Assembly: GCA_024399955.1 (NCBI GenBank)
Contig: JAKSNH010000011.1
Span: 1-64,000, forward strand
Source of the DNA: Paludibacteraceae bacterium
Lineage (GTDB): Bacteria; Bacteroidota; Bacteroidia; Bacteroidales; Paludibacteraceae
Length of the DNA stretch: 64,000 nucleotides
Direction: 5' to 3'
Part shown: in pieces, positions 1 through 64,000 of the stretch
How positions within the stretch are numbered: the first letter of the stretch is position 1
Layout: each line of letters begins with the position of its first letter
Notes under the pieces: generated by a model
What the model was told of the DNA's origin: nothing
The model's database searches: none
The model's input: the letters and a program-made list of their open reading frames with translations, nothing else
Program-made: the position numbers and the translations under genes

Positions 1-1071
1 CAGGAGGTTTACATAAGTTGGGCTAATCAGGTGGAACTGTTTGATTGGTGGAATTTGACACTGAGCGGGGATTATATTTATAATACTCTTTCGTCTAATA
101 TGGCGAACTTCGTTTATCCTATTCGTCATACTGCTTTGGTTGCAGCGGCAACCTCGTTTCATTACAAATGGATACAAGCCCAAGCTAGTGTATTAGGAAA
201 CTTTGTCCAAGATAGAATAAGCAATCATCAATCAACCACCAACAATCAAAAACCTTGTTTTACTCCGGCGGTGTTCTTGAGTTATCAGCCGTTATTGAAG
301 GAACAATGGTTTATACGTGCCTTCTATAAGCAGATTTTCCGCATGCCTACCTTTAATGACTTATATTATACGGATGTCGGTAATATAGCACTTAAACCCG
401 AAGAGACAAAGCAGTATGATGTCAGTTTGGAATACTCAAAGCAGTTCACTCTGCACGATGCACAAGGCACAAAGATTGGCTTGCATGCGAAAGTGGACGG
501 GTACTTCAATCAGGTCAAGAATAAGATAGTGGCGATACCCAAAGGCAATTCTCAATACAGGTGGATGATGATGAATATAGGATATGTGGAAATACGCGGT
601 GTAGATGTGAATGCAGGTTTGGATTTCACATTCCCGTTATCCACAACATCTTTTCCCTTACATCTAAAAGTAAGCGGCAATTATACCTATCAAAAAGCAC
701 AAGATTTTACGGATTCCAACAATCCGATAACCTACGGCGGACAAATCGCCTATATACCATGGCATTCCTGTTCGGCTCTTGCTAACCTAAAATGGAATGG
801 GCTAAGTTTTAATTATAGTTTCATTTATGTGGGTGAGCGTTATCACAACTCTGCCAATATACTTGCCAACTATGAGCAACCATGGTACACACATGATGTG
901 GCTTTGGGATACCTTTTCAAGATACGCCCTGCCAAGAATAAAGTCAATACATCATTTGATATAGATACTTCGTTGGAAATAAATAACATTTTTAATCAGC
1001 AATATGACATTATCCTCAACTATCCGATGCCGGGTATTAATGGTAAACTTATTGTTAAGTTTATTATTTAA
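1..1071 (+). CDS. TonB-dependent receptor, vitamin B12 (BtuB) type, C-terminal part
   Basis: The frame is open from base 1, so this is the last 356 residues of a longer outer-membrane receptor whose plug lies upstream. The visible part alternates amphipathic strands and loops as in a 22-stranded barrel. Family marks are the strand RMPTFNDLYYTDVGN followed by LKPEE, and the end NNIFNQQYDIILNYPMPG, which matches cobalamin receptors of the phylum. The final residue is Ile rather than the usual aromatic. TonB-powered import of a corrinoid is inferred from the sequence style and from the next three genes, which are typical of Bacteroides B12 loci. The gene overlaps the next one by 68 bp, implying co-transcription. 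Another small-ligand TonB receptor cannot be excluded. Confidence 0.85.
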   Translation, partial: QEVYISWANQVELFDWWNLTLSGDYIYNTLSSNMANFVYPIRHTALVAAATSFHYKWIQAQASVLGNFVQDRISNHQSTTNNQKPCFTPAVFLSYQPLLKEQWFIRAFYKQIFRMPTFNDLYYTDVGNIALKPEETKQYDVSLEYSKQFTLHDAQGTKIGLHAKVDGYFNQVKNKIVAIPKGNSQYRWMMMNIGYVEIRGVDVNAGLDFTFPLSTTSFPLHLKVSGNYTYQKAQDFTDSNNPITYGGQIAYIPWHSCSALANLKWNGLSFNYSFIYVGERYHNSANILANYEQPWYTHDVALGYLFKIRPAKNKVNTSFDIDTSLEINNIFNQQYDIILNYPMPGINGKLIVKFII

Positions 1072-2164
1072 CGCATGTCGTGAACCGGATATCTTTATAC
1101 AGCCGGAAAAGGAGTCAATAGGTGATACAACCCATACGGAAGTAATTGGTTTTTACCTGTTGAACGAAGGCAATATGGGCTCTAACAAAGCTTCGTTGGA
1201 TTATTATGATTTATCCATCGGCACCTACACGCGCAATATCTACCAAGCGGTTAATCCCGAAGTAAAACAGTCATTAGGGGATGTGGGTAACGACATAAAG
1301 ATTTATGGTTCGCGCCTGTATGCGGTAATTAACTGTTCCAACTTGGTAGAAGTGATGGATGCTGCCACCACTAAACATATCGGCACTATACAAGTCCCTA
1401 ACTGCCGTTATCTGGCTTTCAAAGATGGTTACGGATACCTGACTTCGTACGCAGGTCCGGTGGTCGTTGATGCCACAAAGGCGCAAATAGGATATGTCGC
1501 AAAGTTTGATACTACCACTCTCCAAATCGTCGATACCTGCCATGTCGGCTTCCAGCCGGACGAGTTGGAGGTGGTAGGTAATCAACTCTATGTGGCTAAT
1601 TCGGGTGGATATATGGTGCCTAACTATGAACATACCATTTCCGTAATTGATTTAGACAATAAAAGCAGAAAAACCATTGACGTGGTGAACAATCTCCACC
1701 GTTTGCGTGCAGACCGATATGGACAAATTTGGGTGTCATCTCGCGGAGATTACTATGGTCAACCGTCACGCTTGTATTGTATTGATACCAAGACGGACAA
1801 AGTAATAGATTCTGTGATGGTTGCTGTCAGTGATATGTGGATTGATGGAGACTCACTTTATATTTGTGCTACCGAATTTAGTTACATAACCTATGACACG
1901 GAAGTTACATACGCGATTGTCAATGTCAAAACACACGAAATAGTAACACGTAATTTCATTCAGGACCCAATTGTCCAAATTGATGTACCATACGGAATAG
2001 CCGTACATCCCATAACCAAAGATATTTATGTAACCGATGCCAAAAATTATGTCTCTCCGGGAGTATTATGGTGTATCGGTCAGGATGGTAGGGCAAAATG
2101 GTCTGTGCGTACAGGTGATATCCCGGCACATATTTGCTTTAGATTTAAAACCGAAAAAATATAA
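1004..2164 (+). CDS. YncE/BtuG-like beta-propeller surface lipoprotein
   Basis: Predicted lipoprotein of 386 residues. The N-terminus has Arg residues, a Leu-rich stretch and a lipobox-like end FNAC at Cys25. The rest contains YncE-type blades (for example GFQPDELEVVGNQLYVANSGG, split over blades, and the end IAVHPITKDIYVTDAKNY). Such proteins (DUF5074/BtuG) sit on top of BtuB in Bacteroides and bind cobalamin very tightly; this role is inferred from family and from the adjoining receptor. The start at 1004 gives a positively charged n-region; an alternative ATG at 1040 would leave none. It overlaps the receptor gene by 68 bp and is followed after 12 bp by the next gene. Confidence 0.82.
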   Translation: MTLSSTIRCRVLMVNLLLSLLFNACREPDIFIQPEKESIGDTTHTEVIGFYLLNEGNMGSNKASLDYYDLSIGTYTRNIYQAVNPEVKQSLGDVGNDIKIYGSRLYAVINCSNLVEVMDAATTKHIGTIQVPNCRYLAFKDGYGYLTSYAGPVVVDATKAQIGYVAKFDTTTLQIVDTCHVGFQPDELEVVGNQLYVANSGGYMVPNYEHTISVIDLDNKSRKTIDVVNNLHRLRADRYGQIWVSSRGDYYGQPSRLYCIDTKTDKVIDSVMVAVSDMWIDGDSLYICATEFSYITYDTEVTYAIVNVKTHEIVTRNFIQDPIVQIDVPYGIAVHPITKDIYVTDAKNYVSPGVLWCIGQDGRAKWSVRTGDIPAHICFRFKTEKI

Positions 2165-2176
2165 CGTTCCAAATAT

Positions 2177-3274
2177 ATGAAACATCATTTTACCATCGTT
2201 TTTGCTATTTTGCCCCTTTGTTTTGCGTGGGGTTCTAATCCGTACATTGATCGTGTGTATGAGTATTGTCCTGCTCCCGGGCAGTTTGTTAACACAATGC
2301 CAAAGGCTACTGCCGAAGATACGCCTGCTTCTATGGCTGCCAAGGCAGACTCTGCTATTACCAATCATAATCAAGAGATGATTTCGTTGGGCGGTTATGG
2401 CGGATATATTGTATTTGGCTTTGACCACGAAATTCTAAATATCGAAGGCGCATACGATTTTAAGATTCTTGGTAACTCATTTTATGCGAATGCCAATCCT
2501 AATCAAACAACACAACGAGGTGGCAGTAGCGAACCCGGTATTGTGATGGTCAGCCGCGATGACAACCACAACGGTTTGCCCGATGATACATGGTACGAGT
2601 TGGCAGGAAGCGAATACTATAAACCAACTACTCGCCATAACTATACCATCACTTACTATCGCACTCCGTCCAATCATCAAGCAACTCCAAATAATGAATA
2701 TAAATTTCTCTGCGATACCACCTATATTGCCTGGTCTTCTTCCACGGGAGAAAAAGGGTATATGCCTAAAAACACTTTTCATAAACAGGATTACTTCCCT
2801 CTTTGGTTGGGTGATAGTATTTCGTTTACAGGCACTATCATGGCAAATAACGGTGTAGATGAAAGCGGCACAGGCAGTTATTATGTTTCCTATTGCTTTG
2901 ACTGGGGATATGCCGATGACCAGCCCAACGAACTGCCCGACGAACCGGAAATGCACGCTTCAGAATTCAAAATAGACTGGGCTGTGGATGCAGATGGTAA
3001 TCCTGTTTACCTTGACGGCATACAGTTCGTTAAAGTCTATACCGCTATCAATCAATATAACGGCTGGCTTGGGGAATGCAGTACGGAGATTTTGGATGCT
3101 TTTGATTTACACCCTTGCGCTACTTCTTTGGAGGAAAATAGCAAGGATGCCACTCTCTCAGCCAATAACCCTGTTGGGCAAGGTGTAAAAATATTCCACA
3201 ATGGCTCAATACGCATCCTCCGCGGAGCAAATACATACGACATATTAGGTCGTATCATAAATAAACATAATTAA
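2177..3274 (+). CDS. Exported surface protein of the B12-type locus
   Basis: Exported protein of 365 residues with a signal peptide of about 18 residues (KHH, then a hydrophobic core ending FAWG). Residues around 127-138 contain DDNHNGLPDDTWYEL, an Asp/Asn-rich loop resembling a calcium site. The protein resembles the cell surface proteins encoded beside BtuB/BtuG in Bacteroidales; its exact biochemical role is unknown. The C-terminus (KIFHNGSIRILRGANTY, then DILGR) is one of four related C-terminal ends in this window and may be a type IX secretion sorting tail. It sits 12 bp after the YncE-like gene and 16 bp before the DUF4465 gene, so probably one operon. Confidence 0.7.
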   Translation: MKHHFTIVFAILPLCFAWGSNPYIDRVYEYCPAPGQFVNTMPKATAEDTPASMAAKADSAITNHNQEMISLGGYGGYIVFGFDHEILNIEGAYDFKILGNSFYANANPNQTTQRGGSSEPGIVMVSRDDNHNGLPDDTWYELAGSEYYKPTTRHNYTITYYRTPSNHQATPNNEYKFLCDTTYIAWSSSTGEKGYMPKNTFHKQDYFPLWLGDSISFTGTIMANNGVDESGTGSYYVSYCFDWGYADDQPNELPDEPEMHASEFKIDWAVDADGNPVYLDGIQFVKVYTAINQYNGWLGECSTEILDAFDLHPCATSLEENSKDATLSANNPVGQGVKIFHNGSIRILRGANTYDILGRIINKHN

Positions 3275-3290
3275 CTAAAACAAAAACATT

Positions 3291-4259
3291 ATGAAAAAAA
3301 CAATGATTCTTGCAACAGCAGTGCTTGTCACCTCTGTTGCGTACGCACAACAACATGATTATCAACTAAAAACACTCACGTTTGAGAATTTGTCTGACCA
3401 AATTGACCAAGAGCAGTACGGAGGTCCGTTGCTTTATGGTGACGGCATGGGTTTTTATTCACAAGAAGAAGCATATCAGTGGACTGACTCCACTGAAACA
3501 GGTTTGAGCCATGTATTGCCGTACAATTGGGGATCTTACTGCTATTGGGGTGGGGGACATGCTGTCAGCCACTACGTCTCAGGACAAGACTCTCTTTATG
3601 GTGATTATAATAGCCAACTGACTGTTTACAAGGAGGGCGTATTGGGCATTCAAACCACACAAGGCGGACACAATGAATCTAATAACTTTGGCGTCCACTA
3701 TGGATATACGGACAATTCCGGTTGGTCTGGGGATGTGTTGCCCGATATACATTTCTTTGACGGCAAGGCACGTATTGTGGACCACATGTACATTACGAAC
3801 ACTTGCTACGCTATCAACGTGTTTGGCAATGGGAATGGTTTGAGTGCCAAAATTAGTGACAGTGACTGGGTCAAAGTGCTGGCTATAGGATACGGCGACC
3901 AAGATGAAATAACCGATACCGCAGAGATTTATTTATGCAATGGTCCGGAGAATATTGTTCATGACTGGACGAAGTTTGATTTGTCTTCTCTTGGGCGTGT
4001 CGTTCGCATCGAATTTAATGTTACAGGTAGCAGCGACAACGGCTACGGATTCTCACAACCGGCATATTTTGCCTACGACGACGTGGCTGTTCGCTTTTAT
4101 GAGGGAGATGAATTGACGAAGCCACAACCGGGGCCTGCCACGAGTTTATCTGTGGTTGACCAATCGGAATTGAAAACACAGAAACTTCTTTATCAAGGGC
4201 AAATCATCATCATCCGCAATGGGCATATATACCATCCCGCAGGACTACTTATAAGGTAG
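3291..4259 (+). CDS. DUF4465-type exported protein, possible corrinoid-binding (BtuH-like)
   Basis: Protein of 322 residues with a clear signal peptide ending AYA before QQ. The body has DUF4465 features: an opening TFENL segment, a W-containing N-terminal part, the strand VDHMYITNTCYA, DWVKVLAIGYG, and HDWTKFDLSSLG, then an aromatic end PAYFAYDDVAVRF. DUF4465 proteins are regular members of Bacteroides cobamide loci; I recall a member of this kind (BtuH) being a B12 binder, but the assignment here is by analogy. The C-terminal tail after residue 290 has the same form as those of the neighbouring surface protein and of two accessory-region proteins, suggesting type IX export. Last gene of the putative B12 operon. 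Confidence 0.72.
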   Translation: MKKTMILATAVLVTSVAYAQQHDYQLKTLTFENLSDQIDQEQYGGPLLYGDGMGFYSQEEAYQWTDSTETGLSHVLPYNWGSYCYWGGGHAVSHYVSGQDSLYGDYNSQLTVYKEGVLGIQTTQGGHNESNNFGVHYGYTDNSGWSGDVLPDIHFFDGKARIVDHMYITNTCYAINVFGNGNGLSAKISDSDWVKVLAIGYGDQDEITDTAEIYLCNGPENIVHDWTKFDLSSLGRVVRIEFNVTGSSDNGYGFSQPAYFAYDDVAVRFYEGDELTKPQPGPATSLSVVDQSELKTQKLLYQGQIIIIRNGHIYHPAGLLIR

Positions 4260-4306
4260 GATAAATGATAAAAAAACTCGAAAGTACAAAGCAAAACGGA
4301 AAAAGA

Positions 4307-4339
4307 TTTGCAAATATGTAAAAAAAAGGAATAACTTTG
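4307..4339 (+). promoter_or_regulatory. Orphan forward promoter
   Basis: TTTG at 4307-4310 is followed after 21 bp by TAACTTTG at 4332-4339, the Bacteroidota promoter form. Expected transcription start is near 4344. No forward gene follows; the transcript would run into the complement of the next gene. Confidence 0.5.
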
Positions 4340-4445
4340 CACCCGAAATTTGTGAATGTCACAGAAAAATGACCTAAAACATCTGTAACCTTCCCATCTG
4401 GAAACAAGAAACCTGATAGGAGGTATATCCCGAGTGATTCGGACC

Positions 4446-5057
4446 TCAACGTTCCAACGTTGGAGTCCACAAAACCGGTTCCCGGGACTCAAACTTATAT
4501 ACTTTCACCGAGTCCGTTCCGGCTCTATCATCACTTGCCCAATAGCCTATACCTTGCGTCTCGTCCAATACATACAAGTAATCATTACCGGCCGAATTAA
4601 ATGGCGCACCGATATTCTTGGGACGAGTGAATTGATCGGTTGTCGTATTATATTCCGTCACATAGATATCCAATCCGCCACGACCGGTCGTATCATTACT
4701 GGCGTAATACAACGTCAGGCCGTCGGATAACCAATAGGGCGAGGTGTATATCGTACTACCGGTATTATTCAAAACTAATGTGTCCGGCTCACTCCATGTA
4801 TTCAATAGTCGATATTGAAAAACAAGGCTTGTTGTACTGTCAACCATCACAACATGCGTGCGACGACTGCCTAATTGGTTACAGTAACCAAAGCCCACAC
4901 TATCCTTCGTCAACCGGCCGGCAGCATCACTTAGAACATAGACATTCAATATACTATCTTTGGCTACGTAAAACGAATCAATAATATTCACGTTAGGTGC
5001 CTTCGCCAACATCACCAGCGAACTCAATAAAGCCGTATATAAGCAGATTCTTCTCAT
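4446..5057 (-). CDS. Small secreted PD40/WD40-like propeller fragment protein
   Basis: Protein of 203 residues with a short signal peptide (RRICLYTALLSSLVMLAKA). Two recognisable blade motifs: SPYWLSDGLTLYYASNDTTG followed by GGLDIYVTEYN, and RPKNIGAPFNSAGNDYLYVL, both typical of PD40 propeller repeats in Bacteroidota outer-membrane-associated proteins. A full propeller needs six or more blades, so this is either a reduced protein or needs a partner. The start at 5057 is chosen over the upstream in-frame Met because that Met lies inside the promoter; the -7 box ends 9 nt upstream. Function unknown. It shares a symmetric bidirectional promoter with the LD-carboxypeptidase gene. Confidence 0.65.
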   Translation of the reverse strand: MRRICLYTALLSSLVMLAKAPNVNIIDSFYVAKDSILNVYVLSDAAGRLTKDSVGFGYCNQLGSRRTHVVMVDSTTSLVFQYRLLNTWSEPDTLVLNNTGSTIYTSPYWLSDGLTLYYASNDTTGRGGLDIYVTEYNTTTDQFTRPKNIGAPFNSAGNDYLYVLDETQGIGYWASDDRAGTDSVKVYKFESREPVLWTPTLER

Positions 5058-5065
5058 TTCGACTG

Positions 5066-5113
5066 CAAAAGTACTATTTTTTTTGCATATGTGCAAATAT
5101 TTTTGTACTTTTG
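5066..5113. promoter_or_regulatory. Symmetric bidirectional promoter
   Basis: Forward: TTTG 5082-5085, 20 bp, TACTTTTG 5106-5113. Reverse: CAAAAGTA 5066-5073 and CAAA 5094-5097, also 20 bp apart. Both -33 elements are carried by one near-palindrome, TTTGCATATGTGCAAA. Confidence 0.85.
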
Positions 5114-5117
5114 CGGC

Positions 5118-5990
5118 ATGAAACATTTTCATATTCTATCTCCTTCGGGAGCAATTGACCCTTCTTACATAGATGGCGCTGCGGCTCGTTTGCGCAGTTG
5201 GGGCTTTCGCGTGAGCGAAGGTAAACATGCTCGAGGAAGCTGGGGACGCTTTAGTGGAACGGACGAGGAACGGTTAGACGACCTAACTCACACCCTGCAA
5301 GATCCTACTATCGATTATATTCTCTGCGCCCGCGGCGGATATGGCCTGCAACGTATCATCTCTCAACTCTTACCTCTCAACTCTCAACACCCTACTATCA
5401 TCGGCTTCTCCGATATAACCGAACTGCATCAATGGTCCTTAGCCCAAGGCCAAACATCGTTGCACGGACTTATGTGTAAGCATCTAACTGAATTACCCGA
5501 AGATAGCGAAATGATTGTTAATTGGCGCAAAGCCATTGATAATCAACCGCTTAGATACGAAGTGCCTGCGCATGCGCTGAATAGGGCAGGGGAGATACAA
5601 GGTACTCTGATAGGAGGCAACCTAAGCGTTCTCTACGGACTGCAAGGCACACCATATGGGTTGTCGATGCACGATGCACGATGCACGATTCTTTTTATCG
5701 AGGATATAGCAGAACGACACTACCATATTGATCGTATGATGCAGAACCTCAAAATGAGTGGCGTCTTATCCCAAATAAAAGGTCTTGTAGTAGGTCAGTT
5801 CTCAGACTGCGATGATGATCCGGGTATGCATGAGTCTATATACGAAACGATTCGTCGCGCCGTAAAAGACTACGATTATCCGGTGCTCTTTGACTTCCCC
5901 GCAGGACATGTTGAACGCAATATGCCACTATGGATGGGTAAGCCAACGACGCTGAAAGTGTCAAGTTCACTTTGCATTTTACAACAATAA
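5118..5990 (+). CDS. LD-carboxypeptidase (S66 family)
   Basis: Cytoplasmic peptidase of 290 residues of the LdcA/MccF family, which removes the terminal D-Ala from murein tetrapeptides during recycling. Catalytic features: Ser in GFSD (nucleophile), Glu in FIEDIAERHYHIDRM, and His in PAGHVERNMPLW. Also typical are LCARGGYGLQRI and GGNLSVLYGLQGTPYG. The start is the ATG at 5118, exactly 5 nt after the -7 box, so the mRNA is probably leaderless. Two stretches (5368-5397 and 5668-5692) are made of short repeated words identical in style to intergenic microrepeats, encoding SQLLPLNSQ and MHDARC in frame. Length is normal for the family. Confidence 0.9.
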   Translation: MKHFHILSPSGAIDPSYIDGAAARLRSWGFRVSEGKHARGSWGRFSGTDEERLDDLTHTLQDPTIDYILCARGGYGLQRIISQLLPLNSQHPTIIGFSDITELHQWSLAQGQTSLHGLMCKHLTELPEDSEMIVNWRKAIDNQPLRYEVPAHALNRAGEIQGTLIGGNLSVLYGLQGTPYGLSMHDARCTILFIEDIAERHYHIDRMMQNLKMSGVLSQIKGLVVGQFSDCDDDPGMHESIYETIRRAVKDYDYPVLFDFPAGHVERNMPLWMGKPTTLKVSSSLCILQQ

Positions 5991-6022
5991 TTTGCATATA
6001 TCAAAAATTTTTTGTACTTTTG
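5991..6022 (+). promoter_or_regulatory. pgk promoter
   Basis: TTTG 5991-5994, 20 bp, TACTTTTG 6015-6022. The -33 box starts one base after the stop codon of the preceding gene. Predicted 5' leader about 35 nt. Confidence 0.85.
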
Positions 6023-6061
6023 CAGCGACAATTTGAACTAACAAACTAAATATATACAATT

Positions 6062-7312
6062 ATGACAATTTCTAATTACAATTTTGCCGGAAAAAAGGCA
6101 ATCGTACGTGTGGACTTTAATGTTCCATTGGATGAAAACGGAAAAATTACAGATGATACCCGCATTCGCGGTGCTCTGCCTACATTGAAGCATATCCTCA
6201 ATAATGGTGGTGCCCTCATCATCATGTCGCACATGGGTAAACCCAAAGGTAAAGTGGCTGCTAAATATAGCTTGAGCCAAATCGTGGACGCTGTATCTGC
6301 TGCCCTGAGTGTAAAAGTGCAATTTGCTGACGATTGCGCCAAGGCTAAAGCACAAGCTGATGCACTGAAAGCCGGTGAAGTACTGATGCTCGAAAACCTG
6401 CGCTTCTACGGAGAAGAAGAGGGTAAACCCGTTGGTATCGAGAAGGAAGATCCTCGTTACGAAGATGCTAAAAAAGCCATGAAGGCTTCTCAGAAAGAGT
6501 TTGCAAAAACACTCGCCAGCTATGCAGACTGCTATGTAAACGATGCTTTTGGTACCGCTCACCGTAAACATGCTTCTACTGCCGTTATCGCTGACTACTT
6601 TGATGCAGACAATAAGATGCTCGGATTCTTGATGGAGAAAGAGTGCGAAGCTGTGGATAACATCCTTAAAAACATCCGCCGTCCCTTCACCGCCATCATG
6701 GGTGGTTCTAAGGTTTCTACCAAGATTGGTATTATCGAAAACCTCATGGATAAAGTGGATAACCTCATCCTCTGCGGTGGTATGACCTATACTTTCGCCA
6801 AGGCTCAAGGTGGACAAATCGGTAACTCTATCTGCGAAGATGATAAACTCGATTTAGCATTGGATATTATGAGGCAAGCTAAGGAAAAAGGTGTCAACCT
6901 CGTTCTTGGTATTGACTCCGTTTGTGGCGACAACTTCTCCAATGATGCTAATCAACAAATCTGCCCCAGCACCGAGATTCCTGCAGGTTGGGAAGGGTTG
7001 GATGCCGGACCAAAGAGCCGCGAGTTATTTGCTAAGGCTATTGATGGCGCTAAGACGATTCTATGGAATGGCCCTGCCGGCGTATTTGAATTTGATAACT
7101 TCACCGGTGGCTCACGCGCTATCGCTGAGGCTATTGCTAAGGCTACCGCTGAAGGTGCTTATTCCTTAATCGGAGGTGGTGACAGCGTGGCTTGCGTAAA
7201 TAAATTCGGATTGGCTGACCAAGTAAGTTATATCTCTACCGGTGGTGGCGCTCTCTTGGAGGCTATCGAAGGTAAAGTGCTGCCCGGCGTAGCTGCTATC
7301 AAAGGTGAATAA
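6062..7312 (+). CDS. pgk: Phosphoglycerate kinase
   Basis: Glycolytic enzyme of 416 residues interconverting 1,3-bisphosphoglycerate plus ADP and 3-phosphoglycerate plus ATP in the cytoplasm. Hallmarks: RVDFNVPL at residues 16-23, the substrate-binding SHMGKPKG near 59, the [11 protein letters not shown] segment near 161, MGGSKVSTK hinge region, and the nucleotide-binding [13 protein letters not shown] near residue 370. Length is normal for the bacterial enzyme (about 390-420). It has its own promoter and is followed 17 bp later by the DUF3127 gene. Codon use is strongly biased and clean, as expected for a highly expressed gene. Confidence 0.98.
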
Positions 7313-7329
7313 TTACTAACATCGCAATT

Positions 7330-7752
7330 ATGGATATTGTAGGAAAAATAATTCAAGTTCTTCCTTTGCAGGAAGGCGTAAGTGCACGCACAGGTAATGC
7401 GTGGAAGATTCAATCATACGTGCTGGAAACACAAGACCAATACCCTCGTAAGGTTTGCTTCGAAGTGTTTGGCGAAGATCGAATCAAAAATAATAGTTGC
7501 AACGTAGATGATATCGTTACCGTATCGTTCGATATCGAGAGTCGCGAAGTCAATGGCCGTTGGTTCACCAGTATTCGTGCTTGGCGCATCCAACAAGGCG
7601 ATGTGACAGCTGAAGCTCCTGATGCTCCTGCTGCTCCTGCCGCTCCCGCCGCTGCTCCTGCTCAACCTGCTGCACAACCTGCTCCCGCTACGAATGTGGA
7701 GACCTTTGATGCCGCTGCCGGAGCTGACGAAGGTACTGATCTGCCCTTCTAA
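7330..7752 (+). CDS. DUF3127 protein with SSB-like C-terminal tip
   Basis: Protein of 140 residues. The first ~90 residues form the DUF3127 domain, a small beta-rich unit resembling an OB fold (GKIIQVLPLQEGVSARTGN, VCFEVFGEDRI, VSFDIESREVNGRWFTSIRAW). A flexible Ala/Pro linker follows (residues ~98-120) and the protein ends in acidic residues plus DLPF. That arrangement copies single-stranded DNA-binding protein (OB fold, linker, DDIPF tip). Function is not established; a role on DNA or with SSB partners is inference. It lies between pgk and a metallophosphoesterase and its stop codon overlaps the next start by one base. Confidence 0.85.
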   Translation: MDIVGKIIQVLPLQEGVSARTGNAWKIQSYVLETQDQYPRKVCFEVFGEDRIKNNSCNVDDIVTVSFDIESREVNGRWFTSIRAWRIQQGDVTAEAPDAPAAPAAPAAAPAQPAAQPAPATNVETFDAAAGADEGTDLPF

Positions 7753-8744
7753 TGCGAACATTCAAATGGATATTAGGTATATTGCTGCTTGCGGGTGGCG
7801 CACTACTATGCGCCATCCGCTGGCAGGCTTGGTTTGGTAATCCTGTCGAACCTGTCTATGAAGGCGATACACTAACATACCGCTTCTGGACTTTTGGTGC
7901 AGATAGTGTTCCCGGATTCCAACTATCCTCCGATGGCTGGCGCGATGTATCTGACCCCGATACATTACGAATAGTTATCTTCGGTGATGTACATAACCAG
8001 GTGGACAGTACCCAATATGCCTCTATCTGGAATCGCCACGATTCCATTGATTGCTACGCACAATTAGGCGATTGGATGGAACGCAGTTACTTCTATTACG
8101 AACAACATCTATACCACCAAATCAACCAAACCGGTTGGGAAAATGTGCCTGTCATCAACTGCCCAGGCAACCACGAGTACCGCAAAGGGATTCGTAAAAC
8201 ATTACCGGAACAATGGTATCGCATGTTCCAACATCCGCTTAATGGACCGGACCGCTTCTTAGGTACTACTTACTATGTGGACTTCCCACGCCTGCGGTTC
8301 ATTGTGATTGACAGTAATGGATTACAACGTCTAAGCGATTTTACCATCGTGCAAACATGGCTGACACGTGCCATCCATAGTGCCGGCAATAGATATACTG
8401 CCGTCATGATGCATCACCCTGTTTATTCATCAGGCAAGGGACGTTTCAATCCGGGGATGTGGCTGTTCTTCCATCCTATCTTACATAAGGCCGATGTCGT
8501 TTTTGCCGGACATGACCATTGCTACGCTCGGCGAGGACATTTCATCAATACCAATAGCTCCGCCAAGAGTTATAAACGGAAATACTACATGCCGATTAGC
8601 ACCAAGCATACGCATAACCTTTATGAACTGATGGAGGTAACGGACGATGCGTTACGCGTCAGAACCTATTCGATTGTGGATAGTATGTTGGTGGATGAAT
8701 GGGTGTCGGAGCGTTCGCTTATTGAAGCAGAACGGTCTGAATAA
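7752..8744 (+). CDS. Membrane-anchored calcineurin-like metallophosphoesterase
   Basis: Protein of 330 residues with an N-terminal hydrophobic anchor (residues 5-22) and an exported catalytic domain. Metal-binding motifs occur in family order: FGDVHNQ, LGDWMER, CPGNHEY, MMHHPVY and FAGHDHCYAR. This is the purple-acid-phosphatase-like branch of calcineurin-type phosphoesterases; the substrate cannot be inferred. Translation is probably coupled to the DUF3127 gene through the TAATG overlap. Its 3' end overlaps the convergent recO by 26 bp. Confidence 0.88.
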   Translation: MRTFKWILGILLLAGGALLCAIRWQAWFGNPVEPVYEGDTLTYRFWTFGADSVPGFQLSSDGWRDVSDPDTLRIVIFGDVHNQVDSTQYASIWNRHDSIDCYAQLGDWMERSYFYYEQHLYHQINQTGWENVPVINCPGNHEYRKGIRKTLPEQWYRMFQHPLNGPDRFLGTTYYVDFPRLRFIVIDSNGLQRLSDFTIVQTWLTRAIHSAGNRYTAVMMHHPVYSSGKGRFNPGMWLFFHPILHKADVVFAGHDHCYARRGHFINTNSSAKSYKRKYYMPISTKHTHNLYELMEVTDDALRVRTYSIVDSMLVDEWVSERSLIEAERSE

Positions 8745-9210
8745 TATCTAAACTCTTCAGGCTCCTCCACTCGTCTAAGATAACCCCTCCGTAGCCAAGT
8801 TGTTCACTTAAAGCAACTAAAAAATCATTGGGGAACATCTGTAACTCGTCCGTTTGGTCGAGTTTTTTTATTTGATTAATCAGCCAATCAAACAGCGTCT
8901 CATCCTCCATCGGATGACGCAAACTCTTCTCAAGCGCTTCTGCCATAAACAACATCAAACAGGTATGCGTGATGTCATTCTTTTTGGGCACAAAGAGTCT
9001 TGTTACAGAGGATAAGGTACGAAGTTCCCGAGCAGGATTACCTTGGGAGGTAAGTTCCACAATGGCCATTGGTTGCAACGTGCTGCGCCACTTATTGCCA
9101 TACACCAAATACGAACTGCGACCTTCATTTCGGGTGTACACTTCCAAAAGGTATGAAGTGTCTCCTTTTGCGTGCAAACTTAATATAATCGCCTCTGTCT
9201 TAGGGGTCAT
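8719..9210 (-). CDS. recO: DNA repair protein RecO, shortened
   Basis: RecO assists RecA loading with RecF and RecR and anneals SSB-coated strands. The N-terminal OB domain is clear (KTEAIILSLHAKGDTSYLLEV, then YTRNEGRSSYLVYG). The protein is only 163 residues against about 230-250 in relatives: the helical core is reduced, no zinc-binding cysteines remain, and the end (YGGVILDEWRSLKSLDIIQ) looks like the family C-terminus joined directly to the helix normally in the middle. It starts with ATG at 9210, about 23 nt from the expected transcription start. Because the frame is intact and the gene keeps its own promoter, I read it as a functional reduced form rather than a pseudogene. Confidence 0.8.
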   Translation of the reverse strand: MTPKTEAIILSLHAKGDTSYLLEVYTRNEGRSSYLVYGNKWRSTLQPMAIVELTSQGNPARELRTLSSVTRLFVPKKNDITHTCLMLFMAEALEKSLRHPMEDETLFDWLINQIKKLDQTDELQMFPNDFLVALSEQLGYGGVILDEWRSLKSLDIIQTVLLQ

Positions 9211-9237
9211 ATACCACAGATTATTCTAAATAGACTA

Positions 9238-9285
9238 CAAAAGTACAAAAATATTTGCATATATGCAAAAAAAATAGTACTTTTG
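9238..9285. promoter_or_regulatory. Symmetric bidirectional promoter (recO / ileS)
   Basis: Forward TTTG 9254-9257, 20 bp, TACTTTTG 9278-9285. Reverse CAAAAGTA 9238-9245 and CAAA 9266-9269, also 20 bp apart. The perfect palindrome TTTGCATATATGCAAA supplies both -33 boxes. Confidence 0.88.
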
Positions 9286-9354
9286 TGCCCAAATTGGTAA
9301 ATAGGTCCAATAGTAACTATTGGAAATCAATAAAAGAACTAAAAAATACACTAT

Positions 9355-12300
9355 ATGAAGAAATTTAATGAGTACAAACAGTTGGATTTGCCGGGAATGA
9401 GCAAGGACATCTTAGCAGAGTGGGAAAAAGAACATTTGGCCGAAAAAGCCATAGGGAAACGTCAGGATGCCAAAGGGCAATTTATTTTCTTTGAGGGACC
9501 TCCCTCCGCGAATGGTATGCCCGGTATCCATCACGTGTTGGCCCGTACTATCAAAGATACTTTCTGCCGTTTCAAGACCATGCAAGGCTACGAAGTACGT
9601 CGTAAAGCAGGGTGGGATACTCACGGATTGCCGGTTGAACTGGGCGTCGAGAAAATGCTGGGCATCACCAAAGAGGATATAGGTAAGAAAATATCCGTAG
9701 ATGAGTACAATGCCGCTTGCCGTCAGGAAGTGATGAAATATACTCAGGAATGGACCAACCTCACCAAACAAATGGGGTATTGGGTGGATCTGGAGAACCC
9801 CTATATTACTTATGACAATAAGTATATCGAGACCCTGTGGTACTTGCTCAAAGAGCTCTATAAGAAGGGTTATCTCTATAAGGGCTACACGATTCAGCCC
9901 TATTCGCCGGCTGCCGGAACAGGTCTATCTTCGCACGAACTGAACCAGCCCGGTTGCTATCGCGATGTCAAAGATACCACTGCTACTGTGCAGTTCCGTA
10001 TCAAGGAAAGCAGCATCATCGTTCATAAAAATGAGAACCTGCCGCTTTATGCGCTGGCTTGGACTACAACGCCTTGGACTTTACCATCCAATACTGCCCT
10101 TTGTGTGGGGCCCAAGATTGATTATGTAGTGGTGCAAGGCGAGAATCCATACACCCACGAAAAAGCCCTTTATCTCTTGGCGGAAGCACGTTTGTCAGCG
10201 TATGCTAAGGAACTATACCCGGTTGATGCCGAAGGAAATCAGCAACAGCCCACTATTCTATATCGTTGCAAAGGTACCGAACTGGAAGGCATGGAATATG
10301 ATCAACTCATCCCATTTGCTTCACCGATGCGTGGCGAGAATGACGGTACACCATTCCGTATCATCCTGGGGGACTACGTAACGACAGAGGATGGTACCGG
10401 CATCGTGCATATAGCTCCTACTTTTGGTGCTGATGATGCGTCGGTGGCCAAAAAAGCCGGCATCCCAAGTATGACCTTCCTTACTAAGAAAGGCGAGATA
10501 CGACCCATGGTAGATATGACGGGTAAGTTCTTCTTAATGGATGATTTGGACGAAGAGTTTGTGTCTAAACATATTCATGCCGACCTCTATGCTCAATGGC
10601 AGGGCCAGTGGGTTAAGAATGCTTACGACCCACAGTTCACTATTAACGGCAAGTACGACGAAGCCGCTGCGCAGAAAGCCGAAAACATAGATGTACGTCT
10701 CTGCATTATGCTCAAACAGGATGGTCGAGCCTTCCGCATCGAAAAACATGTGCACACCTATCCTCATTGCTGGCGCACCGATAAACCGGTCTTGTACTAC
10801 CCGCTGGATAGTTGGTTCATTCGTTCTACGAAGGCGCGTGAGGATATGATTCGGCTCAATAACACCATCCACTGGCAACCCGAATCCACCGGTACCGGAC
10901 GGTTTGGTAAGTGGCTCGAGAACCTCAATGACTGGAACTTATCTCGCTCCCGCTACTGGGGAACACCGCTGCCAATTTGGCGCACCGAAGATGGACAAGA
11001 AGAACTGTGCATAGGTTCAATCAAAGAACTATTTGAAGAAATAGATAAGTCTATCGCTGCCGGATTCATGAAGTCTAATCCGTGGCCCAAACATATCGTT
11101 GGCGACTATAGCAAAGCCAACTACGCCCCATCCATCATTGACCTGCACCGTCCGTATGTGGACAATATCATCCTTGTCAGCCCGTCCGGCAAACCAATGA
11201 AACGTGAGTTAGACCTGATTGATGTATGGTTTGATTCCGGAGCCATGCCTTATGCCCAAAACCACTTGCCTTTTGAGAATATAGATGAACCGCGTACCGC
11301 GGACTTTATCTCCGAGGGCGTGGACCAAACACGCGGATGGTTCTTTACCCTTCATGCTATCCATACCATGATTGAAGGCTCCGTGGCATTCAAAAACGTT
11401 ATCTCTAACGGCTTGGTATTGGATAAGAATGGTAATAAGATGAGTAAACGTTTAGGCAATGCCATCGATCCATTCGGTGCTTTGGATAAATATGGTGCAG
11501 ATGCCGTACGCTGGTATATGCTCACTAACTCATCTCCGTGGGAGAACCTCAAATTCGACCCAGAAGGAGTGGATGAAATACGCCGTAAATTCTTCGGAAC
11601 ACTTTACAATACCTACGGCTTCTTTGCTCTGTATGCCAATGTAGATGGTTGGGGAATGGAGAATGGAGAGTTGAGAATGGAGAATGGAGGATATACGGAG
11701 ATTGATAAGTGGATTCTGTCTAAACTCAACTCACTCATCAAGGAGGTAACCGAGGATTACGAAGCCTACGAACCTACCAAGGCTGGACGTGCTATCTCGG
11801 ACTTTGTGCAGGATGACCTCAGTAACTGGTATGTGCGTCTTAATCGTAAGCGTTTCTGGGGTGGCGAGATGAATGCAGACAAGCAAGTTGCTTATGCCAC
11901 CCTCTACACCTGTCTCAAGATAGTGGCCCAACTAATGGCTCCTAATGCTCCTTTCTATGCCGACCGCCTCTATCGCGACTTAACCGGTAAGACTGTGCAT
12001 GAGAGCGAATGGCCTATCGCCAATCATGCGTTGATGGATAAGCAATTAGAACGTCAGATGATGCTGGCTCAACAAGCCACTTCGATGATTCTGTCGCTGC
12101 GTAAACGTGCCGAAAAGAACGTGCGTCAACCTCTGCAAAAAGCCGTCATACCGGCTCCGGATATTGAAACAGCAGAAGCACTCAAACATGTGGAGAACCT
12201 CATCAAGTCTGAGGTTAACGTCAAAGAATTAGTTATCACAACGGCCGACAAGAGCGAAGTCAAACTGGTTAAGAAAATAAAACCGCAATTCAAAGTGTTA

Positions 12301-12774
12301 GGCAAAAAAGTAGGTGGACAAATGAAAGCCATCGCTGTGGCTATCGCCCAGATGTCTCAAGCCGATATAACTGCCTTTGAACAGAACGGCACGTTTGTAG
12401 TTGAGGGATATACATTAGTGGACGAAGATGTAGAGATTCTTACCGAAGATATGCCCGGCTGGCTCGTTGCTACCGAAGGTATTCTTACTATCGCGCTCGA
12501 TATCGAATTGACTCAGGAACTGATAGAGGAAGGCATAGCTCGCGAACTCATCAATCGTATCCAAAATATACGTAAATCGTCCGGTCTGGAAATAACCGAC
12601 CGTATCCTCGTAACCATCAGCACCAATGATGCTATCGCTCCTGCCGTTGAACATTTCAATGACTACATCGCTGCACAAGTGCTCGCCGCACAAGTTAAAG
12701 TGGCTGAACTGACCGATGGCGAAGAAGTGGAAATTAACAACCAACAAATTCGTATTAACATTCAAAAAGCATAA
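9355..12774 (+). CDS. ileS: Isoleucyl-tRNA synthetase
   Basis: Class I synthetase of 1139 residues charging tRNA-Ile. The HIGH signature appears as GIHH (residues 56-59), preceded by PPSANG, and KMSKR is at about 695-699. Editing-domain marks include LAWTTTPWTLPSNTAL and DYVTTEDGTGIVHIAPTFGADD. Length and the absence of C-terminal zinc cysteines fit the long Bacteroidota/eukaryote-like form. Residues ~766-779 (MENGELRMENGG) are an in-frame insert made of the microrepeat word GAATGGAGA, between otherwise conserved segments FALYANVDGW and YTEIDKW. Leader of about 65 nt. The next gene starts 3 bp after the stop. Confidence 0.98.
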   Translation: MKKFNEYKQLDLPGMSKDILAEWEKEHLAEKAIGKRQDAKGQFIFFEGPPSANGMPGIHHVLARTIKDTFCRFKTMQGYEVRRKAGWDTHGLPVELGVEKMLGITKEDIGKKISVDEYNAACRQEVMKYTQEWTNLTKQMGYWVDLENPYITYDNKYIETLWYLLKELYKKGYLYKGYTIQPYSPAAGTGLSSHELNQPGCYRDVKDTTATVQFRIKESSIIVHKNENLPLYALAWTTTPWTLPSNTALCVGPKIDYVVVQGENPYTHEKALYLLAEARLSAYAKELYPVDAEGNQQQPTILYRCKGTELEGMEYDQLIPFASPMRGENDGTPFRIILGDYVTTEDGTGIVHIAPTFGADDASVAKKAGIPSMTFLTKKGEIRPMVDMTGKFFLMDDLDEEFVSKHIHADLYAQWQGQWVKNAYDPQFTINGKYDEAAAQKAENIDVRLCIMLKQDGRAFRIEKHVHTYPHCWRTDKPVLYYPLDSWFIRSTKAREDMIRLNNTIHWQPESTGTGRFGKWLENLNDWNLSRSRYWGTPLPIWRTEDGQEELCIGSIKELFEEIDKSIAAGFMKSNPWPKHIVGDYSKANYAPSIIDLHRPYVDNIILVSPSGKPMKRELDLIDVWFDSGAMPYAQNHLPFENIDEPRTADFISEGVDQTRGWFFTLHAIHTMIEGSVAFKNVISNGLVLDKNGNKMSKRLGNAIDPFGALDKYGADAVRWYMLTNSSPWENLKFDPEGVDEIRRKFFGTLYNTYGFFALYANVDGWGMENGELRMENGGYTEIDKWILSKLNSLIKEVTEDYEAYEPTKAGRAISDFVQDDLSNWYVRLNRKRFWGGEMNADKQVAYATLYTCLKIVAQLMAPNAPFYADRLYRDLTGKTVHESEWPIANHALMDKQLERQMMLAQQATSMILSLRKRAEKNVRQPLQKAVIPAPDIETAEALKHVENLIKSEVNVKELVITTADKSEVKLVKKIKPQFKVLGKKVGGQMKAIAVAIAQMSQADITAFEQNGTFVVEGYTLVDEDVEILTEDMPGWLVATEGILTIALDIELTQELIEEGIARELINRIQNIRKSSGLEITDRILVTISTNDAIAPAVEHFNDYIAAQVLAAQVKVAELTDGEEVEINNQQIRINIQKA

Positions 12775-12776
12775 AT

Positions 12777-13220
12777 ATGAAAAAAGTATGTAATTTATTG
12801 ACATTAGGCATTGTGTTGATGCTTGTCGTCACTGGTTGTAACAAGAAAGATGAAGTAGAGATTCTAGTCGATTCTGATCCATTGTACGGCTATTGGAAAA
12901 AAACAACAGGAAATGAGTACTTGCGTTTTATGACTGAACAAGAAGATATGCGCGATGGTGATTATCTCTTTGGTTATGAATGGAACGAAGATGATGACGT
13001 TTATGAAAGTGATATACAGAAGCAATATCATGGAAATGGATGGTTTAAGTATAAAATGACCACTAAGAGCAAAAGCGATACCATCTTACATGAACTTCAT
13101 TTCATGGATAACCAAGGTGCTACAATCCCAAAAACCTATACGATTGTTTCTACATCGTCGCAATCTCTTATTTATAAAGATAATCTATCTACTTATTCGT
13201 TCATAAAAGTAAAGCGTTAA
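12777..13220 (+). CDS. Hypothetical lipoprotein
   Basis: Lipoprotein of 147 residues: MKKV, hydrophobic core, then LVVTGC with the lipidated Cys at 21 and KKDE after it, a charged start that favours surface exposure in this phylum. The mature part begins with LYGYWKKTTGNEYLRF and has alternating beta strands, reminiscent of small lipocalin-like (calycin) domains, but no family is certain. It fits tightly between ileS (2 bp gap) and the AsmA-like gene (2 bp gap), so it is likely translated from the ileS transcript. Confidence 0.75.
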   Translation: MKKVCNLLTLGIVLMLVVTGCNKKDEVEILVDSDPLYGYWKKTTGNEYLRFMTEQEDMRDGDYLFGYEWNEDDDVYESDIQKQYHGNGWFKYKMTTKSKSDTILHELHFMDNQGATIPKTYTIVSTSSQSLIYKDNLSTYSFIKVKR

Positions 13221-13222
13221 TT

Positions 13223-16210
13223 ATGAAACGTTTCTTCAAAATACTTGGTATTACTCTTGGTTCGCTTCTGACTGTAGTTATCATTGCAGCGACGGTGGCT
13301 ATTTGGTGGGTCTTTACACCTGAGCGTCTCACGCCGGTGGCTCGTCAAGTGGCAGATAAGTTCATTACTTGCGACCATGAATTAGGCAACGTGGACCTCA
13401 CTTTCTTCTCTACGTTCCCTGAGTTTGCCCTCCGCGCCGATGGCCTGTATCTGATTAATCCTATGGAAGGAGCCCAGTCGGATACGTTGCTGGCTGCACC
13501 CAAAGTAGTGGCTGTGGTTAATGTGATGGAGTTCCTACGCAACCAAAACCTCATCGTTCGTGAGCTGTCTTTGCCCGAGGTGCAGGCCAATATATTCATT
13601 AACGAGCAAGGTGACAATAACTTCTCGGTTTTTGTCTCGTCGCCCGATTCAACCGAGGAAGATACAACGGCTTTCTCGCTGCCCTTCCAAGATATTCGCG
13701 TGGAAGGACTCCAACTCACCGCTCCTCAACTCAGTTTTGTGGATAAGAAAGATAGCCTATCTGCCATTCTTACAAACACGGCTATTAATGGTACGGTAAA
13801 AGGATGGGATGATGTGCTTCTTACTTTGCAATCGGCATCTGTATCTGCTACATTGGGAGATACCCCATACGCCGATGGTCTGCAGGTTGGATTGACGCTG
13901 CCTGCCGAAGTGAACTTAGATAGTATGCACTTTGTGCTGCACCAAGCCCAACTCGCTATCAACCAATTTGAATTAGGCATAGATGGTGTTGTGGATTTGC
14001 AACCGGACTTAGCTGTAGATGCTACCATTCAAACGAATAACTGGCAGATCGAACCCCTATTGGCGCTTCTGCCTGCTTCCATTACCCAATCCCTTCAGTC
14101 ATTCCGTCTCAAAGGAGACATCCAACTCTCTGCTGCGGCTCAATTAGATATGGCAACCAATAAAAGCCATGTCTCCATTCATCAATTAGACGCTAACGTA
14201 TGGCATAGTTCGGTGTCTGCCAAAGGCGAAGTGGATGATGTGCTCAATGACCTCTATTTAGATATGGCCCTTGATGTAAATGTCCCCATCTGGGATGTGG
14301 AACGCTGGATACCGCAGGATATGCAGGTGACAGGGGCAGTCAAAGGCAACCTGGCAGCAAAAATCAAATTGGCTGACCTCACCGAGATGCAGTTAGACAA
14401 AGGGCATATCAGCGGCGATTTAATGCTGAACGATATCCATTTCCAAATGGATAGTATGTTGGCTAATCTGGATAAGATGCGTCTGCAGTTCACCCTGCCG
14501 AATGCCACTCCGTCCCATAAGAAATTAGGATGGTTAGCCGCTACACTCACTATGTCCCCATTGGCTTTTGAGCAAACAGGTTCATTAGCCGCCAATATAG
14601 ACGAGAGTGTACTCAAAGTTGAAGCCGGCAATGTACTCAGCAATGACCCCATTCTATATGCCAATATAAACCTGTCTTCAAAGGGGCAATTAGTGGCTAA
14701 GATGGATAGCATGGCTGCTACGATGCAGGTGCCCGCTTTAACTGCTTATGCCGAGTATGACACCAAGGATGCTACGCATATACCTGTTCTCAAGGCTACT
14801 CTCGACTTTGATGACCTGGAGGGTAACTACACGGACTGGTTAGCCCACTTGGAGAAATCTACTCTTAAGGCATCCATCACCGGTGGCAAACGCAACAAGA
14901 GCGTTCCTGTCATGAGTGCACAGATAACCACTAAGTCCCTAACGGCCAGTCAAGGTGAAGACTTGGCTGCTAAAACAGGTGCTCTGTCCATCTCTGCTAA
15001 AGCGCGTTACAACAGCAAAGCCGACCAAATCCTGCTCAAGTGGAATCCACGTTTGGATGTGGATCTAAAGGATGGACGTGCCTTATTATCCTCCCTGCCG
15101 CCATTGATTGAGATACCTCAGATACGCTTCTCTTACTCCAACAAAGATTTCGTCATCGATACCAGCCGTATCGTCTTGGGCAATAGTGATTTCTGCTTGA
15201 GTGGCGAAGTGAAGAATATAGGTAAGTGGCTGCAAAAGAAAGATACCTTGGTGGGTGTGCTCAATTTCACATCTTCGCGCACCGATGTGAATGAGTTCAT
15301 GGAATGGTTCTCGGCGGACAAAGGTTCCGAAGAAACAGAAGGGGCTACAGCTACCGATACGACTGCTACCTCTACTTCTACGTCTACTTCTACCGAAGAG
15401 GCCAATCCTTTTTTGGTGCCAACCGATGTGGATCTGACCCTCAATACCCATATCGATGAGACGGTTGTCTTTAATCAGAATGCACGGAACTTAGGAGGAC
15501 GCATCTATATACAAGATGGCAAATTGGTGCTGGAGGAAGTTGGATTTATATGCCGTGCTGCTAAACTCCAACTCACCGCCATGTACCGTACTCCGCGCCG
15601 CAACCACCTCTACCTCGGCTTTGATTACCACATGTTGGATGTCAATATCCAGGAACTCGTCAATATGGTGCCGGACGTAGTAGATATGGTACCGATGCTC
15701 AAGTCTTTCAAGGGCGATGCTGAGTTCCACTTGGCTGCAGAAACCTACTTGAAGGCGAACTACGAACCTAAGGTTTCTACATTGCGTGGCGCTTGCTCAA
15801 TCTTTGGTAAAGACTTAGTCGTACTGGATAGTGAGACTTTCACAACCATCAGTAAACTGCTCATGTTCAACAAGAAAACCGAGAACATAGTGGACTCTAT
15901 CTCGGCTGAGATAACGCTCTATAAGGACGAAATAGATGTCTATCCGTTCTGTGTTTCCATTGATAACTACATGGCTGCATTAGGTGGACGGCATAACTTA
16001 GATATGTCTTTCGACTACCATGTCAACCTGCTCAAACCATTGTACTTAGGTGTGGATGTGACCGGCACGTTTGATGACCTGAATATCAAACTCGCTCCTT
16101 GCCGGTATGCTAAGGATTTCCGTCCGCTCTTCCATGGTAAGGTGGATACCCAATCGGCTGAACTACGTGCAACAATTCGCAATTCAATGCGCAAAAACGT
16201 TAAAATTTAA
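13223..16210 (+). CDS. AsmA family envelope protein
   Basis: Protein of 995 residues with one N-terminal membrane helix (residues 5-30) followed by FTPERLTPVARQVADKF and a long beta-rich body, the architecture of AsmA-like proteins. This superfamily (AsmA, TamB, YhdP) forms grooved beta bridges thought to move phospholipids or assist outer-membrane assembly. The C-terminal AsmA-like part includes ADVDLTLNTHIDETVVFNQ-type strands and GGRHNLDMSFDYHVNLLKP. A low-complexity Thr/Ser run (near residues 708-722) separates two lobes. It lies 2 bp after the lipoprotein and 5 bp before the peptidase gene. Confidence 0.88.
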   Translation: MKRFFKILGITLGSLLTVVIIAATVAIWWVFTPERLTPVARQVADKFITCDHELGNVDLTFFSTFPEFALRADGLYLINPMEGAQSDTLLAAPKVVAVVNVMEFLRNQNLIVRELSLPEVQANIFINEQGDNNFSVFVSSPDSTEEDTTAFSLPFQDIRVEGLQLTAPQLSFVDKKDSLSAILTNTAINGTVKGWDDVLLTLQSASVSATLGDTPYADGLQVGLTLPAEVNLDSMHFVLHQAQLAINQFELGIDGVVDLQPDLAVDATIQTNNWQIEPLLALLPASITQSLQSFRLKGDIQLSAAAQLDMATNKSHVSIHQLDANVWHSSVSAKGEVDDVLNDLYLDMALDVNVPIWDVERWIPQDMQVTGAVKGNLAAKIKLADLTEMQLDKGHISGDLMLNDIHFQMDSMLANLDKMRLQFTLPNATPSHKKLGWLAATLTMSPLAFEQTGSLAANIDESVLKVEAGNVLSNDPILYANINLSSKGQLVAKMDSMAATMQVPALTAYAEYDTKDATHIPVLKATLDFDDLEGNYTDWLAHLEKSTLKASITGGKRNKSVPVMSAQITTKSLTASQGEDLAAKTGALSISAKARYNSKADQILLKWNPRLDVDLKDGRALLSSLPPLIEIPQIRFSYSNKDFVIDTSRIVLGNSDFCLSGEVKNIGKWLQKKDTLVGVLNFTSSRTDVNEFMEWFSADKGSEETEGATATDTTATSTSTSTSTEEANPFLVPTDVDLTLNTHIDETVVFNQNARNLGGRIYIQDGKLVLEEVGFICRAAKLQLTAMYRTPRRNHLYLGFDYHMLDVNIQELVNMVPDVVDMVPMLKSFKGDAEFHLAAETYLKANYEPKVSTLRGACSIFGKDLVVLDSETFTTISKLLMFNKKTENIVDSISAEITLYKDEIDVYPFCVSIDNYMAALGGRHNLDMSFDYHVNLLKPLYLGVDVTGTFDDLNIKLAPCRYAKDFRPLFHGKVDTQSAELRATIRNSMRKNVKI

Positions 16211-16215
16211 TCATA

Positions 16216-18312
16216 ATGAAAAAATCTCTTTTATTGGGCCTCGCTGCCCTCACACTTATGGCTTGTCATAAACAAAATCCGTTCTTAACTCAACAAGATA
16301 CCCCCTATGGTGTACCTGCTTTTGAACAGTACCAACTCTCCGACTATCATCCGGCTTTTGCTGAAGCGATGCGTCAGTATCAGGACGAAGTGGATGCTAT
16401 CATCAATAACCCCGATGCTCCTACTTTTGAGAATACCATTGCTGCCTTGGATCGCTGTGGCGGTCTGCTGGACTTAGTGCAAGGTGTGTTCTTTAATATC
16501 TTAGAGGCCGATGGTAATGAACAGATGGATGCCATCGCCAATGAAGTGGCTCCTCAATTGAGCGAGTTAAGTGATGGTATTCTGCTTAATGATGCGCTCT
16601 TTGCTCGTATCAAAGCTGTTTATGAGCAGAAGGATAGCCTGAACTTGAACTCCGAGCAACTGCGTCTGTTAACTGAGACGTATAAACAGTTTGTCAATAA
16701 TGGTGCTAACCTGCCGGCTGATAAGAAAGAGCGTCTCAAACAGATCAATCAAGAACTGTCTATCTTGTCCTTGCAGTTTGGTCAGAACGTAGTGGCTGAA
16801 ACCAATTCCGAAGAGGCACAAGTGCTTATTACCGATGAGAGTCAATTGGCCGGACTGCCTGAGTCCGCCAAGGCTGCGGCTAAGGAAGAGGCTGAGGCTG
16901 CCGGTAAACAAGGTTGGCTCTTCTCGCCCAAACGCACTTCGTTCACTCCGGTTCTCCAATACTGCGAAAACCGCGACTTGCGCCGTCAGTTATTGCTCGC
17001 TTATACCACGCGTGCTAACCATGATAATGCCAATGATAACAAGGCCCTCATCAATAAGACCATGCACCTGCGTATTGAGAAGGCACAACTATTTGGATTT
17101 GAATGCCCTGCTGATTATATCCTGCAGGACTGTATGGCTAAGGATGCCAAGACCGTGGATGCTTTCCTGCAATCCGTTTGGGAACCTTCATTGGCTGCCG
17201 CTAAACGCGAGGCTGCTGCGTTGCAAGAATTGCTAAGCCAGGATATGCCCAGAGAAAAACTCCAGCCTTGGGATTGGTGGTACTATGCCGAGAAACTGCG
17301 CAAACTCAAATACGACCTTAACGAAGAGGAACTCAAACCCTACTTTGAATTAAGTAACGTTCGTAAAGGGGCGTTCAACCTGGCGCATAACTTGTATGGA
17401 CTCAACTTTGAGAAATTGAACGACATGCCTGTCTATAACCCCGAAGTAGAGGTCTTCAAAGTAACCGATGCCGAAGGCGGATTGGTGGGTATTCTCTATA
17501 CCGATTATTTCCCAAGAGCCGGCAAACGTCCCGGAGCATGGATGAATGATATATGCCATCAATACGTAGATGCTAACGGCGTGGACCATCGTCCCGTCAT
17601 TATCAATGTGGGTAACTTCAATAAGCCTACTGCCGGCAATCCGTCACTACTATCGATGGACGATGTAGAGACCCTTTTCCATGAGTTCGGTCATGCCTTA
17701 CACGGACTGATGAGTAAGGCTACCTATAAGTCCTTAGCCGGCACCAATGTGCCTCGTGACTTTGTGGAACTGCCGTCTCAGTTTATGGAGAATTACTGCT
17801 ACGAACCGCAAGTATTGGCCACGTATGCCTTCCACTACCAGACCGGTGAAGTGATGCCCGATTCGCTGGTGGAGAAGATCAATGCGGCTAAGAAATTTAA
17901 CCAAGGGTTTGTGGAGACCGAATTACTGTCGGCATCCATCCTGGATATGGATTATCATAAATTAACTACCTTAGATACGATTGATGTTAATGCTTTTGAG
18001 GCTGCATCCATGGCTAAGATGAAGATGATTGACGAAATCATTGTGCGTTATCGCTCTACGTTCTACAATCATATCTTCACAACCGGCTACGAGGCAGGTT
18101 ATTACTCCTACACTTGGGCTGCTGTGCTGGATGCAGATGCCTTTGCTGCATTCAAAGAAACCGGTGATATATTCAATCTCGAAGTGGCTAAGCGTTTCCG
18201 TCGCCTGCTTGAACAAGGTGGTACTCGCGATGCTGCTGAACTATACCAAGAGTTCCGAGGTAAAGAGGCTAACCCCGAGTACTTACTTCGTCGCAAAGGA
18301 TTTATCGACTGA
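16216..18312 (+). CDS. M3 family peptidase (dipeptidyl carboxypeptidase type)
   Basis: Zinc metallopeptidase of 698 residues of the M3A family (Dcp/oligopeptidase A). The catalytic HEFGH is at residues 489-493 (FHEFGHALHGL), with the downstream Glu in NVPRDFVELPSQFMENYCY. A lipoprotein-like start (LLLGLAALTLMACHK) suggests periplasmic anchoring at Cys17, as in Bacteroidota Dcp homologues. It would degrade short peptides; Dcp-type removal of C-terminal dipeptides is the likeliest but oligopeptidase activity is possible. Its stop codon overlaps the next start. Confidence 0.92.
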   Translation: MKKSLLLGLAALTLMACHKQNPFLTQQDTPYGVPAFEQYQLSDYHPAFAEAMRQYQDEVDAIINNPDAPTFENTIAALDRCGGLLDLVQGVFFNILEADGNEQMDAIANEVAPQLSELSDGILLNDALFARIKAVYEQKDSLNLNSEQLRLLTETYKQFVNNGANLPADKKERLKQINQELSILSLQFGQNVVAETNSEEAQVLITDESQLAGLPESAKAAAKEEAEAAGKQGWLFSPKRTSFTPVLQYCENRDLRRQLLLAYTTRANHDNANDNKALINKTMHLRIEKAQLFGFECPADYILQDCMAKDAKTVDAFLQSVWEPSLAAAKREAAALQELLSQDMPREKLQPWDWWYYAEKLRKLKYDLNEEELKPYFELSNVRKGAFNLAHNLYGLNFEKLNDMPVYNPEVEVFKVTDAEGGLVGILYTDYFPRAGKRPGAWMNDICHQYVDANGVDHRPVIINVGNFNKPTAGNPSLLSMDDVETLFHEFGHALHGLMSKATYKSLAGTNVPRDFVELPSQFMENYCYEPQVLATYAFHYQTGEVMPDSLVEKINAAKKFNQGFVETELLSASILDMDYHKLTTLDTIDVNAFEAASMAKMKMIDEIIVRYRSTFYNHIFTTGYEAGYYSYTWAAVLDADAFAAFKETGDIFNLEVAKRFRRLLEQGGTRDAAELYQEFRGKEANPEYLLRRKGFID

Positions 18313-18638
18313 TGGACTTTCTCTCTACCTACATCCTAACGTGGCGACTGCCGGTAGCTTTAGCTATTGCAGCACTGGCTATCTTTCCTATTCGCACAGC
18401 GTATCGTAAACTGCGCATCAGCGATTTGGATATATTAGACAATGGTGCGGTGGAGCAGTCTTTTTGTGCTTCACTTTGGATAGGCATCGCCGCATGGTTC
18501 TATCCCTATGTGGCAGTTCTCGTGCTTGGCGTGTGGATTTGTTTATGGTTACGCCATCTACTGACCTTTAGAGCATGGCTGGCTTCCATCATTGCTTTGG
18601 CAATGTGTGCCTTTTGGTACTACATCATAAATGGTTAA
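18312..18638 (+). CDS. Small integral membrane protein
   Basis: Protein of 108 residues with three or four hydrophobic helices (about 6-27, 47-60, 63-80, 86-105) and a short positively charged loop RTAYRKLRISDLD. No family recognised. The ATG overlaps the stop of the peptidase gene, so coupling is likely. Its 3' end overlaps convergent thiD by 14 bp. Confidence 0.6.
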   Translation: MDFLSTYILTWRLPVALAIAALAIFPIRTAYRKLRISDLDILDNGAVEQSFCASLWIGIAAWFYPYVAVLVLGVWICLWLRHLLTFRAWLASIIALAMCAFWYYIING

Positions 18639-19428
18639 AATGGGCTACGGGACCAAACCCGTGGCCTATTTTGTATTCGGCTCCTGCTATAATAGCCTGA
18701 GTGATATACTGCTTGGCTGCTATGGTAGCGTCCGTCAAACTCAGTCCTTGTGCCAGATAGGCTGCAAGAGCAGAGGACAAAGTGCATCCTGTACCATGGG
18801 TGTTGTTGGTCTGCACGCGAATAGAGGGCAATTCAATAATCTTGTCTTGTTCGTTATCATAAAGGATATCTGTTAATTGGTCGTCTGCTAAATGTCCTGC
18901 TTTCAGCAGTACAGAAACATGGTTTGCCTTACCTAAAGCGCGGGCGGCTTCTCGCAGTTCGTCCTGATGGCGAATCGATTCCCCTAATAGAATCTCCGCC
19001 TCCGGGATATTAGGAGTGATGATTCGCACAATAGGGATAAGGTCGTGAATCAAACATGCAATAGCACTCTGCTCAATCAGTCGATGTCCGCTGGTCGAAA
19101 CCATGACCGGGTCCAGCACTATATTGCGGATTCCGTATGGCGCAAGGGTGCGATGAACGGCTTGAACAACCTGCGCATCAAATAGCATTCCTATCTTAAT
19201 CGCATCTACACCAATATCATCAATGACCGCTTTGATCTGTCCCTCAATCGTCGGAATAGAGATAGGTTCTACGTCATGCACTCCTAATGTGTTCTGCACT
19301 GTGATGGCGGTGATGGCGGAAGCTGCATAGCAGCCGCATGCCGAAATAGTCTTGATGTCGGCTTGAATACCGGCTCCTCCGCCACTGTCGCTGCCGGCTA
19401 TCGTTAAAACACGTTTATACGTTTTCAT
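18625..19428 (-). CDS. thiD: Hydroxymethylpyrimidine/phosphomethylpyrimidine kinase
   Basis: Enzyme of 267 residues that phosphorylates HMP and HMP-P to HMP-PP for thiamine synthesis. Family marks: LTIAGSDSGGGAGIQADIK at the start, SAITAITVQNT, VLDPVMVSTSGH, TPNIPEAE and the catalytic region NTHGTGCTLSSALAA. Full length. The start overlaps the stop of thiE by 4 bp. Third gene behind the TPP riboswitch. Confidence 0.97.
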   Translation of the reverse strand: MKTYKRVLTIAGSDSGGGAGIQADIKTISACGCYAASAITAITVQNTLGVHDVEPISIPTIEGQIKAVIDDIGVDAIKIGMLFDAQVVQAVHRTLAPYGIRNIVLDPVMVSTSGHRLIEQSAIACLIHDLIPIVRIITPNIPEAEILLGESIRHQDELREAARALGKANHVSVLLKAGHLADDQLTDILYDNEQDKIIELPSIRVQTNNTHGTGCTLSSALAAYLAQGLSLTDATIAAKQYITQAIIAGAEYKIGHGFGPVAHFNHL

Positions 19429-20045
19429 CTTTCTTGCATCTTACTCAATAAAACATGTGCCACCATGCGTGGATCATCGGCTAACATGATATCACTCACT
19501 ACGGCTACTCCGGCTAATCCGCAGTTGCGTAACGAATCAATCGTGTTTCTATTGATGCCGCCTATGCCTACCGCAGGGTGTTTGCTGATGGCTGCCGCTT
19601 GACGAGTTCCTTCTATACCAAAGGGTTGGGCGGTATCGGTCTTGGTGGGTGTAGCAAAAACCGGAGATATACCGATGTAATCCACATCTAACTCATTGGC
19701 GCGGCGCACATCGTCCATACTCTCCACCGACCATCCGATGATCTTATTCCCTACCAACCGTCGTGCATCTGCTATGCTCATATCACTCTGACCTAAATGA
19801 ACACCATCAGCGTCGGCAGCCAAAGCTACATCCACTCGGTCGTTGATGATCAGTGGTACATGATAAGGTGCTAATACCTTTTTTAATATACGCGCACGCG
19901 CGATGAACGTGCCGGTGTCTAAGTCCTTCTCGCGCAACTGCACCATCGTGCAACCTCCTTGTACGGCTGCTTCCACGATGTCTTCTAAACGCCGTTCGCC
20001 GCATAGCCCACTATTGGTGACTAAGTATAAAGATAAATCAAACAT
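19425..20045 (-). CDS. thiE: Thiamine-phosphate synthase
   Basis: TIM-barrel enzyme of 206 residues joining HMP-PP and thiazole phosphate to thiamine phosphate. Signatures: MVQLREKD, LIINDRVDVALAADADGVHLGQSD, IGWSVES (pyrophosphate loop variant), YIGISPVFATPTKTD and AVGIGGIN. The ATG at 20045 is chosen because MFDLSLYLVT matches the family start; it overlaps the thiM stop by 8 bp (ATGTTTGA), which suits translational coupling. An upstream in-frame ATG at 20060 would lie deeper in thiM. Confidence 0.96.
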   Translation of the reverse strand: MFDLSLYLVTNSGLCGERRLEDIVEAAVQGGCTMVQLREKDLDTGTFIARARILKKVLAPYHVPLIINDRVDVALAADADGVHLGQSDMSIADARRLVGNKIIGWSVESMDDVRRANELDVDYIGISPVFATPTKTDTAQPFGIEGTRQAAAISKHPAVGIGGINRNTIDSLRNCGLAGVAVVSDIMLADDPRMVAHVLLSKMQER

Positions 20046-20724
20046 GGGATAAATAATCAATAAATCGTTGACGAAAAGTGCCTAATCCCACAGTCGTTTG
20101 GGCGTTGGCTCCGGCTTCTTTCATGAGCCGCATCGCATAGCATGATGCCAAGAAAGGGTCCGGTTCGATGGCTGCCATTGCTGCAATCATAGCTCCTGCA
20201 GTACATCCCATGGCGGTGACTTGTGTCATCATCTCCGAACCGCCCTCCAACTGCTCTTGGCGATTGGCAGCGATGATAGTGTCTTTCTTGCCCGTTGTAA
20301 CTGCCACAAAAGTAGGCTGTGTTATCTGCCTTAATAGCACCTCCATCTCGCTTTGATTACCTTTGACCACTGTGGGATGACATGTGTTGATGATGGTTAA
20401 GGCAGCTTGTAATCGGTAATGGGACACTTGTACTCCTACCGGATCCAGTACAATGGGCTTGCCTAAACGAGACATTGCCCGCCCGGCTATCTGTGCCGCC
20501 TCAATCCATCTGTCGTCTAAAGTACCAATGTTAATAAGTAGTGCATCGGCTACCTGAGCCAACTCGTCCATCTCTGCCGGAGCAGCCGACATAATCGGAC
20601 GAGCACCTACTGCCAATAACGCATTGGCAGTCAAGTCCATCGCAACGTAGTTGGTGATACAATGTACCACCGGCGCTGTTTTGCGCAGTTGATGAAGGGA
20701 TAAATGAAATAATGAATCTATCAT
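20038..20724 (-). CDS. thiM: Hydroxyethylthiazole kinase
   Basis: Salvage kinase of 228 residues phosphorylating 4-methyl-5-hydroxyethylthiazole. Marks: VHCITNYVAMDLTANALLAVGA, PIMSAAPAEMDEL, LLINIGTLD, IVLDPVGVQVS, VVKGNQSE and AVTAMGCTAGAMIAA with the catalytic Cys. The ATG at 20724 sits 7 nt after the riboswitch, whose 3' strand carries the AAGGAAG ribosome-binding sequence, so this start is the regulated one; the ATG at 20745 lies inside the aptamer. With thiE and thiD it forms a salvage operon; no thiC, thiG or thiH is present here. Confidence 0.96.
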   Translation of the reverse strand: MIDSLFHLSLHQLRKTAPVVHCITNYVAMDLTANALLAVGARPIMSAAPAEMDELAQVADALLINIGTLDDRWIEAAQIAGRAMSRLGKPIVLDPVGVQVSHYRLQAALTIINTCHPTVVKGNQSEMEVLLRQITQPTFVAVTTGKKDTIIAANRQEQLEGGSEMMTQVTAMGCTAGAMIAAMAAIEPDPFLASCYAMRLMKEAGANAQTTVGLGTFRQRFIDYLSHV

Positions 20725-20730
20725 ATTGTT

Positions 20731-20797
20731 CTTCCTTAACAGCATTACCTGTTCAGGTTCAAAGGGTGTAATCTCAGCCTTGCGGCACCCCTGAATC
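20731..20797 (-). promoter_or_regulatory. TPP riboswitch
   Basis: On the minus strand the conserved aptamer words occur in order: GGGGTGCC, GGCTGAGATTACACCC, GAACCTGA, then CAGGTAATGCTG and AAGGAAG. The last word doubles as a Shine-Dalgarno sequence 7 nt before the thiM start, so ligand binding should block translation. The element fills the gap between the stop of the upstream barrel gene and thiM. Confidence 0.97.
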
Positions 20798-20803
20798 TAA
20801 ATC

Positions 20804-21556
20804 TTATTTGATGGGCAGTTTGTACGCAAAACTCACGTACCAACTCCATTCCCACAGATGTTGATTGCTCACTACCTTGTTGCGAACTTGGTTATTGAGC
20901 CCAAAATCATATCCGCCATATAGCCGGAAACAATCCCATTCGATACCCATACCCACGCCCCATTGGATATTCACAGGATATAACTCTTTCTCTTTGTATC
21001 TATCGTATGGTTCGGTGGGGATATTCATAGCCTGACAGAAGGCCGTTTGTTGTGGTGGCATGTTGTTCTTCACGTTGTTATACTGCGCCAATCCTATCAT
21101 CAACTGAGGACCGGTGTACAGCATCAGGTTGAGTTTTTTCCAAACATGAATATTGTAATATGCTCGAATAGGTACTGCGAACCAGTGCTCGGTCACGCGA
21201 TTAGTCAGGTTATCGCCATGGGCGTATGATTCCTCGGCATCCGTAATGCCAAAACTCTGTGAATTAGTGCCATACGTGACAGTGTAGAGTAATCCGGTTT
21301 GCACGCTAAAGCGTTTGGGCAACATAAAGTCGAAGGTCATACCTAAGCGCGCACCATTCAGGTACATGTCGGCCTTGTTCTTCTTCAATGAGTGCTGCCA
21401 GTGTTGCGTAAAGCCGGCTTCCACTCGATACTCCACCTTAAACTGATATTTCTCCTCCTCTTCTATCTTGTTTGGATCAAAGAATGGTAGGGCATCTTGG
21501 GCAAAGAGCAGATGACTCATCGCGCACGCAAAAAATATAATAAGGTATTGTTTCAT
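20804..21556 (-). CDS. Outer-membrane beta-barrel protein
   Basis: Exported protein of 250 residues. Signal peptide ends LLFA before QDALPF. The body alternates strand-like segments ending in aromatic residues (RLGMTFDFMLPKRFSVQTGLLYT, LMLYTGPQLMIG, WGVGMGIEWDCFRLYGGYDFGLNN) and closes with WEWSWYVSFAYKLPIK, as expected of an 8-strand barrel. It is a distant paralogue of the barrel protein at 53791-54579 (shared MLYTGP, WGxGMG and GGYxFGL). Substrate unknown. The ATG lies exactly 5 nt from the -7 box, implying a leaderless mRNA. The TPP riboswitch begins about 7 bp after its stop, so thi genes may partly be read from this promoter. Confidence 0.82.
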   Translation of the reverse strand: MKQYLIIFFACAMSHLLFAQDALPFFDPNKIEEEEKYQFKVEYRVEAGFTQHWQHSLKKNKADMYLNGARLGMTFDFMLPKRFSVQTGLLYTVTYGTNSQSFGITDAEESYAHGDNLTNRVTEHWFAVPIRAYYNIHVWKKLNLMLYTGPQLMIGLAQYNNVKNNMPPQQTAFCQAMNIPTEPYDRYKEKELYPVNIQWGVGMGIEWDCFRLYGGYDFGLNNQVRNKVVSNQHLWEWSWYVSFAYKLPIK

Positions 21557-21560
21557 ACTG

Positions 21561-21592
21561 CAAAATTACACTTTTTTTCTAATATACGCAAA
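21561..21592 (-). promoter_or_regulatory. Promoter of the barrel gene
   Basis: Minus-strand TTTG (complement of 21589-21592), 20 bp, TAATTTTG (complement of 21561-21568). The start codon is 5 nt beyond. Confidence 0.85.
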
Positions 21593-21617
21593 AAAAATGC
21601 ATTTTTTTACAAAAATA

Positions 21618-21649
21618 TTTGGTCAATTCAAAATTTTATTGTAATTTTG
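21618..21649 (+). promoter_or_regulatory. Promoter of tRNA-Glu and rpsT
   Basis: TTTG 21618-21621, 20 bp, TAATTTTG 21642-21649. The leader that follows holds a boxA-like word GTTCTTTAATATG (21674-21686) and a perfect 6-bp hairpin with TCGC loop at 21706-21721, two bases before the tRNA. Confidence 0.82.
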
Positions 21650-21723
21650 CACGCTTTTTCTACGGAAGAAGTATGTTCTTTAATATGAATAAACTCGAAA
21701 AAGCTCGTCGCTCGCGCGACGAT

Positions 21724-21795
21724 GGCGGGTTCGTATATCGGTTAGTACGTCAGATTTTCATTCTAAAAAGAGGAGTTCGACTCTCCTACCCGCTA
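21724..21795 (+). tRNA. tRNA-Glu (TTC)
   Basis: Cloverleaf: acceptor GGCGGGT/ACCCGCT (first pair G-U), D stem GTAT/GTAC, anticodon loop TTTTCAT with anticodon TTC at 21757-21759, T arm AGGAG-TTCGACT-CTCCT, discriminator A. The anticodon stem TCAGA/TCTAA has a C28-A42 mismatch, which is unusual. No CCA is encoded. Placement directly before rpsT supports a real tRNA gene. Confidence 0.88.
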
Positions 21796-21856
21796 CAAAA
21801 TACCGACCTTCCTCAAAAGGTAACACATTTGTTAAACAACAAAAAACAAAACTAAG

Positions 21857-22111
21857 ATGGCAAACCACAAATCATCTTTGAAACGTATTCGTCAAACTGC
21901 AACGCGTAAGGCTCATAACCATTATTACGCAAAAACTGCTCGCAATGCCGTTCGCGACCTGCGTGCTACTACAGAGAAAGCTGCTGCAGCTGCTATGCTG
22001 CCTAAGGTTGCTTCTATGTTGGATAAGCTGGCTAAACGCCACATCATCCATAAGAACAAAGCTGCTAACCTCAAATCCAGTTTGGCAATTTACATCAATA
22101 AGTTGGCTTAA
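21857..22111 (+). CDS. rpsT: 30S ribosomal protein S20
   Basis: Basic helical protein of 84 residues of the small subunit, binding 16S rRNA. Begins [19 protein letters not shown] and ends [17 protein letters not shown], both conserved in S20. It follows the tRNA-Glu gene by about 60 bp and appears to share its promoter; a rho-independent terminator follows. Confidence 0.98.
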
Positions 22112-22150
22112 TGAACCTACTTAGTGCTTAGAGCACACCAATACAAAGCA

Positions 22151-22179
22151 AAAGGACATCCGATGGATGCCCTTTTTTT
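22151..22179 (+). terminator. Terminator after rpsT
   Basis: AAAGGACATCC and GGATGCCCTTT pair with one mismatch around a 3-nt loop and run into seven T. Confidence 0.85.
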
Positions 22180-22206
22180 ATTGTGTATTACCTACCCGAA
22201 ACGTCG

Positions 22207-23301
22207 CTATTTGGCTTTTTTAGCCGCAAAGGTTGTTGGGGTACAACCATGTACCGCTGCAAATGCACGATAGAACGTGCTGCGATAGCGGTATCCCACT
22301 TGCTGACTTATTGAACTAATGTCCATTTTTCCTTCTTCGATTAACGCAGTCGCTTTGCGAATGCGCAATTGGTTGATATAGTCATAGAAATTCAACCCCG
22401 TGGTTTGTTTTAGTTGCAAGGTGAATGCCGTGTGACCAATGCCCATTTGGTGAGCCAACTCATCTCGTGTCAGGTCTGCATGTGCATACAGTTTCTGATC
22501 TTCACATACTTCTTTCAACTTGAGTAGGAATGCATTGTTTGCAATCGCGTTCTCGTCCTCGTTCTCATTCACGTTCTCTTGTTGGGTACTGATAAGGCCA
22601 TCATTATTATTGGCTGCCTCTTGTACCATAATCATACGATAAACATGGATATAAGCAAAATGCCAAACAAAAAATGATAACCCATAGTAGAAAAGGGGCT
22701 CTAATGGATTTTTACTGGTGAAATAAAAGATATAATTAATGATTAGGGAAAAAAGCATAAATAGCATGACATAGAACCAACGCACGGAACGACCTTCCAA
22801 CGATGAATAATAGTCTTTTAGTTCTGCTTCATGACGATGGCCGTAGATGAGAATATAAATAATCATTGCTATTACATAACCTATCAAAAGTATGCCAAAG
22901 AGAAATAAATACCACTTCTCTCCTATGATAACTCCCAAGGTGGATAACACAACAAAAGGTATCACGTTGGCCAAGATACGTGTTTTTGTGATGGGTTGTG
23001 GACGTACTAATAATACCATATTGATAGCACCAATAGGAATAGCCCAAGAATCAAAATAAATAAGAAACATTGACCAATTCCCCTCTACAAAAGAGCGCAT
23101 AACAAAAGCCGTAAAGAACTGTATGGCTAACAACGCTGCTAAAGTGCCACTCCAACGGCGCAAGGGCACTGATGGTTGGCGCTCATACTCCTCGCGAGGA
23201 AAAAGTTCTCGACCAAAAAGAAAAACAACTGCCCAACCTAATTGGGTCATGAAAAGAATACCCGTAAAAAGAGTGAAGATATAATTAAAAGATATATTCA
23301 T
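22207..23301 (-). CDS. Membrane-embedded AraC-family transcriptional regulator
   Basis: Protein of 364 residues. The N-terminal ~210 residues hold about six or seven hydrophobic helices (for example FNYIFTLFTGILFMTQLGWA, WALFxx-type segments, VIPFVVLSTLGVIIG). The last ~100 residues are an AraC DNA-binding domain: LTRDELAHQMGIGHTAFTLQLKQ, then GLNFYDYINQLRIRKATALIEE and the second helix-turn-helix ISSISQQVGYRYRSTFYRAF. Membrane-bound AraC regulators are common in Bacteroidota and probably respond to an envelope signal. It is divergent from the beta-solenoid gene, with a phased repeat array in between that may be its operator. The start ATG lies about 26 nt from the reverse -7 box. Confidence 0.9.
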   Translation of the reverse strand: MNISFNYIFTLFTGILFMTQLGWAVVFLFGRELFPREEYERQPSVPLRRWSGTLAALLAIQFFTAFVMRSFVEGNWSMFLIYFDSWAIPIGAINMVLLVRPQPITKTRILANVIPFVVLSTLGVIIGEKWYLFLFGILLIGYVIAMIIYILIYGHRHEAELKDYYSSLEGRSVRWFYVMLFMLFSLIINYIFYFTSKNPLEPLFYYGLSFFVWHFAYIHVYRMIMVQEAANNNDGLISTQQENVNENEDENAIANNAFLLKLKEVCEDQKLYAHADLTRDELAHQMGIGHTAFTLQLKQTTGLNFYDYINQLRIRKATALIEEGKMDISSISQQVGYRYRSTFYRAFAAVHGCTPTTFAAKKAK

Positions 23302-23326
23302 GTTAATGTTAACGCTAAAAAGGACG

Positions 23327-23359
23327 CAAGAGTATTACTTTTTTTTTAATATATACAAA
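23327..23359 (-). promoter_or_regulatory. Probable promoter of the AraC-type gene
   Basis: Minus strand: TTTG (complement of 23356-23359), 21 bp, TACTCTTG (complement of 23327-23334), one mismatch from TAnnTTTG. Confidence 0.5.
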
Positions 23360-23419
23360 TTTTATGCCAAAAAAAACTGTTAAAAAGTGGTTTTTCGGGC
23401 GTTTAGGGATAGCATAAAC

Positions 23420-23500
23420 GGCGCACATGCTACACAAATGGCGCGGATGCAACAACACAAGTGCCAATTGCGACAACTGCGGCGCGTATGCTACTAAAAC
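23420..23500 (+). repeat. Four phased 20/21-bp repeats, operator-like
   Basis: Units begin at 23420, 23440, 23461 and 23481; the first, second and fourth start GGCGC and share ATGC-AC, the third is more diverged (GTGCCAATTGCGACAAC). The array stops 2 bp before the -33 box of the surface-protein promoter. Spacing is two helical turns, as expected for a multimeric activator site. Confidence 0.6.
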
Positions 23501-23502
23501 TA

Positions 23503-23534
23503 TTTGGTGGATAAAAAAATATTCTATACCTTTG
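23503..23534 (+). promoter_or_regulatory. Promoter of the beta-solenoid gene
   Basis: TTTG 23503-23506, 20 bp, TACCTTTG 23527-23534; leader of about 50 nt. Confidence 0.82.
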
Positions 23535-23591
23535 CACCGCTTTTCAAAAAGGAAGAGCATGAACAGTCTGTTTAAACAAAAAAATTAAAGT

Positions 23592-25772
23592 ATGAGAAAA
23601 GTATGTTTATTATTTGCAGCCCTGACGCTGAGCGCAGGACTATGGGCATTGGACAATGTACGTTACATTGATGCCGATGGTCAAGAAAAAACGGTTCATA
23701 ATGTGACCGAAATCATAAACTCCTCCACTACATTGGACGCTGGTTGGTATGTGGTTAATGGTGCTGATGTACAAGCCGGCACACTCATTTGTAATGGAGA
23801 CATCCGCCTTATCCTTGCCGATGGGGCTAAACTGACTGCCACGGGGAAGGGTGATCCACATTTTACCCCTGGCATCCAAGTATCCGGTGAAACTAACTCC
23901 CTTACTATTTATGCGCAATCTACAGGCGAACAAGTGGGGCAACTAATAGCTAAAGGAGGGAAATGGGCTGCCGGTATTGGTGGTGGGAAAGGCGCTGATG
24001 GCAACAATATCACCATCAATGGCGGTAAAATTACGGCTACCGGTTACACAGCCGCCGGTATCGGTGGAGGTTATGGTGGCAACTGCTCCAACATTACCAT
24101 CAATGGCGGTACTGTGACGGCAACCGGTGGAGGACTTGGTGCCGGCATAGGTGGTGGAGATAGAGGTAATGGCTCTAACATCACCATCAATGGTGGTAAG
24201 GTTACAGCAAACGGAGGAGATTGTGCCTCTGGTATAGGTGGCGGAGATAGAGGTCTTGGTTCGAGCATCTTACTCAATGGTGGTACCATCACAGCAAATG
24301 GTGGAAATAATGCTGTCGCTATAGGAAATGGATACCAGGCTACAAAGGCCGCTTTTAATATCTTTGTATCCACTAAAGGTGTCGTGAAAGCCGGTACGAC
24401 TAAACCTCTTACTGACGACAATATTGTCAATCACACCTCCGCCGACGATATCGCAAACCTCTTGGTTGGTAAGCGATATGCAACAGTAGTTGGTCCGGCT
24501 ATGGTTCCCACTGCGTATATTGACGAGAATGGTGTGTCTCGCAATGTTGCTGCTTATATGGTTGCCGACTCTGCTTCTTCTGTTACTTGGGGCATAAAAG
24601 GTGAAAGCACTTGGTATGTAGTAAATGGTGCTGATGTGCAACTTGCTAAAGGTGCAATATGCCAAGGCGACGTCCGCCTCATCCTTGCCGATGGGGCTAA
24701 ACTCACCGCTATGGGATGGTTGGATGAAAGTATATATATGGGGTATGCCGGTATCCAAGTAGTTGGCGAAGACAACTCACTCACTATCTATGCTCAAGCC
24801 GCTCAATCCGGTCAGCTGATTGCTATCGGTGAATATGCTGCCGCTGGTATTGGTGGTAAATCTTCAGAAGCAGGTTCTAATATTACCATCAATGGTGGTA
24901 TGATTATAGCAACCGGTGGAAGGTTAGGTTCCGGTATTGGTGGAGGAGCGTATGGTTCTAGCTCTCAGAATATCATCATCAATGGTGGTACGGTTACTGC
25001 AATCGGTGGAGATTATGCTGCCGGTATCGCTGGAGGATATGGGTATTATGCTTCTGACGTTTATATCTCTGACGCGTATGTGCTCTACGCAGGCGCAAAC
25101 GAAACGCTGACAGATGATGACATCGTAACTCACTCTTCAGCTCAAGATTTGGGAATGACCTTGGCGGGACAACAATACGTGAAGATGGAGGGCTTAGCTA
25201 CTCCTTATACTCGCAGTATGACCATTGGTCAATGGGCTACCGTTTGCCTGCCCTACGCAGCGACTTATTTTGAAGGCGCTAATTTCTACAAAATCAATTA
25301 CTCCGATGGTGCAGGAAAACTCTATATCGAGGAAGTGGAAACCCTTGAGGCAGGTATGCCATACATCTTTGAAGCAACGGCAGAGACGGTTACTATCGAC
25401 CACGAAGATGCCACGTTAACTAATGGTGAAGAACAAACCGAACGTGGTCTGCACGGCTCATTCGCAAGAAAGGTTATTGAGTCCGATGGCAGCCAAGCCG
25501 CTATCTCCGGTGGGTCGGTTGTTGTCGCTGAGGAATATTCTACCATCACTATTCCCGCGTGTCGCGCGTATATTAATATGGAAGAAGTGCCTACGGTGTA
25601 TCAACCCACGTCCGCTCCTCTCCGTTGCATGGGTGTTCCGCGTGGACAAGCCACAGACAATCCATCATTGCATCATTCCATCAATTCATCATTTAAGATG
25701 ATTAAGGACGGTCAGCTCATCATCGTCAAAGATGGCAAGACCTACAATGTTGTAGGCATGGAAGTAAAATAA
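23592..25772 (+). CDS. Secreted beta-solenoid surface protein with sorting-like tail
   Basis: Exported protein of 726 residues; signal peptide MRKVCLLFAALTLSAGLWA. Two homologous halves (about 20-300 and 305-515) each open with a domain containing WYVVNGADVQ and ICxGDVRLILADGAKLTA, then run into short repeats of the type NITINGGxxTATG-GGxGxGIGGG, a Gly-rich right-handed beta-helix seen in carbohydrate-binding surface proteins. Residues ~540-690 are a beta domain common in secreted Bacteroidales proteins (IGQWATVCLPYAATYFEGANF). The end, KMIKDGQLIIVKDGKTY then NVVGMEVK, is the recurrent tail discussed in findings. Residues near 690-700 are encoded by a CATCATT-type microrepeat. Role unknown; adhesion or glycan binding is inferred. 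Confidence 0.8.
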   Translation: MRKVCLLFAALTLSAGLWALDNVRYIDADGQEKTVHNVTEIINSSTTLDAGWYVVNGADVQAGTLICNGDIRLILADGAKLTATGKGDPHFTPGIQVSGETNSLTIYAQSTGEQVGQLIAKGGKWAAGIGGGKGADGNNITINGGKITATGYTAAGIGGGYGGNCSNITINGGTVTATGGGLGAGIGGGDRGNGSNITINGGKVTANGGDCASGIGGGDRGLGSSILLNGGTITANGGNNAVAIGNGYQATKAAFNIFVSTKGVVKAGTTKPLTDDNIVNHTSADDIANLLVGKRYATVVGPAMVPTAYIDENGVSRNVAAYMVADSASSVTWGIKGESTWYVVNGADVQLAKGAICQGDVRLILADGAKLTAMGWLDESIYMGYAGIQVVGEDNSLTIYAQAAQSGQLIAIGEYAAAGIGGKSSEAGSNITINGGMIIATGGRLGSGIGGGAYGSSSQNIIINGGTVTAIGGDYAAGIAGGYGYYASDVYISDAYVLYAGANETLTDDDIVTHSSAQDLGMTLAGQQYVKMEGLATPYTRSMTIGQWATVCLPYAATYFEGANFYKINYSDGAGKLYIEEVETLEAGMPYIFEATAETVTIDHEDATLTNGEEQTERGLHGSFARKVIESDGSQAAISGGSVVVAEEYSTITIPACRAYINMEEVPTVYQPTSAPLRCMGVPRGQATDNPSLHHSINSSFKMIKDGQLIIVKDGKTYNVVGMEVK

Positions 25773-25795
25773 TTATCAATTATCAATTATCAAAT

Positions 25796-25930
25796 ATGAA
25801 AAAACAATATGTATGTCCTCTATGTGAGGAAATCAAAGTAAGTGCAACATCAGAGATACTTGCTAGTAGTTATACACCTAGTTATAAATATCTAAACATA
25901 ACAACTGGTGCTGATATCTACGCAGACTAA
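25796..25930 (+). CDS. Short peptide, 44 residues, MKK-x-Y-x-x-P type
   Basis: Small reading frame starting ATG at 25796, 23 bp after the beta-solenoid stop, in an AATTATC microrepeat leader. The peptide starts MKKQYVCPLCEEIKVSATSE and continues ILASSYTP, ending GADIYAD. The pattern MKK, Tyr5, Pro8 and a LAxS motif near residue 23 is shared by many unexplained 40-60 residue Bacteroidales peptides. It has a CPLC motif. A strong terminator follows. Function unknown. Confidence 0.5.
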   Translation: MKKQYVCPLCEEIKVSATSEILASSYTPSYKYLNITTGADIYAD

Positions 25931-25947
25931 TTCTGGGACAGCAAGCA

Positions 25948-25992
25948 AAAAACAAGAGAAAAGCGCATTCGGTGCGCTTTTCTTGTTTTTCA
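25948..25992 (+). terminator. Strong rho-independent terminator
   Basis: A long stem (GAAAAGCGCA pairing TGCGCTTTTC, plus ACAA/TTGT beyond a 2-nt bulge) with loop TTCGG, ending in a T run. Ends the beta-solenoid/peptide transcript. Confidence 0.9.
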
Positions 25993-26086
25993 CAGAAAAA
26001 AAATGCAATACTACCATTCTTAGTCCTTGTCCGTTGGCTAAGTTCTAATTTCTAATTGGCTAATTGGTTACTTGGCTACTTGTGCT

Positions 26087-26141
26087 ATATAGACGATTAA
26101 TAGAGGATTAATAGACTATTAATAGACGATTAATAGACTAT
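26087..26141 (+). repeat. 11-bp tandem repeat, about five units
   Basis: Units TAATAGAGGAT, TAATAGACTAT, TAATAGACGAT and TAATAGACTAT at 26098, 26109, 26120 and 26131, with a degenerate unit at 26087. The surrounding gene-free stretch (25993-26345) otherwise holds only simple microrepeats (TCTAATTGGCTAATTGG at 26051-26067, TTCTCCATTCTCATTTTTC after 26299) and no convincing gene. Confidence 0.85.
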
Positions 26142-26345
26142 TCTGCAACCCTGCGAGGACTATCCGTAACCTATGCTGCTACTTTTTGTTCTTCAGATTG
26201 TCTGTTTTCTCATGTCCCTTCTCGACAATGTCCCCATCGCCGTTCCCGTCCCGTCCATTTCCGGCGATACCATCGCCGTCTTACAGTGTCTCTTCTTTGA
26301 GAACGGCATTCTCCATTCTCATTTTTCAATTTTCCATTCAAAAAG

Positions 26346-26377
26346 TTTGCATATTCCAAAAATTCTTTGTAATTTTG
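26346..26377 (+). promoter_or_regulatory. Promoter of the structured RNA
   Basis: TTTG 26346-26349, 20 bp, TAATTTTG 26370-26377. The 34 bases from 26346 are identical to those from 31907. Confidence 0.85.
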
Positions 26378-26383
26378 CACTTG

Positions 26384-26674
26384 AATTCCACGCTGGAGGG
26401 GATTATGTCTCTTTACGGGGTGGGGTTCAGACATAATAAAAGGCGTTTACTGACGCTTGTTCTTGACATCTGGAATCTCGCAAGTTTCATTCACAATCAA
26501 GAATAAGACAAAGGTAGATGTTCATGGGGAATATCCCTTAATTGGTTGTACCATCTTGGTATGCCGATTAGTTCGCATATTCCAGCGTGAGATTCTACGT
26601 TGTCATTCTTTTGTGAAGGTTATGCGAGATACCTCAGATGTGGAATGACAATGGTAAGGATTCCACGCTTTTTT
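26384..26674 (+). ncRNA. Candidate structured RNA or long leader (about 290 nt)
   Basis: A promoter ends at 26377 and a terminator-like hairpin (GTGGAAT 26640-26646 with ATTCCAC 26660-26666, then GC and six T) ends at 26674. In between: a 9-bp perfect stem 26402-26410/26429-26437; a long-range helix ACATCT-GG-ATCTCGCA (26466-26482) with TGCGAGAT-CC-AGATGT (26623-26641), 16 pairs; and a TACCA/TGGTA hairpin near 26550. There is no convincing ORF. It could be a free-standing RNA (6S-like architecture is conceivable) or an attenuated leader of the gene at 26719. I recognise no Rfam family by eye. Confidence 0.5.
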
Positions 26675-26675
26675 G

Positions 26676-26718
26676 TTGTACCCTGCTTGGCGGAATTCAC
26701 GAGCAAAAAAACAACACT
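26676..26718 (+). promoter_or_regulatory. Leader hairpin, cassette copy 1
   Basis: TTGTACC, then GCTTG 26685-26689 pairing CGAGC 26700-26704 around a 10-nt loop GCGGAATTCA, then an A-rich run to the ATG. A near-identical element lies at 30342-30388. Confidence 0.6.
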
Positions 26719-27582
26719 ATGTTAGAAAATCAACCGAATGTTCCAAAGTGGATTGAGATATTGCTCAATTACGAAGACACCCAGGAGAAAGGAAACGAGT
26801 TGCGAACTCTGTTTCAAGAAAATCCATCTCTCACAGATTTTTCTGTAACAAAACAAAAGTTGCAGAAATTATTTCAATTTACGCACAATGGTTCTGCCCA
26901 ACATAGAGTGGACGTTATTGCCCGTGGTATAATTGAAATTAACAACATTGACCAACGTATTGAAAAAGGAGATCAAACAATTGTACAAGATATCTGTCGA
27001 GTTTTTGCGAATTGTTATGGGAGGACGAATTATATAACGCATTCACAGTTGTCCAATGTTTTACAACTATGCGCTCTGCACCAGCCTGATAAGTTTGCAG
27101 AATTTGATAATATTGTTAATCTTTTTCTAAAGCATAACGACAATGTTCTTCCAAAGCACCTTAATTTGCAAATAGTTGGGGATGTAGTGCAAACGATTAA
27201 TGATTTATATTTTAGCATTCGCAAATTTTGCGTTGATGAAACTAATCTTTCGAATCTTGACATTAAGAACCGTTTATATGATATTGCGCTATCAGTTGCT
27301 ATTATTCTTACAGACCCTTGCAATGTTAATAATTTAAGCGCATTAACAATTGATGTTACAAACATTGCTGTGCAATTAGGAGCAGATTATGCATGTTTGC
27401 ATGGAGCTCCAATTCCAAATTGGCTTATATTCTTAATTCAACGGCTGATAAACATTCTTAAACCCGAAATTCAGCATTGTTTACGGCAACATACAGATAA
27501 TTGGCATCAGCAATTAATAACCAAGCGTGCCAAATTGCGTCAACAATACAATATTAACCCTAATAACAATTTACAATTATGA
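26719..27582 (+). CDS. Hypothetical helical cytoplasmic protein, cassette copy 1 first gene
   Basis: Protein of 287 residues with no signal peptide and no membrane helix; mostly predicted helix (for example NELRTLFQENPSL, QRIEKGDQTIVQDICRVFANCYG, PNWLIFLIQRLINILKPEI). I recognise no domain. The ATG at 26719 is chosen because the upstream in-frame Met lies in the terminator-like hairpin. The stop overlaps the next ATG (ATGA). Its last residues, NINPNNNLQ, are encoded by the linker that recurs as non-coding DNA at 30661-30690. AT-rich, unlike core genes. Confidence 0.65.
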   Translation: MLENQPNVPKWIEILLNYEDTQEKGNELRTLFQENPSLTDFSVTKQKLQKLFQFTHNGSAQHRVDVIARGIIEINNIDQRIEKGDQTIVQDICRVFANCYGRTNYITHSQLSNVLQLCALHQPDKFAEFDNIVNLFLKHNDNVLPKHLNLQIVGDVVQTINDLYFSIRKFCVDETNLSNLDIKNRLYDIALSVAIILTDPCNVNNLSALTIDVTNIAVQLGADYACLHGAPIPNWLIFLIQRLINILKPEIQHCLRQHTDNWHQQLITKRAKLRQQYNINPNNNLQL

Positions 27583-27596
27583 AAACAAAACTTTTA
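27551..27596 (+). repeat. Intergenic linker repeat, copy 1
   Basis: 46 bp repeated at 30661-30706 with one mismatch (ATATTAACCC here, ATATTAACTC there). It spans the end of the first gene, AATTTACAATT and the start ATGAAAACAAAACTTTTA of the secreted-protein gene. Confidence 0.9.
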
Positions 27597-30323
27597 ACTT
27601 TATTATGTACACTAATGTGTGCAGGACAATTATTCGCATTCGATTTTAAAGAAGATGGCATCTTCTATAATAAAATAGGCGGTGATAGTGTGGCTGTTAC
27701 ATACGCAATAAGCTATGACTATAATAGTTATTCTGGTTCTGTCACTATTCCTGAGACAGTAACATATTTAGACACTACATATCGAGTCACAACAATTGGA
27801 AATTCTGCTTTCCGTAGTTGCAGCGGTTTGACTTCGGTAACTATCCCCAATTCTGTCACAGAGATTGGACTTGTTGCTTTTTATAATTGCAGCGATTTGA
27901 AAAAAACCAACTATACCGGTACTATTGCAGATTGGTGCAAGATAAATTTTGCAAGTTCTTACGAGGGTTGTTTTTCTAATCCAATGTATTATAGTCATAA
28001 TTTCTATATCAACGATGGGGAAGTAAAAGATTTAGTTATTCCTGAAGGTGTAGAAGCGATTGGAGATCTTGCTTTCTACAAATGCAGCGGTTTGACCTCG
28101 GTAACTATTGGTAATTCAGTCACAACGATTGGAGATGGGGCTTTCGGTGGTTGCACAAATTTGAGAACCGTATATAATAACTCTAACTTAAATATTGTAA
28201 AGGGTTCAACGGATAATGGTTGTGTTGCATATTATGCTTTAAATGTGTATAATGGCATACTTGTAGGAGATTTTATTATAAAACACGATACATTACTGAC
28301 AGCATATTTTGGGGGAGGAGGAGATATAATCATTCCCGATGGCATCAAGCAAATTGGGAATAAGGTCTTCGACGGTCGTTCCGATTTGACCTCTGTAACG
28401 ATTCCCAATTCTGTTACAACGATTGGAGATGATGCTTTCTATAAATGCACTGGTTTGACCTCGGTAACTATTCCCAATTCTGTTACAACGATTGGAGAGT
28501 ATGCTTTTTGTGGATGTATCAACTTGGAAGAAGTAAAGGGTTGCCAAAATGTTGCAGAAATGGGTAGCGGTGTATTTGCAAATACATTATGGTATTTAGA
28601 CCAACCGGATGGTGTGTTATATATAGGAAAGGTTGCATATACGTATAAAGGTGATATGCCCAAGAATACACATATTATCATAAAAGATGGAACGTTGGGA
28701 ATTGCCTCAAGTGCTTTCTATGGTTGCAAAGGTTTGACCTCTGTAACTATTCCTAATTCTGTCACAACGATTGGAGAGAATGCTTTCTGTTGGTGCACCG
28801 ATTTGACATCAGTAACGATTGGCAATTCCGTTACAACGATTGGAGAGAATGCTTTCGCTTATTGCACGGGCTTGACTTCGGTGGAGATTCCTAATTCTGT
28901 CACATCAATTGAGAAGGAGGCTTTCTATGGTTGCAGCGGTTTGACATCAGTGACTATTCCTAATTCTGTTACATCAATTGAGAAGGAGGCTTTTTATAAT
29001 TGCTATGGTTTGATCTCGGTAACTATTGGTAATTCCGTCACAACGATTGGAAATAAGGCTTTCTATGGTTGCAGCGGTTTGAAAAAGACTAACTATATCG
29101 GTACCGTTACAGATTGGTGCAAGATAAGTTTTAATGATTCTACTGCAAACCCAATATTATATAGTCATAATTTTTTCATCAATGATGCAGAGGTGAAAAA
29201 ATTAATTATTCCTGAAGATGTAAAATCAATCGGCAGTTATGCTTTCTATGGTTGCAGCGGTTTGGCATCAGTAACGATTGGCAATTCCGTTACATCGATT
29301 GGATATAATGCTTTTCAGGGTTGTAATGGTTTGACATCAGTGACTATTGGCAATTCCGTTACATCAATTGGAGGTGGTGCTTTCCGTGGTTGCATCGGTT
29401 TGACATCAGTGACTATTCCTAATTCCGTCACATCGATTGGATGGTATGCTTTCTATGATTGCAGTGGGCTAACTTCGGTAACGATTAATTCCAATGCAAT
29501 ATGTAGTAGAAACGATTATGATGGTAGAATAAATTTTAGCTTTGGGAGTCAAGTGCCGGAGTATATCCTAGGAATTTCTGTGACAACGATTGGAACTCAA
29601 GCTTTCGCAGGATGCAGCGGTTTGACCTCGGTAACTATACCATCTTCTGTCACGGCGATTGGGAGTAATGCGTTCAATAATTGTACAAACTTAAAGAAGA
29701 TAGTTTGTGAAATAGAAAAACCATTAGCAATTTCGGACAAAGTTTTCAGTACATATAGTGGCATTTTATATGTCCCTGCCAAAGGTGTTAATCGGTATAA
29801 ATTGGCAGAGGTATGGAAAAATTTCAAAACGATTCTTCTTATTCAGGCAGAGGAGGTGATAGTAACTGAAACACAAGTTAATCCATCTGCTAATATTGTT
29901 TCTATTGCTTGGCGTGCTGTAGAGAATGCATATAATTATATTATCGTCATCAAACAAGGTGAAGATACGATATGCAAATTGACATTTAATGCAGAAGGAC
30001 AATTAGTAACGTCACAGTATTATGCTCCACAAAGAGCACAGTTGTTGACATCAACTACGGATGCAGAACAAACGGCTACCGGCTGGCGTTATGTTATACG
30101 AGATTTGGAGCCTGGCACAGAATATACATATAGTATTGTCGCGTATGATGAAACGGATAATGTTATAGATTCCCAATCCGGCACGTTCCGTACACTATTG
30201 CCCTCAGGACTGGAAAATTTGACTATAGACAGAAAAGTAGGCAACAAATTCATCTATGGCAATCAGTTGTACATCCGCCATAATGGCAACCTCTTCACCG
30301 CCACCGGCGCAAGAGTGAAGTAA
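27579..30323 (+). CDS. BspA-like leucine-rich repeat (LRR_5) surface protein
   Basis: Secreted protein of 914 residues. Signal peptide ends GQLFA. More than fifteen treponemal-type repeats of the form GLTSVTIPNSVTTIGxxAFxGCS fill residues ~60-720, interrupted by two homologous inserts beginning KKTNYxGTxxDWCKI (27897-28065 and 29080-29245) and by regions without repeats. Residues ~740-880 look like a fibronectin-type domain (VNPSANIVSIAWRAVENAYNY, ATGWRYVIRDLEPGTEYTYSI). The tail GNKFIYGNQLYIRHNGNLF then TATGARVK matches the recurrent C-terminal tail. BspA proteins act in adhesion; ligand unknown here. High DNA-level repetition makes repeat-number change likely. Confidence 0.92.
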   Translation: MKTKLLTLLCTLMCAGQLFAFDFKEDGIFYNKIGGDSVAVTYAISYDYNSYSGSVTIPETVTYLDTTYRVTTIGNSAFRSCSGLTSVTIPNSVTEIGLVAFYNCSDLKKTNYTGTIADWCKINFASSYEGCFSNPMYYSHNFYINDGEVKDLVIPEGVEAIGDLAFYKCSGLTSVTIGNSVTTIGDGAFGGCTNLRTVYNNSNLNIVKGSTDNGCVAYYALNVYNGILVGDFIIKHDTLLTAYFGGGGDIIIPDGIKQIGNKVFDGRSDLTSVTIPNSVTTIGDDAFYKCTGLTSVTIPNSVTTIGEYAFCGCINLEEVKGCQNVAEMGSGVFANTLWYLDQPDGVLYIGKVAYTYKGDMPKNTHIIIKDGTLGIASSAFYGCKGLTSVTIPNSVTTIGENAFCWCTDLTSVTIGNSVTTIGENAFAYCTGLTSVEIPNSVTSIEKEAFYGCSGLTSVTIPNSVTSIEKEAFYNCYGLISVTIGNSVTTIGNKAFYGCSGLKKTNYIGTVTDWCKISFNDSTANPILYSHNFFINDAEVKKLIIPEDVKSIGSYAFYGCSGLASVTIGNSVTSIGYNAFQGCNGLTSVTIGNSVTSIGGGAFRGCIGLTSVTIPNSVTSIGWYAFYDCSGLTSVTINSNAICSRNDYDGRINFSFGSQVPEYILGISVTTIGTQAFAGCSGLTSVTIPSSVTAIGSNAFNNCTNLKKIVCEIEKPLAISDKVFSTYSGILYVPAKGVNRYKLAEVWKNFKTILLIQAEEVIVTETQVNPSANIVSIAWRAVENAYNYIIVIKQGEDTICKLTFNAEGQLVTSQYYAPQRAQLLTSTTDAEQTATGWRYVIRDLEPGTEYTYSIVAYDETDNVIDSQSGTFRTLLPSGLENLTIDRKVGNKFIYGNQLYIRHNGNLFTATGARVK

Positions 30324-30341
30324 CTCCAAAGTTTACTATTA

Positions 30342-30388
30342 TTGTACCACGCTTGGCAGAATTTACAAGCAAAAAATAATATCACGTT
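30342..30388 (+). promoter_or_regulatory. Leader hairpin, cassette copy 2
   Basis: TTGTACC, then GCTTG 30351-30355 pairing CAAGC 30366-30370 around GCAGAATTTA. Compared with copy 1 the stem differs by a U-G to U-A change, which keeps the pair. Confidence 0.6.
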
Positions 30389-30652
30389 ATGGAAAACTGT
30401 ATTTTTGAAAAATTTTGTAAGGGTGTTGTTCTTTGTTCTACACATGATGTTGTATTTCATTCACAAACAAACGTTCAATCTGTAGAAAAAGTTATTGTTA
30501 TTACCCGAAATCCACCAGCCTGTCATAACATTTCCTTGCTTATCTTGGAAAAAGAATTATGTGGTCAGAAAGATCAACTAATCTCTATGTTAAAAGAAAG
30601 TTATGGGGATAACTTATTGTGTATTCTCGATTTAAACGGGAATAAATTATAA
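30389..30652 (+). CDS. Hypothetical small protein, cassette copy 2 first gene
   Basis: Protein of 87 residues without a signal peptide; Cys-rich for its size (five Cys). No family recognised and no clear similarity to the first gene of copy 1 apart from position and leader. It ends LCILDLNGNKL. The 36-bp gap to the next gene is the repeated linker. Confidence that it is translated rests on the conserved leader hairpin and the tight position. Confidence 0.5.
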   Translation: MENCIFEKFCKGVVLCSTHDVVFHSQTNVQSVEKVIVITRNPPACHNISLLILEKELCGQKDQLISMLKESYGDNLLCILDLNGNKL

Positions 30653-30660
30653 TAATAGAA

Positions 30661-30706
30661 ATATTAACTCTAATAACAATTTACAATTATGAAAACAAAA
30701 CTTTTA
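30661..30706 (+). repeat. Intergenic linker repeat, copy 2
   Basis: 45 of 46 bases match 27551-27596. Here the upstream part is non-coding, whereas in copy 1 it encodes the C-terminus of the first gene. Confidence 0.9.
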
Positions 30707-31417
30707 TTTTTATTACCAATGCTTGTAGTGTTTTTTGCTGCATGTGAGAAGGATTCCAAAAATGAACCAAATCAAAAAAATGGTACGGAGAATGGTCACG
30801 AATGGGTAGATCTTGGTCTGCCAAGTGGTTTAAAATGGGCGACCTGTAACGTAGGTGCTACTAACCCCGAAGGATATGGAGATTACTTCGCTTGGGGTGA
30901 AACAAGTCCTAAAACGACATACAATCTTAGCACCTACAAATTTATACGGAGTGGCAGCAGCAGTTGGGCATCTATCACCAAATATACCATCCCCGATGGT
31001 CAAAAGAGCGGTATTTGGTACAATGGAGACACTTTTATTGGCGACAATAAGACCACTCTTGACCTCGCTGACGATGCTGCTCATGTTAATTGGGGAGGTA
31101 GTTGGCGTATGCCGACCAAGGCTGAGCAAGATGAATTGCGAGATAATTGCACCTTGACAGAGACGACTAAAAATGGAGTTAATGGTTATCTTATTAAGAG
31201 CAAGAAGAATAATAACTCCATCTTTTTGCCCGCTTCCGGCTGCCGCCACAATTCGTCGCTCAGCAATGTCGGTTACTACGGCGGCTACTGGTCTTCTTCG
31301 CTCCGCTCGGGCTACTCGAGCGGCGCGTACATCCTCGTCCATGGTGGTGGCCCCGCGGATTGGCTCGGCAACTACAATCGCATCTACGGGCAGTCCGTTC
31401 GACCGGTCTGCCAGTAG
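30689..31417 (+). CDS. Lipoprotein with C-type-lectin-like domain, DGR-variable-protein style
   Basis: Lipoprotein of 242 residues: signal MKTKLLFLLPMLVVFFAAC with lipidated Cys19, followed by EKDSKNE, favouring surface exposure. The mature part is the Fibrobacter-major-paralogue/FGE-type fold: HEWVDLGLPSGLKWATCNVG, GDYFAWGE, WGGSWRMPTKAEQDEL, FLPASGCR, GYYGGYWSSS and the final SVRPVCQ. This fold carries the variable region in many Bacteroidota diversity-generating retroelement targets. From about 31229 to the stop the DNA turns GC-rich and codons are almost all NNC/NNT/NNG, as in variable regions. No reverse transcriptase or template repeat lies in the window. Ligand unknown. Confidence 0.8.
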   Translation: MKTKLLFLLPMLVVFFAACEKDSKNEPNQKNGTENGHEWVDLGLPSGLKWATCNVGATNPEGYGDYFAWGETSPKTTYNLSTYKFIRSGSSSWASITKYTIPDGQKSGIWYNGDTFIGDNKTTLDLADDAAHVNWGGSWRMPTKAEQDELRDNCTLTETTKNGVNGYLIKSKKNNNSIFLPASGCRHNSSLSNVGYYGGYWSSSLRSGYSSGAYILVHGGGPADWLGNYNRIYGQSVRPVCQ

Positions 31418-31451
31418 CCAAGACTTTCAAACTTTCTTCTTATTAATCTCT

Positions 31452-31486
31452 TGCGAGGCAGAAAACAATTTGTTCTCTGCCTCGCA
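31452..31486 (+). repeat. Perfect-loop hairpin downstream of the variable-type gene
   Basis: TGCGAGGCAGA pairs TCTGCCTCGCA, extended by ACAA-type pairs beyond one mismatch: about 15 pairs with a 3-nt loop. No T run follows, so it is not a classical terminator, although it may serve as one. Confidence 0.7.
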
Positions 31487-31518
31487 TCCTCCGTGCATAT
31501 GCAAACACCCTGCATCTC

Positions 31519-31692
31519 AAAATGTACGATTATTAACTTATTATCATTCAACTTTTGGTGCAAGTAGGTGCAGGTGGTGCAGGTACATTCTAATACACAC
31601 CCACGCGCGTATATGTATATACAAAACAACCTGCACCACTTGCACCTACTTGCACCCGTTGCGCATAGACGTAAAAATCAAAAAGTAAGCAC
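31519..31692 (+). repeat. Left direct repeat, split by an inverted-repeat insert
   Basis: AAAATGTACGATTATTAA (31519-31536) and AAAAATCAAAAAGTAAGCAC (31673-31692) both recur at 33420-33469, where only 12 bp separate them. Here 136 bp, containing a large inverted repeat, lie between them. Confidence 0.75.
31557..31656. repeat. 28-bp inverted repeat with 44-bp spacer
   Basis: Arms 31557-31584 and 31629-31656 match at 27 of 28 positions. Each arm is itself an iterated GGTGCA(A/G)GT word (three copies). The spacer holds CGCGCGTATATGTATATAC. Confidence 0.9.
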
Positions 31693-31694
31693 AA

Positions 31695-31852
31695 CGCGTC
31701 TAAAGTAGGCGACCACTTCGGGACCACATGCAGCTAAGGTAAGCCCCGCCTACCCCCCGCCTAAACCTGCCAAAACCCTTGCTTTTCGGGGGGGTAGGCG
31801 GGGCTTAGTAGGTCTTTATATGCTACGGAGATGCTACGGAACTTTAGACGCG
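31695..31852. repeat. Nested inverted repeat (12-bp outer, 19-bp inner arms)
   Basis: Outer arms CGCGTCTAAAGT (31695-31706) and ACTTTAGACGCG (31841-31852) are perfect; inner arms 31740-31758 (TAAGCCCCGCCTACCCCCC) and 31789-31807 are perfect. Spacer between inner arms is 30 bp. Very GC-rich inner part in an AT-rich setting. No coding sequence. Confidence 0.9.
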
Positions 31853-31906
31853 CCCTAGTCTGCGTTTGCATCAAAAAGTGCATTTTGGGCTATTTTTTCA
31901 CTTTTT

Positions 31907-31938
31907 TTTGCATATTCCAAAAATTCTTTGTAATTTTG
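31907..31938 (+). promoter_or_regulatory. Promoter of the ATPase gene
   Basis: TTTG 31907-31910, 20 bp, TAATTTTG 31931-31938; identical to the promoter at 26346 over 34 bases. Confidence 0.85.
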
Positions 31939-31976
31939 CAGTCTGAAATGTTGGAAAAACGGACATTTTGATTTAT

Positions 31977-33329
31977 ATGATAGTTAGAAAAACGGACAGA
32001 ATCATTGATGAGCATTATCAAAAAACAGGCAGAGCCCTACTGCTCACAGGTGCTCGTCAAGTCGGGAAAACATTCTCTGTAAGGCGATTAGCAGAGCGTA
32101 AGGGATGGCAATTAGTGGAGATGAATTTCCTTTTGCAACCTGAAACAATCGATATTGTTCGAGGAGCAAAAGATATTCAAGACTTACTTTTGCGTATTTC
32201 TGCATATGCAAAGCGTCCATTGGAAAAAGGGAAGACACTTCTTTTTTTTGATGAGGTAGAAGAATATCCGGATGTAATCACATGGGTGAAGGCTATCGTA
32301 GAAAATGGCTCTTATCCTTTAATTCTGAGCGGCTCATTATTGGGTGTGGAATTGAAGAACATTCGATCTGTCCCCGTGGGATATATGGATGAACTTCAGA
32401 TGTACCCATGTGACTTTGAGGAATTTATTCAAGCGGTTGGTGTTCAAAAGAACATCATTGACCATTTGCGTGAATCGTGGGATAAAGAAGAGAAGGTGGA
32501 TGACTATATTCATCAAAAGATGATGTCTTTAATCAATCTATATTTATTGGTAGGTGGTATGCCGGCGGTTGTGCAAACCTATTTGGATACCAATGACATG
32601 CAGCGCGTTATAGAGGTTCAAAAAAGCATATTGTCTCAATATAAAATGGATATTGCCCGATATGATACTAACGAGAAGTTGTATATCAACGACATCTTTG
32701 ATTTGATTCCGCCGGAATTGAATGCTAAGAATAAACGTTTTATACTTAAGAACCTTAATGAGCATTTCAAGTTCAGCCGTCATGAGAATAGTTTTACATG
32801 GTTAAAGGATGCAGATATGGCTTTGCCTACATTTAATGCTAACGAGCCCCGTGTGCCGCTATTACTTAGTCGTTGCAGTAATTTATTCAAGTTATTTCAA
32901 AATGATGTTGGTTTGTTAGCCTCTCAATATGCGGATGGCATACAACTGCGTATTCTACAAGGAGAAACTGCTATCAATTTTGGGGCTATATATGAAAACT
33001 TGGTGGCTCAAGAACTACATGCTCATGGGTGGAGTCTGTACTATTTCTCTAGTAAAACGCAAGGCGAAATAGATTTTCTTTTAGAGCAAGATGCACAGGT
33101 TATTCCATTAGAGGTCAAGTCGGGAAAGAATTATACCCGCCATGTGGCTTTGGACAACCTGCTGAGAAATAAGGATTATAACATTTCGAAAGCCATTGTG
33201 TTGTGTAATGACAATATAAAAGTGGTGAATAAGGTGATTTATGCGCCAATTTATATGCTGATGTTTATCCAAAGGCAGCCACAAGCGGCATCTCTTGTTT
33301 ATTCTCCCGATTTGACAGGGCTACTATAG
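31977..33329 (+). CDS. AAA-type ATPase with DUF4143 nuclease-like C-terminus
   Basis: Cytoplasmic protein of 450 residues. Walker A is GARQVGKT (residues 25-32), Walker B LLFFDE (88-93), and a sensor-like SGSLLG follows near 118. The C-terminal DUF4143 part has GAIYENLVAQEL, GEIDFLLEQ and PLEVKSGK, the D/ExK spacing of PD-(D/E)xK nucleases. Such ATPases occur in many copies in Bacteroidales; their function is unknown. The ATG at 31977 is preferred over the TTG at 31968. It stands alone between direct repeats and carries its own promoter. Downstream 33330-33573 has no gene. Confidence 0.9.
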   Translation: MIVRKTDRIIDEHYQKTGRALLLTGARQVGKTFSVRRLAERKGWQLVEMNFLLQPETIDIVRGAKDIQDLLLRISAYAKRPLEKGKTLLFFDEVEEYPDVITWVKAIVENGSYPLILSGSLLGVELKNIRSVPVGYMDELQMYPCDFEEFIQAVGVQKNIIDHLRESWDKEEKVDDYIHQKMMSLINLYLLVGGMPAVVQTYLDTNDMQRVIEVQKSILSQYKMDIARYDTNEKLYINDIFDLIPPELNAKNKRFILKNLNEHFKFSRHENSFTWLKDADMALPTFNANEPRVPLLLSRCSNLFKLFQNDVGLLASQYADGIQLRILQGETAINFGAIYENLVAQELHAHGWSLYYFSSKTQGEIDFLLEQDAQVIPLEVKSGKNYTRHVALDNLLRNKDYNISKAIVLCNDNIKVVNKVIYAPIYMLMFIQRQPQAASLVYSPDLTGLL

Positions 33330-33419
33330 GGATTCAATCATTGAGCATGTACCTCTCCTTCTCGGCAATCAATCTTTACAAACCTGTTGTCTCATCCTTC
33401 TCTGATTCTCCTCTGATAT

Positions 33420-33469
33420 AAAATGTACGATTATTAAGAAGATTCTGTCAAAAATCAAAAAATAAGCAC
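33420..33469 (+). repeat. Right direct repeat flanking the ATPase gene
   Basis: AAAATGTACGATTATTAA, 12 bp, AAAAATCAAAAAATAAGCAC; 37 of 38 repeat bases equal the left copy at 31519-31692. Confidence 0.85.
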
Positions 33470-33573
33470 CTCTTCGAGGGCTGCAAGCTGCCGAAAAGAG
33501 AAACAATTAACGTTGACTAAAAATGGCAACTTGATGAAGAATCTATCTTTTTTTGTATTTTTTTGCAGAAAAA

Positions 33574-33605
33574 TTTGCGTAATCCAAAAAAAAGCAGTAC
33601 CTTTG
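33574..33605 (+). promoter_or_regulatory. Promoter of the greA operon
   Basis: TTTG 33574-33577, 20 bp, TACCTTTG 33598-33605. Confidence 0.82.
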
Positions 33606-33652
33606 CACTCGAAAACAAATAAATTTTCATAGTTAAGGTTTAGGTTTAATGG

Positions 33653-33684
33653 CATCAGGAGGCTGTGAAGTTTCCTGATGTTTT
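33653..33684 (+). promoter_or_regulatory. Leader hairpin, possible attenuator
   Basis: CATCAGGA (33653-33660) pairs TCCTGATG (33673-33680) around 12 nt, followed by TTTTC, inside the ~90-nt leader of the greA operon. Confidence 0.45.
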
Positions 33685-33698
33685 CAATAACCTCGGCT

Positions 33699-33917
33699 AT
33701 GGACTTTTTTCGTTATATGAGTAAAAAGAAGAACAATGCAGATCAGTCCAAGGTGGTTGATCATAGCGTAAAACCACAGGAAATCCAAGTGCATGAGCCT
33801 CAACCAATCATCGAAACAATGGAGGAAGAGGACGAATCATTAATGCCTGATTGGCGGGATGAGAACGAAGTACGACGTGCCTTTATCGCATCGGAAGTAT
33901 TCAAACGTAAATATTAA
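33699..33917 (+). CDS. Small hypothetical protein upstream of greA
   Basis: Protein of 72 residues (start MDFFRYMSKKKNN at 33699; an ATG at 33717 would give 66). Basic start, Glu/Pro-rich middle and a conserved-looking end DWRDENEVRRAFIASEVFKRKY. No family recognised. It is 11 bp before greA and shares its promoter. The more upstream ATG at 33678 is rejected because it lies in the leader hairpin. Confidence 0.65.
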   Translation: MDFFRYMSKKKNNADQSKVVDHSVKPQEIQVHEPQPIIETMEEEDESLMPDWRDENEVRRAFIASEVFKRKY

Positions 33918-33928
33918 ATTCATTATAT

Positions 33929-34399
33929 ATGGCAACAACGTATATGACTGCAGAAGGTCTGCAAAAATTAAAAGACGAATTACAGTTCTTAGAAGGAACG
34001 GAGCGCCCGCGCGTGATTGCTGCAATCGCAGAAGCACGTGACAAAGGTGACTTAAGCGAGAACGCTGAGTATGACGCTGCTAAAGAAGAGCAAGGACACC
34101 TGGAAAGCAAAATAGCTTTGCTGAAAAGTAAAATAGTGGAAGCTCGCATCATTGACGAGAGTTCAATCAAAACTGACGAGGTGCAGATCCTGACTAAAGT
34201 GCGCGTGAAAAACCGCAGCAACGGACAGGAAAAAACATACCAACTCGTTACCGAAGGCGAAGCCAATATATTAGAAGGCAAGATTGCCGTGACAACACCT
34301 ATTGCCAAAGGTTTATTAGGCAAGAAAGTAGGTGAGATCGCCCAAGTGAAAGTGCCTGCCGGTGTGCTGGAATTTGAAGTGCTGGAGATTGGTTTATAA
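33929..34399 (+). CDS. greA: Transcription elongation factor GreA
   Basis: Factor of 156 residues that enters the RNA polymerase secondary channel and stimulates cleavage of backtracked RNA. N-terminal coiled coil with the conserved acidic tip (DLSENAEYDAAKEEQGHLE, residues ~37-55) and C-terminal FKBP-like domain ending GVLEFEVLEI. Normal length. Confidence 0.97.
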   Translation: MATTYMTAEGLQKLKDELQFLEGTERPRVIAAIAEARDKGDLSENAEYDAAKEEQGHLESKIALLKSKIVEARIIDESSIKTDEVQILTKVRVKNRSNGQEKTYQLVTEGEANILEGKIAVTTPIAKGLLGKKVGEIAQVKVPAGVLEFEVLEIGL

Positions 34400-34418
34400 T
34401 CCTTAATCATTGTGCACT

Positions 34419-34832
34419 ATGACGTTATTTACACGAATCATCAATGGTGAAATACCCAGCTATAAAGTGGCTGAGGATGATAATTACTATGCCTTTTTGG
34501 ATATCAATCCCCTCAAAAAGGGCCATACCTTAGTGGTGCCTAAACTGGCTGAACCCGAGGCAGATTACATCTTTGATTTGGACGATAAGACCTTGGCGGG
34601 CCTCATGCTGTTCTGCAAGAAAGTGGCAGCCGGCATCAAGCGAGCCACCAACTGCAAGCGCGTAGGCGTAGCCGTGTTAGGTATGGAAGTGAACCACGTA
34701 CACGTGCATCTCGTGCCGCTAGATAAAGAAAAAGACTTGGTATTCACCAATCCTAAACTGTCGCTGAGTAGTGATGAGATGTGCACTATTGCTAACTCGA
34801 TTGCCGAGGCAATTGAGGGAATTGAGAAATGA
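34419..34832 (+). CDS. HIT family hydrolase
   Basis: Protein of 137 residues of the histidine-triad superfamily, cleaving nucleotide phosphoramidates or dinucleoside polyphosphates. The triad NHVHVHLVPL places His at 93, 95 and 97; the start TLFTRIINGEIPSYKVAED is typical of HinT-like proteins. ATG at 34419 is preferred over the TTG at 34410. Confidence 0.93.
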   Translation: MTLFTRIINGEIPSYKVAEDDNYYAFLDINPLKKGHTLVVPKLAEPEADYIFDLDDKTLAGLMLFCKKVAAGIKRATNCKRVGVAVLGMEVNHVHVHLVPLDKEKDLVFTNPKLSLSSDEMCTIANSIAEAIEGIEK

Positions 34833-34841
34833 GAATTGATT

Positions 34842-36257
34842 ATGAAAACACGTATTGAAAGTGATTTGATAGGAGAAAAAGAGATTCCAGCCGAGGCTCT
34901 GTATGGCGTACAGACCTTACGCGGAATGGAGAACTTCCCCATCTCTAAGTTCAAACTCAAGGACTACCCATTATTCATCAACGGCTTAGCCTACACTAAA
35001 TTAGGTGCAGCCATGGCGAATCATGACCAACACCTGCTCACGGATGAGCAGTTCCACGCCATCGAACAAGCCTGCCGCGAGATACTTAACGGTCAGTGGC
35101 ATGACCAGTTCCCAGTGGATATGATTCAAGGCGGAGCCGGCACCACCACCAATATGAATGCCAACGAGGTGATTGCTAACCGCGCCTTACAAATCATGGG
35201 ACATCAAGCCGGCGAGTATCAGTACTGCTCGCCTAACGATCATGTTAACTGCTCCCAATCCACCAACGACGCCTATCCGACGGCTATCCACATGGGACTA
35301 TATGCTACCCATATTGAGTTGGTTAAGCATTACGAGCTGCTCATCAAATCCTTTGAAACAAAAGCCGAAGAGTTCAAGAATGTGCTTAAGATGGGTCGCA
35401 CCCAATTAGAGGACGCTGTACCCATGACTATGGGACAGACCTTTGGTGCGTTTGCATCTATTCTGCGTGATGAGATTAAACACCTCAACGAGGCTGCCGA
35501 AGAGTTCCTGACGATTAACATGGGTGCCACTGCCATCGGTACCGGCATCTGTGCGCAACCCGGTTATGCTGAACTATGCACTACGTACATGGCACAAATC
35601 ACCGGCTGGAACATTCGCCTTGCCGACGACCTGGTGGCCGCTACATCCGACACCAGTTGTATGGTAGGCTATTCGTCCGTATTAAGACGCATCGCTACCA
35701 AGATGAATAAGATATGTAACGACTTGCGCCTATTAGGTTCGGGACCCAAGTGCGGTCTGCATGAATTAGACCTGCCGGCACGGCAACCGGGCAGTTCCAT
35801 CATGCCGGGTAAGGTGAATCCCGTCATCCCGGAGGTGATGAACCAAATCAGTTATAAAGTGATAGGTAACGACCTATGCGTGGCTATGTGTAACGAGGCG
35901 GCGCAGATGGAACTCAATGCCATGGAACCCACTATGGCACAATGCTGCTTTGAGAGCTGCGAAATACTGATGAATGGCTTTGACGTGCTGCGTGAGTTCT
36001 GCATCAACGATATCCAAGTAGATGCTAAACGCTGCGAAGACTACATCAAAGGCAGCATCGGAATAGTGACTGCTTTGAATCCCATTATTGGATATAAGAA
36101 CTCCACCAAGATTGCCAAGGAGGCCCTCGCCACCGGCAAAGGAGTGTATGAACTGGTGCTGGAACATGGCATCCTGACTAAGGAGGAGTTAGATACTATA
36201 TTGGCTCCGGAAAATATGATTCGTCCCGTTAAACTTGATATTCAACCACGCCGATGA
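34842..36257 (+). CDS. aspA: Aspartate ammonia-lyase
   Basis: Enzyme of 471 residues converting L-aspartate to fumarate and ammonia. Superfamily signature GSSIMPGKVNPV near 317; also GVQTLRGMENFPIS, AGTTTNMNANEVIANRAL and NCSQSTNDAYPT. The GVQT and QTLRGMENFPIS start distinguishes it from fumarase C, which is the main alternative. Its leader consists of a GAATTGAGA-type microrepeat. Overlaps the next gene by 4 bp. Confidence 0.93.
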   Translation: MKTRIESDLIGEKEIPAEALYGVQTLRGMENFPISKFKLKDYPLFINGLAYTKLGAAMANHDQHLLTDEQFHAIEQACREILNGQWHDQFPVDMIQGGAGTTTNMNANEVIANRALQIMGHQAGEYQYCSPNDHVNCSQSTNDAYPTAIHMGLYATHIELVKHYELLIKSFETKAEEFKNVLKMGRTQLEDAVPMTMGQTFGAFASILRDEIKHLNEAAEEFLTINMGATAIGTGICAQPGYAELCTTYMAQITGWNIRLADDLVAATSDTSCMVGYSSVLRRIATKMNKICNDLRLLGSGPKCGLHELDLPARQPGSSIMPGKVNPVIPEVMNQISYKVIGNDLCVAMCNEAAQMELNAMEPTMAQCCFESCEILMNGFDVLREFCINDIQVDAKRCEDYIKGSIGIVTALNPIIGYKNSTKIAKEALATGKGVYELVLEHGILTKEELDTILAPENMIRPVKLDIQPRR

Positions 36258-36823
36258 AACTTGTTTTTGCAACGAATAATGCACATAAATTGGAGGAAGT
36301 ACGCAAAATACTTCCTTCGACTTTTCAGGTTATTTCACTATCCGAATTGGGTTGCACCGAGGATATAGAGGAGAATGGCACAACCTTAGAAGCTAATTCG
36401 CGCATCAAAGCCGAATATATCTGGAATAAGTACCACGTAGATTGTTTTGCGGACGATACAGGTTTGGAGATAGCTGCGCTCAATAATGAACCGGGTGTTT
36501 ATACGGCTCGTTGGGCAGGAGAGGCGCACAACGATGCTGCCAATCGCCACAAAGCATTAACTCTATTACAAGGTATTACCAATCGTGCTGCTCGGTTCAG
36601 AACGGTAGTCACACTCATCCGTGACGGACAAGTGCAGCAAGTAAGTGGCGAAGTAAAAGGACAAATCGCTACCGAGGAACGTGGGAATAGCGGCTTTGGT
36701 TACGACCCTATCTTTATGCCCGAAGGCTATGATAAGACCTTTGCCGAACTGCCTGCCGAGGTAAAGAACACCATCAGCCACCGTGCTCGTGCCATGGAGG
36801 CCCTAAAACAAATACTAATCTGA
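36254..36823 (+). CDS. rdgB: Non-canonical purine NTP pyrophosphatase (RdgB/HAM1)
   Basis: House-cleaning enzyme of 189 residues hydrolysing dITP, ITP and XTP. Marks: FATNNAHKLEEVRKIL at the start, FADDTGLEIAALNNEPGVYTARWAG, GNSGFGYDPIFMPEG and a closing NTISHRARAM. Starts within the aspA stop (ATGA overlap) and its stop overlaps the next ATG. Confidence 0.96.
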   Translation: MKLVFATNNAHKLEEVRKILPSTFQVISLSELGCTEDIEENGTTLEANSRIKAEYIWNKYHVDCFADDTGLEIAALNNEPGVYTARWAGEAHNDAANRHKALTLLQGITNRAARFRTVVTLIRDGQVQQVSGEVKGQIATEERGNSGFGYDPIFMPEGYDKTFAELPAEVKNTISHRARAMEALKQILI

Positions 36824-39144
36824 TGAGAAAGAGTCTGTGCATATTATTCCTATCTCTATTATGCTGCGTATGCGACGCGCAGATGTATAGTTGGCATTCG
36901 TTGTTAGCCTACGGCAATGCAATCAGTGTGGAAGTGGCGCCTAAGATGGTGTATGTGCAGGCAGGAACAGCGTTGTATGCCGTGGATCTGACTACCGAGG
37001 AGACCATCACCTATAGCAAACAAGACGGACTACATGGTGCTTCCATTGCGCAAATAGCCTATTCCAACTATGACCATTGTTTGGTAATTATGTATGAGAA
37101 TGGTCTAATCGATTTCCTATACGATAATGGCGAAATCATATCGATGATGGATATCAGCCAAAAAGAAATGGTGGCCAGCAAAAAAGCCAACGCCATCCTC
37201 ATGGTGGATTCATTGGCATATGTATCGATGCCGTTCGGATTGATGGTACTCAATACCACGAAACGTCAGGTAGTAGATACATATTACATCGGAGAGAATG
37301 GCAGCGAGGTGAATATATTAGGCTGTACACTAACTAAGGATTCCATTTTTGCATATGGCGAACATACTATCTACTCCATTTCCCGTCAGGATAATCCGAT
37401 GGACTTCTCGTATTGGAAACGCGAAAAAGCAACGGATGATATCACTTATTCCGGAATAGGAACATACGATGATTCGGTGTATGTGCTGAAGAACGATCTC
37501 TTGTCTAAACGTGTTGCGGGTCAATGGCAGACGGTACGTGAGGAGGCTTGTTCGACTATTATACCGGGCACGGATGGGCTGTATATTCCATTATTAACTC
37601 AGGGTTATTTAGCCTTAACCAATCAAGGCATCGCCTATACGCACTCCCTGTACAGGGTATATGATGTACAAAAACATAGTCATGACACTTGGCTCGCCAT
37701 GGGCACGTTTGGTGCTGTACGGCTGTCGAATGGCGAGTCGCAGATATTTGCGGTGAATGGGCCATTGGAGAATATGCCATACCGATTGAAAGTGGCTAAT
37801 CAAAAACTCTATGTCCTTCCTGGTGGCAGATGGGCGACCCAGAATAAACGTCCAGGCAATATCATGATTTATGATATAATAGCCGATGAATGGACCAATA
37901 TTTCTTATGCTACCCTTGTTCAAAAAACAGGGGATCAAATACTTGATTTAATGAATGTGGCCGTTGATCCACAAGACCCCGAGCATTTCTTTGTAACCAG
38001 TTATGGACGAGGACTTTTGGAGATGCAAGGAACGGAGGTGCTACATTACTACACCTATACCAATAGTCCATTGCAATCTGCTGCACCGGGTCCCTATGCA
38101 AACGCGTATGTGCGCACAGACGCAGCTATGTTTGATGACCAAAATAACTTGTGGCTTATCAATACCGAGGTATCTAATAATATTCATGTGGCATCCCCGG
38201 AACAAATAGTAGCCTCCCATCATCTTCCTCGTGCTAAATGGGATACGTTGGCTTTATCCACCACGGAAGGTGTGATGGTTATTAATACTTCGGGTGAGAT
38301 GTTTATGGATAATCGTCAGTCCAATTGGAAATGGATTCCGAGCTTGCGTTCCCCGGTAGGGTTGTTCCTGCTGGACGATCGTGGTACGCCACATCGACGC
38401 AGCGATGATAAAACTGTTTTTCACGGCACATTCGTGGATCAAGATGGTAATACCATTATACCAACCGCCATTTATGCCGTAGCGCAAGATAAAAACGGGA
38501 CACTGTGGATTAGTTTGGAAAATGGCTTAATCACTATTCCTGTCAAGGTGGATTTCCAAAAATCCAATGCTTGCGAGCGCATCAAGATTCCACGTAATGA
38601 TGGCACTAATTTAGCTGACTATCTGCTCAATACGGAAAAAATCAACGCAATCGTTGTAGATGGTGCGAATCGTAAATGGATAGGCACAGCCGCCTCCGGT
38701 TTGTATCTTATCTCCGAAGATGGTTTAGAAACCATTGAGCATTTTACTGAAGATAACTCACCTCTGCTCAGTAACGAGATTCTAAGTTTGGCTATTGAAC
38801 CCATTACGGGCCAAGTCTTTATCGGCACCAGTGCCGGTTTGATGGTATATCAAAGTGATGCATCCATGCCATCGGATAGTTATTCCAACGCTTATGCTTA
38901 TCCTAATCCGGTTAGACCTGATTATGAAGGAGTAATTACCATTACCGGCTTAATGGATGAGAGTGCCGTACATATCATCGATAATGCAGGTAATTTGGTT
39001 TGTGAGACACGATCCTATGGCGGACAAGCCGTATGGGACGGCAAAACAGGCGACGGACGTCGTGTGGCTAGTGGTGTGTATAGCGCACTATGTAACGAAC
39101 CGGGTGGAGGACATGCGGTAGTGAAAATCTTAGTGATGCACTAA
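36823..39144 (+). CDS. porZ: Type IX secretion component PorZ
   Basis: Exported protein of 773 residues; signal peptide ends CVCDA before QMYSW. Two beta-propeller-type regions with two-component-regulator-like blades (TTYSKQDGLHGASIAQIAYS-like and NRKWIGTAASGLYLIS, TGQVFIGTSAGLMVYQ) and a C-terminal beta domain of about 90 residues starting YAYPNPVRPDYEGVITITGL and ending SGVYSALCNEPGGGHAVVKILVMH. This matches PorZ, part of the T9SS attachment complex that handles A-LPS and the sortase PorU. Its presence implies a working T9SS encoded elsewhere. Confidence 0.88.
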   Translation: MRKSLCILFLSLLCCVCDAQMYSWHSLLAYGNAISVEVAPKMVYVQAGTALYAVDLTTEETITYSKQDGLHGASIAQIAYSNYDHCLVIMYENGLIDFLYDNGEIISMMDISQKEMVASKKANAILMVDSLAYVSMPFGLMVLNTTKRQVVDTYYIGENGSEVNILGCTLTKDSIFAYGEHTIYSISRQDNPMDFSYWKREKATDDITYSGIGTYDDSVYVLKNDLLSKRVAGQWQTVREEACSTIIPGTDGLYIPLLTQGYLALTNQGIAYTHSLYRVYDVQKHSHDTWLAMGTFGAVRLSNGESQIFAVNGPLENMPYRLKVANQKLYVLPGGRWATQNKRPGNIMIYDIIADEWTNISYATLVQKTGDQILDLMNVAVDPQDPEHFFVTSYGRGLLEMQGTEVLHYYTYTNSPLQSAAPGPYANAYVRTDAAMFDDQNNLWLINTEVSNNIHVASPEQIVASHHLPRAKWDTLALSTTEGVMVINTSGEMFMDNRQSNWKWIPSLRSPVGLFLLDDRGTPHRRSDDKTVFHGTFVDQDGNTIIPTAIYAVAQDKNGTLWISLENGLITIPVKVDFQKSNACERIKIPRNDGTNLADYLLNTEKINAIVVDGANRKWIGTAASGLYLISEDGLETIEHFTEDNSPLLSNEILSLAIEPITGQVFIGTSAGLMVYQSDASMPSDSYSNAYAYPNPVRPDYEGVITITGLMDESAVHIIDNAGNLVCETRSYGGQAVWDGKTGDGRRVASGVYSALCNEPGGGHAVVKILVMH

Positions 39145-39146
39145 GT

Positions 39147-39731
39147 TCAACCTTTGATTAGTCGTAAAAATTCTTCTCTCGTCTTTTGACGATTAAACGC
39201 TCCTGTAAAATCAGAAGTGGTAGTGATGCTATGCTGTTTCTGTACACCCCGCATCTGCATGCATAAATGCTCTGCCTCAATCACTACCATGACTCCTAAC
39301 GGATTAAGCGTACGTTGGATGCATTCCTTAATCTGAGTTGTCATACGTTCCTGAATCTGTAGCCGTCTGGCAAACACATCTACTATGCGAGCAATCTTGC
39401 TTAGTCCGGTCACTTTGCCATTAGGGATATAAGCCACGTGGGCCTTGCCAAAGAAAGGCAGCATGTGATGCTCGCATAACGAATAGAAATCAATATCCTT
39501 CACCACTACCATCTGCCGGTAGTCCTCTTCAAAGAGGGCAGATTGCAGAATGGCATCTGGGTCTTCTTTATATCCTTTCAATAGGAACTGCATAGCTTCA
39601 CCAATGCGCTCGGGAGTGCGCTGTAGTCCGTCTCGGTGGATGTCTTCACCGGTTAACTGTAGGATATGACGCATCTGCTCGGCAATGCCAGCAGTTAATG
39701 CGTCGGATGGTTGAAAATCTTGTAGGTTCAT
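39147..39731 (-). CDS. folE: GTP cyclohydrolase I
   Basis: Enzyme of 194 residues forming dihydroneopterin triphosphate from GTP, first step of folate synthesis. Zinc and active-site residues: [20 protein letters not shown], and a downstream Cys in [10 protein letters not shown]. Also [13 protein letters not shown] and the closing TREEFLRLI. Start overlaps the stop of the SPOR gene. Last gene of the minus-strand run from gyrB. Confidence 0.97.
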
Positions 39732-40210
39732 TGCTCAATCTCTATTTGGTCGCGCACTGGGTAGGCTTCGGATTGCAATTCTGGATAACGTTTAATGAGT
39801 GAATCCCGATAAACAAGGGCCTCTTCTTGCGTGAGGAAATTACCAATACGCACTTTCCACATTGGTTGTACCGACTGGATATAAACAGGCTCTTCCAACT
39901 CCGGCTCTAATTGTGCCTTCAGTGCCTCGGCTTCCTGCTTGGCAATGATTTGCTTATTGGACGAATAGACCTGCACGCGCCAACCGGGCATCTCTTTTTT
40001 ACCATGTGTGATACCATGAATCTTATCGTGCATGAGCCGCGTAATAGCGGAGTCCTGGATAATGGTTGCATTAGGCATCTCATCCATGATATTGGGTGTG
40101 GTTGGTGCAGCCAAACTATCCACTTCTTGTGCCCGAACGGTCCATAAGGCCGTAATCGTACTGACTGCAACCAAACTAACGATAAGAAGGATTAAATGTG
40201 TTTTTTTCAT
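39728..40210 (-). CDS. SPOR-domain membrane protein
   Basis: Protein of 160 residues: one membrane helix at residues 5-24 ([19 protein letters not shown]) and a C-terminal SPOR domain ([45 protein letters not shown]) that binds denuded peptidoglycan, typically at division sites. The ATG at 40210 is chosen: the longer frame would overlap the preceding gene by 80 bp, and MKKTHLILL is a standard start. One base separates it from that gene. Confidence 0.88.
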
Positions 40211-40211
40211 A

Positions 40212-41885
40212 TTAGTAATTGAACGAACTACCTCCAACAAACTCACGCAGGAAGGACGTTGGCGGAATCTCTTTCTCTGGAACGGGTTCAAAATAACTTA
40301 ATTCTTTTAATAACCGATGGGCATCAGTGTATTCATCCACGTATTTAGGCACAGCGTCCAATAATGGTTCAGCATGGCGTTTCAATACGGCTAATTCAAA
40401 TAATAACGCTGAGTTGAACATCACATCGGCCTCTTCCTGATACGGATATATCCATCTTTCCTCACCACGGCGCACACTCTCGCAACGGGCAATCGTCTCT
40501 ATGGCATTGTAACCACGGGATTTATTGTCACGTATGATACGACGAATCAGTCGCACATCGGTTGTGGGAATCCAGTTATGGTTATCCAGATTCACGGTGG
40601 TTAAGGCATTGACAAAGATTTTGAAGGTCTCGTCGGACGGCAGGTCCTTGGTTAATTCCGGATTCAAAGCGTGTAGTCCTTCAAGGATACATATTTGGTC
40701 CGGTTTTAATTGCATTGTATTGCCTAAATACTCCCGTTTACCGGTCTCAAAGTTATAGTGCGGAAGGCTAATCTCTTTGCCAGCCAATAAGTCACTCATC
40801 TGCTGACGGAACAGGTCTAAGTCCAAAGCATGCAGGTGCTCGAAGTCCCATTCACCATTCTCGTCCTTAGGTGTGTCTTCACGATTGACGAAATAATTAT
40901 CCATCGAAATCAGTACGGGCTGTATGCCATTTACCATCAACTGGATGCGCAAACGCATGGAGAAAGTCGTCTTACCTGACGAACTGGGACCGGAGATCAA
41001 TACAAACTTAGGTCGATGCTCACGAGATGCGATTTGGTCGGCTATTTGTGCCACTTTCTTCTCGTGCAGCGCTTCACTCACCTTAATCATCTCAAACGAA
41101 CGATTGTCCTTGCAGGCTTTATTGAACTCGCCTACATTATGAATATGCAGCAACTTATTCCACTTCATAAACTCGGCAAAAATGCCAAACATCTTGTCTT
41201 GCGGAATACGCTCTTCTAATTCCACAGGGTTCTTGCGACTTGGGATACGCAACAGCATGTCACTATAATAAGGCTCTAAATCAAATATATCAACATACCC
41301 GGTAGAAGGCATCAAGGCACCGGTGTAATAGTCAATATAATCTCCCATGCGGTAGTACCGGCAATACGGATTGCCTAAGGTCTCAAACAAGGTTGTTTCT
41401 CCTTCGTGACGTTCTTTGAAGAGACGAATCACCTCCTTGGTCTGTTTCTCTTCCGTAATCAGCGGTCTATCTTCGGCGATAATCTGCTTCATACGTGTTT
41501 TCAGATCCTTAATAAAGTGGGTGTCAATAGTGACTTTATCTCCCTTATGGTCGCGAATCGTGCAGAAATATCCTTTGGAAATAGGATGCTCAATACGCAA
41601 GTCGTAATCCTCGTTCAACTCTTTTACTGCGCAACCCATAATCATGGATAGGGTCCGTACATAGCACCGCATTCCGCCGGACGAGGACGCATCCAAAAAC
41701 TCAATGTCTTTGGGTTTATAAATAAGGAAATTGAGGTTTTGCAACTTGTAGTTGACGCGTGCAGCAACAACGGGATACTTCAGTTCCAACCCAATCTGGT
41801 GGTACAGTTCTAACAGGGACGTGCCACAAGGGATGTCGTAATACTGTTTGTTGTTTTTACAATAAATGCGAATAGAGCCTAACAT
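40212..41885 (-). CDS. TGS/ThrRS-like domain-fused nucleoside kinase
   Basis: Protein of 557 residues. Residues ~1-70 form a TGS-like ubiquitin fold, ~70-200 a threonyl-tRNA-synthetase second-domain-like unit, and ~285-500 a uridine kinase/phosphoribulokinase domain with P-loop GPSSSGKTTFSMRL and ISMDNYFVNREDTP. This fused kinase is common in Bacteroidota and Firmicutes; uridine kinase activity is the usual annotation though the N-terminal role is unknown. Lies 10 bp after kdsD. Confidence 0.9.
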   Translation of the reverse strand: MLGSIRIYCKNNKQYYDIPCGTSLLELYHQIGLELKYPVVAARVNYKLQNLNFLIYKPKDIEFLDASSSGGMRCYVRTLSMIMGCAVKELNEDYDLRIEHPISKGYFCTIRDHKGDKVTIDTHFIKDLKTRMKQIIAEDRPLITEEKQTKEVIRLFKERHEGETTLFETLGNPYCRYYRMGDYIDYYTGALMPSTGYVDIFDLEPYYSDMLLRIPSRKNPVELEERIPQDKMFGIFAEFMKWNKLLHIHNVGEFNKACKDNRSFEMIKVSEALHEKKVAQIADQIASREHRPKFVLISGPSSSGKTTFSMRLRIQLMVNGIQPVLISMDNYFVNREDTPKDENGEWDFEHLHALDLDLFRQQMSDLLAGKEISLPHYNFETGKREYLGNTMQLKPDQICILEGLHALNPELTKDLPSDETFKIFVNALTTVNLDNHNWIPTTDVRLIRRIIRDNKSRGYNAIETIARCESVRRGEERWIYPYQEEADVMFNSALLFELAVLKRHAEPLLDAVPKYVDEYTDAHRLLKELSYFEPVPEKEIPPTSFLREFVGGSSFNY

Positions 41886-41895
41886 ATTGGTTTAA

Positions 41896-42846
41896 TTATG
41901 CAAAATCAATAATATGGTGAATAGAAATGATGCCAATGATGGCTTCCGTAGTGGATTTTTCGGTTACTGCTAACGTGGTAATGTTGTACTTATCCATCGT
42001 AGCCAGTGCATCGGTCAACATGGCGTTCTGACTGATTTTCTTGTAGGAAGGAGTCATGATGTCTTTGGCGGTGACATGCAGGTCGTTGAACTTTTGGATA
42101 GCACGTCTTAAATCACCATCCGTGATAATACCCTTACAAGCCTCTCCATCATAAACCATCGTAATGCCTAAATGTTTATCGGACATTTCGCAAACCAGTT
42201 TGCGAAGAGGTGTATCTATCTGTACTCGAGGTACATTGGTCGTCATACAGTTCTTAACACGTCCTAATAACTTACGTCCTAACGCGCCTCCGGGGTGATA
42301 AACGGCAAAGTTCTCTGCCTTGAAGTGTCGCTTCTCCATTAGACAAACCATCAGAGCATCACTCATCAGTAGTGCAGCCGTTGTGCTGGTGGTTGGAGCT
42401 AATCCTAATGGACAAGCCTCTTTATCTACATGTACCCACAGAACCTCATCGCAGCCTTGGGCAAGGGGAGATAACTTATCTCCAGTCATGGCAATGAGCG
42501 TGCATCCAATCTTGCGCAACGGATCAATGACATTCAATATCTCGTTGGTGGAGCCACTGTTACTAACTAGCATCACTACATCGTCGCGATTGATCATGCC
42601 TAAATCGCCATGCACCGCCTCGGCAGCATTAACAAAAATAGCAGAGGTGCCGGTAGAAGCCATGGATGACGCCATCTTATGACCAATGATGCCGGTTTTA
42701 CCAATACCCATCACTACTAACTTGCCCTTGCAGTTATAAATGAGTTCAACTACATGGTCAAAGTGTTCATCAATCGTCTCTTTGAGACGCTCAAATTCGT
42801 GAATCTCTTCGGCGAAGATTTCTTTAGCGCGTTCCGAGTATATCAT
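41896..42846 (-). CDS. kdsD: Arabinose-5-phosphate isomerase
   Basis: Enzyme of 316 residues converting ribulose-5-P to arabinose-5-P for KDO synthesis. SIS domain first (VMGIGKTGIIGHKMASSMASTG, residues ~47-68; HGDLGMI; SNSGSTNEIL), then two CBS domains (from ~205). The ATG at 42846 is chosen (MIYSERAKEIF); it overlaps kdsA by 23 bp. With kdsA it makes a two-step KDO module. Confidence 0.93.
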   Translation of the reverse strand: MIYSERAKEIFAEEIHEFERLKETIDEHFDHVVELIYNCKGKLVVMGIGKTGIIGHKMASSMASTGTSAIFVNAAEAVHGDLGMINRDDVVMLVSNSGSTNEILNVIDPLRKIGCTLIAMTGDKLSPLAQGCDEVLWVHVDKEACPLGLAPTTSTTAALLMSDALMVCLMEKRHFKAENFAVYHPGGALGRKLLGRVKNCMTTNVPRVQIDTPLRKLVCEMSDKHLGITMVYDGEACKGIITDGDLRRAIQKFNDLHVTAKDIMTPSYKKISQNAMLTDALATMDKYNITTLAVTEKSTTEAIIGIISIHHIIDFA

Positions 42847-43597
42847 ATTGTTTAGCTTCAATCAATAAATCACGTATATTACTTAATTGAACTTGATTAG
42901 CAGCATCGGAGATGGCCATATCAGGGTTGGGGTGCGTTTCTATAAACACACCATCTACGCCAACGGCCAAGGCGGCTCGCATCAGGTATGGTACCATCGA
43001 TCTGTTACCACCGGTTACACCGGATTGAGTGGATGGCTGCTGTACGCTGTGTGTGGCATCAAAGATAACAGGGCAACCGAACTTACGCATTTCAACTAAA
43101 CCGGTCATATCTACTACCAATCTGCCATAGCCAAAACTGTTGCCACGTTCGGTGAGCCAGATCTCATTGCTTGAATTAGATGCTTGCTTAACCTTCTCAA
43201 TAGCCCCTTTCATATCCCAAGGAGCCATAAACTGACCTTTCTTGATATTGACTATCTTACCGGTACGAGCTGCGGCTTGTAATAGGTCGGTTTGACGACT
43301 GAGGAAGGCAGGGATCTGCAGCACATCGGCCACTTCCGCCACCGGCTGGCACTGCCAACTCTCATGCACATCTGTTAGGATGGGCAATCCAAAGGTTTGC
43401 TTCACTTCCTGCAAAATCTTCAGCCCTTCCTCCATGCCAATGCCTCGTTGGGACAACGAAGTGCGGTTTGCTTTGTCGTAGGAGGACTTGAAGTACAAAC
43501 GGATGTTCAACTCGTTGCAGACTTGCTTGAGCGTCTCTGCAGTCTGCATTACCATTTCTCTATTTTCAATAGCACAAGGCCCGGCAATTAAAAACAT
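42824..43597 (-). CDS. kdsA: KDO-8-phosphate synthase
   Basis: TIM-barrel enzyme of 257 residues condensing arabinose-5-P with phosphoenolpyruvate. Marks: LIAGPCAIE, FKSSYDKANRTS, LTDVHESWQ, IPAFLSRQTDLL, NIKKGQFMAPWDM, DATHSVQQP and GVDGVFIETHPNPD. Start at MFLIAGPC is slightly short of the family but keeps the first strand. It indicates a KDO-containing LPS. Confidence 0.96.
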   Translation of the reverse strand: MFLIAGPCAIENREMVMQTAETLKQVCNELNIRLYFKSSYDKANRTSLSQRGIGMEEGLKILQEVKQTFGLPILTDVHESWQCQPVAEVADVLQIPAFLSRQTDLLQAAARTGKIVNIKKGQFMAPWDMKGAIEKVKQASNSSNEIWLTERGNSFGYGRLVVDMTGLVEMRKFGCPVIFDATHSVQQPSTQSGVTGGNRSMVPYLMRAALAVGVDGVFIETHPNPDMAISDAANQVQLSNIRDLLIEAKQYDILGTR

Positions 43598-43620
43598 AAA
43601 TATCTGCTTTTTGAGGTCAA

Positions 43621-44814
43621 TTATTTTTTCTTAACGTTGTACACGCGTATCCAATCTACATTCAGTTCGCCTTCACTGATAGCAGCCTTTTCGAATTGGA
43701 ATGAATAGAGGTGCAGATAGAGTTTTTCGCCTTTAGGCAGGGTATTCTTCATTCTGCATACCTCTAAATTGTTGACGAACCACACGATTTCGTCTTTCTG
43801 CCACGAGAGGGTAAAGATAGTATAGGCGAGTAATGACGTTTCTGAAATCTTGCGTAAATCTTCGGTTTTGATATCGGTTTTAATACCACACATAATCTTC
43901 TTACTCGTGCTATCAAAGATGGAAATATATGGTACGTGATTGCGGCTACGCAGATAAACGCCGTGGTTTAACGTGCCGCTGCATTTACATTTAACTTGCA
44001 CTACACTGCCTTCCTCAATAGCCACAGCATCGGTGTACAAAGCATCCGATGAATAGGGGAAAGTTTTCATGTACATACCCTTTTTTATGTCCCATGCACG
44101 ACCTTCGCACTCTTCTTTCTTGGTAAAAATGGTTAATACACTATTGTTGGTGTCTACCATCTTACCATCGCAATAAGCTTGTTGCTCGTTGCCGTATGAG
44201 TGAGCACTAATAAATTTGTCATTAGGATAGATAAAACCGAGTTTCCATGCTGAGTTGCGCAGGTTAACCCACTCAAAATCATCATTGAAAGCTAATTCAA
44301 ATTGCTCCCAACGTTCCACATTCTTCTTGTCTGCATGTAAGAAGAAAACTATGTCACTGTCATTTTTGAGTTCATTGTAACGCTCTTCTAACTTGCATTC
44401 TTCGGTCAAAGTCCAACGATTCTTGTCTTTCCAGAAATCATTGCGTTTGTGGAAGTCAGCGGTTTCTGTTTCAGCCTTTAGTTCCAAGAAACGTTGTACA
44501 GACATACGTTCCTCTTCTTTGCCATTACGCAGGTAGGTACGAACGTACTTATCTCTGCATAATTTCTGGAATTCTGCCATGGTCTTGTATTCAGGAGTGC
44601 GCTCATACTTGGTCTTGATGAGTTCCTCTTTCTTGGCAATGAAATCAGGAGCAGTAACTTTTTTCTCCAATTCTTTGTATTCCGCCAATAGGGCACTTTT
44701 CTCTACCTCACGATAACGTTTGGCATTAATCGCTACTTGGTTCAGTGTTTTTTCAAAATTAGGCGTTGTGGTCAATTGACCGCGGACTAACGCCTTTAAA
44801 AAGAATAGATCCAT
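43621..44814 (-). CDS. Unusual GH16/concanavalin-like protein with N-terminal coiled coil
   Basis: Protein of 397 residues without a signal peptide. Residues ~1-190 are highly charged, helix-rich and coiled-coil-like (SALLAEYKELEKKV, ECKLEERYNELKNDSD). Residues ~195-397 resemble the jelly-roll of GH16-type concanavalin folds (HGVYLRSRNHVPYISIFD, TIFTLSWQKDEIVWFVNN, LNVDWIRVYNV at the end). The catalytic ExDxxE motif of GH16 is missing, so it is probably a non-enzymatic binding protein, apparently cytoplasmic. It sits inside the gyrB-to-kdsA run. Function unknown. Confidence 0.72.
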   Translation of the reverse strand: MDLFFLKALVRGQLTTTPNFEKTLNQVAINAKRYREVEKSALLAEYKELEKKVTAPDFIAKKEELIKTKYERTPEYKTMAEFQKLCRDKYVRTYLRNGKEEERMSVQRFLELKAETETADFHKRNDFWKDKNRWTLTEECKLEERYNELKNDSDIVFFLHADKKNVERWEQFELAFNDDFEWVNLRNSAWKLGFIYPNDKFISAHSYGNEQQAYCDGKMVDTNNSVLTIFTKKEECEGRAWDIKKGMYMKTFPYSSDALYTDAVAIEEGSVVQVKCKCSGTLNHGVYLRSRNHVPYISIFDSTSKKIMCGIKTDIKTEDLRKISETSLLAYTIFTLSWQKDEIVWFVNNLEVCRMKNTLPKGEKLYLHLYSFQFEKAAISEGELNVDWIRVYNVKKK

Positions 44815-44829
44815 AATAGTGGTATTAAT

Positions 44830-45398
44830 TTAATGATGATTCTTGTTAATTCTTTCTTGCAGTTCCTCAATGGATGATACGAAATATGGACGATAACATT
44901 CATTTTCCGGAAGGAAACTTAATTCCTTCATACGAGCAAATAACACTCGCAATCCATCATAGAAACCATTGTAATTCAGTACATAAATACGTTTTTTGTG
45001 CTCTTTGACTGTGCCGCTGGATACCGCATCAAACATTTCGTCTAAGGTGCCATAACTGCCTGGAAGAACAATAAAACAGTCGGCAATCTGACGCATGGTG
45101 TTTTTGCGTTCAGCCATGTTAGCCACCTCCACTAACTCGTCGCAATTATCAGCCAATCGTCCAAACGCAATAATAGAGTGAGGAATAACACCGATAATCT
45201 TTTGATTAGCATGAGGCTGACTTGCACCGTCTCTAGTCTGCTTAAACGTTTCGCTCACTCGAGTCATCAATCCTCCTGTGGCTCCGCCATAAACTAAGTT
45301 ATGGCCGTCTTTAGCTAACCATTGACCAATTACATTCCCAAGTTGCAAGTAATCTTCAGGAATACAATCTTTCGCCGAGCAATAAACAGCAATATTCA

Positions 45399-45399
<1 letters not shown>
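44830..45399 (-). CDS. LOG family nucleotide hydrolase
   Basis: Rossmann-type protein of 189 residues of the TIGR00730 family, mostly nucleoside-5'-monophosphate phosphoribohydrolases (LOG). Marks: VYGGATGGLM near 39 and LPGSYGTLDEMFDAVS, a variant of the PGGxGTxxE motif in which the second Gly is Ser. Start overlaps the gyrB stop (TAATG). Confidence 0.9.
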
Positions 45400-47588
<2,189 letters not shown>

Positions 47589-47619
47589 CTATCCGGTTAC
47601 CGGGTATGTTCTAAGTGTG

Positions 47620-48057
47620 TTATGAGGGAATAATGGAAGATATTTCGGAGTATGTAAAACCTCGTTGCAGTAAGAATCGAATAAGTTGTTCGCGGTTGTC
47701 CGTCTTCTTCTTGCTCACCACCTTGCGCAATATTGCAAAATAGTCCTGTTCATCGAGGTTGTTCAAGGAGTCATCAATGTCATCTTCGTCAATATATTTG
47801 GCCAACAACCCTGCCTTAATCTTCATTCGCCCCCAACCTTGATATAATAATTTATCATGTGCAAAGGCTTTGGCATAGCGGTTGTTGTTGATAAAATTAT
47901 TCTTTACTAATTCGTCAATTACACTTTGTTCATCGGCAGAATCGCAACCCCATTGACGTAATTTAATGCGCACATCTTCTTCGCAATGCTCAGCCATTGC
48001 GGCATAGTGTGCTGCCTTCTTAATCAAGTCTGGCAGTAAGTATTCGGTCGTTTCCAT
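47620..48057 (-). CDS. recX: RecX-like regulator of RecA
   Basis: Small helical protein of 145 residues. RecX modulates RecA filaments. Marks: CEEDVRIKLRQWGCD, VIDELVKNNFINNNRYAKAFAHDKL, WGRMKIKAGL and LLQRGFTYSEI. Overlaps prmC by 38 bp, so coupled. Length is normal for RecX. Confidence 0.88.
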   Translation of the reverse strand: METTEYLLPDLIKKAAHYAAMAEHCEEDVRIKLRQWGCDSADEQSVIDELVKNNFINNNRYAKAFAHDKLLYQGWGRMKIKAGLLAKYIDEDDIDDSLNNLDEQDYFAILRKVVSKKKTDNREQLIRFLLQRGFTYSEISSIIPS

Positions 48058-48853
48058 AACTATCTCGTTTTAATTGAATATCTACATATCCTTCTTTCTT
48101 CATCAGTTCGCACATGGCATCCCCCATCTTTTGATTGATTTCAAATACGACAATAGGTGCTTTCTTTATCTTTGCAATCCGTCTATAAAAACGTAGAGGA
48201 TCGTCATCCGGCACAAAAAGTGCAGTACCCGGTTCATAATTCAAAACGGTTTCTTCCATCTCCCCTTTTTCCTGCTCAAGGATGTAAGGCGGATTACTGA
48301 TAATCATGTCAAAATTCCTTATTTCATCGGAAAAAACATCCCCTTCTATAAAGTGAACATCTGCCTTGTTCTTTTCTGCATTCTCTTTGGCAACAACCAA
48401 CGCCTCTTTACTAACATCCATACCCCAAATTTCCCAATCGGGATGTCTCTTCTTGACGGCAATGGCGATACAGCCGCTGCCGGTACCAATATCCAATACC
48501 CGAATAGGTTGAGAGTGGCTCAAGGGGTGGTTTGTAGTTCCTATCAAAGTGTCAATATGTTCAACCATCTCTGCCGTCTCAGGACGAGGTATTAATGTGG
48601 CAGGAGTGACCCGTAAATCCAATCCCATCCACATTGTATGACCAAAAATGTACTGAATTGGCTCTTTTTTTTGAATTCTTTGCAAAATTACTTTGTAATT
48701 TGAAATATTTTTTGTAACTTTGCCGCCCATTAGGATTTGCGTGCGTGTGAGACCGGTCGTTTCTTCTACAATCCAATAGGCAATTTCTTCTGCTTCTTGG
48801 GGCGAATAAAGACCGTTTAGGTCCGAGACAATATGTTGAATAATTTCTTTCAC
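48020..48853 (-). CDS. prmC: Release factor glutamine methyltransferase
   Basis: Methylates the GGQ glutamine of release factors; 277 residues. Marks: N-terminal helical domain, LIPRPETAEMVE, DIGTGSGCIAIAVKKRHPD (SAM site) and the active NPPY (IISNPPYI). The GTG at 48853 is chosen: it lies exactly 5 nt from the -7 box, whereas the upstream ATG lies inside the promoter. The mRNA is probably leaderless. Confidence 0.93.
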   Translation of the reverse strand: MKEIIQHIVSDLNGLYSPQEAEEIAYWIVEETTGLTRTQILMGGKVTKNISNYKVILQRIQKKEPIQYIFGHTMWMGLDLRVTPATLIPRPETAEMVEHIDTLIGTTNHPLSHSQPIRVLDIGTGSGCIAIAVKKRHPDWEIWGMDVSKEALVVAKENAEKNKADVHFIEGDVFSDEIRNFDMIISNPPYILEQEKGEMEETVLNYEPGTALFVPDDDPLRFYRRIAKIKKAPIVVFEINQKMGDAMCELMKKEGYVDIQLKRDSYGNDRILTARLD

Positions 48854-48857
48854 GCTG

Positions 48858-48889
48858 CAAAAGTACAAAAAAATGTTGGAATATACAAA
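48858..48889 (-). promoter_or_regulatory. prmC promoter
   Basis: Minus-strand TTTG (complement of 48886-48889), 20 bp, TACTTTTG (complement of 48858-48865). It overlaps the first codons of ribD. Confidence 0.82.
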
Positions 48890-49889
48890 ATATATTGAAA
48901 GAACTTTACAATTAGCCCGCGTAGGAGCATATTATGTAGCGCCCAATCCAATGGTTGGTGCACTTTTGGTGGACGAAAGGGGAACTATTTTAGGTGAAGG
49001 GTGGCACCATGTTTATGGTGGTCCTCATGCCGAAGTAGAGTGCTTTCGGGATGTGGAAAAACGGAATCAATCGGTGGATTATAAGCGCTGCACCTTATTT
49101 GTTAGTCTTGAGCCTTGTTCGCATTACGGTAAAACGCCTCCGTGCGCGAAGTTAATTATAGAAAAAGGAGTGGGGCATGTGGTGGTAGGTATCTTAGACC
49201 CTAATCCCAAGGTGGCCGGTCAAGGTGTTCAGATGATGCAGGATGCCGGAATATGTGTGGAAGTGGGTGTGTGCGAAGAGCAATGCCGTGAACTGAATAA
49301 ACGATTCTTGTGTTTGCAGGAAAAAGGACGACCATACGTGACGCTTAAATGGGCACAAACAAAAGATGGCTATTTGGATAAACTGCGCGATGAAAACGCA
49401 GCAGATAGTCAGTCCCCGTTAGTTATTTCAACGCCATTGACCAAGCAAATCGTTCATAAAATGCGAGCCGAGAATATGGCTATACTTGTAGGATCAGGAA
49501 CGGCACTAAAAGATAATCCGCGTCTATTAACCACCCATTGGCCGGGACGAAATCCTATTCGCGTTCTATTAGATAGACGGGGACGAGTACCGATGAATAG
49601 TAGGATTTTTTCGAATGATGCCGAAACAATCGTCTATCGTGAGTGCACCGATTGGGCATTTATTTTGTCGGATTTAGCCACGCGTGGCATACATTCTGTA
49701 CTCGTGGAAGGAGGAGCGCAAGTGTTGCAAACGATTATACAATCCGGAGTGTGGGATGAAATGCATATTGAAATCAGCAATAATGAATTAGGCGCACCAG
49801 GAGTACCTGCGCCCACGGTTAAACTGCCGTACATGCCCACTACGATACAAGATAATCATTATATGTATGAAATCAAGAACCAACATTAA
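48873..49889 (+). CDS. ribD: Bifunctional riboflavin deaminase/reductase
   Basis: Protein of 338 residues catalysing the second and third steps of riboflavin synthesis. Deaminase domain: HAE at 52-54, PCSHYGKTPPC with Cys82 and Cys91. Reductase domain from ~145 (PYVTLKWAQTKDGYL, NPIRVLLDRRGRVP, VEGGAQVLQTII). First gene of a long plus-strand run; overlaps the next gene by 23 bp. Confidence 0.95.
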   Translation: MLEYTKYIERTLQLARVGAYYVAPNPMVGALLVDERGTILGEGWHHVYGGPHAEVECFRDVEKRNQSVDYKRCTLFVSLEPCSHYGKTPPCAKLIIEKGVGHVVVGILDPNPKVAGQGVQMMQDAGICVEVGVCEEQCRELNKRFLCLQEKGRPYVTLKWAQTKDGYLDKLRDENAADSQSPLVISTPLTKQIVHKMRAENMAILVGSGTALKDNPRLLTTHWPGRNPIRVLLDRRGRVPMNSRIFSNDAETIVYRECTDWAFILSDLATRGIHSVLVEGGAQVLQTIIQSGVWDEMHIEISNNELGAPGVPAPTVKLPYMPTTIQDNHYMYEIKNQH

Positions 49890-50715
49890 AATCTTACTAA
49901 TAACTTTGCTATGCGGAAGTTTATCTGCCTGCTCGGTGTTTCATAAACAGCAGGTGGAGGGGGTTGTGGCTGAAGTGAATGGACAATACTTAACGTGCGC
50001 TGAACTAGATGACATAACTCGTGGTATGGAGGATAGCGCAGCTGTGGCTGATGCGTATATTCGTCAATGGGCAACCCAAATCATTGAGTATGCCGAGGCC
50101 AAAGATCGTGCTTCGAATGAATTAGAAGCGATGGTGGAGGATTATCGTCGTTCGTTGTATATTCATGAGTATGAACAACGATTAGTGACTAAATATAGTC
50201 CTCAAACATGGCAAGATTCCGTTGTGGCTGCGTTTTATGAACAACAACAGTCTCGGTTTGTGTTGCACGACAATATTGTACAAGGTATTTTGTTGGTTAT
50301 GCCCCTTAAAACTCCTCAATTAGCCAACCTCAAAAAATGGTTGACTAACTTGGATGAGAAGAATACAGAGAAAATAGAAAAATATGCTTATCGCTATGCT
50401 ACCGGATATGAGTACTTCCCCAATGAGTGGAAAACAACCAATCAGATTGCTTTGCGATTACCACTTGAACTGGAAGCACTGCAGCAACAAATGAAACGTA
50501 CTAACCAAATTATAGTTGAGGATTCAATGTCTGTGTATGTGCTACAATTAACAGATAAACACTTTATCGGCGAAAAGATGCCTCTCTCCTATGCGAAGGA
50601 GGAGATTGAAGAGGTGCTGCTTAACCGATGGAAAGTGACTTTTTTGCAGCAACATCGCGAAGAATTATATAAAGATGCATTACGATATAATAAACTGAAA
50701 ATATATGAGAAATAA
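49867..50715 (+). CDS. PpiC/SurA-like lipoprotein chaperone
   Basis: Lipoprotein of 282 residues; lipobox LSAC, Cys22. Begins its mature part with VAEVNGQYLTCAELDDI, typical of SurA/PrsA N-domains, followed by helical segments and no recognisable PPIase core. Likely a periplasmic chaperone without isomerase activity. It overlaps ribD by 23 bp and the next SurA-like gene by 11 bp. Confidence 0.75.
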   Translation: MKSRTNIKILLITLLCGSLSACSVFHKQQVEGVVAEVNGQYLTCAELDDITRGMEDSAAVADAYIRQWATQIIEYAEAKDRASNELEAMVEDYRRSLYIHEYEQRLVTKYSPQTWQDSVVAAFYEQQQSRFVLHDNIVQGILLVMPLKTPQLANLKKWLTNLDEKNTEKIEKYAYRYATGYEYFPNEWKTTNQIALRLPLELEALQQQMKRTNQIIVEDSMSVYVLQLTDKHFIGEKMPLSYAKEEIEEVLLNRWKVTFLQQHREELYKDALRYNKLKIYEK

Positions 50716-52060
50716 GGTTTTTATAGCAACATTGATGGGGCTTGTTTTATCGGCACAGTTGGTTGCTGATAATATCATAGATGAAGTGATTTGGGTAGTT
50801 GGAGATGAGGCTATCCTGCGTAGCGAAGTAGAGGAGGAACGGTTGCGGGCTCAGTATGAAGGGCAATCTATTCATGGTGATCCCTATTGTGTTATTCCCG
50901 AGCAATTAGCTATTCAGAAATTATTCCTTCATCAGGCCGAATTGGATTCGGTTACGGCTAATGAATCAACTGTGAGCCACCAAGTGGATATGCGACTCAA
51001 TTACTACATCTCCCAAATTGGTTCCAAAGAAAAAATGGAGGAGTACTTCCGTAAACCGCAGAGCGAGATACGCGAGGAGCTGATGACTACGGTGCGTAAT
51101 CAGATGATTATTCAACAAATGCAGCAAAAACTGACATCGCACATCAAACCTACTCCTGCAGAAATAAGACGTTTCTACAATACTATCCCCTCTGACTCTA
51201 TTCCTACTATCCCTGCACAAGTGGAGGTGCAGATTTTGAGTTTTGAACCCGCTGTTCCTCGTGAAGAAGTGGATCGTATCAAAAATCAACTACGCGATTT
51301 CACCGACCGTATTACCTCTGGCAAGGCGGACTTCGGTATGTTGGCACGTCTTTATTCAGAGGATCCGGAAAGTGCTAAACGCGGAGGAGAACTGGGGTTT
51401 GTTGGGAAGGGACAATTAGTGAGTGAGTTCGCCGATGTGGCGTTCAACTTGAACGACCCCAAGAAAGTAAGTCGTATTGTGGAAACAGAATATGGTTATC
51501 ATATCATTCAGTTAATCGAGAAAAAAGGTGACCGTATCAATTGCCGCCACATCCTTTTGCGTCCCCGTGTATCTGCACAAGATAAAGTAAAGTCCCTGGA
51601 AAAACTGGACTCTATCGCTAATATCATTCGAGATAGTGCCGATGCTACGTTTGAACAAGCGGTGGCTATCTTCTCCCAAGACAAACAAACGGCGATGAAT
51701 GCAGGCGTTATGATGAATCCCAACACTGGATCCAGCAAATTTGAATATCAGGACCTGCCGTCCGAGATTGCCAAACAGATTTATGCGATGAAAGAAGGCG
51801 ATATATCTGAACCATTTGTTATGATGGACGAAATGAAGAATAAAGAAGTGTGTGCCATCGTGCGCTTGCGCTCCCGCCAAGATATTCATAAGGCTAACCT
51901 TGTGGATGACTTCCAAGTGGTTAGACAAATGTTAGAACAAAAACTTAGTGCCGAGTTCATTCAACAATGGATTAGCAAAAAACAAAAAGAAACATACGTA
52001 CATATAGACGATAATTGGAAGGGATGTGACTTTGAGTATCCCGGATGGATTCACGACTAA
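50705..52060 (+). CDS. SurA-like periplasmic peptidyl-prolyl isomerase
   Basis: Exported protein of 451 residues; signal peptide ends QLVA. SurA N-domain (IIDEVIWVVGDEAILRSEVE), then two parvulin domains: residues ~175-280 (MLARLYSEDPESAKRGGELGF, VETEYGYHIIQLIEKKGDRI) and ~285-390 (INCRHILLRPRV, EQAVAIFSQDKQTAMNAGVM, MKEGDISEPF). Assists outer-membrane protein folding. Pairs with the preceding lipoprotein. Confidence 0.93.
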   Translation: MRNKVFIATLMGLVLSAQLVADNIIDEVIWVVGDEAILRSEVEEERLRAQYEGQSIHGDPYCVIPEQLAIQKLFLHQAELDSVTANESTVSHQVDMRLNYYISQIGSKEKMEEYFRKPQSEIREELMTTVRNQMIIQQMQQKLTSHIKPTPAEIRRFYNTIPSDSIPTIPAQVEVQILSFEPAVPREEVDRIKNQLRDFTDRITSGKADFGMLARLYSEDPESAKRGGELGFVGKGQLVSEFADVAFNLNDPKKVSRIVETEYGYHIIQLIEKKGDRINCRHILLRPRVSAQDKVKSLEKLDSIANIIRDSADATFEQAVAIFSQDKQTAMNAGVMMNPNTGSSKFEYQDLPSEIAKQIYAMKEGDISEPFVMMDEMKNKEVCAIVRLRSRQDIHKANLVDDFQVVRQMLEQKLSAEFIQQWISKKQKETYVHIDDNWKGCDFEYPGWIHD

Positions 52061-52066
52061 TCAACT

Positions 52067-53794
52067 ATGAGTAAGAGTCATAACATATTTTCTCAATGGT
52101 GTTGCTATGGGGTATGTGGATTGTTCTGCATAGCGACCAGCATACCTGCAATGGCCCAAAAGATGGTTTATTTGGAGCATTGTGAAACATTGAACTTTGA
52201 TAAAAAGCGCTTGCCGGATGCGCAGATATTACGAGGAAATGTGCGCTTCCGCCATGAAGATGCTCTCATGTTTTGCGACTCAGCGTATTTCTACGAAGCG
52301 ACCAACTCGTTTGATGCTTTCGGTCATGTTCGCTTTGAGCAAGGTGATACATTGCAAGGCTTTGGAGATGTGCTGTACTACGATGGTAACACGCAATTGG
52401 CACGTTTGCGCCACAACGTGCGTTTAATTCATAAACATACTGTCCTAAATACGGATAGTCTGAATTACGACCGTCCACGCAATCTTGCTTACTACCTTGC
52501 CGGAGGTACTATCCAAGATGATGTCAACCTGCTTTCTTCCGTATGGGGCGAGTATGGACCGGCCACTTATCGGGCCTTATTCCGTAAGACGGTGCATCTG
52601 CAAAACGAATCATTCACCTTGGATGCAGATACTCTTATCTACAACACCCAAACAAACGTGGCGCAATTAGTATCTCCAACGGAAATTGTGTACGAAGGAG
52701 AAACAACCATTCTTTCGTCTAATGGTTGGTACAATACCGAAACCGAACAGTCCATGCTGTTAGATAGTAGCCTAATTATTCATGGAAACGGCAAAACACT
52801 AACCGGTGATACCATTTTCTATGATAAACACATTGGCGTGGGAAATGTGTATGGACACATGGTATTAAACGATACAGTGCAGAAAATGAGCCTTTGTGGC
52901 AACTATGGCATCGTTTACGAAAAGGAACAAGGCGGTTTTGCTACCGATAGTGCTTATATGTTAGATTGGTCACAACCCAATAAATCGTATATTCATGCCG
53001 ATACGTTATTCACCGAACAAGTGCCTTATCAACATCTGATTTTATTGCCTCGGGACAGTGTTCTGCAAGATTCAGCATGGGTCATTACCCAATACGATTC
53101 GCAGTATGTAGATTCAACGTATCGTCGGGTACGAGCCTTCTTCCATGTTCGCGCCTACTCAAATGACTATCAAGTGGTTTGCGACTCAATGGTTTATATA
53201 GGCTTGGATTCAACAGCAACTATGTACCATGAACCCGTCTGCTGGAGTGATGACAATCAGATTTCAGCGGATACCATCTTTATCTACCTTCGTAATGGCA
53301 CCATTGACTATGTACATGGCGTAGGAAGTGCATTGGGAGTAAAGCAAGAAGGAGAGGAAGAATTTGACCAATTATCCGGCAAAGAAATGAAAGCCTTTAT
53401 ACGTGATGGCGAACTAAAGGAAGTGCAAGTCAGCGGTAATGCAGAGACTGTTTTCTATCCGCGTAATGACGATAGCACATATGTGGGCGTGAATAAATCT
53501 CAAAGCAGTTACGTCAATCTCTATTTGGAGAACAACCATATTCACCATGTGCGATTCACTACCACTACTACCGGTACGCTCTATCCTTTAGATCAAATCA
53601 AACCCGAAGAAACACGTTTGGTGGGATTCTTTTGGGCGGTGCAGGAACGACCGGCTAATCCGCAGGATATATTCAATCGTCCGGAACGCACCGTACGACC
53701 TATTCAAAAATCCATCTCGGCAACCGATGATGAGAATGAAGAAGAGAAGAAACCACGTAAAACAAGTAAACCCAATAATAGATATAAAAAATGA
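52067..53794 (+). CDS. OstA-like protein (LPS transport, LptA/LptD N-domain type)
   Basis: Exported protein of 575 residues; an N-terminal hydrophobic segment ends with PAMA before QKMVY. The body consists of OstA beta-jellyroll repeats (ILRGNVRFRHEDALMFCDSAY, AFGHVRFEQGDTLQGFGDVLYY, LTGDTIFYDKHIGVGNVYGHM). The tail is Lys/Glu rich. It probably bridges LPS to the outer membrane. Located between SurA and a barrel protein. Confidence 0.88.
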   Translation: MSKSHNIFSQWCCYGVCGLFCIATSIPAMAQKMVYLEHCETLNFDKKRLPDAQILRGNVRFRHEDALMFCDSAYFYEATNSFDAFGHVRFEQGDTLQGFGDVLYYDGNTQLARLRHNVRLIHKHTVLNTDSLNYDRPRNLAYYLAGGTIQDDVNLLSSVWGEYGPATYRALFRKTVHLQNESFTLDADTLIYNTQTNVAQLVSPTEIVYEGETTILSSNGWYNTETEQSMLLDSSLIIHGNGKTLTGDTIFYDKHIGVGNVYGHMVLNDTVQKMSLCGNYGIVYEKEQGGFATDSAYMLDWSQPNKSYIHADTLFTEQVPYQHLILLPRDSVLQDSAWVITQYDSQYVDSTYRRVRAFFHVRAYSNDYQVVCDSMVYIGLDSTATMYHEPVCWSDDNQISADTIFIYLRNGTIDYVHGVGSALGVKQEGEEEFDQLSGKEMKAFIRDGELKEVQVSGNAETVFYPRNDDSTYVGVNKSQSSYVNLYLENNHIHHVRFTTTTTGTLYPLDQIKPEETRLVGFFWAVQERPANPQDIFNRPERTVRPIQKSISATDDENEEEKKPRKTSKPNNRYKK

Positions 53795-54579
53795 AACGTA
53801 CTCTAATTATCTTAATCACTCTAGCTATCACAAGTATTGTACCGGCTCAAATCAAACACGAAGTAGGTGTTCAGGTCGGATTTAATCAAACACTTTATCG
53901 TCTAAACACCCCGATAGATAAGAACAATATCAGTGGTGATCCATCTAAGTTGCATAAAGAACCATTAAATGGCATCAAATTGGGATTCATCTATGATGTG
54001 ACCTTTGTGAAAGGCTTCGGTTTATCCTCCTCGTTTAACTATAGTTATGGAGCACATACTTCTAAATGGGAGTCTTATCCGTATGACGCTCAGGGTAAGT
54101 TAATATCATTTAATCCTCTCTACGATTATAAGTACAGAGCCGAATCGCATCGTATTGAGTTGGCGTTGAATATGCAGTATAAATTCACCATCGCAGATAA
54201 TACCTATATTATGCTCTATACCGGTCCTGCTTTTCAGTATGTAGCTCAATATAATGCAGCGGACTATTTCAAAGAACACGAGTTCTCACCCAAACTTCCA
54301 ACAGAGTTTATTGGCACTTATGGCTACAATGCCGATGAAATGGAGAAATATTACAAGCGTTGGAATGTAACTTGGGGCATGGGTGTCGGCTTCCAATACG
54401 ACCGCTATTTCATTCGTGGCGGATATAGTTTTGGTCTGGTTAACCCGTATAAATACAACTCTTTTGGAGATATGGAGGAAATTAAAGCCGACCTGAAGGA
54501 TCCGCGGCAATCTACCCATGGTCGTATGGATCAATGGGAAATCAGTTTGGGTATTTATTTTTGGCAATCCGATAAGTAA
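53791..54579 (+). CDS. Outer-membrane beta-barrel protein
   Basis: Exported protein of 262 residues; signal peptide ends SIVPA before QIKHE. Strands include VGVQVGFNQTLYRL, YIMLYTGPAFQYVAQYN and WGMGVGFQYDRYFIRGGYSFGL, closing WEISLGIYFWQ. Similar to the barrel at 20804-21556. Role unknown; a PorT-like or OmpA-barrel-like family is possible but unproven. Confidence 0.8.
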   Translation: MKRTLIILITLAITSIVPAQIKHEVGVQVGFNQTLYRLNTPIDKNNISGDPSKLHKEPLNGIKLGFIYDVTFVKGFGLSSSFNYSYGAHTSKWESYPYDAQGKLISFNPLYDYKYRAESHRIELALNMQYKFTIADNTYIMLYTGPAFQYVAQYNAADYFKEHEFSPKLPTEFIGTYGYNADEMEKYYKRWNVTWGMGVGFQYDRYFIRGGYSFGLVNPYKYNSFGDMEEIKADLKDPRQSTHGRMDQWEISLGIYFWQSDK

Positions 54580-54581
54580 AT

Positions 54582-56582
54582 ATGATACCACGCGATACTG
54601 TTGATAAGATATTTTCTGCGGCTCGTATTGAAGAGGTCGTCAGCGACTACGTCACCCTAAAAAAACGTGGTGCTAACCTCATTGGATTATGTCCCTTCCA
54701 CAATGAGAAAACAGGTTCGTTTACTGTCTCTCCCAGCAAAGGCATATATAAGTGTTTCGGTTGCGGTAAATCGGGTCACGTAGCAGGCTTCTTGATGGAA
54801 ATAGAACAATGCTCCTACTATGAGGCTCTCAAGATGTTGGCGCAACGCTATCATATTCCGGTTGAGGAAAGAGACCTCACTCCCGAAGAGCAACAGAACT
54901 TGGACGACCGTGAGTCGATGTTCATCGTGAACGAATGGAGTAATAAATGGTTTCAGCATCAGTTATGGGAGACCAACGAGGGACAAACCATCGGTCTATC
55001 CTACTTGCGCGAACGCGGACTTAGAGACGATATAATCCATAAGTTCCAATTAGGCTATTCGCCGGACAAGAGTTTATTGTCAATAGAAGCAAAAAAGCAA
55101 GGATTCACCGAGAAATACCTCGTCAACGATTCGCAGAATGAACCATATATCGGTACCGGTGTCTGTCTCAAAAGTGAAGACGGTCGTTTATATGATCGTT
55201 TCCACTCACGCGTTATCTTTCCTTTCTTTAGTCAGTCGGGCAAAGTAATCGGTTTTGCAGGCCGAATAATGAAGCATAATGACAAGGTCGGCAAATATGT
55301 CAATTCACCGACCTCGCCTTTATTCGAAAAGCACGACTGTCTATATGGCCTTTACCAAGCTAAACAATCCATTGCGCGTCTTAATCGGTGTTATTTGGTG
55401 GAGGGGCAAATGGATGTAATCTCCATGCACCAAGCCGGAATAGAAAATGTGGTGGCTAGTGGCGGCACTTCCCTCACTAACCCACAAATTAGGCTGATGC
55501 ACCGCTTTACCAATAACATAACCATCCTTTATGATGGTGATAAAGCAGGAATCAAAGCAGCGTTGAGAGGTATAGATATGATTCTGGAAGAAGGCATCAA
55601 TGTCAAGGTACTCTTGCTGCCAGAAGGCGAAGATCCGGATTCATTCGCACGCAGCCATAACTCCGATGAACTAACGGCTTATATCGAGTCCAACCAGACC
55701 GACTTTATTCGTTTTAAAACCAAACTGCTTAGCGAAGAGGCCGGTAATGATCCGCTACGCCGCAGCGAATTGATTCGCTCCGTAGTACAAAGTATAGCTG
55801 TCATCCCGGATTTGATTACTCGACAAGTCTATCTCAAGGATTGCGCATCCCTGTTAGATATGCAGGAGATTGTGCTCACGCGTGAGGTACAAAAACTTAG
55901 ACGCGAGAAATATAGTAAAACTCCAGCCACATCCGCCCAACCGACAGAAGAAACGACCCCTGACAAAGTAGAACCTCAACCCATTCCTATTGAATCTTCC
56001 TCGCTTCCTTCACGCTTTGACGAGAATATGCAGAACTTGCTGCAAGTGATTGTGCGATATGGCGAAAAAATCCTGTTCCAATCGGAAGAAGGAACACCTA
56101 TCTTAGCAGGCGAATATATCATTTCTGAATTGCAGGGAGATGAGATACTGCCTAAAACAGATATCCAACAATTGCTCCTGTCTGAGTACATGAATCATTA
56201 TAAGGAGTCAGGATTCGTGGCGACGAATTTCTTTATGCGTCATCCCAATCCGGCCCTTAGTCAGTTTGCTGTGGATTTGGTTGCCGATAAGTATCAACTT
56301 AGCCGTATGTATTCACGGCAATATGTATCCGAAAATACATCCAAGAACGTGGAACTTCCTACCGATGCCGACCATCTACCCGAATTAGTAAGCCGCTTGT
56401 TGTTGGAGTTGAAATTTACGGTAGTAAACGAACGCATCAATGCCTTGCAACAAGAACTTTTGCAAGCACAAAGTGAACAGAACTGGGACAAGATTCAAAC
56501 CATCTTGCAAACCCAACCAACTTTGATGGATGTGCGAACAGCCATCTGCAAAGCATTAGGAAATAGAGTGATTACGATGTAA
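54582..56582 (+). CDS. dnaG: DNA primase
   Basis: Primer-synthesising enzyme of 666 residues. CHC2 zinc finger residues C37, H40, C58 and C61; catalytic TOPRIM with VEGQMDVISMHQAG and LYDGDKAGIKAALRG; C-terminal helicase-binding region. Also the conserved RVIFPFFSQSGKVIGFAGR and KYVNSPTSPLFEK. The start is 2 bp after the barrel gene and a radical SAM gene follows 1 bp after its stop. Confidence 0.97.
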   Translation: MIPRDTVDKIFSAARIEEVVSDYVTLKKRGANLIGLCPFHNEKTGSFTVSPSKGIYKCFGCGKSGHVAGFLMEIEQCSYYEALKMLAQRYHIPVEERDLTPEEQQNLDDRESMFIVNEWSNKWFQHQLWETNEGQTIGLSYLRERGLRDDIIHKFQLGYSPDKSLLSIEAKKQGFTEKYLVNDSQNEPYIGTGVCLKSEDGRLYDRFHSRVIFPFFSQSGKVIGFAGRIMKHNDKVGKYVNSPTSPLFEKHDCLYGLYQAKQSIARLNRCYLVEGQMDVISMHQAGIENVVASGGTSLTNPQIRLMHRFTNNITILYDGDKAGIKAALRGIDMILEEGINVKVLLLPEGEDPDSFARSHNSDELTAYIESNQTDFIRFKTKLLSEEAGNDPLRRSELIRSVVQSIAVIPDLITRQVYLKDCASLLDMQEIVLTREVQKLRREKYSKTPATSAQPTEETTPDKVEPQPIPIESSSLPSRFDENMQNLLQVIVRYGEKILFQSEEGTPILAGEYIISELQGDEILPKTDIQQLLLSEYMNHYKESGFVATNFFMRHPNPALSQFAVDLVADKYQLSRMYSRQYVSENTSKNVELPTDADHLPELVSRLLLELKFTVVNERINALQQELLQAQSEQNWDKIQTILQTQPTLMDVRTAICKALGNRVITM

Positions 56583-56583
56583 T

Positions 56584-57342
56584 ATGTTGTTTGATCAAAT
56601 CATATATGGACCCATTCATTCGCGCCGATTAGGTGTGTCGCTTGGTATCAACTTGATGCCAACAGATCATAAACTATGCACCTTTGATTGCGTCTATTGT
56701 GAATGTGGATTCAATCGTCCTTGTAATGCACCGCTTCTGCCTACGGTTGCTCAATATCAATCGGCCTTGGAGCATGCTCTTTCCAATATGGATGGCAGCC
56801 CCGATGTACTCACTTTCTCAGGCAATGGTGAGCCCACCTTGCATCCTGACTTCTTGGCCATCATGCGGGTCACGTGTGCGCTGCGAGATAGATATTGTCC
56901 CAAGGCTAAGATATCCGTATTGAGCAATTCAACCCAATTAAGTAGAAAAGATGTGCGCGAGGCACTCATGCTATGCAATAATCGTATCCTTAAATTAGAT
57001 TCTGCCATAGATGAGACGATGCAACTCATTGACCAACCGGTTAATACCCAACTTACGGTCAACCAAATCAAGGATTATCTACGCCTCTTTGATGGCAATT
57101 TTATATTACAAACATGCTTCTTACGAGGCTCTTACAATGGGCATTGTATTGACAATACAACGCCTGCTGAACGCGAGGCATGGTATCAGGTGATACGCGA
57201 ATTACATCCTCAACAAGTGATGATGTACGTCATCGATCGCGCTACTCCTGTATCTACCTTAGAGAAAATATCCCGTCAGGAAATGGAACAAATAGCTCAG
57301 CCACTCATCGCCGAAGGTTGGAGCGTGCAAATCTCTGCGTAA
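56584..57342 (+). CDS. Radical SAM protein
   Basis: Protein of 252 residues with the CxxxCxxC cluster motif at C32, C36 and C39 (CTFDCVYC), and GNGEPTLHPDF following. Start YGPIHSRRLGVSLGINLMP is the family-specific opening of a widespread radical SAM group annotated only generally; the reaction is unknown. Confidence 0.9.
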   Translation: MLFDQIIYGPIHSRRLGVSLGINLMPTDHKLCTFDCVYCECGFNRPCNAPLLPTVAQYQSALEHALSNMDGSPDVLTFSGNGEPTLHPDFLAIMRVTCALRDRYCPKAKISVLSNSTQLSRKDVREALMLCNNRILKLDSAIDETMQLIDQPVNTQLTVNQIKDYLRLFDGNFILQTCFLRGSYNGHCIDNTTPAEREAWYQVIRELHPQQVMMYVIDRATPVSTLEKISRQEMEQIAQPLIAEGWSVQISA

Positions 57343-57369
57343 TGCGAACAACAGAAAAATCAATATATT

Positions 57370-58332
57370 ATGGTATCAGAAACGAATCCGTACAAAGTTT
57401 TTGCTGGTAGTCAGGGCCATGCTATTGCCCAACGTATTTGTGACTATTTGGGGTGTCAACTTGGTTCCGTTAAGGTGGACCGCTTCTCCGATGGAGAGTT
57501 TGCGGTTGCGTTTGAGGAATCCGTTCGTGGACAGTCCGTTTATTTGGTGCAATCTACTTGCCCAACGAGTGATAACCTGATGGAGTTGCTCCTTATGATT
57601 GATGCAGCCAAACGTGCCAGTGCCTACAAGGTAATTGCCGTGGTTCCGTATTTCGGCTGGGCTCGTCAGGACCGCAAGGATAAACCACGTGTTTCCATCG
57701 GAGCTAAACTGGTGGCAAATATGATTCAAACGGCTGGAGCTGACCGTGTCATCACGGTAGACCTGCATGCCGATCAGATTCAGGGATTCTTTGATATCCC
57801 GGTGGACCACTTGTATGGTGCGAATGTCCTGGCTCCTTATGTGGAAGACCTCCGTCTAAAAGACCTTATCATCGCATCTCCCGATATTGGTGGCAGTAAA
57901 CGTGCCGCTAATTTCTGCAAGAAACTGCATACGATATATGACCGTGAAGTACCTATGGTCATTTGCTATAAGCACCGTCCTGACTTCAACAAAGTCAGCG
58001 AGATACGCGTCTTAGGTGATGTAAAGGATAAAGATGTTATCTTGGTGGACGATATGGCGGACACGTCCGGTACGCTCTGTAAGGCTGCCCAGGTTATGAA
58101 GGAGAATGGGGCCCGTTCCGTACGAGCCATGGTTACGCATGGCATTATGTCCGGCGAGGCTTGCCAACGCATTACCAATAGTGTGTTAGAAGAACTATTC
58201 TTCACCGACACAATCCCATTTGATCAGACACGATGCAATAAGGTGCGTATCGTCAGCATTGCTAAACCGATTGCCGAAACGATTCGCGCTATTCAAGAGC
58301 ATCGTAGTGTAAGTGAACAAAACGTGGGTTAA
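57370..58332 (+). CDS. prs: Ribose-phosphate pyrophosphokinase
   Basis: Enzyme of 320 residues making PRPP from ribose-5-P and ATP. Marks: FSDGEFAVAFEESVRG, the flexible loop YFGWARQDRKDKPRVSIGAK, DLHADQIQGFFDIPVDHLY, and the PRPP loop VDDMADTSGTL. Full length. Confidence 0.97.
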   Translation: MVSETNPYKVFAGSQGHAIAQRICDYLGCQLGSVKVDRFSDGEFAVAFEESVRGQSVYLVQSTCPTSDNLMELLLMIDAAKRASAYKVIAVVPYFGWARQDRKDKPRVSIGAKLVANMIQTAGADRVITVDLHADQIQGFFDIPVDHLYGANVLAPYVEDLRLKDLIIASPDIGGSKRAANFCKKLHTIYDREVPMVICYKHRPDFNKVSEIRVLGDVKDKDVILVDDMADTSGTLCKAAQVMKENGARSVRAMVTHGIMSGEACQRITNSVLEELFFTDTIPFDQTRCNKVRIVSIAKPIAETIRAIQEHRSVSEQNVG

Positions 58333-58336
58333 TACG

Positions 58337-59323
58337 ATGAAAATGCGTTATTTAGTATTAGGTCTCATCATGGGCTTGATGGCTTGCAGCAACAACACCA
58401 AGACAACACCCATTACTCGGCCTGCATTCTCAGCGGACTCGGCTTATCTATACATAGCCCAACAAGTGCAAATGGGACCGCGAGTACCGGATAGCAAGGC
58501 ACATACCGAGTGCGTCATCTATCTGGTGGAACAACTGCGCCGTTTCGGAGCAGAAGTGACGCTGCAACAAGGTAAAATGACCAATTATGCCGGCCTTCCG
58601 CAACAAATCTTTAATGTGGTTGGACATTTCTCGGCCGATTCATTGCGAGAATCCATCCTACTTTGTGCCCACTATGACTCCCGTCCGTGGTGCGACCAAG
58701 AGGAAGAATATGACATGCGTTTTCAAGGCGTGCCTGCTGCTAATGATGGGGCTAGCGGAGTAGGTGTCCTATTAGAAATAGCTCGCCAAATCCAAGCACT
58801 CCAACAACAAGATAAACCCTTGCGCACTCCGATTGATATCGTTTTCTTTGATTGCGAAGATATGGGGACACCGGATTTCTATACCGGACTCCAACGCGAG
58901 AATACATGGTGCTTAGGTTCACAACTCTGGGCCAATGAATATGCCTTTGGCGATAATAAACCCGTTTCTGATAAATATGCCTTTGGCATTCTGTTGGATA
59001 TGGTGGGGGCACCCAATGCGACCTTCCCTAAAGAATTCTTCTCTATCCAATATGCTCAACAATATGTGGACCTCATCTGGCATAAAGCTGCTAAATTGGG
59101 ATATTCATCATATTTCGTTTCGGCCAATGCGTACCCTATTACGGATGACCACTACTATGTATCGTCCATCACCGGTATACCATGCGTGGATATCATCAAC
59201 TATGATGCTACCAATAATACCGGTTTCCCATTTTGGTGGCATACCACAATGGATAATATGAATCAAATAAATCGCTCCACCTTACAGGCCGTGGGCGAAA
59301 CAGTGTTATCATGTCTGAATTGA
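58337..59323 (+). CDS. M28-family glutaminyl cyclase (glutaminyl-peptide cyclotransferase)
   Basis: Lipoprotein of 328 residues; lipobox LMACS, Cys near 18. Zinc-binding residues of the QC/M28 fold: [10 protein letters not shown] (His), ANDGASGVG (Asp), [10 protein letters not shown] (Glu), DDHYYV (His). The W-containing [12 protein letters not shown] helps define the QC type over a peptidase. Bacteroidota QCs convert N-terminal Gln exposed by signal peptidase I to pyroglutamate. Overlaps sufC by 13 bp. An aminopeptidase role is the alternative. Confidence 0.85.
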
Positions 59324-60057
59324 TTGTTATAAAAGATTTGCATGCGTCTATCCAAGATAAGGAAATCTTGCGTGGCGTTAATCTCACGATTCGTCCGGGA
59401 GAAGTACATGCGATTATGGGACCTAATGGTGCCGGTAAATCTACTCTTAGTGCCGTCCTTACAGGAAACCCCATCTATACTGTTACCCAAGGCGAAGTCT
59501 GGCTTAATGGCAAGAACTTATTGTCGATGACGCCTGAGCAACGCGCTCGCGAAGGCGTGTTCCTAAGTTTTCAGTACCCGGTAGAAATACCCGGAGTGTC
59601 AATGGTTAATTTCATGCGTACTGCCGTGAATGAAAAACGCAAGTATGAAGGTAAAGAACCCTTATCCGCCACAGAGTTCTTGCGTCTGATGCGCGAGAAA
59701 AAGAAAATGCTTGAGATGGCGGATAAACTCAATAACCGCAGCGTGAACGAAGGCTTTTCCGGTGGTGAGAAAAAGAAAAACGAAATCTTCCAAATGGCTA
59801 TGCTCGAACCTTGTTTGAGTATCCTGGATGAGACCGACTCGGGACTGGATATAGATGCGTTACGTATTGTAGCCGACGGCGTGAATAAACTTAAAACAAA
59901 AGATAACGCATCCATCGTTATTACCCACTACCAAAGACTATTGGACTATATCGTGCCGGACTTTGTGCATGTGCTGGCCAATGGTCGTATCGTTAAAACA
60001 GGTGGAAAAGAATTAGCTCTTGAATTGGAAGAAAAAGGTTATGCTGAGTTTGAATAA
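59311..60057 (+). CDS. sufC: Fe-S cluster assembly ATPase SufC
   Basis: ABC-type ATPase of 248 residues of the SufBCD scaffold. Walker [13 protein letters not shown]-loop [12 protein letters not shown], signature [11 protein letters not shown], Walker [18 protein letters not shown]. sufB is not upstream (a glutaminyl cyclase is), so the suf operon is split. Confidence 0.97.
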
Positions 60058-60682
60058 AGGGGAACATAAGGAACTCGTTTTTATTAACGAACCCAATCTC
60101 GACCTGTCTATATCCCAGGCCGAAGATTCGGTCTTGCGCATCGTGGTGATTGATTATCCTCACTCGACACCCTCTCGACACGCTCTCGACAGTCGTCATA
60201 CTATCGAGATCCATCATGCCGGCACTAATTGCCAAACCGAGATATACGCGCTCGCGTACGTATCTGATAAGGATTGCGTGCGCACATGCACGCGCGTAAG
60301 TCACGACATCGGAGGCGGATCCAGCAAACAAATCATTAAATTCGTGCTGGATGATCAGGCTCAAGGAACCTTCCAAGGAGAATTGAAAATATTGCCCGAT
60401 GCGCAAAAAGTAAGTGCCCTACAAACCAATCGTAATTTGCTGCTTAGCGAACAAGCTACGATGCGCACCCAACCTCAATTGGAGATATACGCGGACGATG
60501 TGAAGGCCAGTCACGGTGCTACGACCGGTCAACTAGACGAGTCGGCGCTGTTCTATATGCAACAACGTGGAATAGACCCTGCTACGGGACGCAAAATGCT
60601 AATCAATGCCTTTATGCAAGATATCATCGACCAGATATCCGACGAGACTCTGCGCGAACAAGTGCGTCAACAGTTAGAATAA
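60041..60682 (+). CDS. sufD: SufD, half-size
   Basis: Only 213 residues versus ~420-440 for typical SufD: the N-terminal helical domain and part of the beta-helix are missing. The C-terminal core is intact: [20 protein letters not shown] (with the conserved His) and [25 protein letters not shown] at 60041 is chosen; it overlaps sufC by 17 bp. No in-frame remnant of the missing half lies upstream, and sufC is complete, so this looks like a stable short form. Ends 9 bp into the convergent parC. Confidence 0.85.
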
Positions 60683-63307
60683 ACTTAACTGATTATCTAC
60701 CGGTTGACTGTCTTCCGGAATCTCATTCGTTATCGTCAAAGGAACATCCACTATGGGTGTTTCTTTTTTATTTTCTTTTTCGTTCTCGTCCTCGTCCACG
60801 TCATCTTTATCGGAGTGCTCGGAGGCACCGTCCATGTTCTCGTTTACTTCCGGCGTGATATCTTCTATGGATGCAATATCCAAGGTCGTGATACGCTTAC
60901 CTTTCGCTTTAGGAGACTTAGGTTCAATAAATTCCGACATCACTAATGTCAAGTCCTCACGGCTCTCATCTTGATAATGAACAAGGAAAGTGGCATCTTC
61001 ATGGTCGCTTAACCATTCAATACGACTCTCATCGTTCTCGCCTAACATATTTTGCGACTTGAAGGTAGCATCAAAGATGAAACGCTTAGCATAATAGTAA
61101 CCTAATTCAGCATTCCATAACACCAGTGACCATACCTTATCCGGATTGAACTTCTCAATGCGTAACCACTCCGGCTCAAAATGCGCTGTCTCCTCAAAAT
61201 TAGTCAGCATATAGTCACCGTTCTTCATGATTACCAATACGCGATCTTCTTCGGTGAAGTCTCCTAAGTACATACCATGACCATCGTAGTTGATGCGCAG
61301 TATATCCGGATCAAACCACACACTGCGACCGCCTAAGGTAGAATGACCTTTGGCCTTTAAGGTTATGGACTTGATATCGTATTTAGTTAATAAGTTGCCT
61401 CGACTGGTACGACCCTTAACAGCCAATTCGCTCAGGTCCTTAATCAGTTCGGTCTTCTTAAGATGCTGATTGGGTTTGAGGCTCACCTTAATCACTTCGG
61501 CCTCGCCGTTCGGATTGGCTGTGAAATACACCACTTTACTACCGGGCTTACCTTGCGTCAGGTCATACTCCTTGTCCTTAGCCACTCCCGTCACATTAAA
61601 GCGTTTCATATAGAAAACACCATTCTTGCCATCGCGATAAACGGCATTGTAGGTTGTGCGGTTATCGTTCTTATGGAAGATGTCAATATGAATAATGTCT
61701 GTGCCTACAAAGATTTTATCCGCTACATGCACCACCTTGTAGGTTCCGTTTTTATGGAATACAATCACATCATCCAAGTCCGAACAGTTGCATAGGAACT
61801 CATCTTTCTTCAGTCCTGTTCCGATAAAGCCTTCGGTCCAGTTGACATATAGTTTTTCATTAGCCTCTACTACGGCCTTAACGTTCACGTTGGCAAAGTT
61901 CCTTACCTCGGTCTTACGAGGATACAACGCTCCGTATTTCTCTTTGAGGTGCTCAAACCATTGAATCGTGTATTCGGTCAGGTGGTTCAGGTTCTTCACG
62001 CATCCTTTGATCTTCTTCTCCAAGTCCTTCATCAACTCGTCTGCTTTCTTACTATCAAACTTAGTGATGCGGATCATGCGAATCTCAAATAATCTCTCAA
62101 TATCCTCTGATGTGACTTCGCGAATCAGTTGGGGTTTCCATGGTGTAAGGGCTTGATCCACAAAAGCAATCAACTTATCCTTGTCCGGAGCCGTCTCATA
62201 ACCTTCCTCCTTATAAATACGATTCTCAATAAAAATCTTCTCCAACGAAGTGTAGAAATACTGCTCCTCCAACTCTTTCTTCTCAATCTCCAATTCCCAT
62301 TTGAGCAATTCCTTTGTGTTGTCGGTACTCATACGGAGCAGGTTGCTCACGTTCGTGAAGATAGGTTTTTTGTTTTGAATAACGCAGCAGTTAGGCGATA
62401 TATTGACTTCGCAATCGGTAAAGGCATATAATGCATCAATAGCCTTGTCGGAGGATGAGCCCGGAGCCAATTGCACAACGATACGTGCCTCTTCGGCGGT
62501 GAAATCATCTACTTTCTTGACTTTGATTTTGCCTTTTTGGTTGGCACGCAGAATGGTTTCAATCACCTTGCCGGTCGTTGTGCCATATGGAATCTCGGAA
62601 ATGACAAGTGTGCGATTATCGTCAGCTTTTTGTATCTTGGCGCGAATACGAATGGTACCGCCACGCTCGCCGTCATTGTACTTATTCACATCAATCACAC
62701 CGCCCGTTGGCATGTCCGGAAATAACTGAAACTCTTCTCCGCGTAAGTAGGCTAAAGAGGCGTCGCATAACTCGTTGAAGTTATGAGGCAGGATCTTGGA
62801 GTTCAATCCTACAGCAATACCTTCTACGCCTTGGGCTAATAAGAGTGGGAACTTGATTGGCAGATGAATAGGTTCCTTCTTACGGCCGTCATAACTCAGC
62901 ATCCAATGGGTCGTCTTGGCATTAAAAACAGTCTCTAACGCAAACTTACTCAGTCGAGCTTCTATATAACGAGGAGCAGCTGCACCATCTCCGGTTAATA
63001 TATTTCCCCAGTTACCTTGGCAGTCAATCAGCAAATCCTTCTGACCTAATTGCACCAATGCATCACCTATGCTGGCATCACCATGAGGATGATACTGCAT
63101 CGTCTGACCCACGATATTGGCTACTTTGTTCATTTTGCCGTCATCTACGCACTTCATCGCATGTAAGATGCGTCGTTGAACGGGCTTTAAACCATCTTCT
63201 ATGGCCGGAACGGCACGCTCTAAGATAACATACGAGGCATAGTCCAAGAACCAGTCTTGGTACATACCGGTTAGGTGATATTTAATCGAATCGTTAAAAT
63301 CTGCCAT
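60674..63307 (-). CDS. parC: DNA topoisomerase IV subunit A
   Basis: Breakage-rejoining subunit, 877 residues. Catalytic tyrosine is Y114 (AAPRYIEARLS); QYHPHGDASIGDALV precedes it. The C-terminal domain is beta-pinwheel-like and lacks the gyrase GyrA box, so ParC is preferred over GyrA. The last ~60 residues are acidic and disordered, ending NQLSLF, a perfect sliding-clamp-binding pentapeptide. It lies 1 bp after folB. Confidence 0.92.
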   Translation of the reverse strand: MADFNDSIKYHLTGMYQDWFLDYASYVILERAVPAIEDGLKPVQRRILHAMKCVDDGKMNKVANIVGQTMQYHPHGDASIGDALVQLGQKDLLIDCQGNWGNILTGDGAAAPRYIEARLSKFALETVFNAKTTHWMLSYDGRKKEPIHLPIKFPLLLAQGVEGIAVGLNSKILPHNFNELCDASLAYLRGEEFQLFPDMPTGGVIDVNKYNDGERGGTIRIRAKIQKADDNRTLVISEIPYGTTTGKVIETILRANQKGKIKVKKVDDFTAEEARIVVQLAPGSSSDKAIDALYAFTDCEVNISPNCCVIQNKKPIFTNVSNLLRMSTDNTKELLKWELEIEKKELEEQYFYTSLEKIFIENRIYKEEGYETAPDKDKLIAFVDQALTPWKPQLIREVTSEDIERLFEIRMIRITKFDSKKADELMKDLEKKIKGCVKNLNHLTEYTIQWFEHLKEKYGALYPRKTEVRNFANVNVKAVVEANEKLYVNWTEGFIGTGLKKDEFLCNCSDLDDVIVFHKNGTYKVVHVADKIFVGTDIIHIDIFHKNDNRTTYNAVYRDGKNGVFYMKRFNVTGVAKDKEYDLTQGKPGSKVVYFTANPNGEAEVIKVSLKPNQHLKKTELIKDLSELAVKGRTSRGNLLTKYDIKSITLKAKGHSTLGGRSVWFDPDILRINYDGHGMYLGDFTEEDRVLVIMKNGDYMLTNFEETAHFEPEWLRIEKFNPDKVWSLVLWNAELGYYYAKRFIFDATFKSQNMLGENDESRIEWLSDHEDATFLVHYQDESREDLTLVMSEFIEPKSPKAKGKRITTLDIASIEDITPEVNENMDGASEHSDKDDVDEDENEKENKKETPIVDVPLTITNEIPEDSQPVDNQLSLF

Positions 63308-63308
63308 A

Positions 63309-63647
63309 CTAAATCTCTATCGTTGCCCAAGCAACGTCTCCTCCTACGGGTGGGTTTTTCTTTTTGATTCGCACATGTATAGTGGCGCATGGATAAGCCT
63401 GTTGCAGGCTACTACGAATACGACCGGCCACGTGCTCTAATAACTGAGATGGAATAGCCATCTCGTTTGCCACAAGGGCATAAACATCTTGATAACTGAC
63501 GGTGTCGGTCAGTTGGTCTGTCTCTACGGCCTTGGTCTCTGGTATGTCTAAACGAACCGTCACGAGAAAATCATTCCCGTCCCGTCGTTCGTTTTCATAC
63601 ACGCCATGGTAGGCATAAAAGTGGATATCCTCCAGCTCAATAATCAC
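63309..63647 (-). CDS. folB: Dihydroneopterin aldolase
   Basis: Folate-pathway enzyme of 112 residues; IELEDIHFYAYHGVYENERRDGNDFLVTV is split over the first two strands, with the catalytic region YQDVYALVANEM and a closing KKKNPPVGGDVAWATIEI. The start codon is GTG at 63647, overlapping the preceding stop (TAGTG). Together with folE it serves folate synthesis from two loci. Confidence 0.93.
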   Translation of the reverse strand: MIIELEDIHFYAYHGVYENERRDGNDFLVTVRLDIPETKAVETDQLTDTVSYQDVYALVANEMAIPSQLLEHVAGRIRSSLQQAYPCATIHVRIKKKNPPVGGDVAWATIEI

Positions 63648-63802
63648 TATTGCTTGCGATTAAGGAGGATATATGCCAATATACCTGCTACCTCTAATAC
63701 TAAACTAATTACAAGTAAAGCATTTACCTGAACGCCTAATACATACACCAGCAGGCACAATACACCTGCAATTACCAATAAAATTCCTAAATCGTTTTTC
63801 AT
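63647..63802 (-). CDS. Small membrane protein, 51 residues
   Basis: Short frame with ATG at 63802: KNDLGILLVIAGVLCLLVYV then LGVQVNALLVISLVLE and a basic end LLNRKQ. Two hydrophobic helices. Its stop overlaps the GTG of folB, which supports translation. No function known. Confidence 0.7.
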   Translation of the reverse strand: MKNDLGILLVIAGVLCLLVYVLGVQVNALLVISLVLEVAGILAYILLNRKQ

Positions 63803-63847
63803 ATCAATATCTTTAATCTTTCAATTTTCAACTCTCAACTCTAAACT

Positions 63848-64000
63848 CTAAACTTTCATCCTATACACTCCTCCTGGCAAACTTTTGACCACACCCATCA
63901 TATCCAGCATCATCAGGTCGGCTGCCACTTCGGAATAAGGACGCTGCGTCTCCATCACCAACAAATTAACATGGATGCCGTCCTCTGATTCTTGCAGTAG
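63848..64000 (-). CDS. dprA: DprA, C-terminal winged-helix part (incomplete)
   Basis: The last 50 codons of a gene entering from beyond the window: GIHVNLLVMETQRPYSEVAADLM, then LDMMGVVKSLPGGVYRMKV and a stop. The end (LExxGxVxxLPGGxY) is the DprA winged-helix tail; the Rossmann DNA-processing domain would lie outside. The 45 bp between it and the small membrane protein are CAACTCT microrepeats. Confidence 0.8.
   Translation of the reverse strand, partial: LLQESEDGIHVNLLVMETQRPYSEVAADLMMLDMMGVVKSLPGGVYRMKV

Follow-up and report, generated by a model that had tools for sequence, protein, structure and literature searches.

An RNA of the forward strand, encoded at positions 26383-26674 of the window, i.e. 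of the 64,000-nucleotide stretch of Paludibacteraceae DNA analysed here, belongs to a structured RNA family that appears to be new. Our work supports, with moderate confidence, the idea that this RNA is the 5' leader of the downstream operon and that it acts in cis as a transcription attenuator without a leader peptide: The leader RNA probably decides on the transcription of the gene behind it, by a mechanism that appears to be a variant of attenuation. The family, its strand and its cis position were computed, as were the complementarity and covariation of its pairings and the near-equal energies of two folds in subfamily B. The first downstream gene (26719-27582, forward strand) encodes a protein of 287 amino acids from an ATG at 26719 without a Pfam match, and the next one (27579-30323) a BspA-type LRR protein.

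The window copy has the outline that the sequence-only reading had drawn. A promoter had been claimed ahead of the RNA, and TTTG (26346-26349) and TAATTTTG (26370-26377) are indeed present on the forward strand; we take 26346-26377 to be a Bacteroidetes-type promoter (TTTG / TAnnTTTG), based on the sequence and on the same position and spacing in paralogues with unrelated flanks. A generic sigma-70 scan did not list this promoter. The fold energy of the window copy is -107.2 kcal/mol as compared to -73.4 (sd 4.4) for 200 dinucleotide shuffles (z -7.67); for the opposite strand, it is -75.5 kcal/mol (z -4.45). The predicted perfect stem of nine base pairs was found at 26402-26410 / 26429-26437 and forms a 5' hairpin (26402-26437) that is kept in the paralogues, and the long-range helix 26466-26482 / 26623-26641, described as 16 pairs, comprises 8 + 8 pairs in the minimum-energy fold. 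At the 3' end, the anticipated hairpin (GTGGAAT, 26640-26646; ATTCCAC, 26660-26666) and T-run (26669-26674) are in place; the terminator scan, which accepts loops of up to 8 nt, missed the hairpin at 26640-26666, presumably on account of its 13-nt loop. The proposed Rfam covariance scan yielded no match at the gathering score among 4227 families, and the stretch contains neither a tmRNA nor a tRNA, in agreement with the suggested absence of tmRNA, RNase P and SRP RNA. A lax Rfam scan gave sub-threshold matches only; Spd-sr07, psRNA6 and RFPL3-AS1_2 were rejected since they are far under the gathering score. A retron or diversity-generating element was also rejected, as no reverse transcriptase (PF00078) match was found in the own genome of the window (three of 14 controls were positive). 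Mechanical ORFs run across the stretch. Further upstream, a gene that ends at 25772 is followed by a strong hairpin that resembles a bidirectional terminator and is flanked by T-runs (25956-25984).

Relatives of the RNA are widespread in the order. BLAST and an exact 20-nt core suggested an element restricted to the genus: The core is present in 84 of the 151 genus genomes, and the own genome is the sole one with it in a sample of 295 from the order. This restriction was rejected, as a covariance model finds relatives across families. The model, R1, covers 99 positions of the 5' half and uses the tool's own consensus of 13 pairs, so that it rests mostly on sequence; it matches the window at 26439-26536 with 91.4 bits. 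Within the family, R1 detected relatives in 20 of 33 genera (34 of 61 genomes). Of 149 genomes from the order, 17 had a match at E <= 0.001, two of them from the own family and a few with weak matches; locus inspection confirmed the layout in ten further Bacteroidales families. Across the phylum, R1 at E <= 1e-5 matched one of 296 genomes, the own one, and none of the 295 others (two other listed genomes are of the same order). Among the matches listed, most named records with the RNA come from Paludibacteraceae or from uncultured Bacteroidales of the rumen and gut. An unannotated copy (72% identity over 86% of the 283-nt query) is present on plasmids of Phocaeicola dorei and P. vulgatus, with a hypothetical protein beginning 64 nt past the match; for another query, 20% of the length is matched by a plasmid of Bacteroides finegoldii. 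The RNA is also present on the viral-collection contigs L216, L217 (IMG/VR, 85,676 bases) and L219; it lies ahead of a GTPase resembling an elongation factor in L217, and ahead of a gene seemingly related to that of L181 in L216.

For the comparative analyses, at least 113 pattern stretches were collected, and 110 near copies remained after the exclusion of one chance match in a Clostridia record and two stretches with the start of the element only (L061, L075 and L088). The near-copy alignments required a terminal CGC and T-run, present in 92 of the 110 copies, and several of the other 18 are cut by the locus end; alignment A3 contains 37 and A4 69 sequences, including 14 own copies. A distant set of 40 loci was picked from the R1 matches, and 34 of them entered alignment A7. 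The T-run filter removed L192 and L215, which are apparently short but intact, L176 and L209 with a terminal T-rich or CGC end, the divergent L207, and L190, which has no clear T-run. In the short versions L192 and L215 (~170-200 nt), most of the apical part is missing and the layout is kept. An Rfam scan of 20 distant loci revealed a single tRNA and nothing else.

For the window RNA and its relatives, two global folds are predicted, namely a rod of 220 nt and a two-hairpin form, and each of them is supported by covariation and by fold-preserving shuffles. All energies were computed at equilibrium, with neither pseudoknots nor kinetics. In the absence of constraints, 66 of 69 type A copies and 18 of 37 type B copies have the rod as their minimum-energy fold. 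When the folds were constrained, the two-hairpin form and the rod of type B had mean energies of -85.8 and -85.3 kcal/mol, and 27 of 35 sequences had both within 5 kcal/mol (two of the 37 were dropped since the pattern missed their mid strand). For type A, the respective means are -77.1 and -87.3, and for the distant set -91.3 and -98.8. Type A thus favours the rod by about 10 kcal/mol, and the two folds are not equally stable in all copies. When the rod was preserved in shuffling, the two-hairpin energy was lost in type B (-62.9 observed against -33.6; reached in 0 of 2100) as well as in type A (-56.0 against -32.2; 1 of 4140), and shuffles that keep the two-hairpin form reached the rod energy in 0 of 216 and 0 of 240 cases. 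We can therefore conclude that each fold stands on its own and does not simply follow from the other.

Covariation points in the same direction. For the rod, 28 pairs in A3 (37 sequences) contain 213 doubly changed cells as compared to a shuffled mean of 78 (0 of 500 shuffles, which keep relatedness), and versions slid along A3, over which the tested structures have the advantage of being derived from folding the A3 and A7 sequences themselves, reach 63 cells at most. The two-hairpin form has 25 cells in 11 pairs against 11.8 (0 of 500). In A3, pairing reaches 98-99% in its helices 1, 7 and 8, where the changes are mostly from G-C or A-U to G-U. In the 34 distant sequences of A7, the rod has 277 cells in 47 pairs against 108 (0 of 500) and the two-hairpin form 118 cells in 34 pairs against 51. 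The variable helices (N8, b and c) pair chiefly in the rod, and both folds make use of the conserved segments. Conserved pairing in comparative alignments, on which the sequence-only reading had staked its candidate, is thus borne out by A3 and A7. The RNAalifold structure of the first 14 copies was mixed and was set aside.

How these folds map onto the window copy can be read along the RNA. The 5' half (26439-26520) forms either hairpin I (seg1:seg2, S1:S2) in the two-hairpin fold or the 5' strand of the rod; its segments are seg1 (26442-26452), S1 (26456-26466), N8 (26467-26472), b (26474-26482), S2 (26497-26507) and seg2 (26513-26520). In the minimum-energy fold, the apical hairpin of the rod follows (26521-26581), which is variable among the copies. 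Behind the mid strand, the 3' half (26599-26654) forms either hairpin II (mid:T3, S3:S4) or the 3' strand of the rod, with the segments S3 (26599-26609), b' (26623-26629), N8' (26635-26640) and S4 (26642-26654).

Four strands, all on the forward strand, suggest an attenuator. The first, P0 (26383-26396), is the 5' end of the RNA and begins about six nt past the -7 box; it is complementary to the second, the mid strand (26582-26595), with a duplex energy of -18.0 kcal/mol and would serve as the antiterminator strand. The partner of the mid strand is either P0 or the terminator arm T3 (26658-26669), the third strand, which is part of the intrinsic-terminator-like end (26640-26674) with its local stem and the U-run. 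The fourth, PT (26685-26704), is a post-terminator hairpin GCTTG-GCGGAATTCA-CGAGC whose loop is complementary to T3 (-10.5 kcal/mol). In 59 near copies, the P0:mid duplex has a mean energy of -16.1 kcal/mol with the own partner, -14.2 across copies and -10.6 after shuffling, and the own partner beats the cross partner in 46 of them; in 28 distant copies, the values are -15.35 and -12.98 (20 of 28). Pairing that has changed but is kept can be seen in L213 (CCAGCTAGCC with GGCTAGCTG) and L178 (CTGAAAGCCCAC with GTGGGGCTTTCA). The computed P0:mid duplex is weak in L017 and L026 (-7.9 and -7.0), two copies with a long 5' domain of which the first 60 nt alone were tested. The competing mid:T3 helix is paired in 99.0% of the cells in A3 (helix 7) and in 93.9% in A7 (helix 5). 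Thus, P0:mid and mid:T3 are mutually exclusive pairings of the antiterminator type that are supported by covariation. The T3:PT loop duplex of the distant set is stronger with the own partner (-12.5) than across copies (-9.65) or after shuffling (-8.4), and own beats cross in 30 of 34 cases. Moreover, a promoter lies upstream, and the terminator-like hairpin with its U-run lies ahead of the first codon: The eight nt after the terminal CGC contain on average 6.1 T in the 92 near copies, which were selected for a T-run (background T 28%). The T-runs vary, and some copies have CTTTGTTTT or CTTGCTTTT.

We suggest that the leader RNA works as follows. Transcription would start at about 26383, and the 5' half would fold first as hairpin I. 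Once the mid strand has been made, P0, the 5' end of the same RNA, could seize it and thereby block mid:T3. If P0:mid fails or is displaced, the mid strand would pair with T3 to form hairpin II, or the entire RNA would zip into the rod; either structure would present a stem abutting the U-run, and RNA polymerase would halt ahead of the gene. Once the polymerase has passed the U-run, the PT hairpin may capture the T3 arm. This layout follows the classical 1-2-3-4 logic of attenuators, with 1:2 and 3:4 opposed to 2:3. Termination at the U-run, read-through, a regulated balance between the two and the direction of each step are what we infer. When growing prefixes of the window copy were folded at equilibrium, hairpin I was present by ~120-204 nt; P0:mid appeared at a length of 216 nt, and from 252 nt onwards the RNA folded as the rod. 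Since the end of the rod likewise adjoins the U-run, it is not obvious which fold permits read-through.

As to the trigger, a protein, or the speed or pausing of the polymerase, seems likelier than a small ligand. Pairing accounts for most conserved positions, which makes a small ligand less likely. A riboswitch would be expected to have a conserved aptamer-like core that pairing leaves unexplained and a single metabolic theme downstream; in the leader RNA, the majority of the conserved segments take part in at least one of the two folds, and the downstream genes are diverse. A ribosome-mediated attenuator was rejected: ORFs of at least eight codons are present in 84 of 91 leaders, 85.8 are expected from shuffles, and the peptides differ, so that leader ORFs are not enriched. 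It is tempting to speculate, as a decidedly tentative proposal, that this order-wide leader without aptamer or leader peptide is a self-timed branch-migration switch. Two homologous hairpins (X-X'-X-X') might swap strands via a four-way junction during synthesis, accessory genes for surface adhesins, capsule and phage defence throughout Bacteroidales and their plasmids might have their on/off fraction set by the race of the RNA's own 5' end against the terminator arm, and the copy-specific helices might prevent cross-pairing among a dozen paralogues.

The genes behind the RNA are one reason to consider processive antitermination, as by the HK022 put RNA or the EAR of epsC. Here, the nascent RNA would bind the polymerase and enable it to pass later terminators in long accessory operons, and the terminal U-run would be a pause site or the first terminator that is overcome. 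The 88 downstream proteins of the near set include 17 BspA LRR_5 proteins, seven glycosyltransferases of family 2, four GtrA, three DegT, three MBOAT, two GLF and two FdtA proteins, and PADLOC matches are few; in the distant set we found, among others, one each of a DNA methylase, a protein kinase, an HSP70 and a PAPS-reductase-domain protein (BrxP, E 8.8e-273), as well as TerY and a PLD/SNF2 helicase. Ten distant-set proteins, among them BrxP, TerY and the methyltransferase, were hand-picked as likely defence proteins and do not give a rate. Long repeat proteins, glycosyltransferases, GtrA, DegT and GLF are of the sort controlled by RfaH, UpxY or EAR elements, and the presence of BrxP, TerY and the methyltransferase, the near-invariant sequence of several segments and a single NusG-family match without a UpxY or RfaH paralogue in the own genome fit processive antitermination as well. 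On the other hand, the two-fold pairing explains most conserved segments, the conserved terminator-like end and the PT hairpin suggest a local decision, and epsC and JUMPstart were unmatched in the Rfam scans of the window and the 20 distant loci. We therefore regard this explanation as improbable, though as the strongest of the rivals. Control of the UpxY/RfaH type itself was rejected on the basis of the single NusG-family match, in a search of the own genome.

The position of the RNA relative to the genes bears on whether it is a leader at all. A stand-alone small RNA family acting in trans, with its own promoter and terminator and ahead of genes by chance, would account for the flanking promoter and terminator and for many paralogues with variable helices, and a terminated leader could act in trans too. 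However, with genes called by a simple script that takes the longest ORFs, the next gene is co-oriented in 88 of 94 listed near copies and 37 of 40 distant ones, the previous gene in 69 of 99 listed near copies, and if the upstream gene is opposed, the next gene is still co-oriented in 26 of 27 near and 12 of 12 distant cases. The pattern used recognised no promoter in 40 of 110 listed near copies, or in about 35 if the cases whose upstream gene is opposed or unknown are left aside; 30 of the 40 lie behind a co-oriented gene. In the promoterless copies behind co-oriented genes, P0 may be missing, and the RNA may act between genes within an operon. Both co-orientation and promoterless copies between co-oriented genes argue against a stand-alone RNA, as does the T3:PT pairing that is conserved past the T-run. 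In L055, the gene start abuts the U-run (CCGCGTTTTTATG), which leaves no space for a second promoter. A stand-alone small RNA or 6S RNA is thus not favoured, and we consider the former unlikely. Of the three identities offered by the sequence-only reading, the regulatory leader of the cassette downstream gains support from the co-orientation and from conserved pairing that extends beyond the T-run into a hairpin ahead of the start codon; the unlisted small RNA stands as far as its absence from Rfam is concerned but explains neither co-orientation nor promoterless copies; and the 6S-type RNA falls, with no 6S match in the Rfam scans and about 15 copies per genome as compared to the usual one or few. 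It is similarly unlikely that the RNA is an element of mRNA processing or stability, with RNase III cutting the rod and thereby setting the 5' end and lifetime of the message, or with PT controlling translation: The long perfect stretches of the rod and the PT hairpin shortly before the start codon would suit such a role, but the alternative fold, P0:mid and the U-run would be left unexplained.

The own genome contains about 14-15 copies of the RNA; the aligned copies keep promoter, RNA and T-run, and their flanks are unrelated. BLAST of 26340-26720 gave 44 matches, many of which share promoter-like sequence only, a profile search identified 11 strong and four divergent copies (L030, L017, L026 and L036), and R1 had 17 matches, the weakest of them close to the threshold. 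Dispersed copies with unrelated flanks and up to 89% identity over the full element would also be expected for a MITE-like mobile repeat that spreads with its promoter and whose pairing reflects DNA palindromes, but this is very improbable given that G-U replaces G-C throughout, that the opposite strand folds much worse, that changes are compensatory and that the orientation to genes is fixed.

Some neighbouring sequences recur as well. The 34-nt promoter sequence of the RNA (TTTGCATATTCC...TAATTTTGCA) has an identical counterpart without the RNA at 31907-31940 of the window and close matches at about 25 other places of the own genome, an unusual conservation for a promoter. A motif GCCGAAAATCC-N6-GAGTAGGC, with the look of a small pseudoknot, occurs eight times in the own genome (C1:122615, C1:281704, C1:297792, C18:132907 and four more sites), never in the window, and lies between an RNA copy and a start codon in four of the eight cases. 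Another motif, GTTGCGCCCGACAC, recurs 3' of the T-run and a short distance ahead of the start codons in L008, L069, L071 and L076. L017 (C6) and L026 (C1) of the own genome have a different 5' domain of ~150 nt between promoter and core, with a CGTCA-loop-TGACGTTAAA hairpin that is also found ahead of several promoterless copies.

Taken together, many genera of a dominant gut order have an uncatalogued structured RNA family, some genomes with over ten copies, that marks genes for surface structures, polysaccharides and phage defence. It provides a natural case of a 220-nt RNA with conserved segments that serve two folds and, if it is an attenuator, would show how these bacteria gate accessory genes in the absence of a dedicated NusG paralogue. 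The copies on plasmids of cultured P. dorei and P. vulgatus make the leader RNA testable. The available text of the open-licence literature, including PMC2864571, PMC7366714, PMC7819879 and PMC2965389, contains no description of the leader RNA (in PMC2965389, Bacteroidetes are not mentioned), and an earlier one is possible.

Comparison with known systems places the leader RNA close to several of them. Bacteroidales-1, Bacteroides-1, Bacteroid-trp and 6S-flavo are, according to the available text of PMC2864571, structured RNAs of Bacteroidetes discovered by comparative genomics; none of them matches the window or the 20 distant loci at the gathering score. The epsC/EAR, JUMPstart/ops and HK022 put elements (for put, the available text of PMC9378689) are likewise cis-acting RNA or DNA elements before long accessory operons, but the leader RNA ends in a terminator-like hairpin and has no epsC or JUMPstart match in Rfam. 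In the capsule operons of Bacteroides, transcription terminates prematurely in UpxY-controlled leaders ahead of surface-polysaccharide genes (available text of PMC7819879); in contrast, the own genome has one NusG-family match, the leader RNA is also found before adhesin, defence and other genes, and no upxY-like first gene is among the downstream families listed. Attenuators, be they classical ones of the trp/ilv kind or controlled by protein or RNA, resemble the leader RNA in their four strands pairing as 1:2, 2:3 and 3:4 and in a terminator before the first gene. The leader RNA differs from them in that it has no leader peptide as judged by the shuffle test, that its 220-nt body re-folds, that strand 4 lies beyond the terminator, and that it precedes many unrelated accessory genes rather than those of one pathway.

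Follow-up and report, generated by a model that had tools for sequence, protein, structure and literature searches.

The gene at positions 30689-31417 (forward strand) of the window analysed here, a stretch of 64,000 nucleotides from a Paludibacteraceae bacterium, is, judged from its sequence, a real target of a diversity-generating retroelement (DGR). Our preferred reading, to which we give a probability of about 0.78, is that it encodes a DGR variable protein (VP) whose reverse transcriptase (RT) and template repeat (TR) are no longer in the genome, leaving the gene orphaned and now fixed. Adenine-mutagenic reverse transcription of a TR carrying AAC/AAT codons would, in the past, have yielded a mutagenised copy which replaced the 3' end of the gene and thereby introduced NNY codons into a lipoprotein's C-type-lectin domain. 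Either the element would then have been lost, or the gene would have been left or dispersed without it, and its later evolution would have been that of any fixed surface protein.

The variable protein and its fold

The ORF, together with its paralogues and relatives, defines a VP of 242 amino acids. It is a predicted lipoprotein: a putative signal peptide (30689-30742; read from the sequence as MKTKLLFLLPMLVVFFAAC before EKDSK) with the lipobox FFAAC leads to a predicted acylated Cys (Cys19, 30743-30745). The protein is presumably exposed at the cell surface, and its domain may bind a ligand.

The sequence-only reading had pointed to the last approximately 62 codons as GC-rich and nearly free of A-ending codons, and this was confirmed. 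The GC content is 41.1% before position 31229 compared with 63.5% in 31229-31417, and A-ending codons make up 40/180 and 1/62, respectively. Outside this gene, none of the 14,315 windows of 62 codons taken from the main ORFs of the 64 kb is equally GC-rich and none is equally poor in A-ending codons. The peptide GYYGGYWSSS ... SVRPV is present in the encoded C-terminal part. The coordinates originally given (31229-31417) are right, though the variable region (VR) begins slightly earlier: alignment to TR/VR pairs of relatives fits better with 31223-31417 (forward strand). The VR contains about 20 NNY codons where the TRs of relatives have AAY. It is C-terminal and ends at the stop codon.

Residues 37-242 (30797-31414, forward strand) likely form a domain of the C-type-lectin fold. 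An AlphaFold2 model derived from 119 relatives reached a pLDDT of 91.5 and, in VIA-align, all five chains with a Z of at least 2 are C-type-lectin folds. The best structural match, the C-terminal domain of Legionella Lcl (8q4e; Z 7.3, 103 aligned residues, 2.9 Å), has this fold but is only 18% identical to the window domain over the aligned part; the corresponding Pfam profile, Lcl_C (PF07603), gives a weak match below threshold (20.9 bits; curated cut-off, 34.9). A single Z below 8 is modest and the assignment leans on the agreement among the five chains, together with the Lcl_C match and published VP structures of this fold (for example, PMC5006420). Plain Foldseek with the same model gave nothing significant, no fold was matched by a first model (22 sequences, pLDDT 73.6) and a sequence search of solved structures returned nothing credible.

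Relatives with complete DGRs that target the same domain

Complete DGRs occur in the same genus, with RTs (motif IGxxxSQ) adjoining repeat pairs whose mismatches fall at the adenines of one copy. One genome, G024, carries an RT, a TR (peptide LPAAGYRNDSSLNNAGSNGNYWSSSLN...NNNNRYYGFSVRPVCQ) and a VR, and the target is the same domain as that of the window gene. In this TR/VR pair, 24/50 TR adenines are altered compared with 1/130 other bases, and two further G024 VPs match the same TR (20/50 adenines against 3-4/130 other bases). DGRs on JAGBHI010000063 (L193) and JAFZRE010000023 (L220) lie beside VPs 54-55% identical to the window VP; within the VR codons these pairs show 28-29 A changes and 0 non-A changes. 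Remote VPs on two other JAGBHI contigs have been diversified from the L193 TR (28/56 adenines compared with 1/127 and 4/127 other bases).

The templates of these Bacteroidales DGRs (GYRN..NYWSSS..NNNNR..SVR[PA]V; G024:C28, JAGBHI010000063 and JAFZRE010000023) specify the domain found in the window gene, with equal spacing of the variable codons and an equal C-terminal end. They differ from the window in that RT and TR adjoin the target, whereas the window lacks both. Eleven viral contigs also carry complete DGRs whose targets are related to the lectin-like domain (L267, L269, L271, L272, L274, L277, L281, L286, L289, L295 and L298), with 86-100% of mismatches at template adenines. The named relatives are mostly from gut Bacteroidales metagenome-assembled genomes (MAGs) of herbivores.

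A second type of DGR is also present in the genus (L065, L070, L072, L074 and L077, in G061, G062, G109, G057 and G099). It has a different template (for example, GSNRVNRGGSWNNN, which resembles formylglycine-generating-enzyme-like targets).

Adenine-directed signature of the variable region

We compared the window VR with the three foreign TRs (L220, L193 and G024), which themselves also diverge from it at some 26-32% of non-A positions. In the three comparisons, differences occur at 36/55 TR adenines against 33/128 other bases (p = 5e-7), 36/56 against 38/127 (p = 1e-5) and 34/50 against 40/130 (p = 6e-6). Shuffling within codon position gave 21.5-22.5 expected adenine-site differences where 36 are observed (p ≤ 5e-5). 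Where the TRs have AAY, the window codons are NNY in 20/20, 20/21 and 17/17 cases, and the same third base is kept in 17, 17 and 14 of these, respectively. Compared with the closest orphan VRs, those of G115, the window VR differs at 26-32 of 49 TR-A sites (those where two independent TRs both have A), compared with no more than 12-13 of 121 non-A sites. Adenine bias at p < 1e-3 was found in 99 of the 150 VR-like segments of the loci fetched.

These data bear directly on the suggestion that no DGR was ever involved and that the genes are ordinary C-type-lectin paralogues under positive selection at their binding-site residues. The fold is common and some members of the family (for example, G000:C20 and L200) carry no adenine bias; both points are in its favour. 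Selection on residues, however, would not hold the third base at C or T alongside randomised positions 1 and 2. Among 23 VRs, the variable columns differ at 66, 61 and 32% for codon positions 1, 2 and 3, while the corresponding values for variable framework columns in these genes are 66, 49 and 67%. Since third positions are held in the VR and variable framework sites behave otherwise, ordinary selection on residues does not fit the codon pattern. The enrichment at adenine sites defined by independent TRs already contradicts such an origin, which we regard as hardly credible. The proposal of a DGR target whose end resembles a C-type lectin is thus supported both by the adenine statistics against the TRs of relatives and by the structure comparison.

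Search for the reverse transcriptase and template repeat

The window contains no RT and no TR, as had been noted from its sequence, and no second copy of the VR. The retroelement had been supposed to lie elsewhere in the genome, with an RT close to a TR matching the VR except at A positions. Neither was found in the assembly (G000; 2.02 Mb, 23 contigs, 98.2% complete), and a location elsewhere in the genome is not supported. Searches of this genome with the Pfam RVT_1 profile and with a DGR-RT profile built from 16 sequences gave no match; the latter result is informative because the same profile detects RTs in 17 genomes of a 178-genome set from the genus. Nor did it find a DGR RT in the sister genome G050 (100% complete). 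A TR would be expected to match the window VR at roughly 80% identity, and BLASTN with the VR against the window, its own genome and the genus set recovered only other VRs and no TR. The exact template lineage of the window VR was found nowhere among the sequences searched.

One candidate TR, at C12:107537 of G000 (L124 3530-3700), was rejected. It lacks AAY at the variable codons, and an in-frame stop in place of the conserved Trp, together with an internal deletion, marks it as a VR pseudogene; it has its 3' flank in common with the window gene. An RT on a phage or plasmid carrying the window template was also considered and rejected. Phage and plasmid records gave only weak partial relatives. 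When two TR-like patterns were searched against viral contigs, one produced a match, which belonged to another template lineage, and the second none; the pattern for the window VR lineage was without a match.

The assembly comprises 23 contigs, and its missing 2% might contain a DGR. More generally, a DGR might still be active on the gene if its RT and TR were unassembled, present in other strains, or mobile and acting in trans. The remote VPs in JAGBHI and G024 indicate that DGRs act at several loci, those of this domain family also reside on viral contigs, and the window VR has a clean signature, with its single A-ending codon. The absence of an RT from both G000 and G050, the lack of a match to the window-lineage pattern in viral contigs and the state of the paralogues, described below, all speak against current activity, and we consider it unlikely.

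Paralogues and the probable frozen state

Paralogues of the window gene are found in its own genome on contigs C23, C17, C1 and C20, with more distant members on C18 and C4. Two of the paralogues have orthologues in G050. Between C17 of G000 and C88 of G050, no amino acid change occurs in 62 VR codons and there is one synonymous change; between C1 and C79, there is one amino acid change in 64, at the otherwise invariant RPV. No adenine-directed change has occurred at C17 or C1 since the two species separated. The C17 VR carries the DGR signature; that of C1, in which many codons end in T, appears to be older. The VP in the window is without an orthologue in G050 and the freezing of its own copy is inferred from the behaviour of C17 and C1. 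The gene had been described as an active or past target: the unchanged variable codons of the orthologous paralogues favour the past, not the active, alternative.

Divergence within the genome is consistent with this. The VRs of the window (C3) and C17 differ at 31/49 variable sites and at 18/121 non-A sites, compared with 2-4/121 non-A differences among the G024 VRs that match their TR. For the window VR and C17, the last homing from a shared template is thus not recent, which also argues against a DGR still acting on the gene.

Another explanation is that diversity is now spread among paralogous VR domains by gene conversion or duplication and not by reverse transcription. In its favour are the existence of several paralogues and of a truncated copy, the long proteins with internal or tandem VR domains, and flanks rich in repeats. 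Conversion, however, would move the variable codons in blocks, whereas the window gene and C17 differ at most variable sites yet share the invariant ones. We judge this explanation to be highly improbable and retain the reading of an orphaned, fixed VP.

Orphan targets and their significance

The orphan-target state is already known: isolates of Treponema denticola without RT and TR keep adenine-directed target genes, likely as leftovers of DGR loss (PMC4891356), and the window gene is a further instance. As here, these targets (mostly lipoproteins) have adenine-directed VRs with neither RT nor TR. They belong to another phylum, however, and for the window gene, unlike the T. denticola orphans, the template lineage was not found and the adenine bias was measured against the TRs of relatives. 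Cyanobacterial DGRs with remote variable proteins (PMC7517822) likewise have paralogous targets dispersed at a distance from the RT, but those genomes retain RT and TR, which the window genome does not.

Within the genus, 17 of the genomes sampled have at least four matches to the family (some of the counted matches are split, and some members lack the signature). In 12 of these 17 no DGR RT was detected; seven of the 12 are at least 94% complete, although mobile or repetitive DNA may be missing from MAGs at a higher rate than their completeness values imply. DGR surveys begin from the RT, so targets that outlive their element go uncounted. The 12 genomes make it testable whether selection fixes and keeps DGR-made variants once the machinery has been lost. 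DGR-made binding domains might even be routinely kept and reused in this genus after loss of the retroelement, a generalisation that we put forward tentatively and think doubtful. If it is true, frozen repertoires of lectin-like binders, some fused within long multidomain proteins, would represent a lasting outcome of DGRs and not decaying debris.

DGR VRs have been described as almost exclusively close to the 3' end of the gene. Among the 99 signature-bearing VRs, 17 are separated from the stop by more than 40 residues. VRs with a DGR signature are found inside long proteins at L130 (G115:C36), L133 (G115:C8), L125 (C17 of the window genome), L190, L178 and L184. In such proteins 359 to over 1600 amino acids may come after the VR, and some have several lectin-like VR domains.

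Genomic context

By BLASTN synteny, the gene lies in a lineage-specific segment of 11.4 kb (22179-33556), replaced by about 0.5 kb in G050; the flanks are 93% and 87% identical to those of G050. No integrase was seen in the segment. Besides the VP it includes a regulator with an AraC-like C-terminus (identified by eye), a beta-helix protein, a BspA-type LRR protein (914 amino acids) and an AAA_14/DUF4143 ATPase.

A hairpin (GCGAGGCAGA..TCTGCCTCGC; 31452-31486, forward strand; folding z -5.9) lies 3' of the stop codon. It was considered as a DGR homing signal and rejected as part of a terminator-like repeat dispersed throughout the genome. The 3' intergenic region of the gene has 57 dispersed matches in its own genome, many of which cover the hairpin, and the hairpin is probably not DGR-specific. 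The intergenic regions 31415-31900 and 33400-33500 are mosaics of dispersed repeats with hairpins, and G050 also has many matches to this DNA.
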